Position numbers and translations under genes: made by a program. Below, in pieces: positions 1 to 44,501 of a stretch of DNA of 44,501 nucleotides (position 1 is its first letter; each line of letters opens with the position of its first letter). Source of the DNA: Luteitalea sp. (GTDB lineage: Bacteria; Acidobacteriota; Vicinamibacteria; Vicinamibacterales; Vicinamibacteraceae). The DNA lies in contig WHTT01000054.1 in assembly GCA_009377605.1 (NCBI GenBank), positions 1 to 44,501 of the forward strand. Direction: 5' to 3'. The notes beneath the pieces are model-generated. The model was given only the letters and a program-made list of their open reading frames with translations. It did no database searches and had not been told where the DNA came from.

Positions 1-403
1 TGAACATCTCGTGCTCCACCTTTGCCTTCAGCCGCCAGTAGTCATTGCCGCTCAGATCGCCAAACGCCATCCAGATGCCCGGGTGCATCATCGCGTGATC
101 GACGAGATCGCTCCCCTCATTCGGAGGATGATTACGGGTGACGCGAATGCTCGCCGGCGTGGTCACGTGCGTGAAGTACGGTCGCGTGATCTCCTGGTCC
201 GCATATACGTAATCGGCGAATCGCTGTCCGCCGATCTCGATGTGCAGCACATTGGGCTCGTGCCTGAACGAGACGGCAGCCGGTTCCGAGGTCTCGCCGG
301 CTCTGGTAGGGCTCGCCTCCTCGGAGCACGCAGAACTCCATACGGCCACGCCGAACGCCACGCCGAGCGCCGGCGCAAGGACTCGACTTCGAGATTTCGC
401 CAT
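1..403 (-). CDS. DUF6807 (PmoA-like) lipoprotein, 3' end cut by window edge
   Basis: The gene begins at an ATG at 403 and is still open at base 1, so only the first 134 residues are visible. A GGAGAG ribosome site lies about ten bases upstream. The N-terminus is basic and hydrophobic and ends in SSAC around residue 25, which looks like a lipobox, so an exported lipoprotein is likely. The body carries FRHEPNVLHIEIGGQ, then ITRPYFTHVTTP, then HPGIWMAFGDLSGNDYW. This series is typical of the DUF6807 (formerly PmoA-like) family found beside Gfo/Idh oxidoreductases in Acidobacteria and Planctomycetes. It is the last visible gene of the minus-strand operon, 31 bases after the Gfo/Idh gene. The biochemical function of the family is not established. 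Confidence 0.82.
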   Translation of the reverse strand, partial: MAKSRSRVLAPALGVAFGVAVWSSACSEEASPTRAGETSEPAAVSFRHEPNVLHIEIGGQRFADYVYADQEITRPYFTHVTTPASIRVTRNHPPNEGSDLVDHAMMHPGIWMAFGDLSGNDYWRLKAKVEHEMF

Positions 404-434
404 TTTGTGCTGCTCTCCGTCGTGACGATCGCCG

Positions 435-1742
435 TCAGCCCGTGTACGGCAACTCGTAGCCCTTGCGATATTCACGCCTGATCAACTGGCTCGCCTGTGC
501 GTGGCTCTCGCCGGTGATGGCCTCCGTCTTGGGATCGTAGGCGAGCTTGATGCCGCCGCAGCGGACGCCGATGTTTCCGAGGTGGCACAGATTCGTCGAC
601 ACCGCGCCGCGCTCGATCGGGCTGTTCAGTATCGACGGATCGCCCTGCCTCACCGCGGTGGTGAAGTTGTTGATGATGTCCTCGGCCTGAACGCCGTAGT
701 CCTCGGGCTTCACCTCGATCACCTTGCCGTCGACGGTGGTCGCGATTGCGCCCTTGCGGCCAATCTCCATCTTTCCCTTGGTGCCATAGAAGACGGTACC
801 GTTGTCGTGCCCCTCCATCTTGTAGTCGGCCCAGAGGCGCATCTCGTACATGATCTGCTTGCCGGGATACTCGAAGACGATCATCTGTGTATCCGGCGTT
901 TCATGGTCGTCGTCGTACCAGAGCTGCCCGCCAGACGTCACGATCGCCTGCGGATACTGCAAGTCCAGGCCAAGGCCCCAAATGGCTTCGTCGAGCTGGT
1001 GGATGCCGTCGTTGACCAGATCACCGCCGCCGTACTCCCAGAACCAATGCCAGTTGTAGTGCCAGCGGTTCTGCGTGAACGCACGCTGAGGCGCAGGACC
1101 GATCCACTTGTCATAGTCGACCCCTGTCGGGGGTGGCTCCTCCGGCGCCTTGCCAATCTTCTCGCGAAGCTGATGATTGATGGCTTTTGCGACGAAGACC
1201 TCACCGATCAGCCCTTCCTGAATCGCTCGCACGCCGGCGATGTCCACCGCGGAGCTGCGACGCTGGGTCCCGTGTTGCACGCATCTCCCGTGCTCCTTGG
1301 CACACTTCACGAGCAAGTTGGCCTCGTGAATGTTGTGGCTGCACGGCTTCTCCACATAGACGTCCTTGCCGGCCAGAATCGCCGCGAGGGCAAGCGGCGT
1401 ATGCCAATGGTCGGTCGTGGCGATGACGACGGCATCGACGTCCTTGGTCTCCAGCAGCTTCCGATAGTCATCGTGTGTCGTGACCGCATTCCGCGTCTCG
1501 ACCATGTGGGCCGCTTTCTGGAGCCGCTCCGGATCCAGATCGCACAGGGCGACGACGCGCGCATGACTGGCCTCTGCGAGACTCTCGAGGAGGCTGGCGC
1601 CTCGGCTTCCCGTGCCGATCATCGCAACGTTCACGATGTCGCTGGGAGACTGGCCGTGCGCTCTCGAGGCCATCAATGGCGCTGCCGCCAATGTGGCACC
1701 GACCTGTTGAATGAACGTCCGCCGAGACACTTCACTTTCCAT
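435..1742 (-). CDS. Gfo/Idh/MocA family oxidoreductase with Tat-like leader
   Basis: A 435-residue NAD(P)-dependent sugar or inositol dehydrogenase-like protein. I chose the ATG at 1742 because AGGAGG lies seven bases upstream. The open frame continues far upstream, but that part is antisense-like shadow of the aldolase gene. The leader MESEVSRRTFIQQVGAT has the twin-arginine RRTF motif, followed by a hydrophobic stretch ending near RAHGQ, so Tat export is likely. The Rossmann motif IGTGSRG is near residue 40, and the family hallmark EKPCSHNIHEA is near residue 123. The C-terminal alpha/beta dimerisation domain is complete. It starts 11 bases after the aldolase and is followed by the DUF6807 gene, so the three are probably co-transcribed with the TonB receptor. 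The substrate is unknown. Confidence 0.92.
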   Translation of the reverse strand: MESEVSRRTFIQQVGATLAAAPLMASRAHGQSPSDIVNVAMIGTGSRGASLLESLAEASHARVVALCDLDPERLQKAAHMVETRNAVTTHDDYRKLLETKDVDAVVIATTDHWHTPLALAAILAGKDVYVEKPCSHNIHEANLLVKCAKEHGRCVQHGTQRRSSAVDIAGVRAIQEGLIGEVFVAKAINHQLREKIGKAPEEPPPTGVDYDKWIGPAPQRAFTQNRWHYNWHWFWEYGGGDLVNDGIHQLDEAIWGLGLDLQYPQAIVTSGGQLWYDDDHETPDTQMIVFEYPGKQIMYEMRLWADYKMEGHDNGTVFYGTKGKMEIGRKGAIATTVDGKVIEVKPEDYGVQAEDIINNFTTAVRQGDPSILNSPIERGAVSTNLCHLGNIGVRCGGIKLAYDPKTEAITGESHAQASQLIRREYRKGYELPYTG

Positions 1743-1753
1743 CTCACGTCCTC

Positions 1754-2563
1754 CTATGTGGCCCTCCGGTCGGAGGTGAGCTCGATTCGCCGCCGCGCGA
1801 CAGCGGCTCGCGCCTGCCGAAGCGCGAGCGCCGCGCCGCTCCTCAGGGCCACGATGTCGTTCGTGCAGAAGAGGATGTCGACGCCCTGCTCTGCCCAGAA
1901 GTCGAAGTCGGCCGGCGGCGACGCCGTCGCCACGTGCTTGCCGTGACGGCGGGCCGTCGCGATGATCTGGTGCGCCGCCTGCCTCACGAGCGGGTGGCCT
2001 GGCTCGCCGGGCACGCCCAAGCTCGCGGCGAGGTCGGCCGGGCCGATGAAGATGTCGACGCCTTCCACCGCGCAGAGCTCTTCCGCCCGCTCGGCGGCCT
2101 CGCGGGTCTCGATCTGCACCATCAAGCACAGCTCACCGTTGATCTGCTGCTGCGCGTCGGACAGGTTCTCGACGAGCCCATAGTGCAGCGCCCGCGAGAC
2201 GCTGAAGGTCCCGCGAGCCCCCAAGGGCGCGAATCTGGCTTCCGCCACCAGGCCTTGTAACACTTCGGGCGCGTTGGCCATCGGCACATCGATGATGTCG
2301 GGGCCACACTCGGCCGCCTTCAAGACGCTCTCTCGCCGATAGTCGGGCACCCGAATCATCGTCAGCAGGCCGAGCGCTTGCGCGATCCGGCAGAGATCCG
2401 CCGCTTCGGCGAACGAGATCGGCGCGTGCTCCATTTCAATCCAGGCCGCATCGTAGCCGACATGGGCCGCGATCTCGATGAAGATGGGGTCGTAGAAGTA
2501 TGCGGCCACCCCCAAGAGGGGCTTACCGTCGTTGGCGGACAAGCGGCGCTGAAGTCGAGTCAT
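1754..2563 (-). CDS. HpcH/HpaI-type aldolase, copy 1
   Basis: A 269-residue class II aldolase of the HpcH/HpaI (2-keto-3-deoxy-acid / 4-hydroxy-2-oxo-acid aldolase) family, close to the usual length. These enzymes cleave or form 2-oxo acids with pyruvate or a related oxo-acid using a divalent metal. Visible hallmarks are WIEMEHAP (catalytic His region, about residue 42), MIRVPD (substrate-binding Arg, about 70), VQIETREA (metal Glu, about 147) and GPADLAASLGVPG (metal Asp, about 173). The start is MTRLQR at 2563, matching the other two copies; a TTG nine bases upstream is less likely. It lies 25 bases after the TonB gene and 11 before Gfo/Idh, in one operon. It is the most divergent of three paralogues in the window. 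The substrate is inferred only as a sugar-acid-derived oxo acid. Confidence 0.9.
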   Translation of the reverse strand: MTRLQRRLSANDGKPLLGVAAYFYDPIFIEIAAHVGYDAAWIEMEHAPISFAEAADLCRIAQALGLLTMIRVPDYRRESVLKAAECGPDIIDVPMANAPEVLQGLVAEARFAPLGARGTFSVSRALHYGLVENLSDAQQQINGELCLMVQIETREAAERAEELCAVEGVDIFIGPADLAASLGVPGEPGHPLVRQAAHQIIATARRHGKHVATASPPADFDFWAEQGVDILFCTNDIVALRSGAALALRQARAAVARRRIELTSDRRAT

Positions 2564-2588
2564 CGCAAACAAACAGAATCATGCTCGC

Positions 2589-5540
2589 TCAGAACGAGAA
2601 CCGCGCACCGACCTGCATCGTGCGCGTGGAGACCGAGTTGAGCGTCCCGAAATCGTCCGCGTCGATTTCGCTCTCCAGGCCGCCGTAGTTCCGAGTGTTG
2701 AGCGCGTTGAACATGTCGGCGCGCACTTGCAGCCGATAGCGGCCGATGTGAAAGTTGCGTGCGAGGCCGAGATCCAGATTGTACGCGGCCAGCCCACGCG
2801 CCGCGTTCCATCCAAGCGTGCCGGGGCGAATCTGGGCACCGCTCGCCCCCGACAGCGGCACCCGCTCGAATGCCGCGGGATTGAGATACCGCAGGGTGTC
2901 GCGCCAGTCCGACAACACCATGTCGCCACCCCCATAGTCCGGCCGGGAGGACCCATACGCCGACTCGTCGTCGATAATGTCGACCGGCCGACCGCTGCGC
3001 GCCGTGAAGATGCCCGAGACCTGCCAGCCGCCCACGAGGCCGCGCACCAACCGGCTCGGCCCCATCGGGGCGACCTCGTAGATGAAGTTCGCGACGAGCC
3101 GGTGCCGGACATCCCAGTCGCTCGGGCCCCACTCGGCGTCGAGGTCGAACGTCTCCTGGGGTTGCGTCTCGAGCAGCAGATCGCCGCCCCCGTAGGACAT
3201 GCTCTTGCTCAACGTATAGCTGGCCCCGAATCCCAAGCGGTTGGCGAACCGCCGCCGCAGGCTCAGTTGGAGCCCGTTGTACTCGCTCGAGTTCGACGCG
3301 TCGTACCAGTCGAACTGCGCGAAGCCGGCGTAGGGGCGAATGCCGGTCAAACGATCCGGTCGATTGATCTCCCAGACCGTGTTGAGGTTGTCGCCGCGGC
3401 TCCCGGTATAGCCGACCTCGAGGCTGTACTGGGCTCCGAGCTGTCGCTCGAAAATCGCGCTCCACTGCGTGCTGTAGGGGTTTGGAAAGTTGGGCGAGAT
3501 CGAGCGGGTGCCCCAGAGCTGCGCCGGCCCTTGCAGCAGATCCTCCACGTCGGTGTTGGCCAGGGGGAAGCGAATGCCCAGCTCGAGCGAGTCCTGCCGG
3601 CTGGTGTTCACGCGGAACTGCTCATCGGCCGCGTTGAGCACGACATCCACCGGACCGCCAAAGAGCGGGTGAGGGCTGACGAAGAGGCCGACGCCGCCGC
3701 GCAGCACCGAGTGGGCGTCGATCGACCAGGCCACACCCACGCGAGGAGAGACGTTGTTGAAGTCCCCCGCGTACAGAGAGTCCGGTGAACGGAGCGGGCC
3801 GGTCCCGAACGGCGCGTCGCGATTGAAGAGGCGGCCGTCGCGCTCCTTGGGGACCGTGAAGTAGTCGTAGCGGAGACCCGCGTTCACGACGAGCGACGAG
3901 CCGAGGCGGATATCGTCCTGGACGAACCCGCCGAGCTGCGACGTCGTGAGGCGGAAGTCGTTCAAGCCGAACGTGAACTGTCCGCCGTTCGGGATGTTGG
4001 CGTAGAAATCGTCGATGGAGCTGTACTCATAACCGGGAACCTGGAAGTTCTCGCGGCCCGCACGCTGGTGCACCAAGCCGAAGCCTGCCTTCAGCGAATG
4101 CCGTCCTCGCGTCGTGGCGATGACCTGATCGAAGCTGAAGAGCCACCCCCGCTTCAGGAACAGCTCACCGTCGCTGAGATCCACGCCCGACACGTCGACG
4201 TTCGGGTGGCCCAGCGTATAGAGCTGGTCCACGCGGTCGATATTGCTGCGGTTCACGCCTGCCCGCGTCTCGAAGACCCAGGCCGTCGCTGCGTGCGTGA
4301 AGGCCATGGTTGCCGAGTCCTGCTGGCCGCTGAACGTGCGCGGGTTGGCTTCGATGACGCGCGGGTCGATGCGCGCCGGACGACCGCCTGAATAGCGCAC
4401 ATTGAAGCGATTGGCCGATGACAGCGTGACGTCCACACGGGCCGTCACGTGGTCGTCGTCGCGCGAGTCGGGCCTCAGCGCCTGAAACCGCGCCGTGCGC
4501 GCGCCGGCGTCGTACGGCTCGGTGGGATCCGGGAACAGCGCGAAAAAGGACTCGTAGACGGGATTGGCAGCGAGCGCTTCGGCCCTCCACTCGGGGGTCG
4601 GCACGTTGTCGCGCTGGAGCGCCAGCTCGTCGGAACGGACACCTTCATAGGTACCGAAGAAGAAGAGGCGATTGCGAACAACGGGGCCCCCGAGCGAGCC
4701 GCCGAACTGGTTGAATCGCTTCTCGGGCGCCTGGTCGACGAAGGGGTTCGCGGCATCGAGATCGTCGCGCTGATGGTTCTCGAAGAGGCTGCCGTGGAAC
4801 GTGTTCGAGCCGCTGCGCGTGATGATGTTGACGTTGCCGGCCATGGTCCCGCCGAACTCGGCCGACGCGATGCCGCTGCTGACGCTGATCTCGGCAATGG
4901 CCTCGGTGCTCACACCGCTGATGGTGTTGAAGCCTTGATAGGCGCCGATCGACGGCGCCTCGGCGTCGCTCGAGCCGTTGGTGCCGTCGATGGTCAGGCT
5001 GAGGCCGGACGGCGGCAGGCCGTTCATGACGGCGCCTTCACCGTCGAGAACGACCGACGAATCGAGCTCGAGCAACTGCGACCAATCGCGGCGGCCAACC
5101 GGCAGCTCGACCAGCTGCTCGTCGGACACCACGTCCTGGAGCTGCGCGTTGGCACGGTTGATGAGCGGCGTGGCCGCCGTCACGTTGACGGCGTCGGTGA
5201 GCTCCCCAACGGCGAGCGAGATCGCCAACCGCACCGTCTGGCCGGCGGAGAGCTCCAGATCCTGCACGTGCTCGGCAAAGCCTTCGAGCGCCACTCGCAG
5301 CGTGTAGCGGCCGACCGGGACGAAGTTGATCGTCACCTCGCCCTCCTCGCTCGTGACCTCGGTCCAGGCCGCCGCCGTGGTTTCGTTCGTGAGCGTCACG
5401 TTCGCGCCCGGCACGACGCCACCGGTCGCGTCGGTCACGCGCCCGTACACCGTTGCGGTTGTCACTTGCGCGTCGGCGCCCGCGCCGCAGGCGAGTATCG
5501 CCGCCACCACCACCGCCGTCGCGAAGATTCGCGTCCTCAT
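2589..5540 (-). CDS. TonB-dependent receptor, Oar-like, with N-terminal regulatory-like domain
   Basis: A 983-residue outer-membrane receptor. It has a signal peptide (MRTRIFATAVVVAAILACG, cleaved near ADAQ), then a carboxypeptidase-regulatory-like fold at about residues 27-110 (VYGRVTDATGGVVPGANVT, GRYTLRVALEGF). The plug domain follows (LVELPVGRRDW near 145, STEAIAEISVSSGIASAEFGG near 215, NIITRSGSNTFHGSLFE). A long beta-barrel ends in ARFSF, with the terminal Phe expected of outer-membrane barrels. These large receptors import oligosaccharides or other bulky ligands using TonB energy. It is the first gene of the minus-strand operon that continues into the aldolase, Gfo/Idh and DUF6807 genes, so it probably imports the substrate those enzymes process. 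A promoter-like motif shared with two other units lies about 190 bases upstream. Confidence 0.93.
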   Translation of the reverse strand: MRTRIFATAVVVAAILACGAGADAQVTTATVYGRVTDATGGVVPGANVTLTNETTAAAWTEVTSEEGEVTINFVPVGRYTLRVALEGFAEHVQDLELSAGQTVRLAISLAVGELTDAVNVTAATPLINRANAQLQDVVSDEQLVELPVGRRDWSQLLELDSSVVLDGEGAVMNGLPPSGLSLTIDGTNGSSDAEAPSIGAYQGFNTISGVSTEAIAEISVSSGIASAEFGGTMAGNVNIITRSGSNTFHGSLFENHQRDDLDAANPFVDQAPEKRFNQFGGSLGGPVVRNRLFFFGTYEGVRSDELALQRDNVPTPEWRAEALAANPVYESFFALFPDPTEPYDAGARTARFQALRPDSRDDDHVTARVDVTLSSANRFNVRYSGGRPARIDPRVIEANPRTFSGQQDSATMAFTHAATAWVFETRAGVNRSNIDRVDQLYTLGHPNVDVSGVDLSDGELFLKRGWLFSFDQVIATTRGRHSLKAGFGLVHQRAGRENFQVPGYEYSSIDDFYANIPNGGQFTFGLNDFRLTTSQLGGFVQDDIRLGSSLVVNAGLRYDYFTVPKERDGRLFNRDAPFGTGPLRSPDSLYAGDFNNVSPRVGVAWSIDAHSVLRGGVGLFVSPHPLFGGPVDVVLNAADEQFRVNTSRQDSLELGIRFPLANTDVEDLLQGPAQLWGTRSISPNFPNPYSTQWSAIFERQLGAQYSLEVGYTGSRGDNLNTVWEINRPDRLTGIRPYAGFAQFDWYDASNSSEYNGLQLSLRRRFANRLGFGASYTLSKSMSYGGGDLLLETQPQETFDLDAEWGPSDWDVRHRLVANFIYEVAPMGPSRLVRGLVGGWQVSGIFTARSGRPVDIIDDESAYGSSRPDYGGGDMVLSDWRDTLRYLNPAAFERVPLSGASGAQIRPGTLGWNAARGLAAYNLDLGLARNFHIGRYRLQVRADMFNALNTRNYGGLESEIDADDFGTLNSVSTRTMQVGARFSF

Positions 5541-5711
5541 CGCTCCGTTCCTCTCTGTTGCCCGTTCTTCGCGTGGTCGGCGTCCGGCAGCGGTGACTCA
5601 CACCATGTGAGAGCGGCGCCGTCGTGTCCTGCGCGCATGCGTCGCAGGCGCGCGCGCTTCCGCCGACCGAGAAATCCGGGACAAGAGCCCGCTGTGTTTC
5701 AAATTGTCTCA

Positions 5712-5750
5712 ATGCTAGCCGTGTCTTGGAAAATGTCAATATGTATTTTC
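5712..5750 (-). promoter_or_regulatory. Promoter-like motif, copy A (TonB operon)
   Basis: Read on the minus strand, this contains AATAC, two bases, ATTGACA, then TTTTCCAA. TTGACA would be a consensus -35 box. TAGCAT follows 16 bases later as a possible -10. The same block occurs at copies B and C. The leader between here and the receptor start also has the small palindrome CTCACACCATGTGAG at 5597-5611. The 510-base gap between the receptor and the divergent aldolase contains no other gene apart from the pdxA remnant. Confidence 0.6.
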
Positions 5751-5887
5751 GTAATAGGCGCTAATCAATTGGAATGGAGCGCTCGATAACCCCGTCCAAG
5801 AGGTATCCTTTCCTCCCGGCGGCGGGAGGTTTCGCGTCACGGCCGGGGAGGTGCGGCACGTCGGCGGCCGTTGACGGCTTGTTGATT

Positions 5888-5930
5888 AGAAATACTTGTT
5901 TACAATTTCCAATATTTGAATGTAGGGTAC
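5888..5930 (+). promoter_or_regulatory. Promoter-like motif, copy B (pdxA-tail/aldolase 2 unit)
   Basis: Plus-strand block AAATAC, then TTGTTTACAATTTCCAATAT, matching copy C almost base for base from the AATAC element to AATAT. A possible -35 is TTTACA, and TAGGGT 18 bases later could be a weak -10. It lies 17 bases before the pdxA remnant begins. A 7-bp perfect stem (CCTCCCG/CGGGAGG, 5812-5829) lies further upstream in the divergent gap. Confidence 0.55.
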
Positions 5931-5946
5931 GATTCACACGGATCGT

Positions 5947-6054
5947 GCCGATCCGACGAGCATGAAAGCGGCGCTGCGGCTTGCGGCTCACATGGGAGGC
6001 GGACGCGCGGCGACGCTCGCCGCGCCATTCACGACGAAGGGGACGACTGAATGA
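5947..6054 (+). pseudogene. Remnant of the pdxA 3' end (35 residues plus stop)
   Basis: In frame, this reads ADPTSMKAALRLAAHMGG, then GRAATLAAPFTTKGTTE and a TGA that overlaps the ATG of the following aldolase (ATGA). The intact pdxA at 12689-12796 reads ADPTSMKAALRLAVQMGG, then RRAAALAAPSTTKGTTA, with the same ATGA overlap into aldolase 3. Homology starts abruptly at 5947. The piece is therefore the tail of a duplicated kinase-pdxA-aldolase operon whose upstream part was lost. It has no start codon or ribosome site of its own for a functional protein. Confidence 0.88.
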
Positions 6055-6839
6055 CTCGACTTCAGCGCCTGCTGCACGCAAACCGTGGAAGGCCGGTGCT
6101 CGGCGCGGCGGTGTACTTCAACGATCCCATTTTCCTCGAGATTGCCGCGCGGTTGGGCTACCAAGCCGCTTGGATCGAGATGGAGCACGCGCCGATCTCG
6201 TTTGGCGAGGCGGCCGATCTGTGTCGCGTGTCGCAGGGCCTCGGCCTGCTGACGATGATTCGCGTGCCTGATAGTCGACGGGAGAGCGTGCTCAAGGCGG
6301 CTGAGTGCGGTCCCGATATCATCGACGTGCCAATGGCCAACGCTCCCGAAGTCTTGCGACGCCTGGTGGCGGAAGCGAGGTTCGCGCCATTGGGAGCCCG
6401 CGGAACCTTCAGCGTCTCGCGGGCGCTCCACTACGGTCTCGTGGACAGCCTTTCAAAGGCGCAACAGCAGATCAACGACGAGCTGTGCCTGATGGTGCAG
6501 ATCGAGACGCGCGAAGCGGCGGATCGGGCGGAGGAGCTGTGCGCGGTGTCGGGTGTCGACATCTTCATCGGACCGGCGGACCTGGCGGCGAGCCTCGGCG
6601 TGCCGGGAGAGCCAGGTCATCCGCTCGTGCGGAGCGCCGCCGCCACGATCATCGCGACCGCGCGGCGACACGGGAAGCACGTGGCCAGCGCCTCGGGGCC
6701 TGCCGAGTTCGGCTTCTGGGTCGACCAAGGCATCGACATCCTGTTCTGCACCAACGACATTGTTGCCTTGCGCACGGGTGCCGAGCTGGCACTGCAGGAA
6801 GCCCGGGACGCCGTGACGCGATCGGGCGTCATACGCTAA
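6051..6839 (+). CDS. HpcH/HpaI-type aldolase, copy 2
   Basis: A 262-residue paralogue of the aldolases at 1754 and 12793. It has the same hallmarks: WIEMEHAP, MIRVPDSRRES, VQIETREA and GPADLAASLGVPG. It starts MTRLQRLLHANRGRPVLG and is nearest to copy 3 over most of its length. In the middle (MANAPEVLRRLVAEARF, GARGTFSVS, AQQQIN) it instead matches copy 1, which suggests gene conversion. The ATG overlaps the stop of the pdxA remnant, so it kept the junction of its parent operon but lost the kinase and most of pdxA. With promoter motif B directly upstream it now appears to be a single-gene unit, divergent from the TonB operon. All catalytic residues I can recognise are kept. Confidence 0.9.
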   Translation: MTRLQRLLHANRGRPVLGAAVYFNDPIFLEIAARLGYQAAWIEMEHAPISFGEAADLCRVSQGLGLLTMIRVPDSRRESVLKAAECGPDIIDVPMANAPEVLRRLVAEARFAPLGARGTFSVSRALHYGLVDSLSKAQQQINDELCLMVQIETREAADRAEELCAVSGVDIFIGPADLAASLGVPGEPGHPLVRSAAATIIATARRHGKHVASASGPAEFGFWVDQGIDILFCTNDIVALRTGAELALQEARDAVTRSGVIR

Positions 6840-6986
6840 AATCGATGCCGAGCTCGTGTCGAACGAGTTGATGTGGATACGGCATAACTCTCGACAGATT
6901 CATACGGCACAGAGATGGAAGGCATTTCGCGCCGCCTGACTTGAGAGCCACTTGCGCTTGACATTTGCTTGCGCTACGCTGGGTCA

Positions 6987-7415
6987 ATGACGAGCACAAC
7001 TCGGCAACTGGCGAAAGATGTGCTCGACCGGGTCGGCGACGACGTCGAGTCGCTACGGAGTCTCGTCGATCTGCTGGATCGCCGCCTGTCTTCCAGCCCG
7101 CTGGAGCGCACGATGCGTCTCTGGGACGTCTCTCGAGCGGATCTCGGTCACGCCTTCGGCGTGTCACGACAGGCCATGAGCCAGTGGCTCGTGGAGGGAC
7201 CGCCACCGTCGCGCGCCGACCAGGTCGCGGCCCTCGGCCAGGCCACGGACTTGCTCGACCGGTGGGTCAAGCGCGACCGCATCCCTGCGGTCGTCCGCCG
7301 TTCGGTACCCGTGCTAGGCGGGCGATCCCGATTCGATGTGGCACTGGCAGGCGAGTTCGATGTGCTACTCAACGAGCTCCGCGACACCTTCGACCTTTCG
7401 CGCGTCGCTCCGTGA
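6987..7415 (+). CDS. XRE/MbcA-ParS-like antitoxin (partner of RES toxin)
   Basis: A 142-residue protein from the ATG at 6987; a TTG 18 bases upstream is in frame but lacks support. A helix-turn-helix is visible at about residues 48-70 (VSRADLGHAFGVSRQAMSQWL). The C-terminal part (QATDLLDRWVKRDRIPAVVR, GEFDVLLNELRDTFD) fits the toxin-binding region of XRE-type antitoxins that pair with RES toxins. Its stop overlaps the toxin start by four bases (GTGA), a coupling typical of such operons. A TTGACA at 6958-6963 lies just upstream, but I see no well-spaced -10. It probably represses its own operon and blocks the toxin. Confidence 0.75.
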   Translation: MTSTTRQLAKDVLDRVGDDVESLRSLVDLLDRRLSSSPLERTMRLWDVSRADLGHAFGVSRQAMSQWLVEGPPPSRADQVAALGQATDLLDRWVKRDRIPAVVRRSVPVLGGRSRFDVALAGEFDVLLNELRDTFDLSRVAP

Positions 7416-7990
7416 TTGAGACCGTACTCCACGACGGCCACGTGTGGCTGAGAATAGCCAAGCCACACTACGCCGATCCGTTCGACCCGTCTCATGCCCA
7501 GGAACGCGGCGGCCGCTGGAATCCGCCCAGGTCGTGGCCGACGCTGTACCTCAACCACGACTTGCGCACAGTCCACGCGCAGGTCCGTCATCTGTTCCTC
7601 GACCGCGCTATCGATCCCGACGACCTCGGTGACGACGCCCCGATCGTGCTGGCAGCCGCCACGCTGCCGGCACGCCAGCGCGTGGCCAACCTCACGTCCG
7701 ACGAGGGGTTGACTGAGGTGGGTCTGGCAACAGCCTACCCGCTGGACCAGCACGGCCTACCAATCCCGCACGCGGCGACGCAGGCAGTCGGGAAGCGCGT
7801 CCACGATGCGGGGCTTCGTGGCGTTTTCTGCCGTTCTGCAGCGACCGGCGATGGGGCCGGCCGCGAGCTGGCCTGGTTCCCGTCGGCCGGTGGGCGCGCC
7901 CGTGCCGTGTGGCCGCGACCACTCGGGTTTGGACGATGGCGCCATGCTCGGAGGCTCAGCGATATCCGCCGCCCACGTGGCGCAGCATGA
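7412..7990 (+). CDS. RES-domain toxin
   Basis: A 192-residue protein from the GTG at 7412, overlapping the antitoxin stop. The RES fold is shown by ERGGRWNPPRSWPTLYLN (about residues 28-45), which carries the conserved Arg-Gly-Arg-(W/F)-Asn-Pro-Pro, and by GLRGVFCRSAATGDG (about 143-157), which carries the conserved Ser. RES toxins studied elsewhere deplete NAD+. The Glu usually found soon after the LYL strand is not obvious here (NHDLRTVHAQV), so this may be a divergent subfamily or a weakened enzyme. The reading frame is open and complete. Pairing with an XRE antitoxin strongly supports a toxin-antitoxin module. Confidence 0.75.
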   Translation: MIETVLHDGHVWLRIAKPHYADPFDPSHAQERGGRWNPPRSWPTLYLNHDLRTVHAQVRHLFLDRAIDPDDLGDDAPIVLAAATLPARQRVANLTSDEGLTEVGLATAYPLDQHGLPIPHAATQAVGKRVHDAGLRGVFCRSAATGDGAGRELAWFPSAGGRARAVWPRPLGFGRWRHARRLSDIRRPRGAA

Positions 7991-8063
7991 AGCGTCTTCG
8001 GAGGCCCATATAGCGCTCAGTAGAGTAGCTCCAACACTGTTGCTCGACACGGTTCCGGTCTCC

Positions 8064-10229
8064 TCATTCCTTCGGCTTGCCGTCGGCGAAGGTCACTTGG
8101 CCGACAACCTTGCCAGAGGCATCCCAGGCGGTGGCGACACCTTCGGCACGGTGGTCGCGCCAGGTGGATTCCGTGTGTTTCTGTCCGTTCGGCCAATACC
8201 CCGTCCAGACGTGCGTGCCGTCCGTCCGGTGATCCCATCTCCACAGCCGACTGCCGTCTTCTCGCCACAAGGTCTCGGGTCCCACCTTGCGGCCACGGTC
8301 GTACCTCGCCGTCCACTGCCTGTGCCCGTTCGGGTAGTACCACGTCTCCGTGCCGTGGAGCAGGTAACGGCCGTCGGTGGCGACGCCCGCGCTCCATCGC
8401 GCCCGCACCCGGCCGCTCGCGTCGTGCTCCTCGTAGGTCCGGACCTCGCCGACAGAGGGCTGTGGGGGCGCCGTCGACACCTGCTCCTCGTCTGTGGCTC
8501 CCGGCGGCGCCAGAATCCATGCCTCGTTGAACTCGAAGTGGAGAGCCTGCGCGTTCATGGACGTGATGAGGTGAATGAGACCGTTCGGCCCTTGGCTCGC
8601 GACCGCGTACCCCAGGGTCGCACCGCCAAGATCCCGAGCCCGTTCCGGCGACTCGTGCGCCTCGGCGCCCGGCAGCGGCTTGATGTGCCAGGTCTCCCCC
8701 TCGTCATCCGACAGCGCAACATAGGCGCCGCGCTCCCTGATACCTGCCGGCTGCTTGCCGTGGCGATCCTGCAGATCGCCCGCGAAGAACAATCGTCCGC
8801 TCGCGAGCCGCGCGATCGTCGGCCGCTGGTTGGCGTCGAGCGCTGGGAAGGGTGTTTTGCTCGTCGCCCACGTGCGTCCCGCATCGCTCGAGATCGACCG
8901 CGGCATGAAGCCGTCGAGATCGGAGTTCTTGCCGCCCATGCCGAGGATGCGGTTGTCCTTCAGAGGAGCGAACGCCGTGTGCCTGCCGTTCGTTCGTCCG
9001 CCCGGGTCGCTCCAGGTGCGCCCGCCATCGCGGCTCACCCAGAGGAGTGACTCTGCGCCTATCCCGTCGCTCGCGGCGAACATCGCACCGTCTGGAGTGC
9101 GAAATGCGCTGGTGATCGGCTGCGCCGAATGGCCGCCGACCAACGCCGTGAACATCGGAAACGCCCCCTCACTCCAGCTCGCGCCGTTGTCGTCAGAGGA
9201 GGACCACTGGAAGGGAAAGCCGGAGGAGAGTTGACTGGAGCCCCAGAAGAGTCGCAGCGTCTTCCCATCACGCCAAAGCATCGGTGAGGCGTCGTTCGCG
9301 TCGGCAAAGTCGAGTAGGAAGCCCGGCATGTCCCATGCGTCGGCGCCAAAGCGCAAGCGCGTGGCCATGAGTGCCACGTCCGGCGTCGTCTCAGACACCG
9401 ACGTGAAATAGATCGCCAGCACGTCCCCGTTTGGCGCCACGGCGAGCGCCGGGCTGTGCTGATGCCGCAGGATCGACGGATGCAGCCCAGCGATCCGTTG
9501 AGCCGCGAGCCTCTCCTCCGGCGTGTTCTCAGGTGGAATCGGGAGCAGGCGACGTTTGCGGAAGTACGGACGATCCGGATGTGGACCGTGCTCGGCGAGA
9601 TCGACTCGCTGCTTGACCGCTTGTTGGAAGAACGGCGCCGCGACCGGAGTCGGCGCTGTTTCCGGGGGTGGCGCCATGACGACGCGGAAGCCGATGGAAT
9701 GATTGCCCTGATTGTTTGGCGTGTCGCGTACGAAGTCGGCATACAGCTCCGGCTTGGCCTGTTGCTGCACGGTCTGGCCCTCCACCGTATCTGATTCGAG
9801 GAGCGACCGCTGCGCTTCTCGAGCGGCAGGTGGCGGAAATCCTGGGGCGTAGCTCGCACGATTCGCAGAGCGGGCGTAGTAAGGTGTTTGCTGATCGAGA
9901 CCGCCCCCGCGGATCACCTTTGCGTGGCCCGCGGCCGGACCGACGGGATCTGACTGGTGATCATTCAGATAGGGCGCATACCAATCGAGGACCCATTCAG
10001 CGACGCCCGTGTGCATGTTTTTCAGACCCCACGCGTTGGCCGACTCCGGCGCTGGCGGCCGGTCGCCAGACGAGAACAGCGTCGTCGTGCCCGCGCGGGC
10101 TGCGAACTCCCACTCCGCCTCCGTTGGCAGACGGTAATGCCGTCCCTCCTTACGGCTAAACCACTCGCAGAATTCCTTGGCTTCATACCACAGAGGATCG
10201 CACGCAACGGCCTGTGATCGCCGAAGGGA
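8064..10229 (-). pseudogene. FGE-like / BNR-sialidase-like / MORN-repeat protein, copy 1, 5'-truncated
   Basis: About 720 codons in one frame, ending at 8064. The visible order is as follows. First comes the C-terminal half of an SUMF1/FGE-like domain (YEAKEFCEWFSRKEG, RLPTEAEWEFAARAG, MHTGVAEWVLDWY, VIRGGG, SANRASYAPG). A six-blade-like BNR region with Asp-box motifs follows (SSDDNGASWSEG, SRDGGRTWSDPGG, SSDAGRTWATS, SDDEGETWHIKPL). Last are MORN-type repeats (HGTETWYYPNGHRQW, GRKVGPETLWREDGSRLW, WTGYWPNGQKHTE). The first half of the FGE domain and any signal peptide are missing. Homology to copy 2 fades near 10225, and upstream the frame holds only shadow sequence. The FGE part lacks the copper-binding cysteines, so true formylglycine formation is unlikely. 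The edge at 10229 is approximate. Confidence 0.75.
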
Positions 10230-10380
10230 TCCCCAGGGCGCCCGGCCGCACCGGCCAGGTGCGGGCCGTGGGTGACGGGTGTCTCGCGTCGCCCGCACAC
10301 TTTTCTGAACCGTGCAGGGGGAGCAACCGCCACGGCCGCCCGCGGCGCAAGTCTTGCGAAGATGCCACGGGCGGCGAGAT

Positions 10381-10425
10381 AAGAAAATACGAATTGACAA
10401 TTTCCAATATACGGCGCTACCGTAG
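10381..10425 (+). promoter_or_regulatory. Promoter-like motif, copy C (kinase-pdxA-aldolase operon)
   Basis: Plus strand AAAATAC, GA, ATTGACAATTTCCAATAT: the clearest copy of the shared motif. TTGACA is a consensus -35. TACCGT 18 bases later is a weak -10. The inner part (ATTG, eight bases, CAAT) is an inverted repeat and could be an operator. It lies about 105 bases before the kinase start. The 300 bases between the truncated FGE-like gene and the kinase (10230-10529) otherwise show no gene. Confidence 0.6.
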
Positions 10426-10529
10426 GTCCGACCGCACGTCGCCACTCCCTGGAAGCGTGCGCGACCGTTTCTTCCCTCCTTCGATTCGAGAACGCTCCAC
10501 AATGGACGGGAGCTCGCGGATGGCCAACG

Positions 10530-11783
10530 ATGGCAGCTGGTAGGCGCGTCACATGCGTGATAGCGGCCGACGACCTGACCGGCGCGGCCGACGCCTGCGC
10601 AACCTTCGTCGAGCGTGGTCTGTCGGGAGTCGTGAGGCTCCGCGCCTCCCCGTGCGCACCTGCGGCCGACGTCGTCGCCATCAGCACCGAGAGCCGAGGC
10701 TTGTCGTCTGCAGAGGCGGCAGGCCGCGTCCGTCGCGTGAGCGAGCGCTGGTCGTCCGACTGCGAAGGCGCGGTGGGCTTCAAGAAGATCGATTCGACAT
10801 TGCGCGGCCATATCGGCGAGGAGCTAGCGGCCGTCATGGAGGCGTGGCGTGCCACCCGAGCCATCGTCGCCCCGGCGTTTCCCCGCATGGGCCGTACGCT
10901 AGAGGGCGGCCTGCTCCGGGTGGCGGGCGGTGATGCGCAGGAAACAGATGCGCCCCAAGGTCATCTGCCCACGCTACTCGCCACGCAAGGGCTTCGGGAC
11001 TGCCGTCTGGTGCTGCGGCCCAGCAACGAGCCCTCTCTGGACGGCTGGGCGAGCGCGATGGCGTCGGCGCTGAGAAGTGGTCGCCGAGTGATTGTTTGCG
11101 ACAGCCTGCACGATGAAGATCTGGATGCCATCGTGCATGCGGTGTGGGGAATTCCCGAGCGTGTGCTGTGGGTTGGCTCCGCTGGCCTTGCAGGGGCGCT
11201 CGCGCGGCGGCTCACGGACCTGCCAAGGAGATCCAGTGCGCCCACGCTCTCGGCAAGGCCCGTTGGTGGAGCAGGCACCAGAGAGGGCTCGGTCGTCTTC
11301 TGGATCGGCTCCACGCAGGCCGTGACCGTCCGGCAATGCGAACGCGTGTTGAGCGACGACGGGTCTCGCCTCGTTGCGCTCGCTGCGGCGGATGTGGACG
11401 CCTTGGAGCGGCATCTCCACGCGGGACGTCACGTGCTCCTGGATGCTGGTCCGACGGTGGCCGACGACGCGCTGGCGCCATGTGTGCGTGTAGCGGCGAG
11501 CCATCGCATCGCTGGCTTCGTGATGTCCGGCGGCGACACCGCTGCGCGAGTGTGCCGCGCGCTCGGCGCTGACGCGATCCAGATCGGTGGCGAAGTGTCG
11601 GGCGGGATTCCGTGGGGCTGGCTCCAGGCCAGCGCGGAGACGACCGCTGTGCACGACGCGGAGCCGCTCGGGCAGCCCGCGCGGCGATGGCCCGTCGTGT
11701 TGAAGGCCGGCGGCTTTGGGGGCCCTGACGCCTTCGTTCAGGCCCTGATGTTTCTCACAGCCACTGCGGGAGATCAGATCTGA
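10530..11783 (+). CDS. Four-carbon acid sugar kinase (DUF1537, OtnK/DtnK-like)
   Basis: A 417-residue kinase of the DUF1537 family, normal length. The N-terminal substrate domain has ADDLTGAADACA (about residues 13-24) and KKIDSTLRGHIG (about 88). The C-terminal nucleotide domain has SGGDTAARVCRALGAD (about 332) and LKAGGFGGPDAF (about 391). Characterised members phosphorylate threonate, erythronate or 3-oxo-tetronate at the 4-OH with ATP. When a kinase of this family is followed by a PdxA-type dehydrogenase, as here (one-base TGATG overlap), the known pathway is D-threonate to D-threonate 4-phosphate to dihydroxyacetone phosphate. The substrate here is inferred from that precedent. First gene of a three-gene plus-strand operon behind promoter motif C. 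Confidence 0.88.
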   Translation: MAAGRRVTCVIAADDLTGAADACATFVERGLSGVVRLRASPCAPAADVVAISTESRGLSSAEAAGRVRRVSERWSSDCEGAVGFKKIDSTLRGHIGEELAAVMEAWRATRAIVAPAFPRMGRTLEGGLLRVAGGDAQETDAPQGHLPTLLATQGLRDCRLVLRPSNEPSLDGWASAMASALRSGRRVIVCDSLHDEDLDAIVHAVWGIPERVLWVGSAGLAGALARRLTDLPRRSSAPTLSARPVGGAGTREGSVVFWIGSTQAVTVRQCERVLSDDGSRLVALAAADVDALERHLHAGRHVLLDAGPTVADDALAPCVRVAASHRIAGFVMSGGDTAARVCRALGADAIQIGGEVSGGIPWGWLQASAETTAVHDAEPLGQPARRWPVVLKAGGFGGPDAFVQALMFLTATAGDQI

Positions 11784-12796
11784 TGTCCGAGCAACGGCGC
11801 CGACGGCCGGTGATCGCCGTGACCATGGGTGATCCCGCTGGCATTGGCGCCGAGGTCATCCTCAAGGCGCTGTCCGATCCCGCGGTAGCGCCGCTTGCGC
11901 GATGGGTCATCGTGGGAGACCGGGCGCTCCTCGATCGCGCAGGCGAGGTCAGCGGCGTGGACCTGGCACGCCTGGAGACGGCAACGGTGCGTCAGGTCGA
12001 TGCGCTCAACGGATCGACCGTTGTTCCTGGGAAGCTCGATGCGGCGTGCGGCCGCGCCGCCGTGGCGTACGTCCGAGACGCAACCGAGATGTGCCTGCGG
12101 CAGGAAGCCGCGGCCATGGTCACCGCGCCGGTCAACAAGGAGGCGGTCGCGCTCTCTGGCATGCCGTTCTCCGGCCATACCGAGTACATCGCCGAGCTGT
12201 GCGGCGGCGCGGACTCCCGCATGATGCTCACGAACCCGCGCCTGTCGGTGGTTCACGTGACGACGCATGTCGCCCTCCGGGAGGCGTGCAACGCCACGAC
12301 GTCGCGCGTCGTGCGCACGATCACGCTCGGCCACGAGGCGATGGCGTGGCTCGGGCAGACCGAGCCGAGGATCGCCGTGGCGGGACTCAACCCGCACGCC
12401 GGCGAGCACGCCTTGTTCGGACGGGAGGAGCAGGAGACCATCCAGCGTGCGATCGAGACGGTGTGCGCGCAAGGCATCCGGTGCGCAGGCCCCTTCGCGC
12501 CCGACACGCTCTTCGTGGATGCGTGGCGCGGGCAATGGGATCTCGTGGTGGCCATGTATCACGACCAGGGCCATATTCCCATGAAGCTGCTCGATTTCGC
12601 CAACACGGTCAACGTGACGTTGGGCATCCCCATCGTCCGCACGTCGGTGGATCATGGCACGGCCTTCGATATCGCCGGCCGGAACCTCGCCGATCCGACG
12701 AGCATGAAGGCGGCGTTACGGCTTGCGGTTCAAATGGGAGGACGACGCGCGGCGGCGCTCGCCGCGCCATCCACGACGAAAGGGACGACCGCATGA
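11783..12796 (+). CDS. pdxA: PdxA-family 4-phosphate-hydroxyacid dehydrogenase
   Basis: A 337-residue NAD-dependent, metal-dependent dehydrogenase/decarboxylase. Motifs are VTMGDPAGIG (about residue 13), TAPVNKEAVA (about 114), SGHTEYIAELCGG, VVHVTTHVAL (metal His), GLNPHAGE (about 204), YHDQGHIPMK (metal His) and TSVDHGTAFDIAG (metal His). PdxA proper acts on 4-phospho-hydroxythreonine in vitamin B6 synthesis. PdxA2-type paralogues placed next to DUF1537 kinases oxidise D-threonate or D-erythronate 4-phosphate to DHAP and CO2. The kinase neighbour favours the second role. Its stop overlaps the next ATG (ATGA). The final 108 bases are duplicated at 5947-6054 in front of aldolase copy 2. Confidence 0.9.
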   Translation: MSEQRRRRPVIAVTMGDPAGIGAEVILKALSDPAVAPLARWVIVGDRALLDRAGEVSGVDLARLETATVRQVDALNGSTVVPGKLDAACGRAAVAYVRDATEMCLRQEAAAMVTAPVNKEAVALSGMPFSGHTEYIAELCGGADSRMMLTNPRLSVVHVTTHVALREACNATTSRVVRTITLGHEAMAWLGQTEPRIAVAGLNPHAGEHALFGREEQETIQRAIETVCAQGIRCAGPFAPDTLFVDAWRGQWDLVVAMYHDQGHIPMKLLDFANTVNVTLGIPIVRTSVDHGTAFDIAGRNLADPTSMKAALRLAVQMGGRRAAALAAPSTTKGTTA

Positions 12797-13602
12797 CTCG
12801 ACTCCAGCGCCTGGTGCACGCAAACGGCGGAAGGCCGGTGCTTGGCGCGGCGGTGTACTTCAACGATCCCATCTTCCTCGAGATTGCCGCGCGGGTCGGC
12901 TACCAGGCCGCCTGGATCGAGATGGAGCATGCGCCCATCTCGTTTGGCGAGGCGGCCGATCTCTGTCGCGTGTCGCAGGGCCTCGGCCTGCTGACGATGA
13001 TTCGCGTGCCCGATAGTCGGCGGGAGAGCGTGCTCAAGGCGGCCGAGTGCGGGCCCGATATCATCGACGTTCCAATGGCCAATACGCCGGACGTGCTGGA
13101 GGATCTGCTGGCCCAAGCCCGGTTCGCTCCGCTCGGCGCGCGCGGGTGCTTCAGCGTGTCGCGGGCGCTCCACTACGGCTTGGTCGACAATCTCTCCGAG
13201 GCGCAGCAGCGAATCAACGACGAGCTGTGCCTGATGGTGCAGATCGAGACGCGAGAAGCGGCGGATCGGGCGGAGGAGCTGTGCGCGGTGGAGGGTGTCG
13301 ACATCTTCATCGGGCCGGCGGATCTGGCGGCGAGCCTCGGTGTGCCGGGAGAGCCGGGCCATCCACTCGTGCGCCGCGCCGCCACGACGATCGTCGCCGC
13401 GGCGCGACGTCACGGGAAGCACGTGGCCAGCGCCTCGGGGCCTGCCGATTTCGGCTTCTGGGTCGACCAAGGCATCGACATACTTTTCTGCACGAACGAC
13501 ATTGTCGCCTTGCGCACGGGTGCCGAGCTCGCATTGCGGGAGGCGCGCGACGCCGTGACGCGATCACGGGCGGAATCCGCGTCGGAGCACGGTCGGAGAT
13601 AG
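12793..13602 (+). CDS. HpcH/HpaI-type aldolase, copy 3
   Basis: A 269-residue aldolase whose ATG at 12793 overlaps the pdxA stop, so it is translationally coupled. It has the full set of family motifs: WIEMEHAP, MIRVPDSRRES, VQIETREA and GPADLAASLGVPGEPGHP. It is nearly the same as copy 2, except in the middle (MANTPDVLEDLLAQARF, GARGCFSVS, AQQRIN) and at the C-terminal tail. A kinase plus PdxA would by itself yield DHAP, so the aldolase suggests a branch producing a 2-oxo acid, or a different substrate from plain D-threonate. The larger open frame starting at 11902 is shadow before this ATG. The reading frame ends 62 bases before the convergent FGE-like gene. Confidence 0.9.
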   Translation: MTRLQRLVHANGGRPVLGAAVYFNDPIFLEIAARVGYQAAWIEMEHAPISFGEAADLCRVSQGLGLLTMIRVPDSRRESVLKAAECGPDIIDVPMANTPDVLEDLLAQARFAPLGARGCFSVSRALHYGLVDNLSEAQQRINDELCLMVQIETREAADRAEELCAVEGVDIFIGPADLAASLGVPGEPGHPLVRRAATTIVAAARRHGKHVASASGPADFGFWVDQGIDILFCTNDIVALRTGAELALREARDAVTRSRAESASEHGRR

Positions 13603-13664
13603 CTGGGGTCCGTTGGTGAGTAGCGCGATCCGAACGTGGGAGCGCTCCAGGATCCGTCGGTCTC

Positions 13665-16072
13665 TCATGGACGCACGAGATCTCCCTCGTTGAAGCGCCA
13701 CTCGCCCGCGATCTCGCCCGACGGTGTCCAGGCCGTCGCTTGCCCATGGCAGACAGTGTCGCGCCATTCGGATCGGTGCTTGCGCCCGCCGTCAGGCCAA
13801 TACTGCGTCCAGAGCCCGTATCCGTCCGCCTTGCGCTCCCATTCCCAGACAAGCGTGCCGTCGGAAGCCCAGTACCGCTCGAGACCAACCTTCTTACCCT
13901 GGCGGTACGTCACCTGGTAATGCCGCGCGCCGCCTGGATAGAACCACCTCTCGGTACCGTCCAGCAGGTATCGGCCATTCGCGGTTCGGCGTGCACTCCA
14001 CGTCGCTCGGGTCGCTCCACGTGGATAACGTTGCTCGCCTCGTATCGCCGGCCCGGTGAGCGCGGCGCCAGCGGTATCTACGTCCGGCAGATCTGAGAGT
14101 ATCCAAGCCTCGTTCATCTCGAGCTTTTGGGACGGATGCGTCATGCTCGTGATGAGGTGAATCGGCCCGTTGGGCGCCTGCGTGGCCACGGCGTATCCAA
14201 GTGTTGGGCTGGAGTGGTAGAAGCGCGCCCAGTCGTCCGGATCTCGATCCTTGAAGACGGCAGCCTCGTGCGGCAGAGCGTGCTGCAGCGTCTTGATGTG
14301 CCAGCTCTTGCCATCGTCGTCTGAGAGCGCAACGAAGGCGCCGCGCGCGGTGACGCCAGCCGGCCATCACGGTCTTGCCAGTCGGACGCGACGAACAAGC
14401 GTCCGCTCCTCAACCGCACGAGGGCGGGCCGCTGGTGGCTCGCCAGCGCCGGAAATGGAGACTTGCGCTCCTTCCAGCTCTTGCCGCCGTCGGTGGATCT
14501 GAACTGCGGCATGAAGCCATCGATGTCCGTGTCCTTGCCGCCGAGCGCGAACAAGCTGCCATCGTCGAGCACGACATACAGCGTGTGTCGTCCGCGCGTG
14601 CCGTGTCCCGCTCCGACGTCGTACCATGTGCGCCCTTCGTCACGGCTTGCAAGGAGGAGCGATTGTCCCCCTACGCCATCGATGGGCACGTGCATCGTGC
14701 CGTCAGCCGTCCGGAACGCCGTGCTGATGGGTTGGGGCGAGTAGCCGCGAAGCGGCGGATCGAACAACGGCAGCCGGACAGGGCTCCACGTCGCGCCGGA
14801 GTCGGTGGATGACGTCCATCGAAACGGCACACCGGTGAGGCCGACACCGCCGCCGAAGAAGTGCACGGTGTCATCGTCCGTCCAGAGAAGGGCGGAGGCG
14901 TCCTGCACGTCGGCGAAGTCCATGAAAACGCTTGGCACGTCCCATTGCTCGCTGCCGAAGCGGCGGCGGGTCACCACGAACGCGTTGCCGGGGCGATACT
15001 CGGCCTGCTGCGTAGCCGCGGTGAAGGTCACGACCAACAGGTCGCCGTTTGGCGTGACGGTCACGCCGGCCGAATGGTTGTGTCCGCCGAGCCCAGGATC
15101 GAGGCCCGAGGCCTTGACGGCATCGGGCATCATGTTCTCCGGCGGCACGGCCAACAACGGTCGCCGCCGGAACCACGGCTGGTCGGCCGGCGGTCCGGCA
15201 TCTACGTGCGCATTCCGCTGTTTGACGAGCTCGAGCGAGAACGGTTGGCGAGCGGGATAAGGCGGTGTGCGAGGCAGCTCACCCATCACGATCCTGAAGC
15301 CGATGGGATGCATACCGCGGTAGTGCAGCGGCGCGCTGGCGCGATTGGCGGATCGACGATAGTAGGGCAGGAGGCCGTGCGGCCGATTGCCGCGTGGCCC
15401 CTGCGGTCCACCACCTCGCACGACGCGCCCCCAGCCGCTGGCCGGTCCCACTGGGTCGACCTGCGACTCGGGACGATACGGGCCGTACCAGTCGGCCACC
15501 CACTCGAGCGCGCCGGTATGCATGTTCTTCACGCCGAGCGCGTTGGCTTCGCCGTGGCTTGGTGGCGTGTCGCCGCTGGAGAAGTGCGACGCCGAGCCGG
15601 CGCGCGCCACGTACTCCCATTCGGCCTCGGTGGGCAGCCGGTAGGGTCGCCCCTCGCGGCCGCTCAGCCACCGGCAGAACGCTGTGGCTTCGTCGTACGA
15701 AATGCCGGTCACGGCCGGTGAATAGCGACCGGCATCGTGATATTCCTGGCGGAACTCTTGAAATCGACCAACGGTGATCTCGGTCTCCGAGATGTAGAAG
15801 TCGCGCGAGATCCTGACATCGTGCACGGGCGTCTCGTCGTAGTCTCCGTGCGTGCGGTACCACGACTGCCCGAGAACGCGATGGTCGGTCGGTCGCGTAC
15901 TACCCATGCGAAAGGTCCCGGCGGGGATCCGGACCATCCGCACGTCGATCGAGTTCTCGAAGAACGGCTCCAGCGGCTCGTCGGCGGGCCGAAGGCCCGT
16001 CGTCGCTGCCACCAGGATGGCCGCGAGGGCCGCGACCAGCAGTCGTCTCCTAGCTGTGGGACATTTCATCAT
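13665..16072 (-). pseudogene. FGE-like / BNR-sialidase-like / MORN-repeat protein, copy 2, frameshifted
   Basis: The full architecture is seen here. It starts with a leader MMKCPTARRRLLVAALAAI (start 16072; a further in-frame ATG exists at 16102). A complete SUMF1/FGE-like domain follows (VRIPAGTFRMGS, ETPVHDVRISRDFYISETE, RLPTEAEWEYVARAG, MHTGALEWVADWYG, VVRGGG). Next are BNR motifs (SSTDSGATWSPV, SRDEGRTWYDVG, STDGGKSWKE, SDDDGKSWHIKTL), then MORN-type repeats (DGTERWFYPGGARHYQ, GKKVGLERYWASDGTLVW). The frame breaks near 14359-14363, just after DWQDRDG. It resumes in another frame as AGVTARGAFVALSDD and runs cleanly to the stop at 13665. A loss of one base (or of seven, judged against copy 1) explains it. 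Either the gene is dead or there is a sequencing error. Confidence 0.8.
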
Positions 16073-16137
16073 CGCGAGAGGTGTCCCTGCGACCGCGATC
16101 ACGCTACGGACGCTGCGCCTCGACGAGCTTGCTCAGG

Positions 16138-16180
16138 AAGTCGACGATAGATGATTAGTTTTCATGTGTCAAATACTAAT
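16138..16180 (-). promoter_or_regulatory. Putative promoter and inverted-repeat operator upstream of FGE-like copy 2
   Basis: On the minus strand TTGACA (16167-16172) is followed after 17 bases by TATCGT, giving a plausible promoter about 70 bases before the start codon. A perfect 6-bp inverted repeat (ATTAGT/ACTAAT, 16154-16180) encloses the -35 box, which is a good place for a repressor. The sequence resembles motifs A-C only at the AGTATTTGACA core, so membership in that group is uncertain. On the plus strand a 30-codon open stretch begins with ATG near 16208, but nothing identifies it as a gene. Confidence 0.45.
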
Positions 16181-16260
16181 TCCGATAAATGACTGTATAT
16201 TCCAGTTATGTCTCCGGACACTACATCGTCCGCTCGTCCGCCTGAAGGCCGAGAAAGACC

Positions 16261-16312
16261 TGCTGCGGTGAGTCGAGCCGTCGGCGTGCTGCGGTGAATC
16301 GAGCCGTCGGCG
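16261..16312 (+). repeat. 26-bp tandem direct repeat, two copies
   Basis: Two adjacent 26-base units, each beginning TGCTGCGGTGA and ending CGAGCCGTCGGCG, differ at one position. They lie between the promoter region and the ECF41 remnant, inside a short plus-strand open stretch. They look like a local slippage duplication and not part of an array. Confidence 0.85.
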
Positions 16313-16318
16313 TCCCGT

Positions 16319-16474
16319 TCACTCGTCGAGCAACTCCAGGTCGAGCTGGCCAAGGCGCTCGGGGTCAGCGAGAATATCGATCGAAACGATCTTGCCGCGC
16401 GCGATCGTGAAGGCGAACGCCACGCGCGGCTGTCCGCCCGGAGCCCACACGGCGCCCGGAGCTCCATTGATGAA
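16319..16474 (-). pseudogene. C-terminal remnant of an ECF41 (SigJ-like) sigma factor
   Basis: About 51 residues in frame to a stop at 16319: FINGAPGAVWAPGGQPR, then VAFAFTIARGKIVSIDIL, then ADPERLGQLDLELLDE. This is the end of the SnoaL-like C-terminal domain of ECF41 sigma factors, whose family members end in this ADPERL...LD pattern. The sigma-2 and sigma-4 regions are absent. Homology stops exactly where the divergent carboxymuconolactone-decarboxylase gene begins. ECF41 sigma factors are known to be genetically linked to such decarboxylase, oxidoreductase or epimerase genes, so this is the debris of that kind of locus. Confidence 0.7.
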
Positions 16475-16955
16475 TGAAGAACCCAGCCGCGATTCTTCCT
16501 GGCGCGATGCAGGCCATCCTGGCCCTGAAGTCGGCCACGGAAAGGGCGGCGTGCCGCCGACGACGCTCGAGCTCGTGCACCTGCGCGCGAGCCAGATCAA
16601 TGGCTGCAGCTTCTGCGTCGACTGGGGCACACGCGCCGCCAGGCAGGCCGACGAGTCCGACGAGCGCCTCTTCGCGGTGGCGGCCTGGCGGGAGACGCCC
16701 TACTTCACCGACGCCGAGCGCGCCGCGCTGTCACTCACCGAGGCCGTTACCCGACTCAGCGATCGAGCTGATCCGGTACCGGACCTGATCTGGAGCGAGG
16801 CCGCACGGCATTACGACGAGCGGGCGCTTGCGGCCTTGATCCTCTCGATCGCGACCACCAACGTGTTCAATCGCCTCAACGTTACCACCAGGCAGATGGC
16901 GGGCGGAAAGTGGGAAGATAGCGTCGTCGTTGACCAGCAGTGGGCAGCGCGGTGA
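16474..16955 (+). pseudogene. Carboxymuconolactone decarboxylase / AhpD-like, frameshifted
   Basis: The natural N-terminus starts at the ATG at 16474 (MKNPAAILPGAMQAILAL, KSATE). The frame must then change near 16539-16545 to continue as KGGVPPTTLELVHLRASQ, INGCSFCVDWGTRAARQ, with the CxxC motif of AhpD-like peroxidase-related proteins. The rest is complete to WEDSVVVDQQWAAR. One lost G in a GAGAAGGGC-like string would explain the break. An open frame from 16392 spans the 3' part, but its first 50 residues are antisense to the sigma remnant and not family-like. Unless this is a sequencing error, the gene is inactive. Confidence 0.78.
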
Positions 16956-17037
16956 TCGCGCGCACGCGTGATCGCCCCGCCCAATGCAGCTTGCACGGCC
17001 CATTCGAGGCGTCGCTTCCAATGGCGAGAGGACGAAT

Positions 17038-17460
17038 ATGAAGACCACAGGCGGCTACGACGTTCTTCCGATCGGACGGGTTCACTCCGAGCTCAGTCAG
17101 CGTCACCAGGCGCCCAAGCAGGGTTCCGAGGGAGCCCCAGATGCTCGGCTGGAAATCTTTCCAAAGTTCGTCGCAGGCCTCGAAGGGATCACCGTCGGCA
17201 GCACGATCATCGTTCTTACATGGTTGCACGAAGCACAGCGAGACGTGCTGAGGGTCCATCCCCGCGATGATGAAACCCGCCCACAAACGGGCGTCTTTGC
17301 GACTCGTTCCTCGGATCGCCCGAATCCTGTAGGGCTCCACCGTGTCGCGGTTCTGCAGGTGGAGCCCACAGGCTGGCTGCACGTGCAAGGTCTCGAAGCG
17401 ATCAACAAGACGCCCGTTATCGACATCAAGCCCGTTCTCCACCGGTTGAATGATTCGTAA
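17038..17460 (+). CDS. trmO: tRNA (N6-threonylcarbamoyladenosine37-N6)-methyltransferase family, TrmO/TsaA-like
   Basis: A 140-residue protein from the ATG at 17038, with GAGAGGA seven bases upstream. TrmO uses SAM to methylate t6A37 in some threonine tRNAs. Family signs are LPIGRVHSEL at the N-terminus, IFPKFVAGLEGI, TWLHEAQRDVL, TRSSDRPNPVGLHRV (the hallmark RPNP(V/I)GL block, about residue 93) and IDIKPVLHRLN at the end. It matches the single-domain (beta-barrel only) length seen in many bacteria; the E. coli protein is longer. No operon partner: upstream is the broken decarboxylase, and downstream are remnants. Confidence 0.85.
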   Translation: MKTTGGYDVLPIGRVHSELSQRHQAPKQGSEGAPDARLEIFPKFVAGLEGITVGSTIIVLTWLHEAQRDVLRVHPRDDETRPQTGVFATRSSDRPNPVGLHRVAVLQVEPTGWLHVQGLEAINKTPVIDIKPVLHRLNDS

Positions 17461-17500
17461 GCGCGACGGCCAGCTGCGCGCCCGAAAACGGTTAACTCAT

Positions 17501-17645
17501 CTACCTGTTGAACCACTCGAGCATCTGCTCAGGATGCTCGGGGAAATAGTCGTACCCGTCCCAGCGCCGGGTAGTGCCCTCGATCCAGAACAGCTTCTTG
17601 TCCTCGACCGTCTGCCGACGAAGACCTTTTCCGCATTGTGCACCT
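17501..17645 (-). pseudogene. C-terminal remnant of an alpha/beta hydrolase
   Basis: The minus strand reads NAEKVFV in one frame. In the next frame it continues TVEDKKLFWIEGTTRRWD, GYDYFPEHPEQMLEWFNR and a stop at 17501. This resembles the last strand-helix of dienelactone-hydrolase-like alpha/beta hydrolases, with Asp/His-region segments such as LFWIEGTTRR-DGY. It is frameshifted and lacks everything before the last 45 residues, because the SDR gene ends two bases away. The homology call rests on memory of family tails. Confidence 0.5.
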
Positions 17646-17646
17646 G

Positions 17647-18483
17647 TCATGCGCCGGGTCTCGAACGGGGCCCGGTGAGCCGCAGGCTGAGATCGCGGAG
17701 GCGCTGGCGCGCCTTGCTATCGTAGGCTTGGTCATTCGCACGCGACTCCCGGAGGCCATCGAAATACAGACCGGTCCGACCCTCGAGCGTCGGCGAGACG
17801 GCGAGATTCAGGATGGCATCAGCGCCTTCCTCGACCGTGCTCCAGGGCGACACGCCGGCTTCACGCACCATGGTTGTGTTCATGAAGGTCGCCGGGTGCA
17901 GGCAGTTTGCCGTGATGCCGCTTCCGTCGAGCTCGTCTGCGAGGTCGAACGTGAACATGATCTGTGCGAGCTTGCTCTGGGCGTACGCGCGCATGCCGTC
18001 ATAGCCATGGATCAGCATCACGTCGTCGAAATCTATGGGGTGCTGGCCGACAGACGCTACGTTGACGATGCGGCTGGAAGCCTCGGCCATCATGACCGGC
18101 AGGAGAACACGCGTCAGAAGGAAGCCCGAGAGATAGTTGACGGCAAAGCGCAGCTCGTGGCCATCGGCGCTCGTCTCGCGTGGCGCACCGTGGCGGCCCG
18201 AGCCGACGCCAGCATTGTTGATGAGGAGCGCGAGCCGATCGGTTTCCTGCTGCACGGCCTCGGCCAGTTCCCGCACCGCCGCGAGCGACGCGAGGTTTGC
18301 AGGGAGAAACGTGGCGCTGCCGCCGCGCGCTTGGATCCGAGCTACCACTTCTTCGCCGCGCGGGGCATTGCGACCGTGCACCAACACTCGCGCCCCGGCG
18401 GCGCCGAGCCGCTGCGCGACCAGCCGGCCAACACCGTCTGTCCCGCCGGTAACAAGGGCGGTCTTTCCTTCCAATGTCTTCAT
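17647..18483 (-). CDS. Short-chain dehydrogenase/reductase (retinol-dehydrogenase-like)
   Basis: A 278-residue classical SDR. The NAD(P) site is TGGTDGVGRL (about residues 12-21). NNAGVG lies near 90, the catalytic Ser is in VNVASVG (about 140), and the YAQSK catalytic Tyr-Lys pair is near 168. CLHPATFMNT is the usual region after the active site. Length and motif spacing are normal, so the enzyme is probably active; the substrate cannot be told. It is divergent from the cyclase-family gene, with 78 bases between. The shared gap has a 6-bp inverted repeat that could bind a regulator. Confidence 0.9.
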   Translation of the reverse strand: MKTLEGKTALVTGGTDGVGRLVAQRLGAAGARVLVHGRNAPRGEEVVARIQARGGSATFLPANLASLAAVRELAEAVQQETDRLALLINNAGVGSGRHGAPRETSADGHELRFAVNYLSGFLLTRVLLPVMMAEASSRIVNVASVGQHPIDFDDVMLIHGYDGMRAYAQSKLAQIMFTFDLADELDGSGITANCLHPATFMNTTMVREAGVSPWSTVEEGADAILNLAVSPTLEGRTGLYFDGLRESRANDQAYDSKARQRLRDLSLRLTGPRSRPGA

Positions 18484-18504
18484 ACGAACCTCCGTCCGCG
18501 TCCC

Positions 18505-18525
18505 ACGCTACACTCAACATAGCGT
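18505..18525. promoter_or_regulatory. Inverted repeat in the SDR/cyclase divergent gap
   Basis: Perfect 6-bp arms ACGCTA and TAGCGT separated by nine bases (CACTCAACA). The position between two divergent start codons suits an operator for both genes. No regulator gene of matching kind is next to it. Confidence 0.35.
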
Positions 18526-18561
18526 AACCACTCTCATGTACAGTCCCTCGTGGAGCGAACC

Positions 18562-19464
18562 GTGAGCCAACGACGCGTACTGTTTGACTTCGAGATCGAT
18601 TTCGTCAACGGTGGTGGCCTCCAAGGCCAGCAGTTCCGGCTCGACATCCACGGCCAGGACATCGGTGACCAGGAACTGGCCGCGCTCGTCGTGCGGGACC
18701 TGCGCCTGCTGATGGTCGGCGAGGTCCGCATTCTGAACAAGCGGATCATCGAGGAGCCGCACAAGCGCGCCGCGCCGAAGCAGGACATCGCGGAATGGGC
18801 CACGCCTCGGATAGTGGACCTCAGCCACACGATCGAGAGCGGCATGATCACGTATCGCGGCTTGCCCGCTCCGCTCGTCTGCGACCACATGTCGTTCGAC
18901 GATTCGCGCACGCACTACGACGAGGGCACGCAGTTCAACATCGCACGCATCGACATGGTCGCCAACACTGGCACTTACGTGGATGTGCCGTATCACCGTT
19001 ATCACGACGGCGAAGACCTGTCTCGCGTGGCGCTCGAGCGGATGGCTGATTTACCCGGCACAGTGGTCCGCGTGACTGGGATGACCTGGCGCGCCATCGA
19101 CTGGACGGTCTTTGCCGCCAGCGAAATCAAGGGATACGCCGTGCTCGTCCACACGGGTTGGGATACCCACTGGCGTACTGACCGCTACTTCGAGGGACAT
19201 CCGTTTCTGACCGAGAAGGCGGCGCTGTATCTCCGCGACAATGGCGCGGCGCTGGTGGGCATCGATTCGCTGAATGTCGACGACACCTCCGGCGGCACGC
19301 GGCCGGTGCACTCAGTCCTGCTGGGCGCCGGGATCCCAATCGTGGAGCACATGACAGGCATGTCGGCGCTGCCGACATCTGGGTTCCGCTTCACCGCGGC
19401 GCCGCCAAGAGTGGCCGGCATGGGGAGCTTTCCCGTGCGGGCGTACGCACGTCTCGAACCATGA
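18562..19464 (+). CDS. Cyclase-family (kynurenine-formamidase-like) metal hydrolase with N-terminal extension
   Basis: A 300-residue protein. I prefer the GTG at 18562, since GGAG lies eight bases before it; a GTG at 18550 is in frame. Residues 1-75 (RRVLFDFEIDFVNGGGLQGQ, FRLDIHGQDI, LLMVGEVRILNKRIIEE) form a separate conserved-looking unit ahead of the cyclase domain. The cyclase domain itself starts at IVDLSHTIESGMITYRGLP. The usual metal motif HxGTHxDxPxH appears as NTGTYVDVPYH, so two canonical His ligands are replaced by Asn and Tyr. Later motifs LVHTGWD, GHPFLTEKAALYLRD, LVGIDSLNVDD and VEHM are intact. It is likely a cytosolic amidase/lactonase-type hydrolase, with substrate unknown. 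Confidence 0.8.
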   Translation: MSQRRVLFDFEIDFVNGGGLQGQQFRLDIHGQDIGDQELAALVVRDLRLLMVGEVRILNKRIIEEPHKRAAPKQDIAEWATPRIVDLSHTIESGMITYRGLPAPLVCDHMSFDDSRTHYDEGTQFNIARIDMVANTGTYVDVPYHRYHDGEDLSRVALERMADLPGTVVRVTGMTWRAIDWTVFAASEIKGYAVLVHTGWDTHWRTDRYFEGHPFLTEKAALYLRDNGAALVGIDSLNVDDTSGGTRPVHSVLLGAGIPIVEHMTGMSALPTSGFRFTAAPPRVAGMGSFPVRAYARLEP

Positions 19465-19518
19465 GCGGCGCGATGATCGTCGGCGCCCTCTGGCGTCCGG
19501 GCTATGTAACAGCGGCGG

Positions 19519-20412
19519 TCAATGGCCCGACGTCGCGAGCCGCGTGAGTATGTACGGCACGAAGGATCGCAGGTCATCCAACAGAAGCCGCATGATCCGG
19601 GTGGCGCTGTCTTGAAAGGCTGGCAGATTGTGCATCGCTTCGCCGCGCGTTGGGCCGACGAGGTCGGAAACGGCGCGAAGGATGAGGAGCCGGGTCTGGC
19701 GGCGGTCGGCGACCCGTGCGATCGCGCCGGATTCCCAGTCGGCGGCGGACGCGTCGGGGAAGCGCCGCAGCAGGTCGGGCAAGGCGGCAGGCACGAGGTC
19801 GCGATCGCCGGAGAGCAGCATTGTTCGCCTGACGCGCACGGGAAACCGATCGTGTCCAAGCCACTTCAGATCGATATCCGTTGAGTAAGCGTCGACAGCC
19901 TCGGACGCGTCACCCATGGCTTCGTGAATGTCGTAGACGACTGTACGTGTCACCAGCAGGCGGTCGCCGCGTTGAATGCGTCCTTCTATCCCGCCACAGG
20001 TGCCGAGGTTGATCACGACCTTCGGCTGCCACCGTGAAATGGCGTATTCTGCTGACGCGGCCGCGTCAATCTTTCCCCAGCCGCCGTGCATGAAGAGCAC
20101 CGGCTCGCCCGCGACAACGTGCGTAAAGAACTCCCCGTACGGTGAGCGTTCTACCTTCTGTGGCGCGAGCACTGCCTTCGTCGGGGCCCACTCGGCATTC
20201 GCGGAGATGAGGACGACCAGCCGAACGTGCTCCTGCGCGCTGGCCCTGGTTGCGCCAACGGCGGCTGCGAACATAAGGAAGAAACCCAACCGCAAGGCGA
20301 CACGCCGCAGACTCCAGAGAGTGAGATGAGATCTGGCGCAAACGTTGTGCCGGGCTCGTGCCGGCACGAGTCCATGCAGATTGCACATGCGAAGGCCACA
20401 AAACAATTCCAT
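19519..20412 (-). CDS. Exported nucleoside phosphorylase / MTA-SAH nucleosidase-like protein
   Basis: About 297 residues. The start is uncertain: ATGs at 20412, 20370 and 20454 are in frame. The hydrophobic LRLGFFLMFAAAVGATRASAQ near residue 45-65 looks like a signal peptide, so export is inferred. The mature part matches the PNP/UDP phosphorylase fold: VVLISANAEWAPTKAVL, HGGWGKIDAAASAEYAI, VINLGTCGGIEG, a DWESGAIA segment at the nucleoside site, and LRAVSDLV with the catalytic Asp. Family members cleave the glycosidic bond of purine nucleosides or methylthioadenosine. An exported version is less usual. No obvious operon partner. Confidence 0.78.
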   Translation of the reverse strand: MELFCGLRMCNLHGLVPARARHNVCARSHLTLWSLRRVALRLGFFLMFAAAVGATRASAQEHVRLVVLISANAEWAPTKAVLAPQKVERSPYGEFFTHVVAGEPVLFMHGGWGKIDAAASAEYAISRWQPKVVINLGTCGGIEGRIQRGDRLLVTRTVVYDIHEAMGDASEAVDAYSTDIDLKWLGHDRFPVRVRRTMLLSGDRDLVPAALPDLLRRFPDASAADWESGAIARVADRRQTRLLILRAVSDLVGPTRGEAMHNLPAFQDSATRIMRLLLDDLRSFVPYILTRLATSGH

Positions 20413-20505
20413 CACGTTATTCTCGGTCCGAAGAGACGACAACGAGCGCAGCACGCTGTGCGTCCAATGAGCCTACCGTCGTTGAGTGGTCTGAGGTGCG
20501 CACGC

Positions 20506-22035
20506 TCATCCGGTGTCGGCAAGGGGCTGCGACTCGCGCCTCGCTGTGAGCAGCGATTCAAAGAGCCGGTAACCCATGACAACGCTTGCAGCGTACGCAT
20601 TCCACGTGAGGATGATTGAGTACCTGTCGATGAACAATGTCGTCAGGGACAACATCAGATAGACGGCCGCGGGAATAATCACGAACGCTAAATCTGTCAG
20701 CGCTCTCTTGGCCGCCGCCAGGCAGACGTAGCTGCCGAACAAGATCCACACCAACAACATCATCACGGGCGGCAGGACGTCGTTCCACATGCCCCGATAG
20801 GCAAACAGAGGCGTTGCTTTGACGTGATCCACGAGGTCGCCGAGAATCGTGTTTCTCGCGCGATCGTAGAGCTGAGCATCCACCACGGTAACCGGGTCGT
20901 CTTCGCCGCCACGCTGATTGACGACGAGGAGTCGACGCCTGTACTCGGCGAAGATGTCACCAAAGTAGCTCCGTGTCGACGAGGGATCGCCGTCCCAGAT
21001 CTTCTCGTTATCGACCCCTACTCTGTGATCACGATTGATCATCTCGTAACGGCCATTGATACCAAAGTCATCATCACTTATGCCGGCAGCCTTCCCAACA
21101 GCAGGCCGCAGCATGTCGGGGCTGTACCAATACAACGCGGCATGGAGCTTGCCGTTCGCGATATCGTTGACAACCGACCTCGCATAGAGGGCGACGCCGC
21201 CTCTCGATGCAATCGCCCAGCGGTCGAAATGGGCATAGTTTCTGGCCATCCAAGGGCCCACGACTGCAAGGAACACGGCTGAAAATACGGCGAGGCCAGG
21301 GATGCTCGCGCGGCCAAGCCGTGCGGCCACGGCGTAGCCGCCAAGGGACAAGAGAATCAACGGATACGCGAAGAGAAGAATGCTCTTGGTCAAGCTGGCC
21401 AGGCCAAGGCTCAGGCCCGCCAGGGCGAACGAGGCCTTGCGCTGATCCTGCACGGCCCTTGCGAGACAGAGACTCGACGCGAGAATGAGCGCGCCCCCTT
21501 GGACCTCCGACATGAACCAGTTCACGGATTCATCCATGCTGCCACTCGAGACGACGTACACCCCAGGGAATAGCGAGGCAGCAAGGGAGAGGTAGTGGTT
21601 ACCGGTAAAGAACAACAGGGAGTAATAGACGAGGACCAAGCTCAGAGCAAGCCAAAGGCAATTGACGATCTTGACGATACGAACGAACCTGCTGCCCTTG
21701 CTGTTGAACCTGGACAAGGGCAATGTGGACAGCTCCTCGTCTCCAAACACAGCGGCGGCGACGGCCGCAACAGCAATGGGCACGGGCTCCCGGTACATGT
21801 TGGGGCGCACCGCGGCTTCGCTGTGGTGCGGATTGAGCCAATAGACATAGTAGGGCTCGGTGGAGAACGTGGAATGCTTCAATAGGTTGTAGACAGCTGT
21901 CATGTTCTCGAGCCCATCGGCGGCGAAGGGCTCGGCATCCACCTTGATCGAGGAGAAGAAGAGGAGAAGAGAAATGGAGGAGGCCAGGAGCGCGTTGGCG
22001 ATCCAAGACGGCGGCTTCGAGGTTGGCCTCAGCAC
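20506..22035 (-). CDS. GT39/PMT-like polytopic membrane glycosyltransferase
   Basis: A 509-residue integral membrane protein. A first membrane helix (IANALLASSISLLLFFSSI) is followed by a luminal-type loop carrying ADGLENMTAVYNLL, where the acidic residue resembles the catalytic Asp of ArnT/PMT enzymes. About ten more hydrophobic helices follow (for example LWLALSLVLVYYSLLFF, ILLFAYPLILLSLGGYAV, VFSAVFLAVVGPW, VMMLLVWILFGSYVCLAA). PWMARNYAHFDRW matches the PW.xRN signature common in GT39-like families. These enzymes transfer sugars from polyprenyl phosphates to lipids or proteins. The substrate is unknown. It stands alone, upstream of the nucleosidase on the same strand with about 90 bases between. 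Confidence 0.75.
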   Translation of the reverse strand: MLRPTSKPPSWIANALLASSISLLLFFSSIKVDAEPFAADGLENMTAVYNLLKHSTFSTEPYYVYWLNPHHSEAAVRPNMYREPVPIAVAAVAAAVFGDEELSTLPLSRFNSKGSRFVRIVKIVNCLWLALSLVLVYYSLLFFTGNHYLSLAASLFPGVYVVSSGSMDESVNWFMSEVQGGALILASSLCLARAVQDQRKASFALAGLSLGLASLTKSILLFAYPLILLSLGGYAVAARLGRASIPGLAVFSAVFLAVVGPWMARNYAHFDRWAIASRGGVALYARSVVNDIANGKLHAALYWYSPDMLRPAVGKAAGISDDDFGINGRYEMINRDHRVGVDNEKIWDGDPSSTRSYFGDIFAEYRRRLLVVNQRGGEDDPVTVVDAQLYDRARNTILGDLVDHVKATPLFAYRGMWNDVLPPVMMLLVWILFGSYVCLAAAKRALTDLAFVIIPAAVYLMLSLTTLFIDRYSIILTWNAYAASVVMGYRLFESLLTARRESQPLADTG

Positions 22036-22096
22036 GGCGGTGCCTCATGGATGGTGAATGATGGAATCGAGCCCGGCAGACACGACACGATGCTAT

Positions 22097-22573
22097 TCAC
22101 GAACCCGTCAATCGGGATGCACGCGCCGTTGCAAGGGCGATTGGGATTCCGATCAGGAGCATGTGCACCGCGATGCTGAGCGTAACCCATAACGGGTCCG
22201 TCGATCCGGGACCCGCTGCGGAGAGCGGCACGACGATGTAGTTCATGATCCCGTAGAGCAGGAGCCCATACCCGGCACCGCAGAGGTACGGATGTCGGAC
22301 GAGCAGTGGCCAACGGCGCGCCACCACGTAATACGTGACGGACATCGTCGTCGCGATCAGATCGTGCAAGGCGAGTCCCAGTGCCGCGGTCGCGCCGCCA
22401 CCGGAAAAGCTACTGTTGCCGAGGAGCCCGGCCGCGACCGATTGCAGGATCCCCTGCATCGAGACGCCCGCCTTCAACATCCAGAAGAGCCAGGCGTACA
22501 GAATGTCGAGCGTGCCTGCGGCAATGCCGCCGGCCAACACGAACGCCGCTACCCGAGCTCGCTGATCGGTCAT
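22097..22573 (-). CDS. Small membrane protein, YagU/DUF1440-like
   Basis: A 158-residue hydrophobic protein from the ATG at 22573 (MTDQRARVAAFVLAGG). The upstream in-frame ATG at 22654 adds a non-hydrophobic, arginine-rich stretch that looks non-coding. Four membrane helices are visible: VAAFVLAGGIAAGTLDILYAWLF, TAALGLALHDLIATTMSVTYYV, GYGLLLYGIMNYIVVPLSA and VTLSIAVHMLLIGIPIALATA. GGIAAGTLDI and LHDLIAT resemble uncharacterised bacterial inner-membrane proteins of the YagU type. Function unknown. Confidence 0.6.
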   Translation of the reverse strand: MTDQRARVAAFVLAGGIAAGTLDILYAWLFWMLKAGVSMQGILQSVAAGLLGNSSFSGGGATAALGLALHDLIATTMSVTYYVVARRWPLLVRHPYLCGAGYGLLLYGIMNYIVVPLSAAGPGSTDPLWVTLSIAVHMLLIGIPIALATARASRLTGS

Positions 22574-22676
22574 CGGACTCACACACTTCCGGCTCACTGC
22601 CACCACGCGCGTGCGCCACGTCGAGTCTACGCGAATACGGCCTAGCGAGACCAACGGCGCCCTGCCAGAGGAGGAA

Positions 22677-22704
22677 GGTAGGGACGCCTCGCCGAGGCGT
22701 CCGT
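22677..22704. repeat. REP-like hairpin repeat, copy R1
   Basis: GGTAGGGACGCCTCGCCGAG and the following GCGTCCGTT form a 9-bp stem (ACGCCTCGC/GAGGCGTCC region). It is the same unit as at 43488-43586 and 44450-44478: a GGTAGGG lead, then a GC stem around CGCCGAGG. It lies in the gap between the YagU-like gene and PadR. Confidence 0.75.
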
Positions 22705-22777
22705 TCCCCCTCCATCGGCACCGAGCGTGCGACCGCTCGAGCCGGGCAGGCGTCTTGGATAGAGCCTGCGGCAGGAT

Positions 22778-22810
22778 ATGCTAACGTTGTTGACATAGCT
22801 AGCTTAGCAT
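22778..22810 (+). promoter_or_regulatory. padR promoter and inverted-repeat operator
   Basis: A perfect 7-bp inverted repeat (ATGCTAA, 19 bases, TTAGCAT) encloses TTGACA at 22790-22795, a consensus -35. It ends six bases before the PadR start. PadR proteins commonly repress their own promoters at inverted repeats, so this is a likely autoregulatory operator. Confidence 0.55.
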
Positions 22811-22816
22811 GCTTGG

Positions 22817-23161
22817 ATGTGTAACGTGGCGCGACAAAAGAACGACATCCTTCAGGGCACCCTGGCCCTCCTCGTGCTCAGGACCCTCGCCGACGGCCAC
22901 CGGATGCACGGGTATGCGATCACCGCGCACATCCAGCGCGTGTCAGCCGACTTGCTGCGCGTTGAAGAAGGGTCGCTTTATCCTGCCCTTCACCGCATGG
23001 CCCAGGACGGATGGCTGCGCGCAGAGTGGGGCGTGACCGAGAAGAACCGGCAGGCGCGCTTCTACGTCATCACCAAGGCGGGCCGACGGCAGCTCGCGCT
23101 CGAGGAAGAGAGCTGGGCGCGGCTCTGCAGCGGCGTTCAGCGCGTGCTGCGCTACGCCTGA
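22817..23161 (+). CDS. PadR family transcriptional regulator
   Basis: A 114-residue winged-helix regulator. The N-terminus ARQKNDILQGTLALLVL, then HGYAITAHIQ, LLRVEEGSLYPALHRMAQDG, and the wing ITKAGRRQLALEEESW are textbook for the short PadR subfamily that is very frequent in Acidobacteria, usually beside ADOP-type permeases. The ADOP gene in this window is about 3.7 kb away, so a link is possible but not shown. The start is ATG 22817; a more typical start would be the GTG nine bases later (MARQKND). The C-terminus VQRVLRYA is the normal end. Confidence 0.9.
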   Translation: MCNVARQKNDILQGTLALLVLRTLADGHRMHGYAITAHIQRVSADLLRVEEGSLYPALHRMAQDGWLRAEWGVTEKNRQARFYVITKAGRRQLALEEESWARLCSGVQRVLRYA

Positions 23162-23189
23162 ACCAGCCGCCCGACGGGGGAGAGCAGCG

Positions 23190-23255
23190 CTGGCGGGCCT
23201 CATGCGGGCGAGCGAGCGCGGACAGCGCTTCACTATCCAGGATCAGGACGGCCAC
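23190..23255 (-). pseudogene. Truncated PIN-domain (VapC-like) toxin
   Basis: Starting with GTG at 23255, overlapping the end of the antitoxin gene, the minus strand reads AVLILDSEALSALARPHEAR. This is the first strand and helix of a PIN-domain ribonuclease, with the first catalytic Asp in LILD. After about 22 residues homology ends, and the frame enters sequence shared with the 3' side of padR. The toxin has lost more than 80% of its expected length. Confidence 0.65.
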
Positions 23256-23461
23256 AGCGAGTCGTAGTGCTCGATCAACTCGACGGAGGGCTTGCCGTAC
23301 TCGTTATCGAGCTCGTCGAGGTAATTGGTGAGAGCGTCGCGCTCGAGCTCGTGCTCGACGGCCCGTGCGACAAACCCGCTCAGGCCACGGTCACCGACGT
23401 GCTCTTCTACGCGAGATGCAAGTTCTTCTTCCACGCTGACGGACCACTTGCGAACAGCCAT
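23243..23461 (-). CDS. Antitoxin of a VapBC-like module, orphaned
   Basis: A 72-residue protein, MAVRKWSVSVEEELASRVEE, HVGDRGLSGFVARAVEHELE and an acidic tail (YLDELDNEYGKPSVELIEHY). The N-terminal strand followed by two helices fits a ribbon-helix-helix DNA-binding antitoxin, and the tail would bind the toxin. The following toxin gene overlaps it but is cut after about 22 codons, so the antitoxin is now a solitary regulator. The frame is intact. Confidence 0.7.
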   Translation of the reverse strand: MAVRKWSVSVEEELASRVEEHVGDRGLSGFVARAVEHELERDALTNYLDELDNEYGKPSVELIEHYDSLWPS

Positions 23462-23499
23462 GATTCAATCCCACCACTGTAGGAAAGCGGGCGACAGGG

Positions 23500-24405
23500 T
23501 CACCGTGCAAGCTGCGGATAGCGATCGAGCAGCTCCTTCGAGTACTCGCCCCGTTCCTGACCGAGCACGCGCTTCAGTTGTTCTGCATTCACGGCCGCCT
23601 GCGCGTTTGCGTGATTGTTCAGATAGCCGAACGTGAGGGGCACGATGCGGCGAACGGCGTCCAGGGTTTCCGCGAGCTCGTTGAGCTCGCCCTCGCTATA
23701 GAGGTAGTCGTAGCGCTCCCACGCCTTACCGTGCCTCCACCATTTCGCCGCATTTCGCCCGTGTAAGCGGAGGTAATAGAACGTCTCGATGTTCGGGAGC
23801 TGATTCTGTCTGATCGAGCTCCGAAACTTCGGCTCATCGATCTGCGTCCACGCCGCGTGATGAGCGTTGAGCAGCCTCAGCGTCGCGGCCACGTCATCGC
23901 TCCATGTGCGATCACGCAGCTCCACGGCGCAGCGATACGCGCCAAAGGTCCGCAAGAGCCACTCCAGCGATTCAAGATTCTCTGGCGTGTTCTTGAAGCT
24001 CGCCGGATATTGGATCAGCACCGCGCCAAGCTTGCCGGCCTCTGCGAGTGGATCGAGGCCGCGCCGCACCTCATCGACGTCGGCTGGGCCGAGCTGGGGG
24101 TCGAGTCGCGGGTTCCGGCGGGCGAACTCACGCGGATGCGTGAACTTCTCCCACAGCTTGACGCTGAAGAGAAAGCCGTTCGGCGTGCGCTCGACCCACG
24201 TGCGGGAGATCTCCTGAGTCGCAGGCCGGTAGAAGGTGTTGTTGATTTCAACCGTATTGAAACGATCGGCGTAGTAGGCGAGCGCATCGAAGCCCTTGGG
24301 TTGGCGGAACGGGTAAAACAGACCGCGCCAGCTCGCCTCGCCCCGCGTGTAGTCCCACCCCGAGGTTCCGATGCGCACGTCGCCCTCGCCACGCTGTTCG
24401 GGCAT
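23500..24405 (-). CDS. DUF72 (YecE-like) protein
   Basis: A 301-residue TIM-barrel-like protein of the DUF72 family, normal length. Signs are VRIGTSGWDYTRGEASWRG (about residue 10), FNTVEINNTFYRP (about 48), FLFSVKLWEKFTHP, LGAVLIQYPASFKNTP, CAVELRDRTW, TFYYLRLHGRN and YLNNHANAQAAVNA. The family is widespread, but its function is unproven. It stands alone between the antitoxin and the VOC gene, all on the minus strand. Confidence 0.9.
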   Translation of the reverse strand: MPEQRGEGDVRIGTSGWDYTRGEASWRGLFYPFRQPKGFDALAYYADRFNTVEINNTFYRPATQEISRTWVERTPNGFLFSVKLWEKFTHPREFARRNPRLDPQLGPADVDEVRRGLDPLAEAGKLGAVLIQYPASFKNTPENLESLEWLLRTFGAYRCAVELRDRTWSDDVAATLRLLNAHHAAWTQIDEPKFRSSIRQNQLPNIETFYYLRLHGRNAAKWWRHGKAWERYDYLYSEGELNELAETLDAVRRIVPLTFGYLNNHANAQAAVNAEQLKRVLGQERGEYSKELLDRYPQLAR

Positions 24406-24442
24406 GCTTCTAGTCTAAGCGGATCCCTGATGGCCACAGTAC

Positions 24443-24474
24443 GTAGCGAGGGGTCTTTAGACCCCCCGCCCTAC
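24443..24474. repeat. REP-like hairpin, variant R6
   Basis: GTAGCGAGGGGTCT, TT, AGACCCCCCGCCCTAC form a stem with GTAG/CTAC ends, the same layout as the GGTAGGG repeats but with a GGGGTCT stem. The last bases include the stop codon of the VOC gene, so it may also act as its terminator. Confidence 0.55.
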
Positions 24475-24884
24475 TGGACCGCTTTCGGATCCATCCAGAA
24501 GACTTCCCAATGATGTCCATCGAGGTCGTAGAAGCTCCAGCCGTACATGAAGCCGTGGTCCTGCGGATCCATCGCGTGCGTGCCACCCGCAGCGATGGCC
24601 TTCTTCACCACCTCATCCACTTCCGTCTTGTCGTCGCACGAAAACCCGAAGAGCCCTTCGACCTGCTTGGCCGTGTCCAACGGCTCACGCTTGGTAAACG
24701 TCTTGAAGTAGGGCTCGGCGAGAAGCATCACGAATGCCTCGTCGCTGACGATCATGCACGCCGCGTTCTCGTCCGTGAACTTCGGGTTGAACGCGAAGCC
24801 GAGGCTCGAGAAGAATTCCATCGACTTCTTCAGATCGCGGACGGGCAGGTTGACGAAGAGCTTTCTGGAACGTTGTTCTGCCAT
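24471..24884 (-). CDS. VOC (glyoxalase/bleomycin-resistance-like) family protein
   Basis: A 137-residue protein with two betaalphabetabetabeta halves: [36 protein letters not shown] at the front and [48 protein letters not shown] at the back. It resembles the YdfO/YaeR-like 'extradiol-dioxygenase-like' group, whose members often sit next to ECF sigma factors. An ECF sigma remnant lies just upstream on the same strand, consistent with that former arrangement. The enzymatic role is unknown. Confidence 0.85.
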
Positions 24885-24935
24885 GAGTCTCTCGATGAGT
24901 GAGTTGGGCTCGCTCTATTGATCCGTCCAAGCATC

Positions 24936-25034
24936 TTATCTTCCCGCACGCGTCGGTAGCAGCGCGCGCAGGCGATGGTCGCGCAGCCAGAGCCCTGCCC
25001 AGAGCAGCGCAGCCAGGTACGTCGGGAACAGCGT
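24936..25034 (-). pseudogene. C-terminal fragment of a small membrane protein (DoxX-like)
   Basis: The minus strand reads [20 protein letters not shown], then [13 protein letters not shown] and a stop at 24936. One hydrophobic helix followed by RDxRLRALxP resembles the end of DoxX-like membrane proteins. It is joined out of frame to the start of an ECF sigma factor, so neither gene is whole. The family call is tentative. Confidence 0.35.
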
Positions 25035-25036
25035 GT

Positions 25037-25138
25037 GGGGACGGCGTCCTCGGCGTCGACGGCCGAGCCCAACATCCGGTAGCAGTGCCCGAGCAGCCCA
25101 GAGCGGTGGCCCTCGAGCTGTGCGACATCGGTTAGCAT
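25037..25138 (-). pseudogene. N-terminal fragment of an ECF sigma factor
   Basis: [20 protein letters not shown], then [13 protein letters not shown], covers the first helix of sigma region 2 (pattern HR..[19 protein letters not shown] of SigG/RpoE-type ECF factors). It breaks off before the QExxLRAW segment. What follows is the DoxX-like tail in another frame. The 214 bases between here and the ATPase contain no gene that I can recognise. Confidence 0.65.
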
Positions 25139-25319
25139 CCTGGTTGTGATAGCACCACGCCGCGAAATTCGTCAACAGCCTTACGGAGGGCGGCGATGAC
25201 GACAGTGCCCCTCATGGGGCCTTCTGGATCGTGGCAGGTTAGTGACGCTGAGTGCTTGCCGTGCGGGCAGCGCGAGCCCCCAGACTGGTGCTTCGCGTTG
25301 GCCCAACGAAGAGTAACAT

Positions 25320-25351
25320 CTATGATACTAACATTGATGTTAGTATCATAG
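25320..25351. promoter_or_regulatory. Perfect 32-bp palindrome directly upstream of the ATPase start
   Basis: CTATGATACTAACAT, TG, then its exact reverse complement ATGTTAGTATCATAG. It ends one base before the GTG start at 25353. It is AT-rich in a GC-rich neighbourhood. It could be an operator for a dimeric regulator or, in RNA, a hairpin of 15 pairs that hides the start codon. It leaves no room for an ordinary ribosome site. Confidence 0.9.
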
Positions 25352-25352
25352 A

Positions 25353-26774
25353 GTGATTAAGCGTCGGTTTGTCGGGCGGAAAGCGGATCTCGAGCGGCTG
25401 GAGCGGCATCTTCGTATCGTTATCAGGGAGGGTAACGGCCGGCTGATCAGCGTTCGCGGGCGGCGCCAGGCGGGCAAATCCCGTCTGGTGACCGAGTTCA
25501 CAGAGAAGAGCGGCCTGCCGCAGCTCTTTTTCACTGGCTCTCGCCTTGCCTCACCGGGTGAGGAACTGGCCCGTTTCGCCGCGGAGGCAACTCGATCCTC
25601 CACGCTGCCTGCAGCCCACCTGTTCAACGGCGTCCGACTGGAGAGTTGGGACGCGGCACTGCGTCTGGTGAACGCCGCGTTGCCCGACGCCCCAGCCATC
25701 GTCGTGCTCGACGAGTTCCCGTGGCTGGCGCAGTCGGACCCGGCGCTCGAGGGGGTGCTCCAGACACTCTGGGATCGGGTGTTCGAGGCAAAGCCCGTAC
25801 TCTTCATCCTCATCGGATCCGATCTGGCGATGATGGAGGCTCTGACAGCTCACGACAGGCCGCTGTTCGGGCGTGCCAAAGAGATCGTCGTCAACCCCTT
25901 GACCCTCGCCGACACGGCGGCCATGACTGGCATCGAACGCGCCGCCACGGCGGTGGATGCCCAACTCGTCACGGGCGGCTACCCGCGCCTCTGCCTGGAG
26001 TGGCACGGCGTGGGCGACGTGATGACGTTTCTGCGGGACCAACTGACCGACGAGAATTCCGACCTCGTGGTCGTCGGTCGTAACGTGATGGCCGCCGAGT
26101 TTCGGTCGGAGCTCCAGGCCCGCCATGTGCTTGCTGCCATTGGTGCGGGGGACCGAACGAACAAGACGATCGCAAACCGTTCCGGCCTCCAAGCGGCATC
26201 CTTGGCTCGCTCGCTCCACACGCTGCGTGACGATAAGAGGATCATTGCCTCCGACCTGCCAGTTTCAACCCGACCGGCGAAGGAGCCGCGGTATCGAGTG
26301 GCTGATTCCTACCTCCGGTTCTGGCTGCGGTTCATCGAGCCGGCGCAGGCAGACATTGCTCGCGGCCGTCCCGATCTGGCGCTGGCCCGAGTGCAAGAGT
26401 CGTGGGTCGAGTATCGGGGCAAGGCGGTCGAACCGCTGGTACGAGAATCCCTCGAGCGCATTGCCGCCGATGATCCACGCCTGGCGGGCACTGGCGTCGT
26501 GGGGAGCTATTGGACGCGCACCGGGAATGAGGAAGTGGATCTTGTAGGCGTGGACCGCTGGCCTGGAGCGCGTTCTGTCGTCTTCGTCGGTTCCATCAAG
26601 TGGCGAGACCAGAAGCCGTTCAATCGCTACGATCTGGCGGCGCTCGCCGGGCAGCGATCGCGGGTGCCCGGCGCGAGCGAGACGGCACTCGTGGTGGTCA
26701 GCCGTTCGGGATTCACCGTGCAGGACGTTGCAGCAGCCTTCGGTCCAGCGGACCTGGTCGCGGCGTGGCGATGA
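25353..26774 (+). CDS. AAA ATPase with C-terminal DUF234-type nuclease-like domain
   Basis: A 473-residue protein from the GTG at 25353. The N-terminal ATPase is of the archaeal-ATPase/AAA_14-like group: FVGRKADLERLERHL, Walker A GRRQAGKSRL (about residue 36), Walker B AIVVLDEFPWL (about 116), and LIGSDLAMMEAL (sensor-1-like). A winged-helix middle part follows (NRSGLQAASLARSLHTL), then YRVADSYLRFWLRFI. The C-terminal DUF234 region has WTRTGNEEVDLVGVD and VFVGSIKWRDQKPF. Relatives of the PD-(D/E)xK fold usually have ExK at the last site; here it is SIK, so nuclease activity is doubtful. The role of the family is unclear. The palindromic leader suggests tight control. Confidence 0.85.
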   Translation: MIKRRFVGRKADLERLERHLRIVIREGNGRLISVRGRRQAGKSRLVTEFTEKSGLPQLFFTGSRLASPGEELARFAAEATRSSTLPAAHLFNGVRLESWDAALRLVNAALPDAPAIVVLDEFPWLAQSDPALEGVLQTLWDRVFEAKPVLFILIGSDLAMMEALTAHDRPLFGRAKEIVVNPLTLADTAAMTGIERAATAVDAQLVTGGYPRLCLEWHGVGDVMTFLRDQLTDENSDLVVVGRNVMAAEFRSELQARHVLAAIGAGDRTNKTIANRSGLQAASLARSLHTLRDDKRIIASDLPVSTRPAKEPRYRVADSYLRFWLRFIEPAQADIARGRPDLALARVQESWVEYRGKAVEPLVRESLERIAADDPRLAGTGVVGSYWTRTGNEEVDLVGVDRWPGARSVVFVGSIKWRDQKPFNRYDLAALAGQRSRVPGASETALVVVSRSGFTVQDVAAAFGPADLVAAWR

Positions 26775-26843
26775 AGTCTCACTGGCCACCTCTGTCAAAC
26801 AGGTGGACGATAGCCAGGAGACGACAGAGAAAATGCTCTAGGA

Positions 26844-29582
26844 CTACGCTTCCCGCAAGGCGCGCAGCGGATCGAGCCGGCTCGCGCGATACGCGGGTAG
26901 ATAGCAGGCAACAACGGCGACAATGATCAGCACGAGCGAGGCCCCGGCCATGCTCAAGGGGTCCGCAGGATGCACGTCGTACAGCAGCCGTGAGATCGCC
27001 TGGCCGACGAGGGCCGAAGCGGCGAGACCGACGAGCACGCCCACCATGACGCGGGCCATCCCGCGACGAAGCACCAGCCGCAGCACGTCGACACGGCTGG
27101 CGCCGAGGGCCATCCGCACGCCGATTTCACGCTGCCGCAGATTGACGATGGACATCATGACACCGTAGAGGCCGAGGCTTGCCAATCCCAACGCCAGCAG
27201 CCCGAACACGCCCAGCAGTCCAACGCCCATCGTGGCGCCGAACAGCGCTTGTCCGATCATCTTGCGTCCCGTGCGCACGTCGCTGACCTCGACCTGATTG
27301 TCGACCTGACGTATCTCCCGCTGCACGGTTGTCATTACCCTCGAAGGGGCGCCGATAGTGGCCACGTGCAACACCATCGCATCCGAGAAGTTCTGCCGGA
27401 GCGGCAGATACACGGCCGGCCGCGGCGCCTCACCGAGGCTTCCGTAATTGACGGTCTCCGCGACGCCAACGATCTGACGAAGCGTCGGGTCGTCATTCAA
27501 TCTGATGCGTTTGCCGAGCGGATCCTCGTTTGGCCAGTGCTGAGCCGCCAAAGTGTCGTTGATGATTGCGACTGGGAGCGTCTCTTCGCGATCTCGGTCC
27601 GTGAACGCCCGCCCTCTCGTGAGCGCAACCTCAGTTGTTGCGAGGTAGTGAGGATCAATAGTGTTGACGACGGTCAGGATTTGGCTTGCCTTCCCGCGAT
27701 CTTCTCGTCCTTCGATGACCAAGCGCTGCGCAGAACGGTTGAACAGCGGTAGGTTCGTGGCCCAGGCGACGGACCGGACGCCAGAGATGGTGGCCACGCG
27801 CTCCCGGACGTCGCGATAGAACTGCTCGCTCCGCGGCCGATCGTAGCCGGCCTGGCCGGGGCTGAGCATCACGACGCCGAGCTCGGACGTCTCGAAACCA
27901 GGATCGATCGTGTACGCCTGCTGGATACTTCGCAGCAGCAGACCGGCCGTGACGAGAGAGATGAGCGAGAGCGCCACCTGACCCACGAGAAGCACGTCCG
28001 CCAGGCCGACGCCTCGGCGCGGACGGCTGCCGCCATGCGTCTCTTCCTTCACGGCGCTCACGATGTCAGGGCGAGACGAGCGCACGGCCGGAACGGCTCC
28101 AAAGATGACACCGGTTGCGACGGAGGCGATGAGCGTGAAGAGCAGCACGCTTATGTCCATGTCGAGATCGACGAGATTCTGGGCGTACTCCGGCGGCCGG
28201 AACGACCAGAGGAACTGACAGCCCACGTAGGCCAGCCCAAAGCCGATGGCGCCGCTCGTTACACCCAGGAGCATGCTCTCGGTCAGCAGTTGCCGAACGA
28301 GTCGGGACCGACGCGCCCCGAGAGCCAGCCGCACGGCTATCTCCTGCCGCCGGCCCACGGCGCGTGCGAGGAGCAGGTTCGCCACGTTCGAGCAGGCTAT
28401 CAGCAGCACGAGGGCGGGAATGGCCATGAGCACCGCGCCGCTCATCAGCGTGGATTGCTGGCCAGACCCGAGCAGCGCGGCTCTGGTCAGCGGCCGCACG
28501 TCGATGCTGCGCCCGCGATTGGCGTCCGGATACTCGCGTTCGAGCGCCAGTGCGATCGTTTGTAGCTGGGCCTCGGCGCGGGACGGAACGACCCCAGGCG
28601 CGAGACGCGCCACACCGCTGAAGGCCAGCGCGCTGCGGTCGCGCAGCCAGTGGCGCTTGTCGGCGGACAGCACCTGTTCGTCCATCACCGTGGGAATCCA
28701 GATATCCGGTCCGAACACGCCGTCGATGCCCTTGAACCCTTCGGGTGCTACGCCGATGACCGTGAGCGCGACGCCGTTGATGGTAATCTCGCGGCCGATG
28801 ATATCGAGCGTGCCGCCAAAGCGATGCTGCCAAGGGCCGTAGCCAATCACCGCGACCGGATGCGCGCCTGGCACGCGATCCTCCTCAGGTCGAAAGAAGC
28901 GGCCGATGACTGGACGTAGCCCCAGCGTCCCGAAATAGTTGCCGGTGACCAGCTCGATGAACAGACGCTCGGGTGAGCCGTGGTTCAGCCAGGTGGCGGC
29001 TTGCGGCGCCGAGTAAGCCGCGAGGCTTCGGAAGCTCGTCTGCCGATCGCCGAGATCGCGCAGATTCAGGTGTGAGAGCGGCAGAAGGTTATCTGCGTCG
29101 GCGCTCGGTGACGTGTCGACCGTGCGCACCATGACGAGCTCGGAGCCATTCGCCACTGGCAAGGGGCTGAGGAACAGCGTATTGATCACGGTGAAGACCG
29201 TCGTATTGGCGCCGATCCCGAACGCCAGCGTCAGCATGACAATGGCAGTGAATCCCGGCGCGCGGCGCAGCGTCCGCACCGCGTAGCGCGCGTCACGCCA
29301 GAGGTCGGCCAGCAGATTGGCCGTTGCGGGCGCGCCCGGCGGCGGAGGCGCTTGCCCGGAGCGTCGTCGTTGCCGCAACCTCGGCGCAAGGTCTCGATCG
29401 CGCAGCTCGGCTAGGACCGCGTCCGTAGCGACCTCCTCTTCCAGCCCACGTGCCCGCAGCTCCTCGTAGCGATCCTGGAGATGGTCGGCGAGCTCATCAG
29501 CGACGGCCGCTTCATCCGAAGGATCCAGCCCGGCATCCTGCAGCCTTGCCCTGACTTCTCGTTGCCAGTCGCGGATAGTCAT
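26844..29582 (-). CDS. ADOP family ABC-type permease (MacB_PCD + two FtsX domains)
   Basis: A 912-residue membrane protein from MTIRDWQREVRARLQDAG. Residues 1-90 form the 'permease prefix' domain typical of Acidobacteria (DEAAVADELADHLQDRYEEL). Then comes a first helix (FTAIVMLTLAFGIGANTTVF), a MacB-like periplasmic domain, and an FtsX block with AVGRRQEIAVRLALGARRSR. A second periplasmic domain is followed by a second FtsX block with LRQREIGVRMALGASRVD. It ends YLPAYRASRLDPLRALREA. No ATPase gene is adjacent, which is normal for these 'orphan' permeases. Export of a small molecule or lipoprotein release is inferred from family. A frequent PadR partner is 3.7 kb away in this window. Confidence 0.93.
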   Translation of the reverse strand: MTIRDWQREVRARLQDAGLDPSDEAAVADELADHLQDRYEELRARGLEEEVATDAVLAELRDRDLAPRLRQRRRSGQAPPPPGAPATANLLADLWRDARYAVRTLRRAPGFTAIVMLTLAFGIGANTTVFTVINTLFLSPLPVANGSELVMVRTVDTSPSADADNLLPLSHLNLRDLGDRQTSFRSLAAYSAPQAATWLNHGSPERLFIELVTGNYFGTLGLRPVIGRFFRPEEDRVPGAHPVAVIGYGPWQHRFGGTLDIIGREITINGVALTVIGVAPEGFKGIDGVFGPDIWIPTVMDEQVLSADKRHWLRDRSALAFSGVARLAPGVVPSRAEAQLQTIALALEREYPDANRGRSIDVRPLTRAALLGSGQQSTLMSGAVLMAIPALVLLIACSNVANLLLARAVGRRQEIAVRLALGARRSRLVRQLLTESMLLGVTSGAIGFGLAYVGCQFLWSFRPPEYAQNLVDLDMDISVLLFTLIASVATGVIFGAVPAVRSSRPDIVSAVKEETHGGSRPRRGVGLADVLLVGQVALSLISLVTAGLLLRSIQQAYTIDPGFETSELGVVMLSPGQAGYDRPRSEQFYRDVRERVATISGVRSVAWATNLPLFNRSAQRLVIEGREDRGKASQILTVVNTIDPHYLATTEVALTRGRAFTDRDREETLPVAIINDTLAAQHWPNEDPLGKRIRLNDDPTLRQIVGVAETVNYGSLGEAPRPAVYLPLRQNFSDAMVLHVATIGAPSRVMTTVQREIRQVDNQVEVSDVRTGRKMIGQALFGATMGVGLLGVFGLLALGLASLGLYGVMMSIVNLRQREIGVRMALGASRVDVLRLVLRRGMARVMVGVLVGLAASALVGQAISRLLYDVHPADPLSMAGASLVLIIVAVVACYLPAYRASRLDPLRALREA

Positions 29583-29759
29583 TACGTCCATATACGGTAA
29601 TGCAATATATGCGGTTCCGGTCACGAGGCGCGTGCCTCGGCGTCTCGCGGCCCGTTTCCGTCAAGCGCCCTCGCCCCAAGCGACGCGCGAGCCGAACTGG
29701 CGTCGATCCGCTAGAATGGCACGGCCTGGCCTTTGGCCTGTTCAGTGGAGGGTTCGACC

Positions 29760-30617
29760 GTGACGATGAGATCGCGCGCTTCCGTATCCCGTCGATCGTT
29801 TCTGGCGCTGACGGCGGCCGCGCCGCTGGCCGCCGTGGCGCGGCTCCGCGCGCAGGTGCCCGTTGGCATCGAGCTCTACTCCGTCCGGGATGAGCTCGAG
29901 AAAGATCTGTTCGGCACCGTGAGCGCCATCGCGAAGATGAGGTACGAGGTCGTCGAGTTCTTCTCCCCTTACTACGAGTGGGAACCGGCGTATGCGAAGA
30001 AAGTGCGCAGCCTGCTCGACGATCTGGGAATCCGTTGTCCCTCGACGCACAACGGCGCCGAGGTGTTCACCGCCGAGGGCCTCGACAAGGCGATCGAGCT
30101 GAACCAGATCCTGGGGTCGACGCTCATTGCGATGGCGAGCGCCGGGCGCGGCGTGGAGGGTGTGGACGGGTGGAAGGGCGTGGCCGAGCGACTGACCACG
30201 GCGGCGGAGAAGCTGAAGCCGCTGGGAATGCGTGCCGGGTTCCACAATCATCAGCTCGAGTTCAGACCGCTCGAGGGCGAGGACACGCGGCCGATGGACG
30301 TGTTGGCAACGAGCACGCCCGAGGATGTGGTGTTGCAACTGGACGTCGGCACCTGCGTGGAAGTCGGGGTCGACCCCGTGGCCTGGATCAATGCCAATCC
30401 TGGTCGCATCCGGAGCATCCACTGCAAGGATTGGGGACCAGACGAGGGGTATCACGTGCTGTTTGGCGAAGGCGTGGCTCCCTGGTCCGAGATCTTCAAG
30501 GCGGCCGAGGCCACCGGCGGCGTGGAGCAGTACTTGATCGAGCAGGAGGGCAGCCGGTTTTCATCGATGGAGACGGCAGAACGCTGCCTCGCCACCTGGA
30601 AGAAGATGAGAAGCTAA
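29760..30617 (+). CDS. Sugar phosphate isomerase/epimerase-like TIM-barrel protein with Tat leader
   Basis: A 285-residue protein. The GTG at 29760 has GGAGG about nine bases upstream; an ATG two codons later is also possible. The leader SVSRRSFLALTAAAPLAAVA has the twin-arginine motif, so export is likely. The barrel is of the xylose-isomerase-like (AP endonuclease 2) type: VGIELYSVRDELEKD, YEVVEFFSPY, GFHNHQLEF (metal His), LQLDVGTCVEVGVDP (metal Asp), SIHCKDWG (metal His) and YLIEQEG (metal Glu). All metal ligands seem present. Divergent from the ADOP gene; no operon partner before the toxin-antitoxin remnant. Confidence 0.88.
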   Translation: MTMRSRASVSRRSFLALTAAAPLAAVARLRAQVPVGIELYSVRDELEKDLFGTVSAIAKMRYEVVEFFSPYYEWEPAYAKKVRSLLDDLGIRCPSTHNGAEVFTAEGLDKAIELNQILGSTLIAMASAGRGVEGVDGWKGVAERLTTAAEKLKPLGMRAGFHNHQLEFRPLEGEDTRPMDVLATSTPEDVVLQLDVGTCVEVGVDPVAWINANPGRIRSIHCKDWGPDEGYHVLFGEGVAPWSEIFKAAEATGGVEQYLIEQEGSRFSSMETAERCLATWKKMRS

Positions 30618-30684
30618 CTGAAGTCCATGCATGCCAGGTCCGTAGGGTTAGGTAAAGAGCGTTCTAAGAGTGTAATCTGAACCC

Positions 30685-30921
30685 ATGAGTGCACGCTCCA
30701 TCGAGTCGATCACACGCGCTGCACTTCAGCTGCAGCCTGATGCACGAGTGCAACTTGCACGCTCTCTCGTCCAGAGTTTGGCCGACTTGCCCGAGACCGA
30801 GTTGGCAGAGCTTTGGCTGGCCGAAGCCGAGCGCCGGGATGCCGACATGGAGTCAGGTAAAGTAGAGGGCATCCGCGGTGAGGAGGTCTTTGATCGCATC
30901 CAAGCGCGTCACGGCAGGTGA
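30685..30921 (+). CDS. Addiction-module antitoxin (Unstab_antitox family)
   Basis: A 78-residue protein, MSARSIESITRAALQLQPDA, RVQLARSLVQSLADLPETEL, AELWLAEAERRDADMESGKV, ending with GIRGEEVFDRIQARHG. This is the usual layout of small antitoxins that pair with ParE/RelE toxins: helical N-terminus, then AExxRRxxxxxxGxxxxxxxEEVF. Its stop overlaps the toxin ATG (TGATG). Because the toxin next door is damaged, it may be a solitary antitoxin now. Confidence 0.82.
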   Translation: MSARSIESITRAALQLQPDARVQLARSLVQSLADLPETELAELWLAEAERRDADMESGKVEGIRGEEVFDRIQARHGR

Positions 30922-31185
30922 TGCTGCCCTATGTGTTTCACCCTCTCGCGGCGAAAGAGCTTGAGGCTGCCGCAGCCTACTACGAGAGCCGCGCCCCCGG
31001 TAAGGGTTTGGAGTTTGCACAACAGATCAAAGCGGCCGTTGAACAGATTCGCGCATTCCCGGAATCGGCGCCTGTCACACGCGGGTCTGTTCGTTCCGTT
31101 GTGATTCAGCCCTCATCTCGCTGGCGTTTACCCTGTACTACCGCGCCAAACCCAATCGCATTCGTATTCTTGCAACCGTCCGCAC
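30921..31185 (+). pseudogene. ParE/RelE-type toxin, frameshifted and 3'-truncated
   Basis: From the ATG at 30921: MLPYVFHPLAAKELEAAAAY, YESRAPGKGLEFAQQIKAAV, RAFPESAPVTRGSVRSVVIQ, PSSRW. Near 31123 one base is missing. In the next frame it continues FTLYYRAKPNRIRILATV, the normal C-terminal strand of ParE. After that the match stops, because sequence of the convergent DUF1772 gene begins. Both defects would remove the toxin's last residues. The larger open frame to 31289 is out of frame and meaningless after residue 70. Confidence 0.8.
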
Positions 31186-31608
31186 GTGGTTCCAGGCGGT
31201 CCAGCTCGTCACGTAGCTGGCCCACACCTTGGCGCCCTCGGTGCTCGTCGCATCGACAGCGGCGAGCGCGTCGTTCCGCGGCACGTTGAACACTCGCGTC
31301 ACGAGCACGGTCCCGACGACATAGAGCAAGCCGCCGGTGAGCAGATAGCCTGCACCGGACGTGTGCCACCTCGTGAGCGAGAGGAACGCCGTCACGAGGC
31401 ATGTTGCTGCCGTTCCCAAGAGCACACTCAGGAACAATGGATTGAGCACCACGATGTTGATCGATTGCATCGCGGCGATGCCTTGCGCCGGTGGAAGACG
31501 TGCAAGGGCCCGCATGACGAAGGTCGAAAAGGCAAAGAAGACCCCGGCGATGAGACCGCAGCCGAGTGCTGACACGAGAGTCAGCACGAAGAGCCAGTCG
31601 TCGATCAC
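31138..31608 (-). CDS. DUF1772 membrane protein with replaced C-terminus
   Basis: A 156-residue protein from the GTG at 31608, chosen because AAGGAG lies eight bases upstream. A much longer open frame from 31851 is antisense to the polymerase gene. Four helices are visible: LFVLTLVSALGCGLIAGVFF, SINIVVLNPLFLSVLLGTAA, GYLLTGGLLYVVGTVLVTRVF, and the conserved SWTAWNHVRTV. Family members continue after NHVRTV with another hydrophobic helix. Here the tail is ARIRMRLGLAR, read from the opposite strand of the ParE gene. The protein has lost its final helix. Function of DUF1772 (anthrone-oxygenase-like) is unknown. Confidence 0.75.
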   Translation of the reverse strand: MIDDWLFVLTLVSALGCGLIAGVFFAFSTFVMRALARLPPAQGIAAMQSINIVVLNPLFLSVLLGTAATCLVTAFLSLTRWHTSGAGYLLTGGLLYVVGTVLVTRVFNVPRNDALAAVDATSTEGAKVWASYVTSWTAWNHVRTVARIRMRLGLAR

Positions 31609-31697
31609 TTTGGCGAGCTCCTTTCCATTGGAGAGTATGCTCCAAATCCTTGTCGACTTGCGCCAGTGTGCGGTAGCGTTCGTGTGGACGAGGCGAT

Positions 31698-34175
31698 GTG
31701 GTGCGTTCGATCGAGAATGAGTGGCTGTGGGGCTGGGATGCCACGCCGGGAATCGTGTCGGTCTGGGCCGAGAGCGACGGACGGGTAGAGGTGTGGCGCC
31801 GAATGCCGGAGACCGGCGAGCTCGTTCACGAGAAGGCGCGATTTCGGCCATGGCTGCTGCTCGATCGACTCGACGATCTTCGGCACCTCGGTCCCGCTCT
31901 CGGCTACGAAGGGAGGGCGGGCGTCCGCGTGAGCTACCGCGAGCTCAGTGGCAACGGCGCACTGCGTTATCTGGTGCGAGCCGCTGATGGACAGATGCTC
32001 ACGTCCGCGATCTTGCAGGGCGCTGCACGGCGCTTCGGCCAGCACGTCGGCCACTTACGCGAGCTGGGCAAGGAGTGCGTGCTTGCGCTGCCGCCGGAGG
32101 AGCAATATCTGGTGGCCACAGGTCGGACGTACTTTCGCGACCTCTCGTTCGACCAACTGCGCCGGTTGCAGTTCGACCTCGAGACAACAGGGCTCGACCC
32201 GGATCGGGATCGGATCTTCATGGTGGCGGTACACGATCCGGCGGGATCTACCGAGCTGCTCGAAGCGCACGGCGAGGGAGATGCAGCTGAGGCCGAGCTG
32301 ATCCGCCGACTCATAGCGAAGGTGCAGGCGGCAGATCCCGACGTGATCGAGAACCACAATCTCCACGGGTTCGACCTGCCGTTCCTCGATCGACGTGCGC
32401 GCCTGCTTGGCGTGCCGCTCGGGCTCGGCCGGACCGGCCGGCCAGAGCTACGACAGCGGGCGGCGCGACGCGGGGTTGCGCTCGGCTCGGACCCGCGTCG
32501 TCGCGTGCGGTACGTCGCGCCCGGTCGCGAGCTCATCGACACGCTCGACGCGGTGCGACAGTACGACTTTGCTACGCGCGACCTGCTGGGGCATGGGCTC
32601 AAGACGGTGGCGCGGCACCTCGGGATCTCGGGGCCGGATCGCGAGCAGATTCCCGGCCACCTGATCTACGACGTGTACCTTCGAGACCCCGCGCGCGTAC
32701 GGCGATACGCGGCGGCCGACGTGGAGGAGGTTGCGGCGCTGGCGCGCATGCTTGGTGGTGCGGCGTTCGCGCTCGCGCAGATGGCGCCGCGGCGCTACGA
32801 GCGGCTCGCGGACGCCGGAGCGGCGACTGGCGTGATCGATCCCCTGCTGGTGCGTGCGTATCTGCGCGCTGGGATGGCGCTCCCAGCCCACCAACCAGGC
32901 GACGGCACGCCCCACAGCGGGGCGGCGCTGCACCTGTTCGCCTCGGGCGTGGCGCAGCGCGTGGTCAAGGCGGATGTCGCCAGCCTGTATCCGTCGTTGA
33001 TGCGCGCCTACCGAATCGGCCCATCGCGTGACCGGCTCGGCGTGATGCTGACGCTGGTCGATCGTCTCGTCCAGCAGCGGCTCGCCGCGAAGGGGCGTGC
33101 GCGGGCCGCACCGGTGGGATCGGCAGAGCGCCATAGCCACGAGGCCATGTCAGCGGCGATGAAGCTCGTGGTCAACTCCGCGTACGGCTACCTCGCTGCG
33201 GGCGGCAGCTTGACGCGATTCGCGGACGTCCACGCGGCGAACGAAGTGACACGGCGCGGCCGCGAGGTGCTCGACGTGATATGCCGCGAATTCGCCGCGC
33301 GCGGAGTCACGCTGCTCGAGGCAGACACCGACGGCGTCTATTTTGCGGTGCCGGAGACGTGGTCCGAGCTGGACGAGCGTCGCGCGGTAGCGGAGGTCGC
33401 CGCGCTTCTACCGCCGCTCGTCCAGCTCGAGCTCGACGGCCGTTACCAGGCGATGCTGTCCCACGAGCCGAAGAACTACGCGCTGCTGTCCTACGACGGC
33501 ACACTCCTCTTGCGTGGCGTCGCGTTTCGCTCGAGCCGTACAGAGCCGTTCGGAGAGGCGTTCCTGCGTCGCGCAATCGGCCGGCTGCTCGTCGGTGACG
33601 TCGTCGGCGTCCGCGAGGCCTACGTCGCCACGTTCATGGCGCTGGCACGCCGCGAGCTCCCAACATACGACGTATCCTCGCGCGTGCGCTTGGTCAAGAC
33701 GCCCGAGCAGTATCTCGAGACGCGCGACAGCCGGCGCGAGCTCTCGTACGAAGCGCTGCTCGCAGCCGGCCGCAGGTCGTGGAGCGTCGGCGAGCGCATC
33801 AGGGTCTATCGCACGAAGACCGGCGAGGGCGGCGTGATCGCCGATTCGGACGACGATGGCGCTTCGAGCGGGAGCGTTGATCGTCGCGACTATGACGTCG
33901 ACTATTACTTGCGGCTGTTGCGGGACACCTTTGCAGCGCGGCTAGCACGCGCCTTCTCACCGGACGACTTTGCCGCGGTGTTTGCCGATCCCGACCAGCC
34001 GTCGCTCTTTACGCCGTCGCTCGCAACGATTGAGATCCTCCTCACGAGAATGACCGGCGGTGACGGCGCGGCATCGGCAGACCTAGCGGCACCCCTTCTC
34101 ACCGAGCAAGAGGGAGTGACGCCGCTTATTCAGCTCGAGTGCCGAAACGCGCTCGACGAGACGGAGGCAAGCTGA
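31698..34175 (+). CDS. Family-B DNA polymerase with 3'-5' exonuclease
   Basis: An 825-residue polymerase starting with GTG at 31698 (or the next GTG). Exonuclease motifs are FDLETTGLD (about residue 158), ENHNLHGFDLPFL (about 215) and YAAADVEE (about 336). Polymerase motif A is KADVASLYPSLM (about 423), motif B KLVVNSAYGYLA (about 490), and motif C EADTDGVYF (about 541) with both catalytic Asp in D-T-D. A palm/thumb tail follows (LVKTPEQYLE). All catalytic residues are present, so proofreading DNA synthesis is expected. It is a stand-alone chromosomal type resembling neither protein-primed phage enzymes nor a close E. coli Pol II match in length. A repair or translesion role is inferred. No operon partner. 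Confidence 0.9.
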   Translation: MVRSIENEWLWGWDATPGIVSVWAESDGRVEVWRRMPETGELVHEKARFRPWLLLDRLDDLRHLGPALGYEGRAGVRVSYRELSGNGALRYLVRAADGQMLTSAILQGAARRFGQHVGHLRELGKECVLALPPEEQYLVATGRTYFRDLSFDQLRRLQFDLETTGLDPDRDRIFMVAVHDPAGSTELLEAHGEGDAAEAELIRRLIAKVQAADPDVIENHNLHGFDLPFLDRRARLLGVPLGLGRTGRPELRQRAARRGVALGSDPRRRVRYVAPGRELIDTLDAVRQYDFATRDLLGHGLKTVARHLGISGPDREQIPGHLIYDVYLRDPARVRRYAAADVEEVAALARMLGGAAFALAQMAPRRYERLADAGAATGVIDPLLVRAYLRAGMALPAHQPGDGTPHSGAALHLFASGVAQRVVKADVASLYPSLMRAYRIGPSRDRLGVMLTLVDRLVQQRLAAKGRARAAPVGSAERHSHEAMSAAMKLVVNSAYGYLAAGGSLTRFADVHAANEVTRRGREVLDVICREFAARGVTLLEADTDGVYFAVPETWSELDERRAVAEVAALLPPLVQLELDGRYQAMLSHEPKNYALLSYDGTLLLRGVAFRSSRTEPFGEAFLRRAIGRLLVGDVVGVREAYVATFMALARRELPTYDVSSRVRLVKTPEQYLETRDSRRELSYEALLAAGRRSWSVGERIRVYRTKTGEGGVIADSDDDGASSGSVDRRDYDVDYYLRLLRDTFAARLARAFSPDDFAAVFADPDQPSLFTPSLATIEILLTRMTGGDGAASADLAAPLLTEQEGVTPLIQLECRNALDETEAS

Positions 34176-34368
34176 CGCCGACGACGTGCGCTCACCAACG
34201 GTATACAGAAGAGCTGGTGCCGCCGCTCGCCGCACGCTCGAGTTTGGCTGGGCGCGACGAGCCGATCCTCCGGTGTGAGACACAGAATGGTTTCCTGCGA
34301 AGAGGAAGATAGAGAGCGCGCGATTGAGTGGCGTGGTAGTCACGTCAATCTCGTCGCGGGAGATTCCG

Positions 34369-35961
34369 ATGAGCAGCACCATCGATACGCCGAAAGCAGG
34401 CCGCCGCGAGTGGATTGGGCTCGCGGTGCTCGCGCTCGCCTGCCTCCTCTACGCCATGGACCTCACCGTTCTCCACTTGGCCGTGCCGCACCTGAGCGCG
34501 GACCTCAAGCCGACGAGCGCTCAGTTGCTCTGGATCGTCGACATCTACGGCTTCCTGGTTGCGGGATCGCTCATCACGATGGGCACGCTGGGCGACCGGA
34601 TCGGCCGTCGCCGCCTGCTGCTCATTGGTGCTGCCGCGTTCGGCGTTGCCTCGGTGATTGCCGCGTTCTCGACCAGCGCTGAGATGCTGATCGCGGCTCG
34701 CGCGGTGCTCGGCTTTGCCGGCGCCACCGTCGCGCCGTCGACGCTGTCGCTCATCCGCAATATGTTCCACGATCCGCGCCAGCGCTCGGTCGCGATCGGC
34801 GTGTGGATTACCAGCTACTCGGCGGGCGGCGCGATAGGCCCGCTGCTCGGCGGGATGCTGCTCGAATTCTTCTGGTGGGGCTCGGTGTTCTTGCTGGCGG
34901 TGCCGGTAATGGCGTTGCTGCTCGTCGTAGGGCCCACGCTGCTTCCAGAGTACCGGGATCCGGAGGCGGGACGCTTGGATCTCATCAGCGCCGCGTTGTC
35001 GCTGGTTGCCGTCCTGACGGTGATTTACGGGCTGAAGCAGGTCGCCCAGGACGGCCTCGCCTGGCTGCCTGCGGTGCCGATCGCCGCCGGTCTGGCCCTC
35101 GGTGTCCTGTTCGTGCGGCGACAGCGCCGGCTGCGCGATCCGCTCATCGACCTCCGGTTGTTCAAGGTGCCCGCCTTCAGCGCGTCACTCGGCACTTACA
35201 CGCTCGCGACCTTCGTGATGTTCGGAGGCTTTCTCTTCATTTACCAGTACCTGCAGTTGGTGCTCGGGCTCTCGCCACTCAGGGCCGGCTTGTGGACCGT
35301 GCCCTCGTTTGGCGCCTTCATCATCGGTTCCATGCTGGCTCCGTTCGTCGTGCGCCGCATTCGCCCGTCGTTGGTAATGGGCGCTGGTCTGGTGATCGCG
35401 GCTGCCGGCTTCGCGGCGCTCACGCAGGTGGAAGGCACCTCCGGCCTCGCGCTGCTCGTCACCGGATCCTTCGTCTTCTCCCTGGGTCTCGCACCTGTAT
35501 TCACGCTCGCGAACGACCTCATCATCGGGACGGCGCCCCCTGAGCGGGCGGGGGCGGTATCGGCGATCTCCGAGACAGGCTCGGAGCTCGGCGGAGCGCT
35601 TGGGATCGCGATCTTGGGCAGCATGGGAACAGCGGTGTACCGCCGCGAGGTAACCGATGCAGTCCCGGCTGGTCTCCCGCTCGACGCGGCAGACGCGGCC
35701 AAGGACACCCTCGGCGGCGCGGTCGCCGTCGCCGGAGAGCTCTCGGCCCAACTCGGGCAGGCGGTGCTCGATGGTGCACGTGAGGCGTTCGTCCACGGCC
35801 TCCAACTGGCCGCCGGCACCAGCGCCATCGTCGCGCTCATCCTCGCGTGTCTCGCCATGTTCTTGCTCCGTGACGCGCGCCTGGGCGGCGAGCCGATAGA
35901 AGAAAACGAGCCGACTGAGAAAGCCGACAGAGCGTTGCTAGCGGCCGACGGCTCTTGCTAG
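34369..35961 (+). CDS. MFS drug exporter, DHA2 (EmrB/QacA-like) family
   Basis: A 530-residue transporter, start MSSTIDTPKAGRREW at 34369 (an upstream ATG at 34324 adds no membrane or signal sequence). Fourteen hydrophobic segments are expected and most can be read. Motif D1 is AMDLTVLHLAVPHLSADL, motif A GTLGDRIGRRRLLL, and motif C SAGGAIGPLLGGMLLE. Another copy of a motif-C-like stretch is SELGGALGIAILGSMGTAVYRR. Relatives (QacA, SmvA, LfrA) use the proton gradient to expel cationic drugs. The first Asp in helix 1 is conserved. The 193 bases before it hold no gene. Confidence 0.9.
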   Translation: MSSTIDTPKAGRREWIGLAVLALACLLYAMDLTVLHLAVPHLSADLKPTSAQLLWIVDIYGFLVAGSLITMGTLGDRIGRRRLLLIGAAAFGVASVIAAFSTSAEMLIAARAVLGFAGATVAPSTLSLIRNMFHDPRQRSVAIGVWITSYSAGGAIGPLLGGMLLEFFWWGSVFLLAVPVMALLLVVGPTLLPEYRDPEAGRLDLISAALSLVAVLTVIYGLKQVAQDGLAWLPAVPIAAGLALGVLFVRRQRRLRDPLIDLRLFKVPAFSASLGTYTLATFVMFGGFLFIYQYLQLVLGLSPLRAGLWTVPSFGAFIIGSMLAPFVVRRIRPSLVMGAGLVIAAAGFAALTQVEGTSGLALLVTGSFVFSLGLAPVFTLANDLIIGTAPPERAGAVSAISETGSELGGALGIAILGSMGTAVYRREVTDAVPAGLPLDAADAAKDTLGGAVAVAGELSAQLGQAVLDGAREAFVHGLQLAAGTSAIVALILACLAMFLLRDARLGGEPIEENEPTEKADRALLAADGSC

Positions 35962-36012
35962 CGGGCGGGCTCCAGGATGTGCAGCGAGGGGCCTTCAGAG
36001 CGTTGGCTGCGA

Positions 36013-36600
36013 TTAGCCCTCGAGCGCGTCGACCTTGGCCCACATCGCGTCCAAGTCGAGCCTGAGACCGGGGCAGCCGGGCAAAGCCTGGATGAGTCCG
36101 CTCTGCACTTGCAGGCGGCGCACATAGGCGCCCATTACCGCTTCATAAACTTCAAAGCTGCGTTGCTGAGGGTCGACGAGCCAGTAGAAGCGGATGCCGA
36201 AGCTGGCGTACTCGTCCATCTTCTCCCTTCGGTCACGGCGCTGATCCCGAGGAGAAGGGGAAACGACTTCAACGGCGATGTCCGGGGGGACGGAAACGAT
36301 GCCGCGGGCGGGCGGACGACGCCCGGAGAGATACACGGTCAGATCCGCCTTTCGACCCCTCGTGGCCGAGAGCGCGAACTTCGCCTCCGAGCCGCCGACA
36401 ATTGCCCGAGCCGCTTCCGCCCAGTTACCGAGCTCACGGGTGAGCCATGCGACGATGACCTCGTGCAGGTAATCCGGCACCTCCTCCTCCACGAGTCGGC
36501 CATCGATCAGCTCCCCCGGCACGTCCTCGGGCAGATCGCTCCACTCCTCGAGGGTCAACAGCGGGCCGAGCAACTGGTCGACTATGGCGGCTTGAGCCAT
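36013..36600 (-). CDS. Uma2 family (DUF820) putative restriction-endonuclease-fold protein
   Basis: A 195-residue protein from the ATG at 36600; the open frame extends to 36762 only because it reads through the inverted-repeat element. The PD-(D/E)xK-like core shows ELIDGRLVEEE, ADLTVYLS, PPDIAVEVVSPSPRDQRRD, REKMDEYASFGIRFYWLVD, and FEVYEAVMGAYV. These are typical Uma2 motifs: DxxVEVxSPS..., K..EY...G...YWxVDP. The family is common in cyanobacteria and some soil bacteria. Its function is not established, and solitary copies are usual. Confidence 0.88.
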   Translation of the reverse strand: MAQAAIVDQLLGPLLTLEEWSDLPEDVPGELIDGRLVEEEVPDYLHEVIVAWLTRELGNWAEAARAIVGGSEAKFALSATRGRKADLTVYLSGRRPPARGIVSVPPDIAVEVVSPSPRDQRRDRREKMDEYASFGIRFYWLVDPQQRSFEVYEAVMGAYVRRLQVQSGLIQALPGCPGLRLDLDAMWAKVDALEG

Positions 36601-36619
36601 TGAGAGAAATGTACCACAG

Positions 36620-36785
36620 CTAGTGGGCTGTATCAGGCATTTGTAAAGCGCCTGGCGGGCGAGGCATCCCGGCTGGCGGCGTTGCTCGTCGGTCACATAC
36701 CGCCTGTATGCTCCCTCCTCGCGCCTGGCCAGTCGGGCGCCGCGCTCCGCCAGCCACTTCACAAATGCCTGATACAGCCCACTAG
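36620..36785. mobile_element. MITE-like 166-bp inverted-repeat element
   Basis: Terminal arms of 29 bp (left 36620-36648, right 36757-36785), starting CTAGTGGGCTGTATCAGG, are reverse complements with one mismatch. Similarity between the two halves continues inward for about 30 more bases at lower identity. The outer CTAG on both sides could be a 4-bp target duplication, leaving TGGGCTG/CAGCCCA as the true ends (36624-36781). No transposase is encoded. It sits between Uma2 and DUF1080, just upstream of the Uma2 start codon. Confidence 0.75.
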
Positions 36786-36835
36786 GGCAGCTTCAGGGCA
36801 CGCCGACGACCAGCTCGCGCACCAGAGGCGCGGCA

Positions 36836-37471
36836 TCAAGGCAGCTCTTCGATGGTGATGTCCTTGTACCAGACTTGCGCCTTGCCCCCGCCGTGGATCT
36901 GCAACCCAATCAGGCCAGACTGTGGGAGCGTCTCATCCGGCTCGGTGTAGTCCACGGTTTGCCGGCCGTTGAGCCGCAGTCTGATCCGACGGCCTTCAGC
37001 CCGAATCTCGTAGTCGTTCCAGTCATCCAGCTTCAGCAAGCCCTTCAACTGCGCGGGATCCGCTTGGGCCAGGGTCTTCTTGCGACGCGATTCATCGTAG
37101 AGACTTCCCCAGTAGCCCTCGCCCAGATCAGCCTGGTAGCCGATCATCTCGTGCGCTGGATCTTTCAACCGCTGGCTGCGAAACTGCACGCCTGCGTTGA
37201 CGAACCCGGTCCCCGTCAGCTTGAACTCGAGGCGCAGCACGAAATTCGTGTAGGTGCGCGTGGTGCAGAGGAACTCGTTGCGCGGGACGGTCTCGGTCAG
37301 CGAGCCGCCGACGATGGCGTCGTCCTCGATGCGCCAGGTCTTGGTGGTGTCACCTTCCCAGCCATTGAAGCTGCGGCCGTCGAAGAGCGCGACCGATTTC
37401 GCAGGAGGTTGTACTGCGCCGGCCGTCAGCATCGCAGCCAGCATCATCGCGTAGCAGAGCAGTGGTCTCAT
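36836..37471 (-). CDS. DUF1080 (3-keto-disaccharide hydrolase-like) secreted protein
   Basis: A 211-residue protein from the ATG at 37471 (MRPLLCYAMMLAAMLTAGAV is a signal peptide). The concanavalin-like fold of DUF1080 is shown by SVALFDGRSFNGWEG, IVGGSLTETVPRNEFLCT, NFVLRLEFKLTGTG, NAGVQFRSQR, GYQADLGEGYWGSLYDE, WNDYEIRAEGRRIRLRLNG and PQSGLIGLQIHGG. Members include 3-keto-glycoside hydrolases that work downstream of periplasmic sugar oxidation. It is followed on the same strand by nothing recognisable (Uma2 is 235 bases on), and preceded by the amidohydrolase with a 52-base gap, so those two may be co-transcribed. Confidence 0.9.
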   Translation of the reverse strand: MRPLLCYAMMLAAMLTAGAVQPPAKSVALFDGRSFNGWEGDTTKTWRIEDDAIVGGSLTETVPRNEFLCTTRTYTNFVLRLEFKLTGTGFVNAGVQFRSQRLKDPAHEMIGYQADLGEGYWGSLYDESRRKKTLAQADPAQLKGLLKLDDWNDYEIRAEGRRIRLRLNGRQTVDYTEPDETLPQSGLIGLQIHGGGKAQVWYKDITIEELP

Positions 37472-37523
37472 TGGAGCAACCTTGTGAACGGTGTGAACAG
37501 GCCCCGCAAGGCCGTGCACGAGC

Positions 37524-38465
37524 TCAGAGCCGAAAGACTTTCTGGGCATTCCCGTGGAGCAGCTTTCGCTCGATTGTCTTGCCCGCCGCCAGGCGCCGAA
37601 TGGCAGCAATGATCTGCGCTCCTTGACACTTCGCGCCTGTGCCCTCGGCATCGGTGCAGTCGCTGCCGAACAGCAGCTTGTCCTGGTGACGCGTCAGGAA
37701 GTCGCGCGTGAAGTCCTCGTCGCGCGTGAGGGCATTGAGCCCGGATCCGGCAGCGAGGTCGCCATACATATTCGGGTAGTCGCTCAAGTAGCGGTCCGTC
37801 AGGCCGCCCGTGGCAACAGATCCGTTGGGATAGAGCTCCGTCTGGTCCGTGTAGCTCCCGTCGATGTTCGCCCACCACGTTTGGGCGTGACCGATGAAGC
37901 GCACCCGAGGATATCTCTCGAGCATCTTGTAGAACCGCTCGAACCCGTAGTTGTACATATCGACCTGCCAGTGCATGAGCACCGGCACATCGTGAGCTTG
38001 CGCGAGCTCGTAAATCCGCTGCATCTCCGGCGCGTCACAGTCTACGCCAAACTTCTGCTCGGCAATGACAACCGCGCCGCGTTTCAGGTATCGTTCGATC
38101 TCTTGAATCGCGCCCTGGAGGTCCGGGACTTCGTTCGCGCCGAAGAGGAACTCCTTGGCATGCGCGCTGGCGAACCGATAGCAGGCTTCGTTGCCGAGAC
38201 ATTGTGCTTGCAAGCCGTTCGCGCGACCGTCGTGTGTGGATGGCCTCTTCACGGATCGGCCGGCCGGAAGGAGGATGGTCGTCGTGGCGCCGAGGGCGCG
38301 CTGATGCGCGAGGAGCGCGTCATCGGATCGGCCGGTGTAGCCGAGGTGCTGATGAATATCGATGAGAGGTTCGGCTGGCTCAGGGGTGTCCCCCAGGGCG
38401 TCCCCTTGCATGCTCAGGGCCAGCAGCGCCAAACTGGAGTCAGTCAGGAACTCGCGACGCTTCAC
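37524..38465 (-). CDS. Amidohydrolase-family (amidohydrolase 2) TIM-barrel enzyme, exported
   Basis: A 313-residue protein with a leader MKRREFLTDSSLALLALSM that looks like a Tat or Sec signal. Metal-site motifs are LIDIHQHLGYTG (HxH at about residue 38), MHWQVDMYNYG (His at about 165), RFIGHAQTWW (His at about 191) and LLFGSDCTDAEG (Asp at about 268). These fit the PF04909 group of decarboxylases and hydrolases acting on lactones or aromatic acids. All ligands appear present. Divergent from the PVC-type haem gene and upstream of DUF1080 in a possible two-gene unit. Confidence 0.88.
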   Translation of the reverse strand: MKRREFLTDSSLALLALSMQGDALGDTPEPAEPLIDIHQHLGYTGRSDDALLAHQRALGATTTILLPAGRSVKRPSTHDGRANGLQAQCLGNEACYRFASAHAKEFLFGANEVPDLQGAIQEIERYLKRGAVVIAEQKFGVDCDAPEMQRIYELAQAHDVPVLMHWQVDMYNYGFERFYKMLERYPRVRFIGHAQTWWANIDGSYTDQTELYPNGSVATGGLTDRYLSDYPNMYGDLAAGSGLNALTRDEDFTRDFLTRHQDKLLFGSDCTDAEGTGAKCQGAQIIAAIRRLAAGKTIERKLLHGNAQKVFRL

Positions 38466-38506
38466 GGGAGATATTCTGCACGAAGTTGAGATTGGAACCG
38501 CGCTTC

Positions 38507-41182
38507 ATGTTTCTCGCCAGAGTCCAAGTCATTGGTTTGCTCGTCGTCACCGTCGCCCTCATCGGTCATGGCGCTCAGCAGTCACCGGCCAATCGTCCGT
38601 GGCCACCCAGCGTGCAGGAGGTGCCGCCGGAATCACCCGTGCTGTCGCCCGCCGAGGCGATCAAGACGTTCCACATGCCGCCCGGCTATCGCCTCGAGCT
38701 CGTCGCGAGCGAGCCGCTGATTCAGGATCCTGTCGCGATCGATTGGGATCTCGAAGGACGACTCTGGGCGGTGGAGATGCCCGGCTACATGAAGAACATG
38801 GCCGGGTCGGGCGAACAGGATTCGATCGGCCGCGTCGTCGTCCTCGAAGACCAGAACGCCGACGGCAAGATGGACAGGCGCACCGTGTTCGCCGACGGGC
38901 TGGTGCTGGCGCGCTCGCTCAAGGTGCTCGACCGTGGTGTGTTGGTCGGCGAGCCGCCCAACGTCTGGCTGATGCGCGACACCGACGGCGACCTGCGGGC
39001 AGACACCAAAGAGCTCGTGACCGACCAATACGGACGGTTGGACGCTAATCCTGAGCACAACGCGAACGGGTTCTACTGGGCACTCGACAACCGGATGTAC
39101 ACGGCGGGGCCGTCCGAGATCTACCTCCGCTTGAAGAAGGGCATCTTCGAGGTGCACGAGACACTGGAGCGTGGCCAGTGGGGCCTGTCGCAGGACGACG
39201 TTGGCCGTATTTACCGCAACACCAACGAGTCCGCATTGCACGTCGATCTCGTTGCCACGCCGTACTTCGCGCGAAACCCGAACCTCCTGCGCACGCGTGG
39301 CAGTTACGAGCGCCTCGCGAACGCCAACGCGGAGCTGAACACCGTCTGGCCCGTACGTCCGAACCCCGGGACCAACCGTGCCTATCAAGCCGGCATCGAT
39401 CGTGCGGACGGGTCGCTGGCGAGGTTCACGTCCGTCTGCGCGCCGCTGGTGTACCGTGGAGATCGACTACCCGCCGAGCTCTATGGAAACGTCTTTGTCG
39501 CAGAGCCGGCAGCCAACCTGGTGAGCCGGATCATCCTCGACGACGATGGCACGACGCTCGAGGCGCGCAAGGCGTATGACCGTGGAGAGTTCCTGGCATC
39601 GACCGACGAGCGGTTCCGCCCGGTCTATCTGTCCAATGCGCCCGATGGCACCCTGTACATCGTCGACATGTACCGCGGTGTGATCGAGCATCGCATGTAC
39701 ATCACGACGTATCTGCGCGATGAGATCCTGACGCGCAAGCTGGAGCAGCCGACAGGGCTGGGTCGCATTTATCGGGTCGTCCACGAGGCCACGCGGCGGG
39801 ACACGACGCGACCGTTGGCGACCGCGTCCCAGACACAGTTGGTGGAGTTGCTCTCGCATCCAAACGGCTGGCGGCGCGACGCCGCGCAGCGGCTCCTCGT
39901 CGAGCGGGGTGCCCAGTCCGTCGCGCCACGCTTGAGGAAGCTGGCCCGAAGCGCAGAGGATCCACGAACGCGTTTGCACGGGCTCTGGACATTGGACGGG
40001 CTCGATGCCATCGAGCCGGATCTCGTGATCGAGGCGTTGGACGATGCCTCGCGTGACGTGCGCGCGTCAGCGGTGCGTCTCGCGGAGCGATGGCTTGGCA
40101 CGGAGGATCATCCGATTCAGGCCGCGGTCATGAAGCGAATCGACGACCCAGATTGGGCCGTGCGGCAGCAGGTTGCAGCGTCTCTCGGCGCGATGGCGCC
40201 GGGCCCGCGCGAAAAGGCTGTGGTCTCGCTACTCGAGCGCCACGGTGACGATCCAGTCACGATGGATGCCGCGCTCAGCGGCCTGCGGGGCACTGAAGCG
40301 CTTGTGCTCGAAAGGCTGATGCAGGCGTCCGGTGAGCGAACGCGCCAGCGGGAAGCGGCCGTGACCATGCTCGCGGCGACCATCGTGCGGAGCGCTGAGG
40401 ATGCGGGCGTGCAGGAGCTGTTCGCGTGGGTTGCAGACGAGGACCGTGAGCGCTGGACGCGTTCTGCGCTGCTACGCGGGGCGGAGGTGGCGCTGCTTGG
40501 GGCTGCCATGCCTGGCACGCCCGCGAGACGGCGCAAGAGCGAAGAGCGGGCGACGTTGCCCTGTCCGACCTGCCCGGGCGGTCGAGCGGGGCCAGGTGGC
40601 GCTTATGCCTTCCGACGATCGGAGGCTTCAACGTCGACCGCGAGCGACCGTGACGGCGAACGGCTGCGGCTACATCACGAGCCGCTGGCCCTCTCGGGGA
40701 TGGCCGCGCGAGGTGGCGATCTGGGCTCACGGGCGACGCGTGTGCTCTCGCGCGTGGACTGGCCGGGCAAGCCGGGCGCCGCGGCCCCGGTGGCGCCGCT
40801 CACGGCCGAAGAGCAGCGACGGTTCGACGCAGGCCGGAAGCTGTACGAGAACGTCTGCGCGGCCTGCCATCAGACCAATGGCCGCGGTCAAGACACGCTC
40901 GCGCCAACGCTCATTGGATCCGCGCTCACGCTTGCGCCGGCCGAGATTCCCGCGCGCGTCCTCCTGCAAGGCAAAGAAGGCGCGGTCGGATTGATGCCGC
41001 CGGTCGGCTCCACGCTGAGCGACGAGCAGTTGGCCAACGTGCTGACCTACATCCGTCGGGCCTGGGGACAAGCGGGGTCGCCAGTAGATGCCGCAACGGT
41101 CAACGCCGTGCGCGCTGCCACGACTGACCGGAACCGCCCCTGGACGGACGACGAATTGAGGACGTTGGCGACGCCCCAGTAA
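38507..41182 (+). CDS. PVC-type haem-binding CxxCH dehydrogenase-like protein
   Basis: An 891-residue exported protein. I prefer the ATG at 38507 (MFLARVQVIGLLVVTVALI signal) over a TTG 21 bases upstream. The N-terminal six-bladed propeller carries YRLELVASEPLIQDPVAIDW, GRLWAVEMPGYM, DGLVLARSLKVL, NGFYWALDNRMY, GNVFVAEPAANLVSR and YIVDMYRGVIEHRMY, all typical of the 'membrane-bound dehydrogenase' domain. HEAT-like helices fill about residues 440-680. A cytochrome c domain closes the protein: YENVCAACHQTNG (CxxCH, about residue 784) with a possible Met ligand in LMPPVG. It probably oxidises a sugar or alcohol in the periplasm and passes electrons to the haem. Confidence 0.92.
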   Translation: MFLARVQVIGLLVVTVALIGHGAQQSPANRPWPPSVQEVPPESPVLSPAEAIKTFHMPPGYRLELVASEPLIQDPVAIDWDLEGRLWAVEMPGYMKNMAGSGEQDSIGRVVVLEDQNADGKMDRRTVFADGLVLARSLKVLDRGVLVGEPPNVWLMRDTDGDLRADTKELVTDQYGRLDANPEHNANGFYWALDNRMYTAGPSEIYLRLKKGIFEVHETLERGQWGLSQDDVGRIYRNTNESALHVDLVATPYFARNPNLLRTRGSYERLANANAELNTVWPVRPNPGTNRAYQAGIDRADGSLARFTSVCAPLVYRGDRLPAELYGNVFVAEPAANLVSRIILDDDGTTLEARKAYDRGEFLASTDERFRPVYLSNAPDGTLYIVDMYRGVIEHRMYITTYLRDEILTRKLEQPTGLGRIYRVVHEATRRDTTRPLATASQTQLVELLSHPNGWRRDAAQRLLVERGAQSVAPRLRKLARSAEDPRTRLHGLWTLDGLDAIEPDLVIEALDDASRDVRASAVRLAERWLGTEDHPIQAAVMKRIDDPDWAVRQQVAASLGAMAPGPREKAVVSLLERHGDDPVTMDAALSGLRGTEALVLERLMQASGERTRQREAAVTMLAATIVRSAEDAGVQELFAWVADEDRERWTRSALLRGAEVALLGAAMPGTPARRRKSEERATLPCPTCPGGRAGPGGAYAFRRSEASTSTASDRDGERLRLHHEPLALSGMAARGGDLGSRATRVLSRVDWPGKPGAAAPVAPLTAEEQRRFDAGRKLYENVCAACHQTNGRGQDTLAPTLIGSALTLAPAEIPARVLLQGKEGAVGLMPPVGSTLSDEQLANVLTYIRRAWGQAGSPVDAATVNAVRAATTDRNRPWTDDELRTLATPQ

Positions 41183-41332
41183 CGCCGAGGCCTCCGGCCG
41201 TTGCCTTCTCGCGGCGAGCGACGTGTCCTGCCTGGTGAAACCATGGCGATCACGAAGCGCCAATCAACGATAATCATCCCGGTTCAGTTTAGGATGTGCC
41301 CCACCAGACCCAGAGTTCCCAAGGAGTGCGCC

Positions 41333-42265
41333 ATGAATCGGAGAGGATTTCTCATTGGTGCTGCTGCGGCAGCCGGTCTCGCCCGCACGGGATGGACGCA
41401 AGGGGCAAGTCAAGCCGGTCCGGCCGATCCAGCCAAGCTGGCTCGCATTGCCGTCATGACCCTCAACTTCCAGAGCATCTTGAAGCTGCCCGATGAGCCG
41501 GACGAGCCGACGCGCACGCTCGAGCTCTTCGACATCCCGGAGATGCTCGCGGACCGTTATCGTGTCCACAACATCGAGTTTCAGCACTACCACATTCCGT
41601 CGACCGAGCTGTCGTACCTGAAAGAGCTCCGCGCCCGGATCGAGAAGAGCAGATCGCGGATGACGCAGATCAATCTGGAGTTCGGGCCCCTGAACATGTC
41701 GGCGCCCGAGCTGAGGTCGCGGCTGCAGGCGATCGACCTGACCAAGCGGTGGATCGATCATGCCGCGACGTTGGGCGCGCAACGCGTGATGATCAACCAG
41801 GGTGACCCGACGCACGAGAACAAGAGCTACGGGATTCCCACGCTGCAGAAGATGGGCGACTACGGCAGATCGAAGGGGATCATCGTGTCCGTGGAGACCC
41901 GCGGGGGCGGCCGTCGTCGCAGGGGTGGCGCGGGGGCGGAATCCGAGACGCCCCCGCCCGCACCGGCGACACCGCAGGAACCGGCCTGGGTCTTGGTGGC
42001 GGAGATCATCAAGGAGTCGCGGACCTATGCGAACCCTGACCTTGGGGGAATAGGAGCGGCGAATCAGGAGGAGCTCCACGCCTGTCTTCGCGCGATGTTC
42101 CCGATGAGCGCAGGCAGCCTGCATGCCAGGGTCAGCGACCAATGGGACTTGGCAACGGCGATCAAATTCTTGGAAGGACTCGGCTACAAGGGGCTCTATA
42201 CGATCGAGGTGAGGGGCCACGAGGGCACTCAGGAGATGTACGACATCATTCTCGCGACGATCTGA
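41333..42265 (+). CDS. TIM-barrel sugar isomerase-like protein with Tat leader and disordered insert
   Basis: A 310-residue protein from the ATG at 41333, which has AAGGAG seven bases upstream; the longer open frame from 41201 has no ribosome site. Leader MNRRGFLIGAAAAAGLARTG is Tat-like. The barrel (AP-endonuclease-2 fold) shows VMTLNFQSILKL, DRYRVHNIEFQHYHIPS, LGAQRVMINQGDPTHENKS, IIVSVETRG and GLYTIEVRGHEGTQEMY. Between strands lies an unusual low-complexity insert at about residues 190-215 (GGGRRRRGGAGAES, then PPPAPATPQEPAW). The metal-site His/Glu pattern is partial. It follows the haem dehydrogenase by 150 bases and precedes the amidohydrolase by 38, so these probably form one operon. 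Confidence 0.82.
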   Translation: MNRRGFLIGAAAAAGLARTGWTQGASQAGPADPAKLARIAVMTLNFQSILKLPDEPDEPTRTLELFDIPEMLADRYRVHNIEFQHYHIPSTELSYLKELRARIEKSRSRMTQINLEFGPLNMSAPELRSRLQAIDLTKRWIDHAATLGAQRVMINQGDPTHENKSYGIPTLQKMGDYGRSKGIIVSVETRGGGRRRRGGAGAESETPPPAPATPQEPAWVLVAEIIKESRTYANPDLGGIGAANQEELHACLRAMFPMSAGSLHARVSDQWDLATAIKFLEGLGYKGLYTIEVRGHEGTQEMYDIILATI

Positions 42266-42303
42266 GGCACTGTGTTCTTTCTCGGCCAGTGTCTCCGTCG
42301 AAA

Positions 42304-43629
42304 ATGCTCACCCGCGTTGCAACACCTGTCCTTGCCGTGGCCGTCATGGCGAGCGCTCCCGTGGTTGGTCACTGGCAGCAGCCGCGCTTCTCGTCTGCGG
42401 ACACCGCGCTGCGCGTGAGACGATGGCTGGATCCAGCATCCGGCCAATTCCACGGACCGTCGGCGATTGTGGTGTCTGGCACTCGGATCAAGCACATCGT
42501 GCCGTTAGCCGACTTCGATCAGCGGTCCACCAAGGCACTGATTGATCTTGGAGCCGCGACGGTGCTGCCAGGCCTCATCGACGCCCATGTGCACCTGACA
42601 ATCGGTGGCACATCCCGCGCGAACGCCGCTGCGATCCTTCGGGCCGGCTTCACCACCGTCGCCGATCTCGGCGCCACGTCCGATGCCGTGATCCGGCTGC
42701 GCGACGCCATTGCTTCCGGAGATGCCGAGGGCCCTCGCATCTTGGCAGCCGGCCTTTGGGTGGGCACGAAGAACGGCATCTGCGAGTTTGGTGGGATCGG
42801 TGTCGATGGCGGCCCGAAGCAATTCCGCGCGCGCGTGCGCGAGAACGTGGCTTCGGGGGCCGACCTGACGAAAGTTTGCGTGTCTGGCTGGACGAGGGAC
42901 GCCTTCGCCCATCCGGACGCCTACGAGATCTCGGATGCCGCGCTGGCGGCGGTGGTCGACGAGTCTCGGCGACGGGGTCACGTCGTGCTCGCCCACGCGA
43001 TAAGCCTCGGAAGCGTCCAGGCGGCGCTCCGCGCAGGCGTCGATGGATTGGCACACGCGGCATATCTCGACGCGGCCACAGCGACGGTGCTCCGTGACAA
43101 AGGCGTGTTTCTCGTTCCGACGCTTGCCTCCCTGCTGCGCGGGACGCAGGGCAGAGCAGGAGTCGCACTGCAAGAGTCCGTGGCAGAGGCACACCGCGCC
43201 GGTGTGCGGCTCATCTTCGGGACCGATGGCGGCGTGCTTCCACACGGCGAGAACGCCGTGGAGTTCGCCGCCCTGATCGAAGCAGGCGTGCCAGCGATCG
43301 ATGCAATCCGCGCCGCAACGGTCGACGCAGCGGATGCTTTGGGCTTGGCCACCGAGATCGGCACAATCGACATCGGCAAGACGGCTGACCTCATCGCCGT
43401 CGACGGTGATCCGCTACACGATCCGACGGCGCTTTCCCGAGTGACCTTCGTCATGCAGAGCGGCCACGTCGCACGCCATGAGAGATCGGCCGCCTCGGCG
43501 AGGCGGCCTACCATCGTTCGCGGTAGGGCGCGTTCGCCGAACGCGCCGTGGTGCGCGATCCACGGCCTCGCCGAGGCGGCGCTACCGTCTAACAGGGTCC
43601 CACGAACGTTCCCGCGGGCTGTCCGGTGA
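42304..43629 (+). CDS. Imidazolonepropionase-like amidohydrolase, exported, with repeat-encoded C-terminus
   Basis: A 441-residue protein from the ATG at 42304 (leader MLTRVATPVLAVAVMASAPVV). The amidohydrolase-1 motifs are VLPGLIDAHVHLTIGG (HxH), GFTTVADLGA, KVCVSGW (metal Lys position), HVVLAHAISLGSV, DGLAHAAYLD and LIFGTDGGVLPHG (metal Asp). The C-terminal strand ends normally at DLIAVDGDPLHDPTALSRVT, FVMQSGHVARHE. The last about 50 residues (RSAASARRPTIVRGRARSP and onward) are translated from three REP-like hairpins at 43488-43586, so the natural stop codon has been lost. Third gene of the haem dehydrogenase/TIM-barrel operon. Confidence 0.87.
   Translation: MLTRVATPVLAVAVMASAPVVGHWQQPRFSSADTALRVRRWLDPASGQFHGPSAIVVSGTRIKHIVPLADFDQRSTKALIDLGAATVLPGLIDAHVHLTIGGTSRANAAAILRAGFTTVADLGATSDAVIRLRDAIASGDAEGPRILAAGLWVGTKNGICEFGGIGVDGGPKQFRARVRENVASGADLTKVCVSGWTRDAFAHPDAYEISDAALAAVVDESRRRGHVVLAHAISLGSVQAALRAGVDGLAHAAYLDAATATVLRDKGVFLVPTLASLLRGTQGRAGVALQESVAEAHRAGVRLIFGTDGGVLPHGENAVEFAALIEAGVPAIDAIRAATVDAADALGLATEIGTIDIGKTADLIAVDGDPLHDPTALSRVTFVMQSGHVARHERSAASARRPTIVRGRARSPNAPWCAIHGLAEAALPSNRVPRTFPRAVR
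43488..43586. repeat. Three consecutive REP-like hairpins (R2-R4)
   Basis: R2 at 43488-43512 (GGCCGCCTCGGCGAGGCGG then CCTACC), R3 at 43520-43551 (GGTAGGGCGCGTTCGCCG then AACGCGCCGTGG) and R4 at 43560-43586 (CCACGGCCTCGCCGAGGCGG then CGCTACC). R2 and R4 are in opposite orientation, so the outer two can also pair with each other. They encode the C-terminal tail of the amidohydrolase. The same unit occurs at 22677 and 44450. Confidence 0.8.
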
Positions 43630-44068
43630 TCCCAGCCTTTGCAATCAGCTCGCAGAACAGCGCCATGTCGCCCGTGTTGCCCGTTGGACTGCGGCACTGC
43701 ATCCGCAGCGTCGACAGCAGCCGCCCGTACGCAGCGTCAGTGAGGGGACCCCAGATGCCATCGATTGCGAGGCTTTCGCCGTTCAGATAGTTGCAGACGG
43801 CTTGCACCAGCTCTCTCTCTGTCGCCGGCTCGACGACGATTTGTTGCGGCTCGGCGTCCGTTTCCGCGACGCTCACGCTGATGCGGCGATTCTCGAATCG
43901 AGCGCCGATCCACCTGGATGGTGGCTCGGGCCGCTGGTCTTTGGAAGCCTCAGCAGTTGGCGTGGAAGGCGAGGACGCTGAGGGCTGGCGCGCCGCGTGC
44001 GATTCAGGAGCACGATCGCATGCGATAGCCAGAACGACCAACCCGCATAGAAGAGCGCTGAGCAACAT
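43589..44068 (-). CDS. Hypothetical lipoprotein
   Basis: A 159-residue protein, MLLSALLCGLVVLAIACDRA: a lipoprotein-type signal with Cys at residue 17. A low-complexity Ser/Pro/Thr linker follows (ARQPSASSPSTPTAEASKDQ), then a small domain: FENRRISVSVAETDAEP, ERELVQAVCNYLNGESLAID, GIWGPLTDAAYGRLLSTLRM, ending with NTGDMALFCELIAKAGI and three further Cys that may form disulfides. The helix GIWGPLTDAAYGRLL recalls peptidoglycan-binding (PG_binding_1) helices, but I would not claim it. Convergent with the amidohydrolase; the 3' ends overlap by 41 bases because of the read-through tail. Confidence 0.65.
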   Translation of the reverse strand: MLLSALLCGLVVLAIACDRAPESHAARQPSASSPSTPTAEASKDQRPEPPSRWIGARFENRRISVSVAETDAEPQQIVVEPATERELVQAVCNYLNGESLAIDGIWGPLTDAAYGRLLSTLRMQCRSPTGNTGDMALFCELIAKAGITGQPAGTFVGPC

Positions 44069-44449
44069 GCGTGGACCCCGGGGTTCCTACGCGAAACGCG
44101 CTCTATTTTGATCCCGCCTGCGCGTCGACGCAACTGGTGCCGATCGCGAGCTCATCCGCGGGGAGCGTGTCGAGGGAATATCGGATCGGATCGCGTGTCG
44201 ATCCGTGAGGCCTCGGCCAGTCGTGGAAACGATCGACGGCGTCGTCCGGCGCATCATGCCGTCGGCCGACACGGGTTACCCCGCAGATCGGCAGCTTGCC
44301 CCGGGGCCAGTTCGGCACCAATCTGGCGCGCCTTACAACAATCACCGGCATGGTGACGGTATATTCGTCAGTCCAGAACTGTCACAGCGAGGTTACCGCC
44401 ATTGGCGTAACATGCCGATGTATCGTCCTGAACGCGTATCCTCGTCCAA
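44069..44449. other. No gene recognised
   Basis: Short open stretches exist on both strands (for example a minus-strand frame at 44103-44351 and a plus-strand frame from 44205), but none has a convincing ribosome site, family motif or coding pattern. The stretch may be intergenic or a worn-out gene end. Confidence 0.4.
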
Positions 44450-44478
44450 GGTAGGGCCGCCTCGCCGAGGCGGCCGTG
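44450..44478. repeat. REP-like hairpin repeat, copy R5
   Basis: GGTAGGGCCGCCTCGCCG, then AGGCGGCCGTG: a 9-bp stem GGCCGCCTC/GAGGCGGCC style around CGCCG. Same orientation and lead sequence as R1 and R3. Confidence 0.8.
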
Positions 44479-44501
44479 ACGGCGCGGGAGGCTGACGCGC
44501 C

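What the first reader, a model, noticed from the sequence alone, without database searches (positions are those of the whole stretch)
25320..25351. Perfect 32-bp palindrome touching the start codon of an AAA/DUF234-type ATPase
Two 15-base arms match without error around a TG centre and end one base before GTG. A typical Shine-Dalgarno cannot fit. The element may be an operator, a start-hiding RNA hairpin, or the recognition site of the ATPase/nuclease-like protein itself.
Basis: seen in the sequence. Interest (0 to 1): 0.6.

Follow-up and report, generated by a model that had tools for sequence, protein, structure and literature searches.

The report
Defence-candidate ATPase with private operator
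The perfect palindrome just before this gene looks like the switch by which a suspected anti-virus ATPase turns its own gene off, and many relatives of the gene in bacteria and some archaea carry their own differently spelled palindromes in the same place.

Summary
Confirmed, and slightly longer than reported: a perfect 34-bp palindrome (two 16-nt arms, TG centre, 25319-25352) ends at the GTG of an AAA + winged-helix + DUF234 protein. It is neither chance nor peculiar to this gene. Of 126 distinct family members (query included), 52 have an upstream inverted repeat that beats all 60 of its own shuffles (8 of 175 control ORFs; Fisher 2e-15), spelled differently in each subfamily; 51 of 126 show none at p <= 0.05. 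In 16 of 65 bacterial repeats the predicted -10 hexamer sits on the dyad axis (2.5 expected). Repeat similarity follows the winged-helix sequence beyond the rest of the protein, though it also follows the ATPase part. DUF4143 ATPases show the same (31 of 85). PADLOC lists both families as candidate phage-defence systems (PDC-S27, PDC-S01). Best explanation: a private operator, bound by the protein's own MarR-like winged helix, that blocks its own promoter. An RNA hairpin or transposon end fits worse. Binding and repression are inferred. The mechanism is of a known kind (nearest precedent: CapW); a repressor fused into the candidate effector, in two abundant and mostly untested families, did not turn up in nine literature searches (listings, several capped).

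The parts
25319..25334 (+). left arm of the palindrome (TCTATGATACTAACAT)
   Evidence: 100% complementary to the right arm
25335..25336 (.). dyad centre (TG)
25337..25352 (+). right arm, ending directly before the GTG start
25298..25303 (+). putative -35 hexamer TTGGCC
   Evidence: 4 of 6 matches, 17-nt spacer; consensus match only
25321..25326 (+). putative -10 hexamer TATGAT inside the left arm; expected transcript start near the dyad axis
   Evidence: the pair scores 9 of 12; consensus match only
25353..26774 (+). gene of the AAA + winged-helix + DUF234 protein, 473 aa, GTG start
   Evidence: PADLOC PDC-S27 at 1.7e-24
25458..25481 (+). Walker A region GRRQAGKS (residues 36-43)
   Evidence: G and K invariant in 121 aligned members
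25710..25715 (+). Walker B DE (residues 120-121)
   Evidence: invariant in the 18-row alignment
26094..26312 (+). MarR-like winged helix-turn-helix, about residues 248-320
   Evidence: best-modelled part; ZitR Z 9.8 over 86 residues; family profile matches ZitR, E 0.0045
26322..26609 (+). DUF234, nuclease-like domain; D396 and K416 kept, the usual E is S414

Best explanation
The palindrome is the private operator of the ATPase gene. A dimer (or larger assembly) of the ATPase binds it through the protein's own MarR-like winged helix and covers the -10 region and transcript start, so the protein shuts off its own transcription; an ATP- or ligand-driven change, probably on infection or DNA damage, would release it. 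Shown here: the palindrome; the frequent recurrence of such repeats just before the start of family members, with subfamily-specific spelling; their coincidence with the predicted -10 in part of the members; and, by fold and sequence comparison, a winged helix in the protein. Inferred: direct binding, repression, the releasing signal, and any role in defence.
For: (1) Enrichment: 52 of 126 distinct family upstream windows beat all 60 dinucleotide shuffles and 75 of 126 have p <= 0.05, against 8 and 21 of 175 control ORFs (Fisher 1.6e-15). With the first start codon of each ORF as anchor, as for the controls, it is 48 of 124; further upstream in the same loci 4 of 123, inside the same genes 1 of 125, shuffled windows 4 of 126. 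(2) Place: in 69 non-redundant repeats the end lies a median 19 nt (quartiles 12 and 34) before the start codon. (3) Promoter: in 16 of 65 bacterial repeats the best -10 hexamer is centred on the dyad axis; permuting gives a mean of 2.5 and at most 9 in 5000; a -35 with 5 or 6 of 6 matches lies 16-18 nt from axis-centred hexamers in 19% of 104 positions against 2.8% of 2700 shifted ones. (4) Protein: residues about 248-341 match MarR-type repressors. (5) Co-variation: repeat similarity tracks winged-helix identity given the ATPase and nuclease parts (partial Mantel r 0.14, p 0.001), while the nuclease part given the others gives r 0.04, p 0.087. (6) Within 3 mismatches the site is single in the 162 genomes searched, which fits self-control better than a regulon. 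(7) The closest full-length relative found, in a Streptomyces plasmid (44.9%), has a different perfect palindrome with 20-nt arms. (8) DUF4143 ATPases: 31 of 85 beat all shuffles, with a symmetric consensus and variable inner bases. (9) 7 of 10 members without the catalytic acid keep a repeat that beats all shuffles, so the site seems to serve something other than cleavage.
Against: No binding, transcript or expression data. 51 of 126 members show no repeat at p <= 0.05, among them 4 of 8 archaeal plasmid members. The ATPase part also tracks repeat similarity on its own (r 0.205 given the others, p 0.001), so the co-variation is not specific to the winged helix. In 49 of 65 bacterial repeats the best -10 is not on the axis; in the query it is 12 nt off and the predicted promoter is weak, 9 of 12. 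The structure model is poor overall (mean pLDDT 52.9), and no Pfam helix-turn-helix model matches the query. Symmetric pair changes between relatives are biased because repeats were chosen for symmetry.
Confidence: 0.7

Rival explanations
1. The palindrome is a DNA target of the AAA-nuclease protein itself, for example a cleavage, homing, transposition or origin-like (Orc1/Cdc6-like) site, and any promoter overlap is secondary.
For: The domain plan AAA + winged helix + nuclease-like fold suits a DNA-acting machine; Cdc6/Orc1 initiators rank among the fold matches of the low-confidence model, as does the P. abyssi Walker-type ATPase 2QEN. The gene is sporadic: in the same-genus genome G515 the conserved permease alignment stops at 26842, just past the gene.
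Against: No second copy of the half-site in the window and no other dyad in 162 genomes within 3 mismatches, so no terminal-repeat pair; 7 of 10 members without the catalytic acid keep the repeat; part of the dyad axes coincide with -10 hexamers.
Confidence: 0.12
2. An RNA hairpin in the leader hides the start codon and controls translation.
For: The full 34-mer folds very stably as RNA (82-nt stretch z -3.8); it abuts the GTG; G-T mismatches in family repeats exceed A-C ones, 20 to 10, p 0.10; in a few members the Shine-Dalgarno stretch or start lies in or at the repeat.
Against: From the predicted promoter the transcript starts at the axis and the hairpin is gone (z 0.13 and -0.32). The repeats typically end 12-34 nt before the start codon, and tandem arrays such as that of paralogue L032 do not suit one hairpin.
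Confidence: 0.07
3. The palindrome is an operator for some other, unlinked regulator.
For: Palindromic operators are common. Among the nine neighbouring ORFs scanned with Pfam one is a regulator, a PadR-type gene ending 2.2 kb upstream.
Against: Spelling differs between paralogues of one genome (L001, L030, L032) and follows the ATPase's own sequence across the family; the dyad occurs once in the genome within 3 mismatches.
Confidence: 0.08
4. Chance, or a compositional artefact.
For: The palindrome is an AT-rich island in a GC-rich window.
Against: Dinucleotide shuffles, control ORFs and shifted windows.
Confidence: 0.01

Closest known systems
PDC-S27 (PADLOC candidate phage-defence family; DUF234 ATPase) and PDC-S01 (DUF4143 ATPase)
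   Same: The query matches PDC-S27 at 1.7e-24; the four DUF4143 proteins tested match PDC-S01 at 2e-88 to 4e-121. PMC12988326 (passages) describes both as ATPase domains fused to PD-(D/E)XK members and says validation is pending for most such candidates.
   Different: The query lacks the usual catalytic Glu (Ser in 6 of 121, Glu in 109 of 121). A search of PMC12988326 for 'palindrom' gave 0 occurrences in the main text.
CapW, repressor of CBASS (PMC9122588, passages)
   Same: A winged-helix dimer that binds palindromes overlapping the -10 of a defence promoter and appears to control its own gene as well.
   Different: CapW is a separate WYL-domain protein; here the candidate repressor is one domain of the candidate effector, and the repeats are longer (query 34 bp; median span 39 bp in the 52 strongest; CapW's sites 19-24 bp).
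MarR-family repressors (ZitR, AdcR, MarR, SlyA)
   Same: Best structural match of residues about 248-341.
   Different: Here the domain sits between an AAA ATPase and a nuclease-like domain.
Archaeal Walker-type ATPases PABY2304 (2QEN) and SSO1545 (2FNA)
   Same: Same AAA + winged-helix part.
   Different: The chains (350 and 357 residues) were matched only by the first 327 residues of the model; no DUF234 part was matched.

Membership tests
PDC-S27 / DUF234 ATPase | AAA ATPase core with Walker A and B | tested here: met
   AAA_16 34.1 bits against 32.6; G and K of Walker A in 121 of 121
PDC-S27 / DUF234 ATPase | DUF234 domain above the curated score; PADLOC model match | tested here: met
   44.2 bits against 22.5; PDLC04984 1.7e-24
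PDC-S27 / DUF234 ATPase | intact D...(E)xK nuclease motif (usual in the family, 109 of 121 have the Glu) | tested here: not met
   D396 and K416 present, Glu replaced by Ser414; so member by profile, but probably not an active nuclease
PDC-S27 / DUF234 ATPase | antiviral activity | not testable with these tools
   no experiment; none of nine neighbouring ORFs scanned with Pfam is an evident phage-defence gene
Self-repressing operator of the MarR/CapW type | palindrome overlapping the promoter of the gene | tested here: met
   predicted -10 TATGAT lies inside the left arm; consensus match only
Self-repressing operator of the MarR/CapW type | winged-helix DNA-binding domain in the gene product | tested here: met
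   low overall model confidence
Self-repressing operator of the MarR/CapW type | direct binding and repression | not testable with these tools
   needs binding and reporter assays
RNA start-hiding hairpin | hairpin present in the transcript | tested here: inconclusive
   absent if the predicted promoter is used; transcript start not mapped
Transposon or IS end | matching inverted repeat at the other end of the gene | tested here: not met
   no other half-site in the window at up to 3 mismatches
Orc1/Cdc6-type origin box | several boxes near the initiator gene | tested here: inconclusive
   one dyad only; fold matches to Orc1/Cdc6 come from a low-confidence model

The most novel reading that the evidence does not exclude
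Sensor, effector and repressor are one polypeptide, and each gene carries its own private palindrome as both off-switch and safety latch: the ATPase-nuclease rests on its own operator and is let loose when ATP binding, a phage product or destruction of host DNA frees it, which raises its own synthesis at the same moment. The different spelling of these sites between paralogues would keep several such latches from cross-talking in one cell. This would be a shared design of two of the most abundant, mostly untested defence candidates, PDC-S01 and PDC-S27.
Probability: 0.2. Interest if true: 0.8.

Novelty: new variant of a known kind. Interest (0 to 1): 0.6.

Why it matters
PMC12988326 (passages) reports 29,494 bacterial and 9,986 archaeal PDC-S01 and 4,562 bacterial and 3,503 archaeal PDC-S27 systems, and says validation is pending for most candidates of this kind. 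A private operator shared by much of these families gives a first handle: it suggests that the proteins bind DNA sequence-specifically through the winged helix, where, and that expression is self-limited, so heterologous tests that keep the native promoter may see little protein. It would also supply many protein-site pairs for learning a winged-helix recognition code.

Tried and rejected
Close relatives by back-translated peptides: none in genome contigs or viral contigs. The exact dyad core was not found in genome contigs. Five scans of viral contigs gave 4 loci in all. An empty site in a relative: G515 shares the permease from 26842 on at 89%, but what lies upstream differs entirely, so no clean empty site was seen. 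A leader-peptide reading (9-codon ORF inside the palindrome) was not pursued. RNA G-U bias: 20 against 10, p 0.10, inconclusive. Symmetric co-changes between relatives (178 symmetric, 107 both-changed but unpaired, 298 one-sided, in 71 locus pairs) are not used as proof, because the repeats were selected for symmetry. Control ORFs were not cleared of DUF4143 genes (one search places one in a stretch they came from), and divergent neighbours can share an upstream window; the first at least makes the control conservative. Literature: nine searches listed no paper that I recognised as describing palindromes upstream of DUF234 or DUF4143 genes; these are listings, several capped (25 of 26, 30 of 385, 25 of 600 and 10 of 27 shown), and subscription journals and preprints are mostly absent from the library, including the preprint in which the PDC families are said to be described (reference seen, not read).

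Full report
What is there. The next base begins the GTG of a 473-residue protein (25353-26774). It is the only perfect 16-nt-arm inverted repeat in the window, and ten window shuffles gave none even at 13 nt. The half-site occurs nowhere else in the window within 3 mismatches, and the dyad at one place in 162 genomes of the order.

The protein. Pfam gives AAA_16 and DUF234 above their cut-offs, ATPase_2 and AAA_14 below. PADLOC calls it PDC-S27, a candidate phage-defence protein. An AlphaFold model built from five sequences is poor overall (mean pLDDT 52.9), but its best part, residues about 248-341, matches MarR-type repressors (ZitR Z 9.8, rmsd 3.3 over 86 residues), and a family profile matches ZitR by sequence (E 0.0045). 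The C-terminal domain reads like a PD-(D/E)XK fold (my reading of the predicted elements; the published description of the family says the same); D396 and K416 are kept, but the Glu found in 109 of 121 aligned members is Ser here, as in 6 of 121. The closest full-length relative found is a DUF234 protein of a Streptomyces plasmid (44.9%); inside its own phylum the best is 33% (28 of 396 genomes have a match at 1e-20, the own genome among them).

Is the palindrome a family feature? I collected members from searches of 396 genomes of the phylum, 162 of the order and 142 and 2 genomes of two other classes (these sets overlap), from 21 plasmid or phage records and from 4 viral contigs. A profile search over all loci gave 200 hits; after dropping hits that start late in the profile, those with under 130 nt upstream or with N, and duplicates, 126 distinct upstream windows remained, the query included, 18 of them from the plasmid and phage records and 4 from viral contigs. 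The best inverted repeat was scored against 60 dinucleotide shuffles of the same window: 52 of 126 beat all 60, and 75 of 126 had p <= 0.05. For 175 other ORFs, from 16 of the fetched stretches, it was 8 and 21. Anchoring the family on the first start codon, as for the controls, gives 48 of 124; the same loci 297-430 nt upstream 4 of 123; inside the genes 1 of 125; shuffled windows 4 of 126. Fisher's exact test, 52 of 126 against 8 of 175, gives 1.6e-15. Repeats scoring 12 or more: 32 of 126 against 3 of 175. The 52 strongest span a median of 39 bp. On the other side, 51 of 126 members have no repeat at p <= 0.05, including 4 of 8 archaeal plasmid members; some of these have short repeated half-sites that this score misses (seen by eye), others nothing visible.

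The repeats are spelled differently. One group has TAGTCTACT/AGTAGACTA, another GTATACT/AGTATAC, another GGTTAT/ATAACC, another CATTATG-like half-sites (grouping by eye); the Streptomyces relative has 20-nt arms CATGTTACTTCCATTCATGA; a Mesorhizobium relative has 19-nt arms (two mismatches) that run into its ATG. Within the window's own genome paralogue L030 has TTTAGTAAA...TTTACTAAA, L032 a tandem array of about 16-bp units, and a fourth, L182, nothing significant. Similarity between repeats follows protein similarity: in a partial Mantel test on 69 non-redundant loci (of 73 with a repeat at p <= 0.05 and score 8 or more, and a protein in the alignment) the winged helix adds to the ATPase and nuclease parts (r 0.14, p 0.001), the nuclease part adds nothing clear (r 0.04, p 0.087), but the ATPase part also adds (r 0.205, p 0.001). 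So the site evolves with its own protein, and the winged helix is a plausible but not unique carrier of that signal.

Where on the promoter? In the 65 non-archaeal loci of that set the best sigma-70-like -10 hexamer is centred on the dyad axis in 16; permuting axes among loci gives a mean of 2.5 and never more than 9 in 5000. Good -35 hexamers lie at the right spacing from axis-centred hexamers in 19% of 104 positions against 2.8% of 2700 shifted positions. This is the layout of a promoter-blocking operator. In the other 49 the best hexamer is elsewhere, inside or outside the repeat. In the query the predicted -10 (TATGAT, 25321-25326) lies in the left arm, 12 nt off the axis, with a weak -35, and the start of transcription would fall near the axis.

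RNA or DNA? As RNA the whole element folds strongly (z -3.8), but a transcript starting at the axis does not (z 0.13 and -0.32). 37 of 69 members with a repeat have a Shine-Dalgarno stretch near the start, in some of them inside the repeat. G-T mismatches exceed A-C ones 20 to 10, p 0.10, which leaves a small opening for RNA.

A second family. I ran DUF4143 ATPases, also AAA plus nuclease-like, as a control, and they share the feature: 31 of 85 usable loci (of 90) beat all shuffles and 43 of 85 have p <= 0.05 (Fisher against the 175 controls 8e-11). Of these 43, 21 end within about 5 nt of the next in-frame start codon, as in the query. Centre-aligned, 41 of them show a symmetric consensus near ACCTTGAAAAT...ATTTTCAAGGT with inner bases that differ from gene to gene. 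The four tested proteins are PADLOC PDC-S01. I read a helix-turn-helix-like stretch in one of them, by eye only.

What it most likely does. The simplest reading is self-repression: the protein's winged helix binds the palindrome and blocks RNA polymerase. That members with a broken nuclease motif still keep a repeat that beats all shuffles (7 of 10 without the acid; 44 of 111 with it) argues for regulation over cleavage. The nearest described case is CapW, which binds 19-24-bp palindromes overlapping the -10 of CBASS promoters (PMC9122588, passages). CapW is a separate protein, whereas here repressor and candidate effector would be one chain. [quoted passage not shown] PMC13356809 (passages) counts them in rumen genomes. 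The BrxR papers were seen in a search listing only.

What is not shown. There is no binding, transcript, expression or phage data. Defence is a database label, and none of the nine neighbouring ORFs scanned with Pfam is an evident phage-defence gene. The gene looks like a sporadic acquisition (inference): the same-genus genome G515 keeps the neighbouring permease gene from 26842 on at 89% but has different genes beyond it.

Noticed in passing
L196-L225 and L248-L307, upstream of DUF4143 genes: Many DUF4143 (PDC-S01) ATPase genes carry their own palindromes, near ACCTTGAAAAT...ATTTTCAAGGT with variable inner bases, often abutting the start codon.
   Followed up: partly
window 26842: Alignment to the same-genus genome G515 (contig C73) begins exactly here, at the end of the FtsX/MacB-type permease gene; in the 19 kb fetched no match to the ATPase region was found.
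   Followed up: partly
window 22657-22706, 43484-43550, 44448-44476: Short repeated elements (29-68 nt, 85-94% identical) that recur in the G515 contig; the first overlaps an imperfect palindrome.
   Followed up: no
window 24437-24480: A stretch of about 40 nt that recurs in G515 (95%) and on another contig of the own genome (89%).
   Followed up: no
window 25322-25351: A 9-codon ORF (ATG ATA CTA ACA TTG ATG TTA GTA TCA TAG) lies inside the palindrome and ends one base before the GTG start; may be a by-product of the palindrome.
   Followed up: no
window 26592-26600: The usual catalytic Glu of the nuclease motif is Ser in the query, its Streptomyces relative and paralogue L030, and Ala in paralogue L032.
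   Followed up: partly
window 24830-25138, minus strand: Fragment that reads by eye like the start of an ECF-type sigma factor; no Pfam match.
   Followed up: no
window 30918-31289: ParE-toxin-like ORF, just above the Pfam cut-off.
   Followed up: no
L190, minus strand about 7788: A control ORF with a very long upstream inverted repeat (32-nt arms, 22-nt spacer), the strongest of the 175 controls.
   Followed up: no
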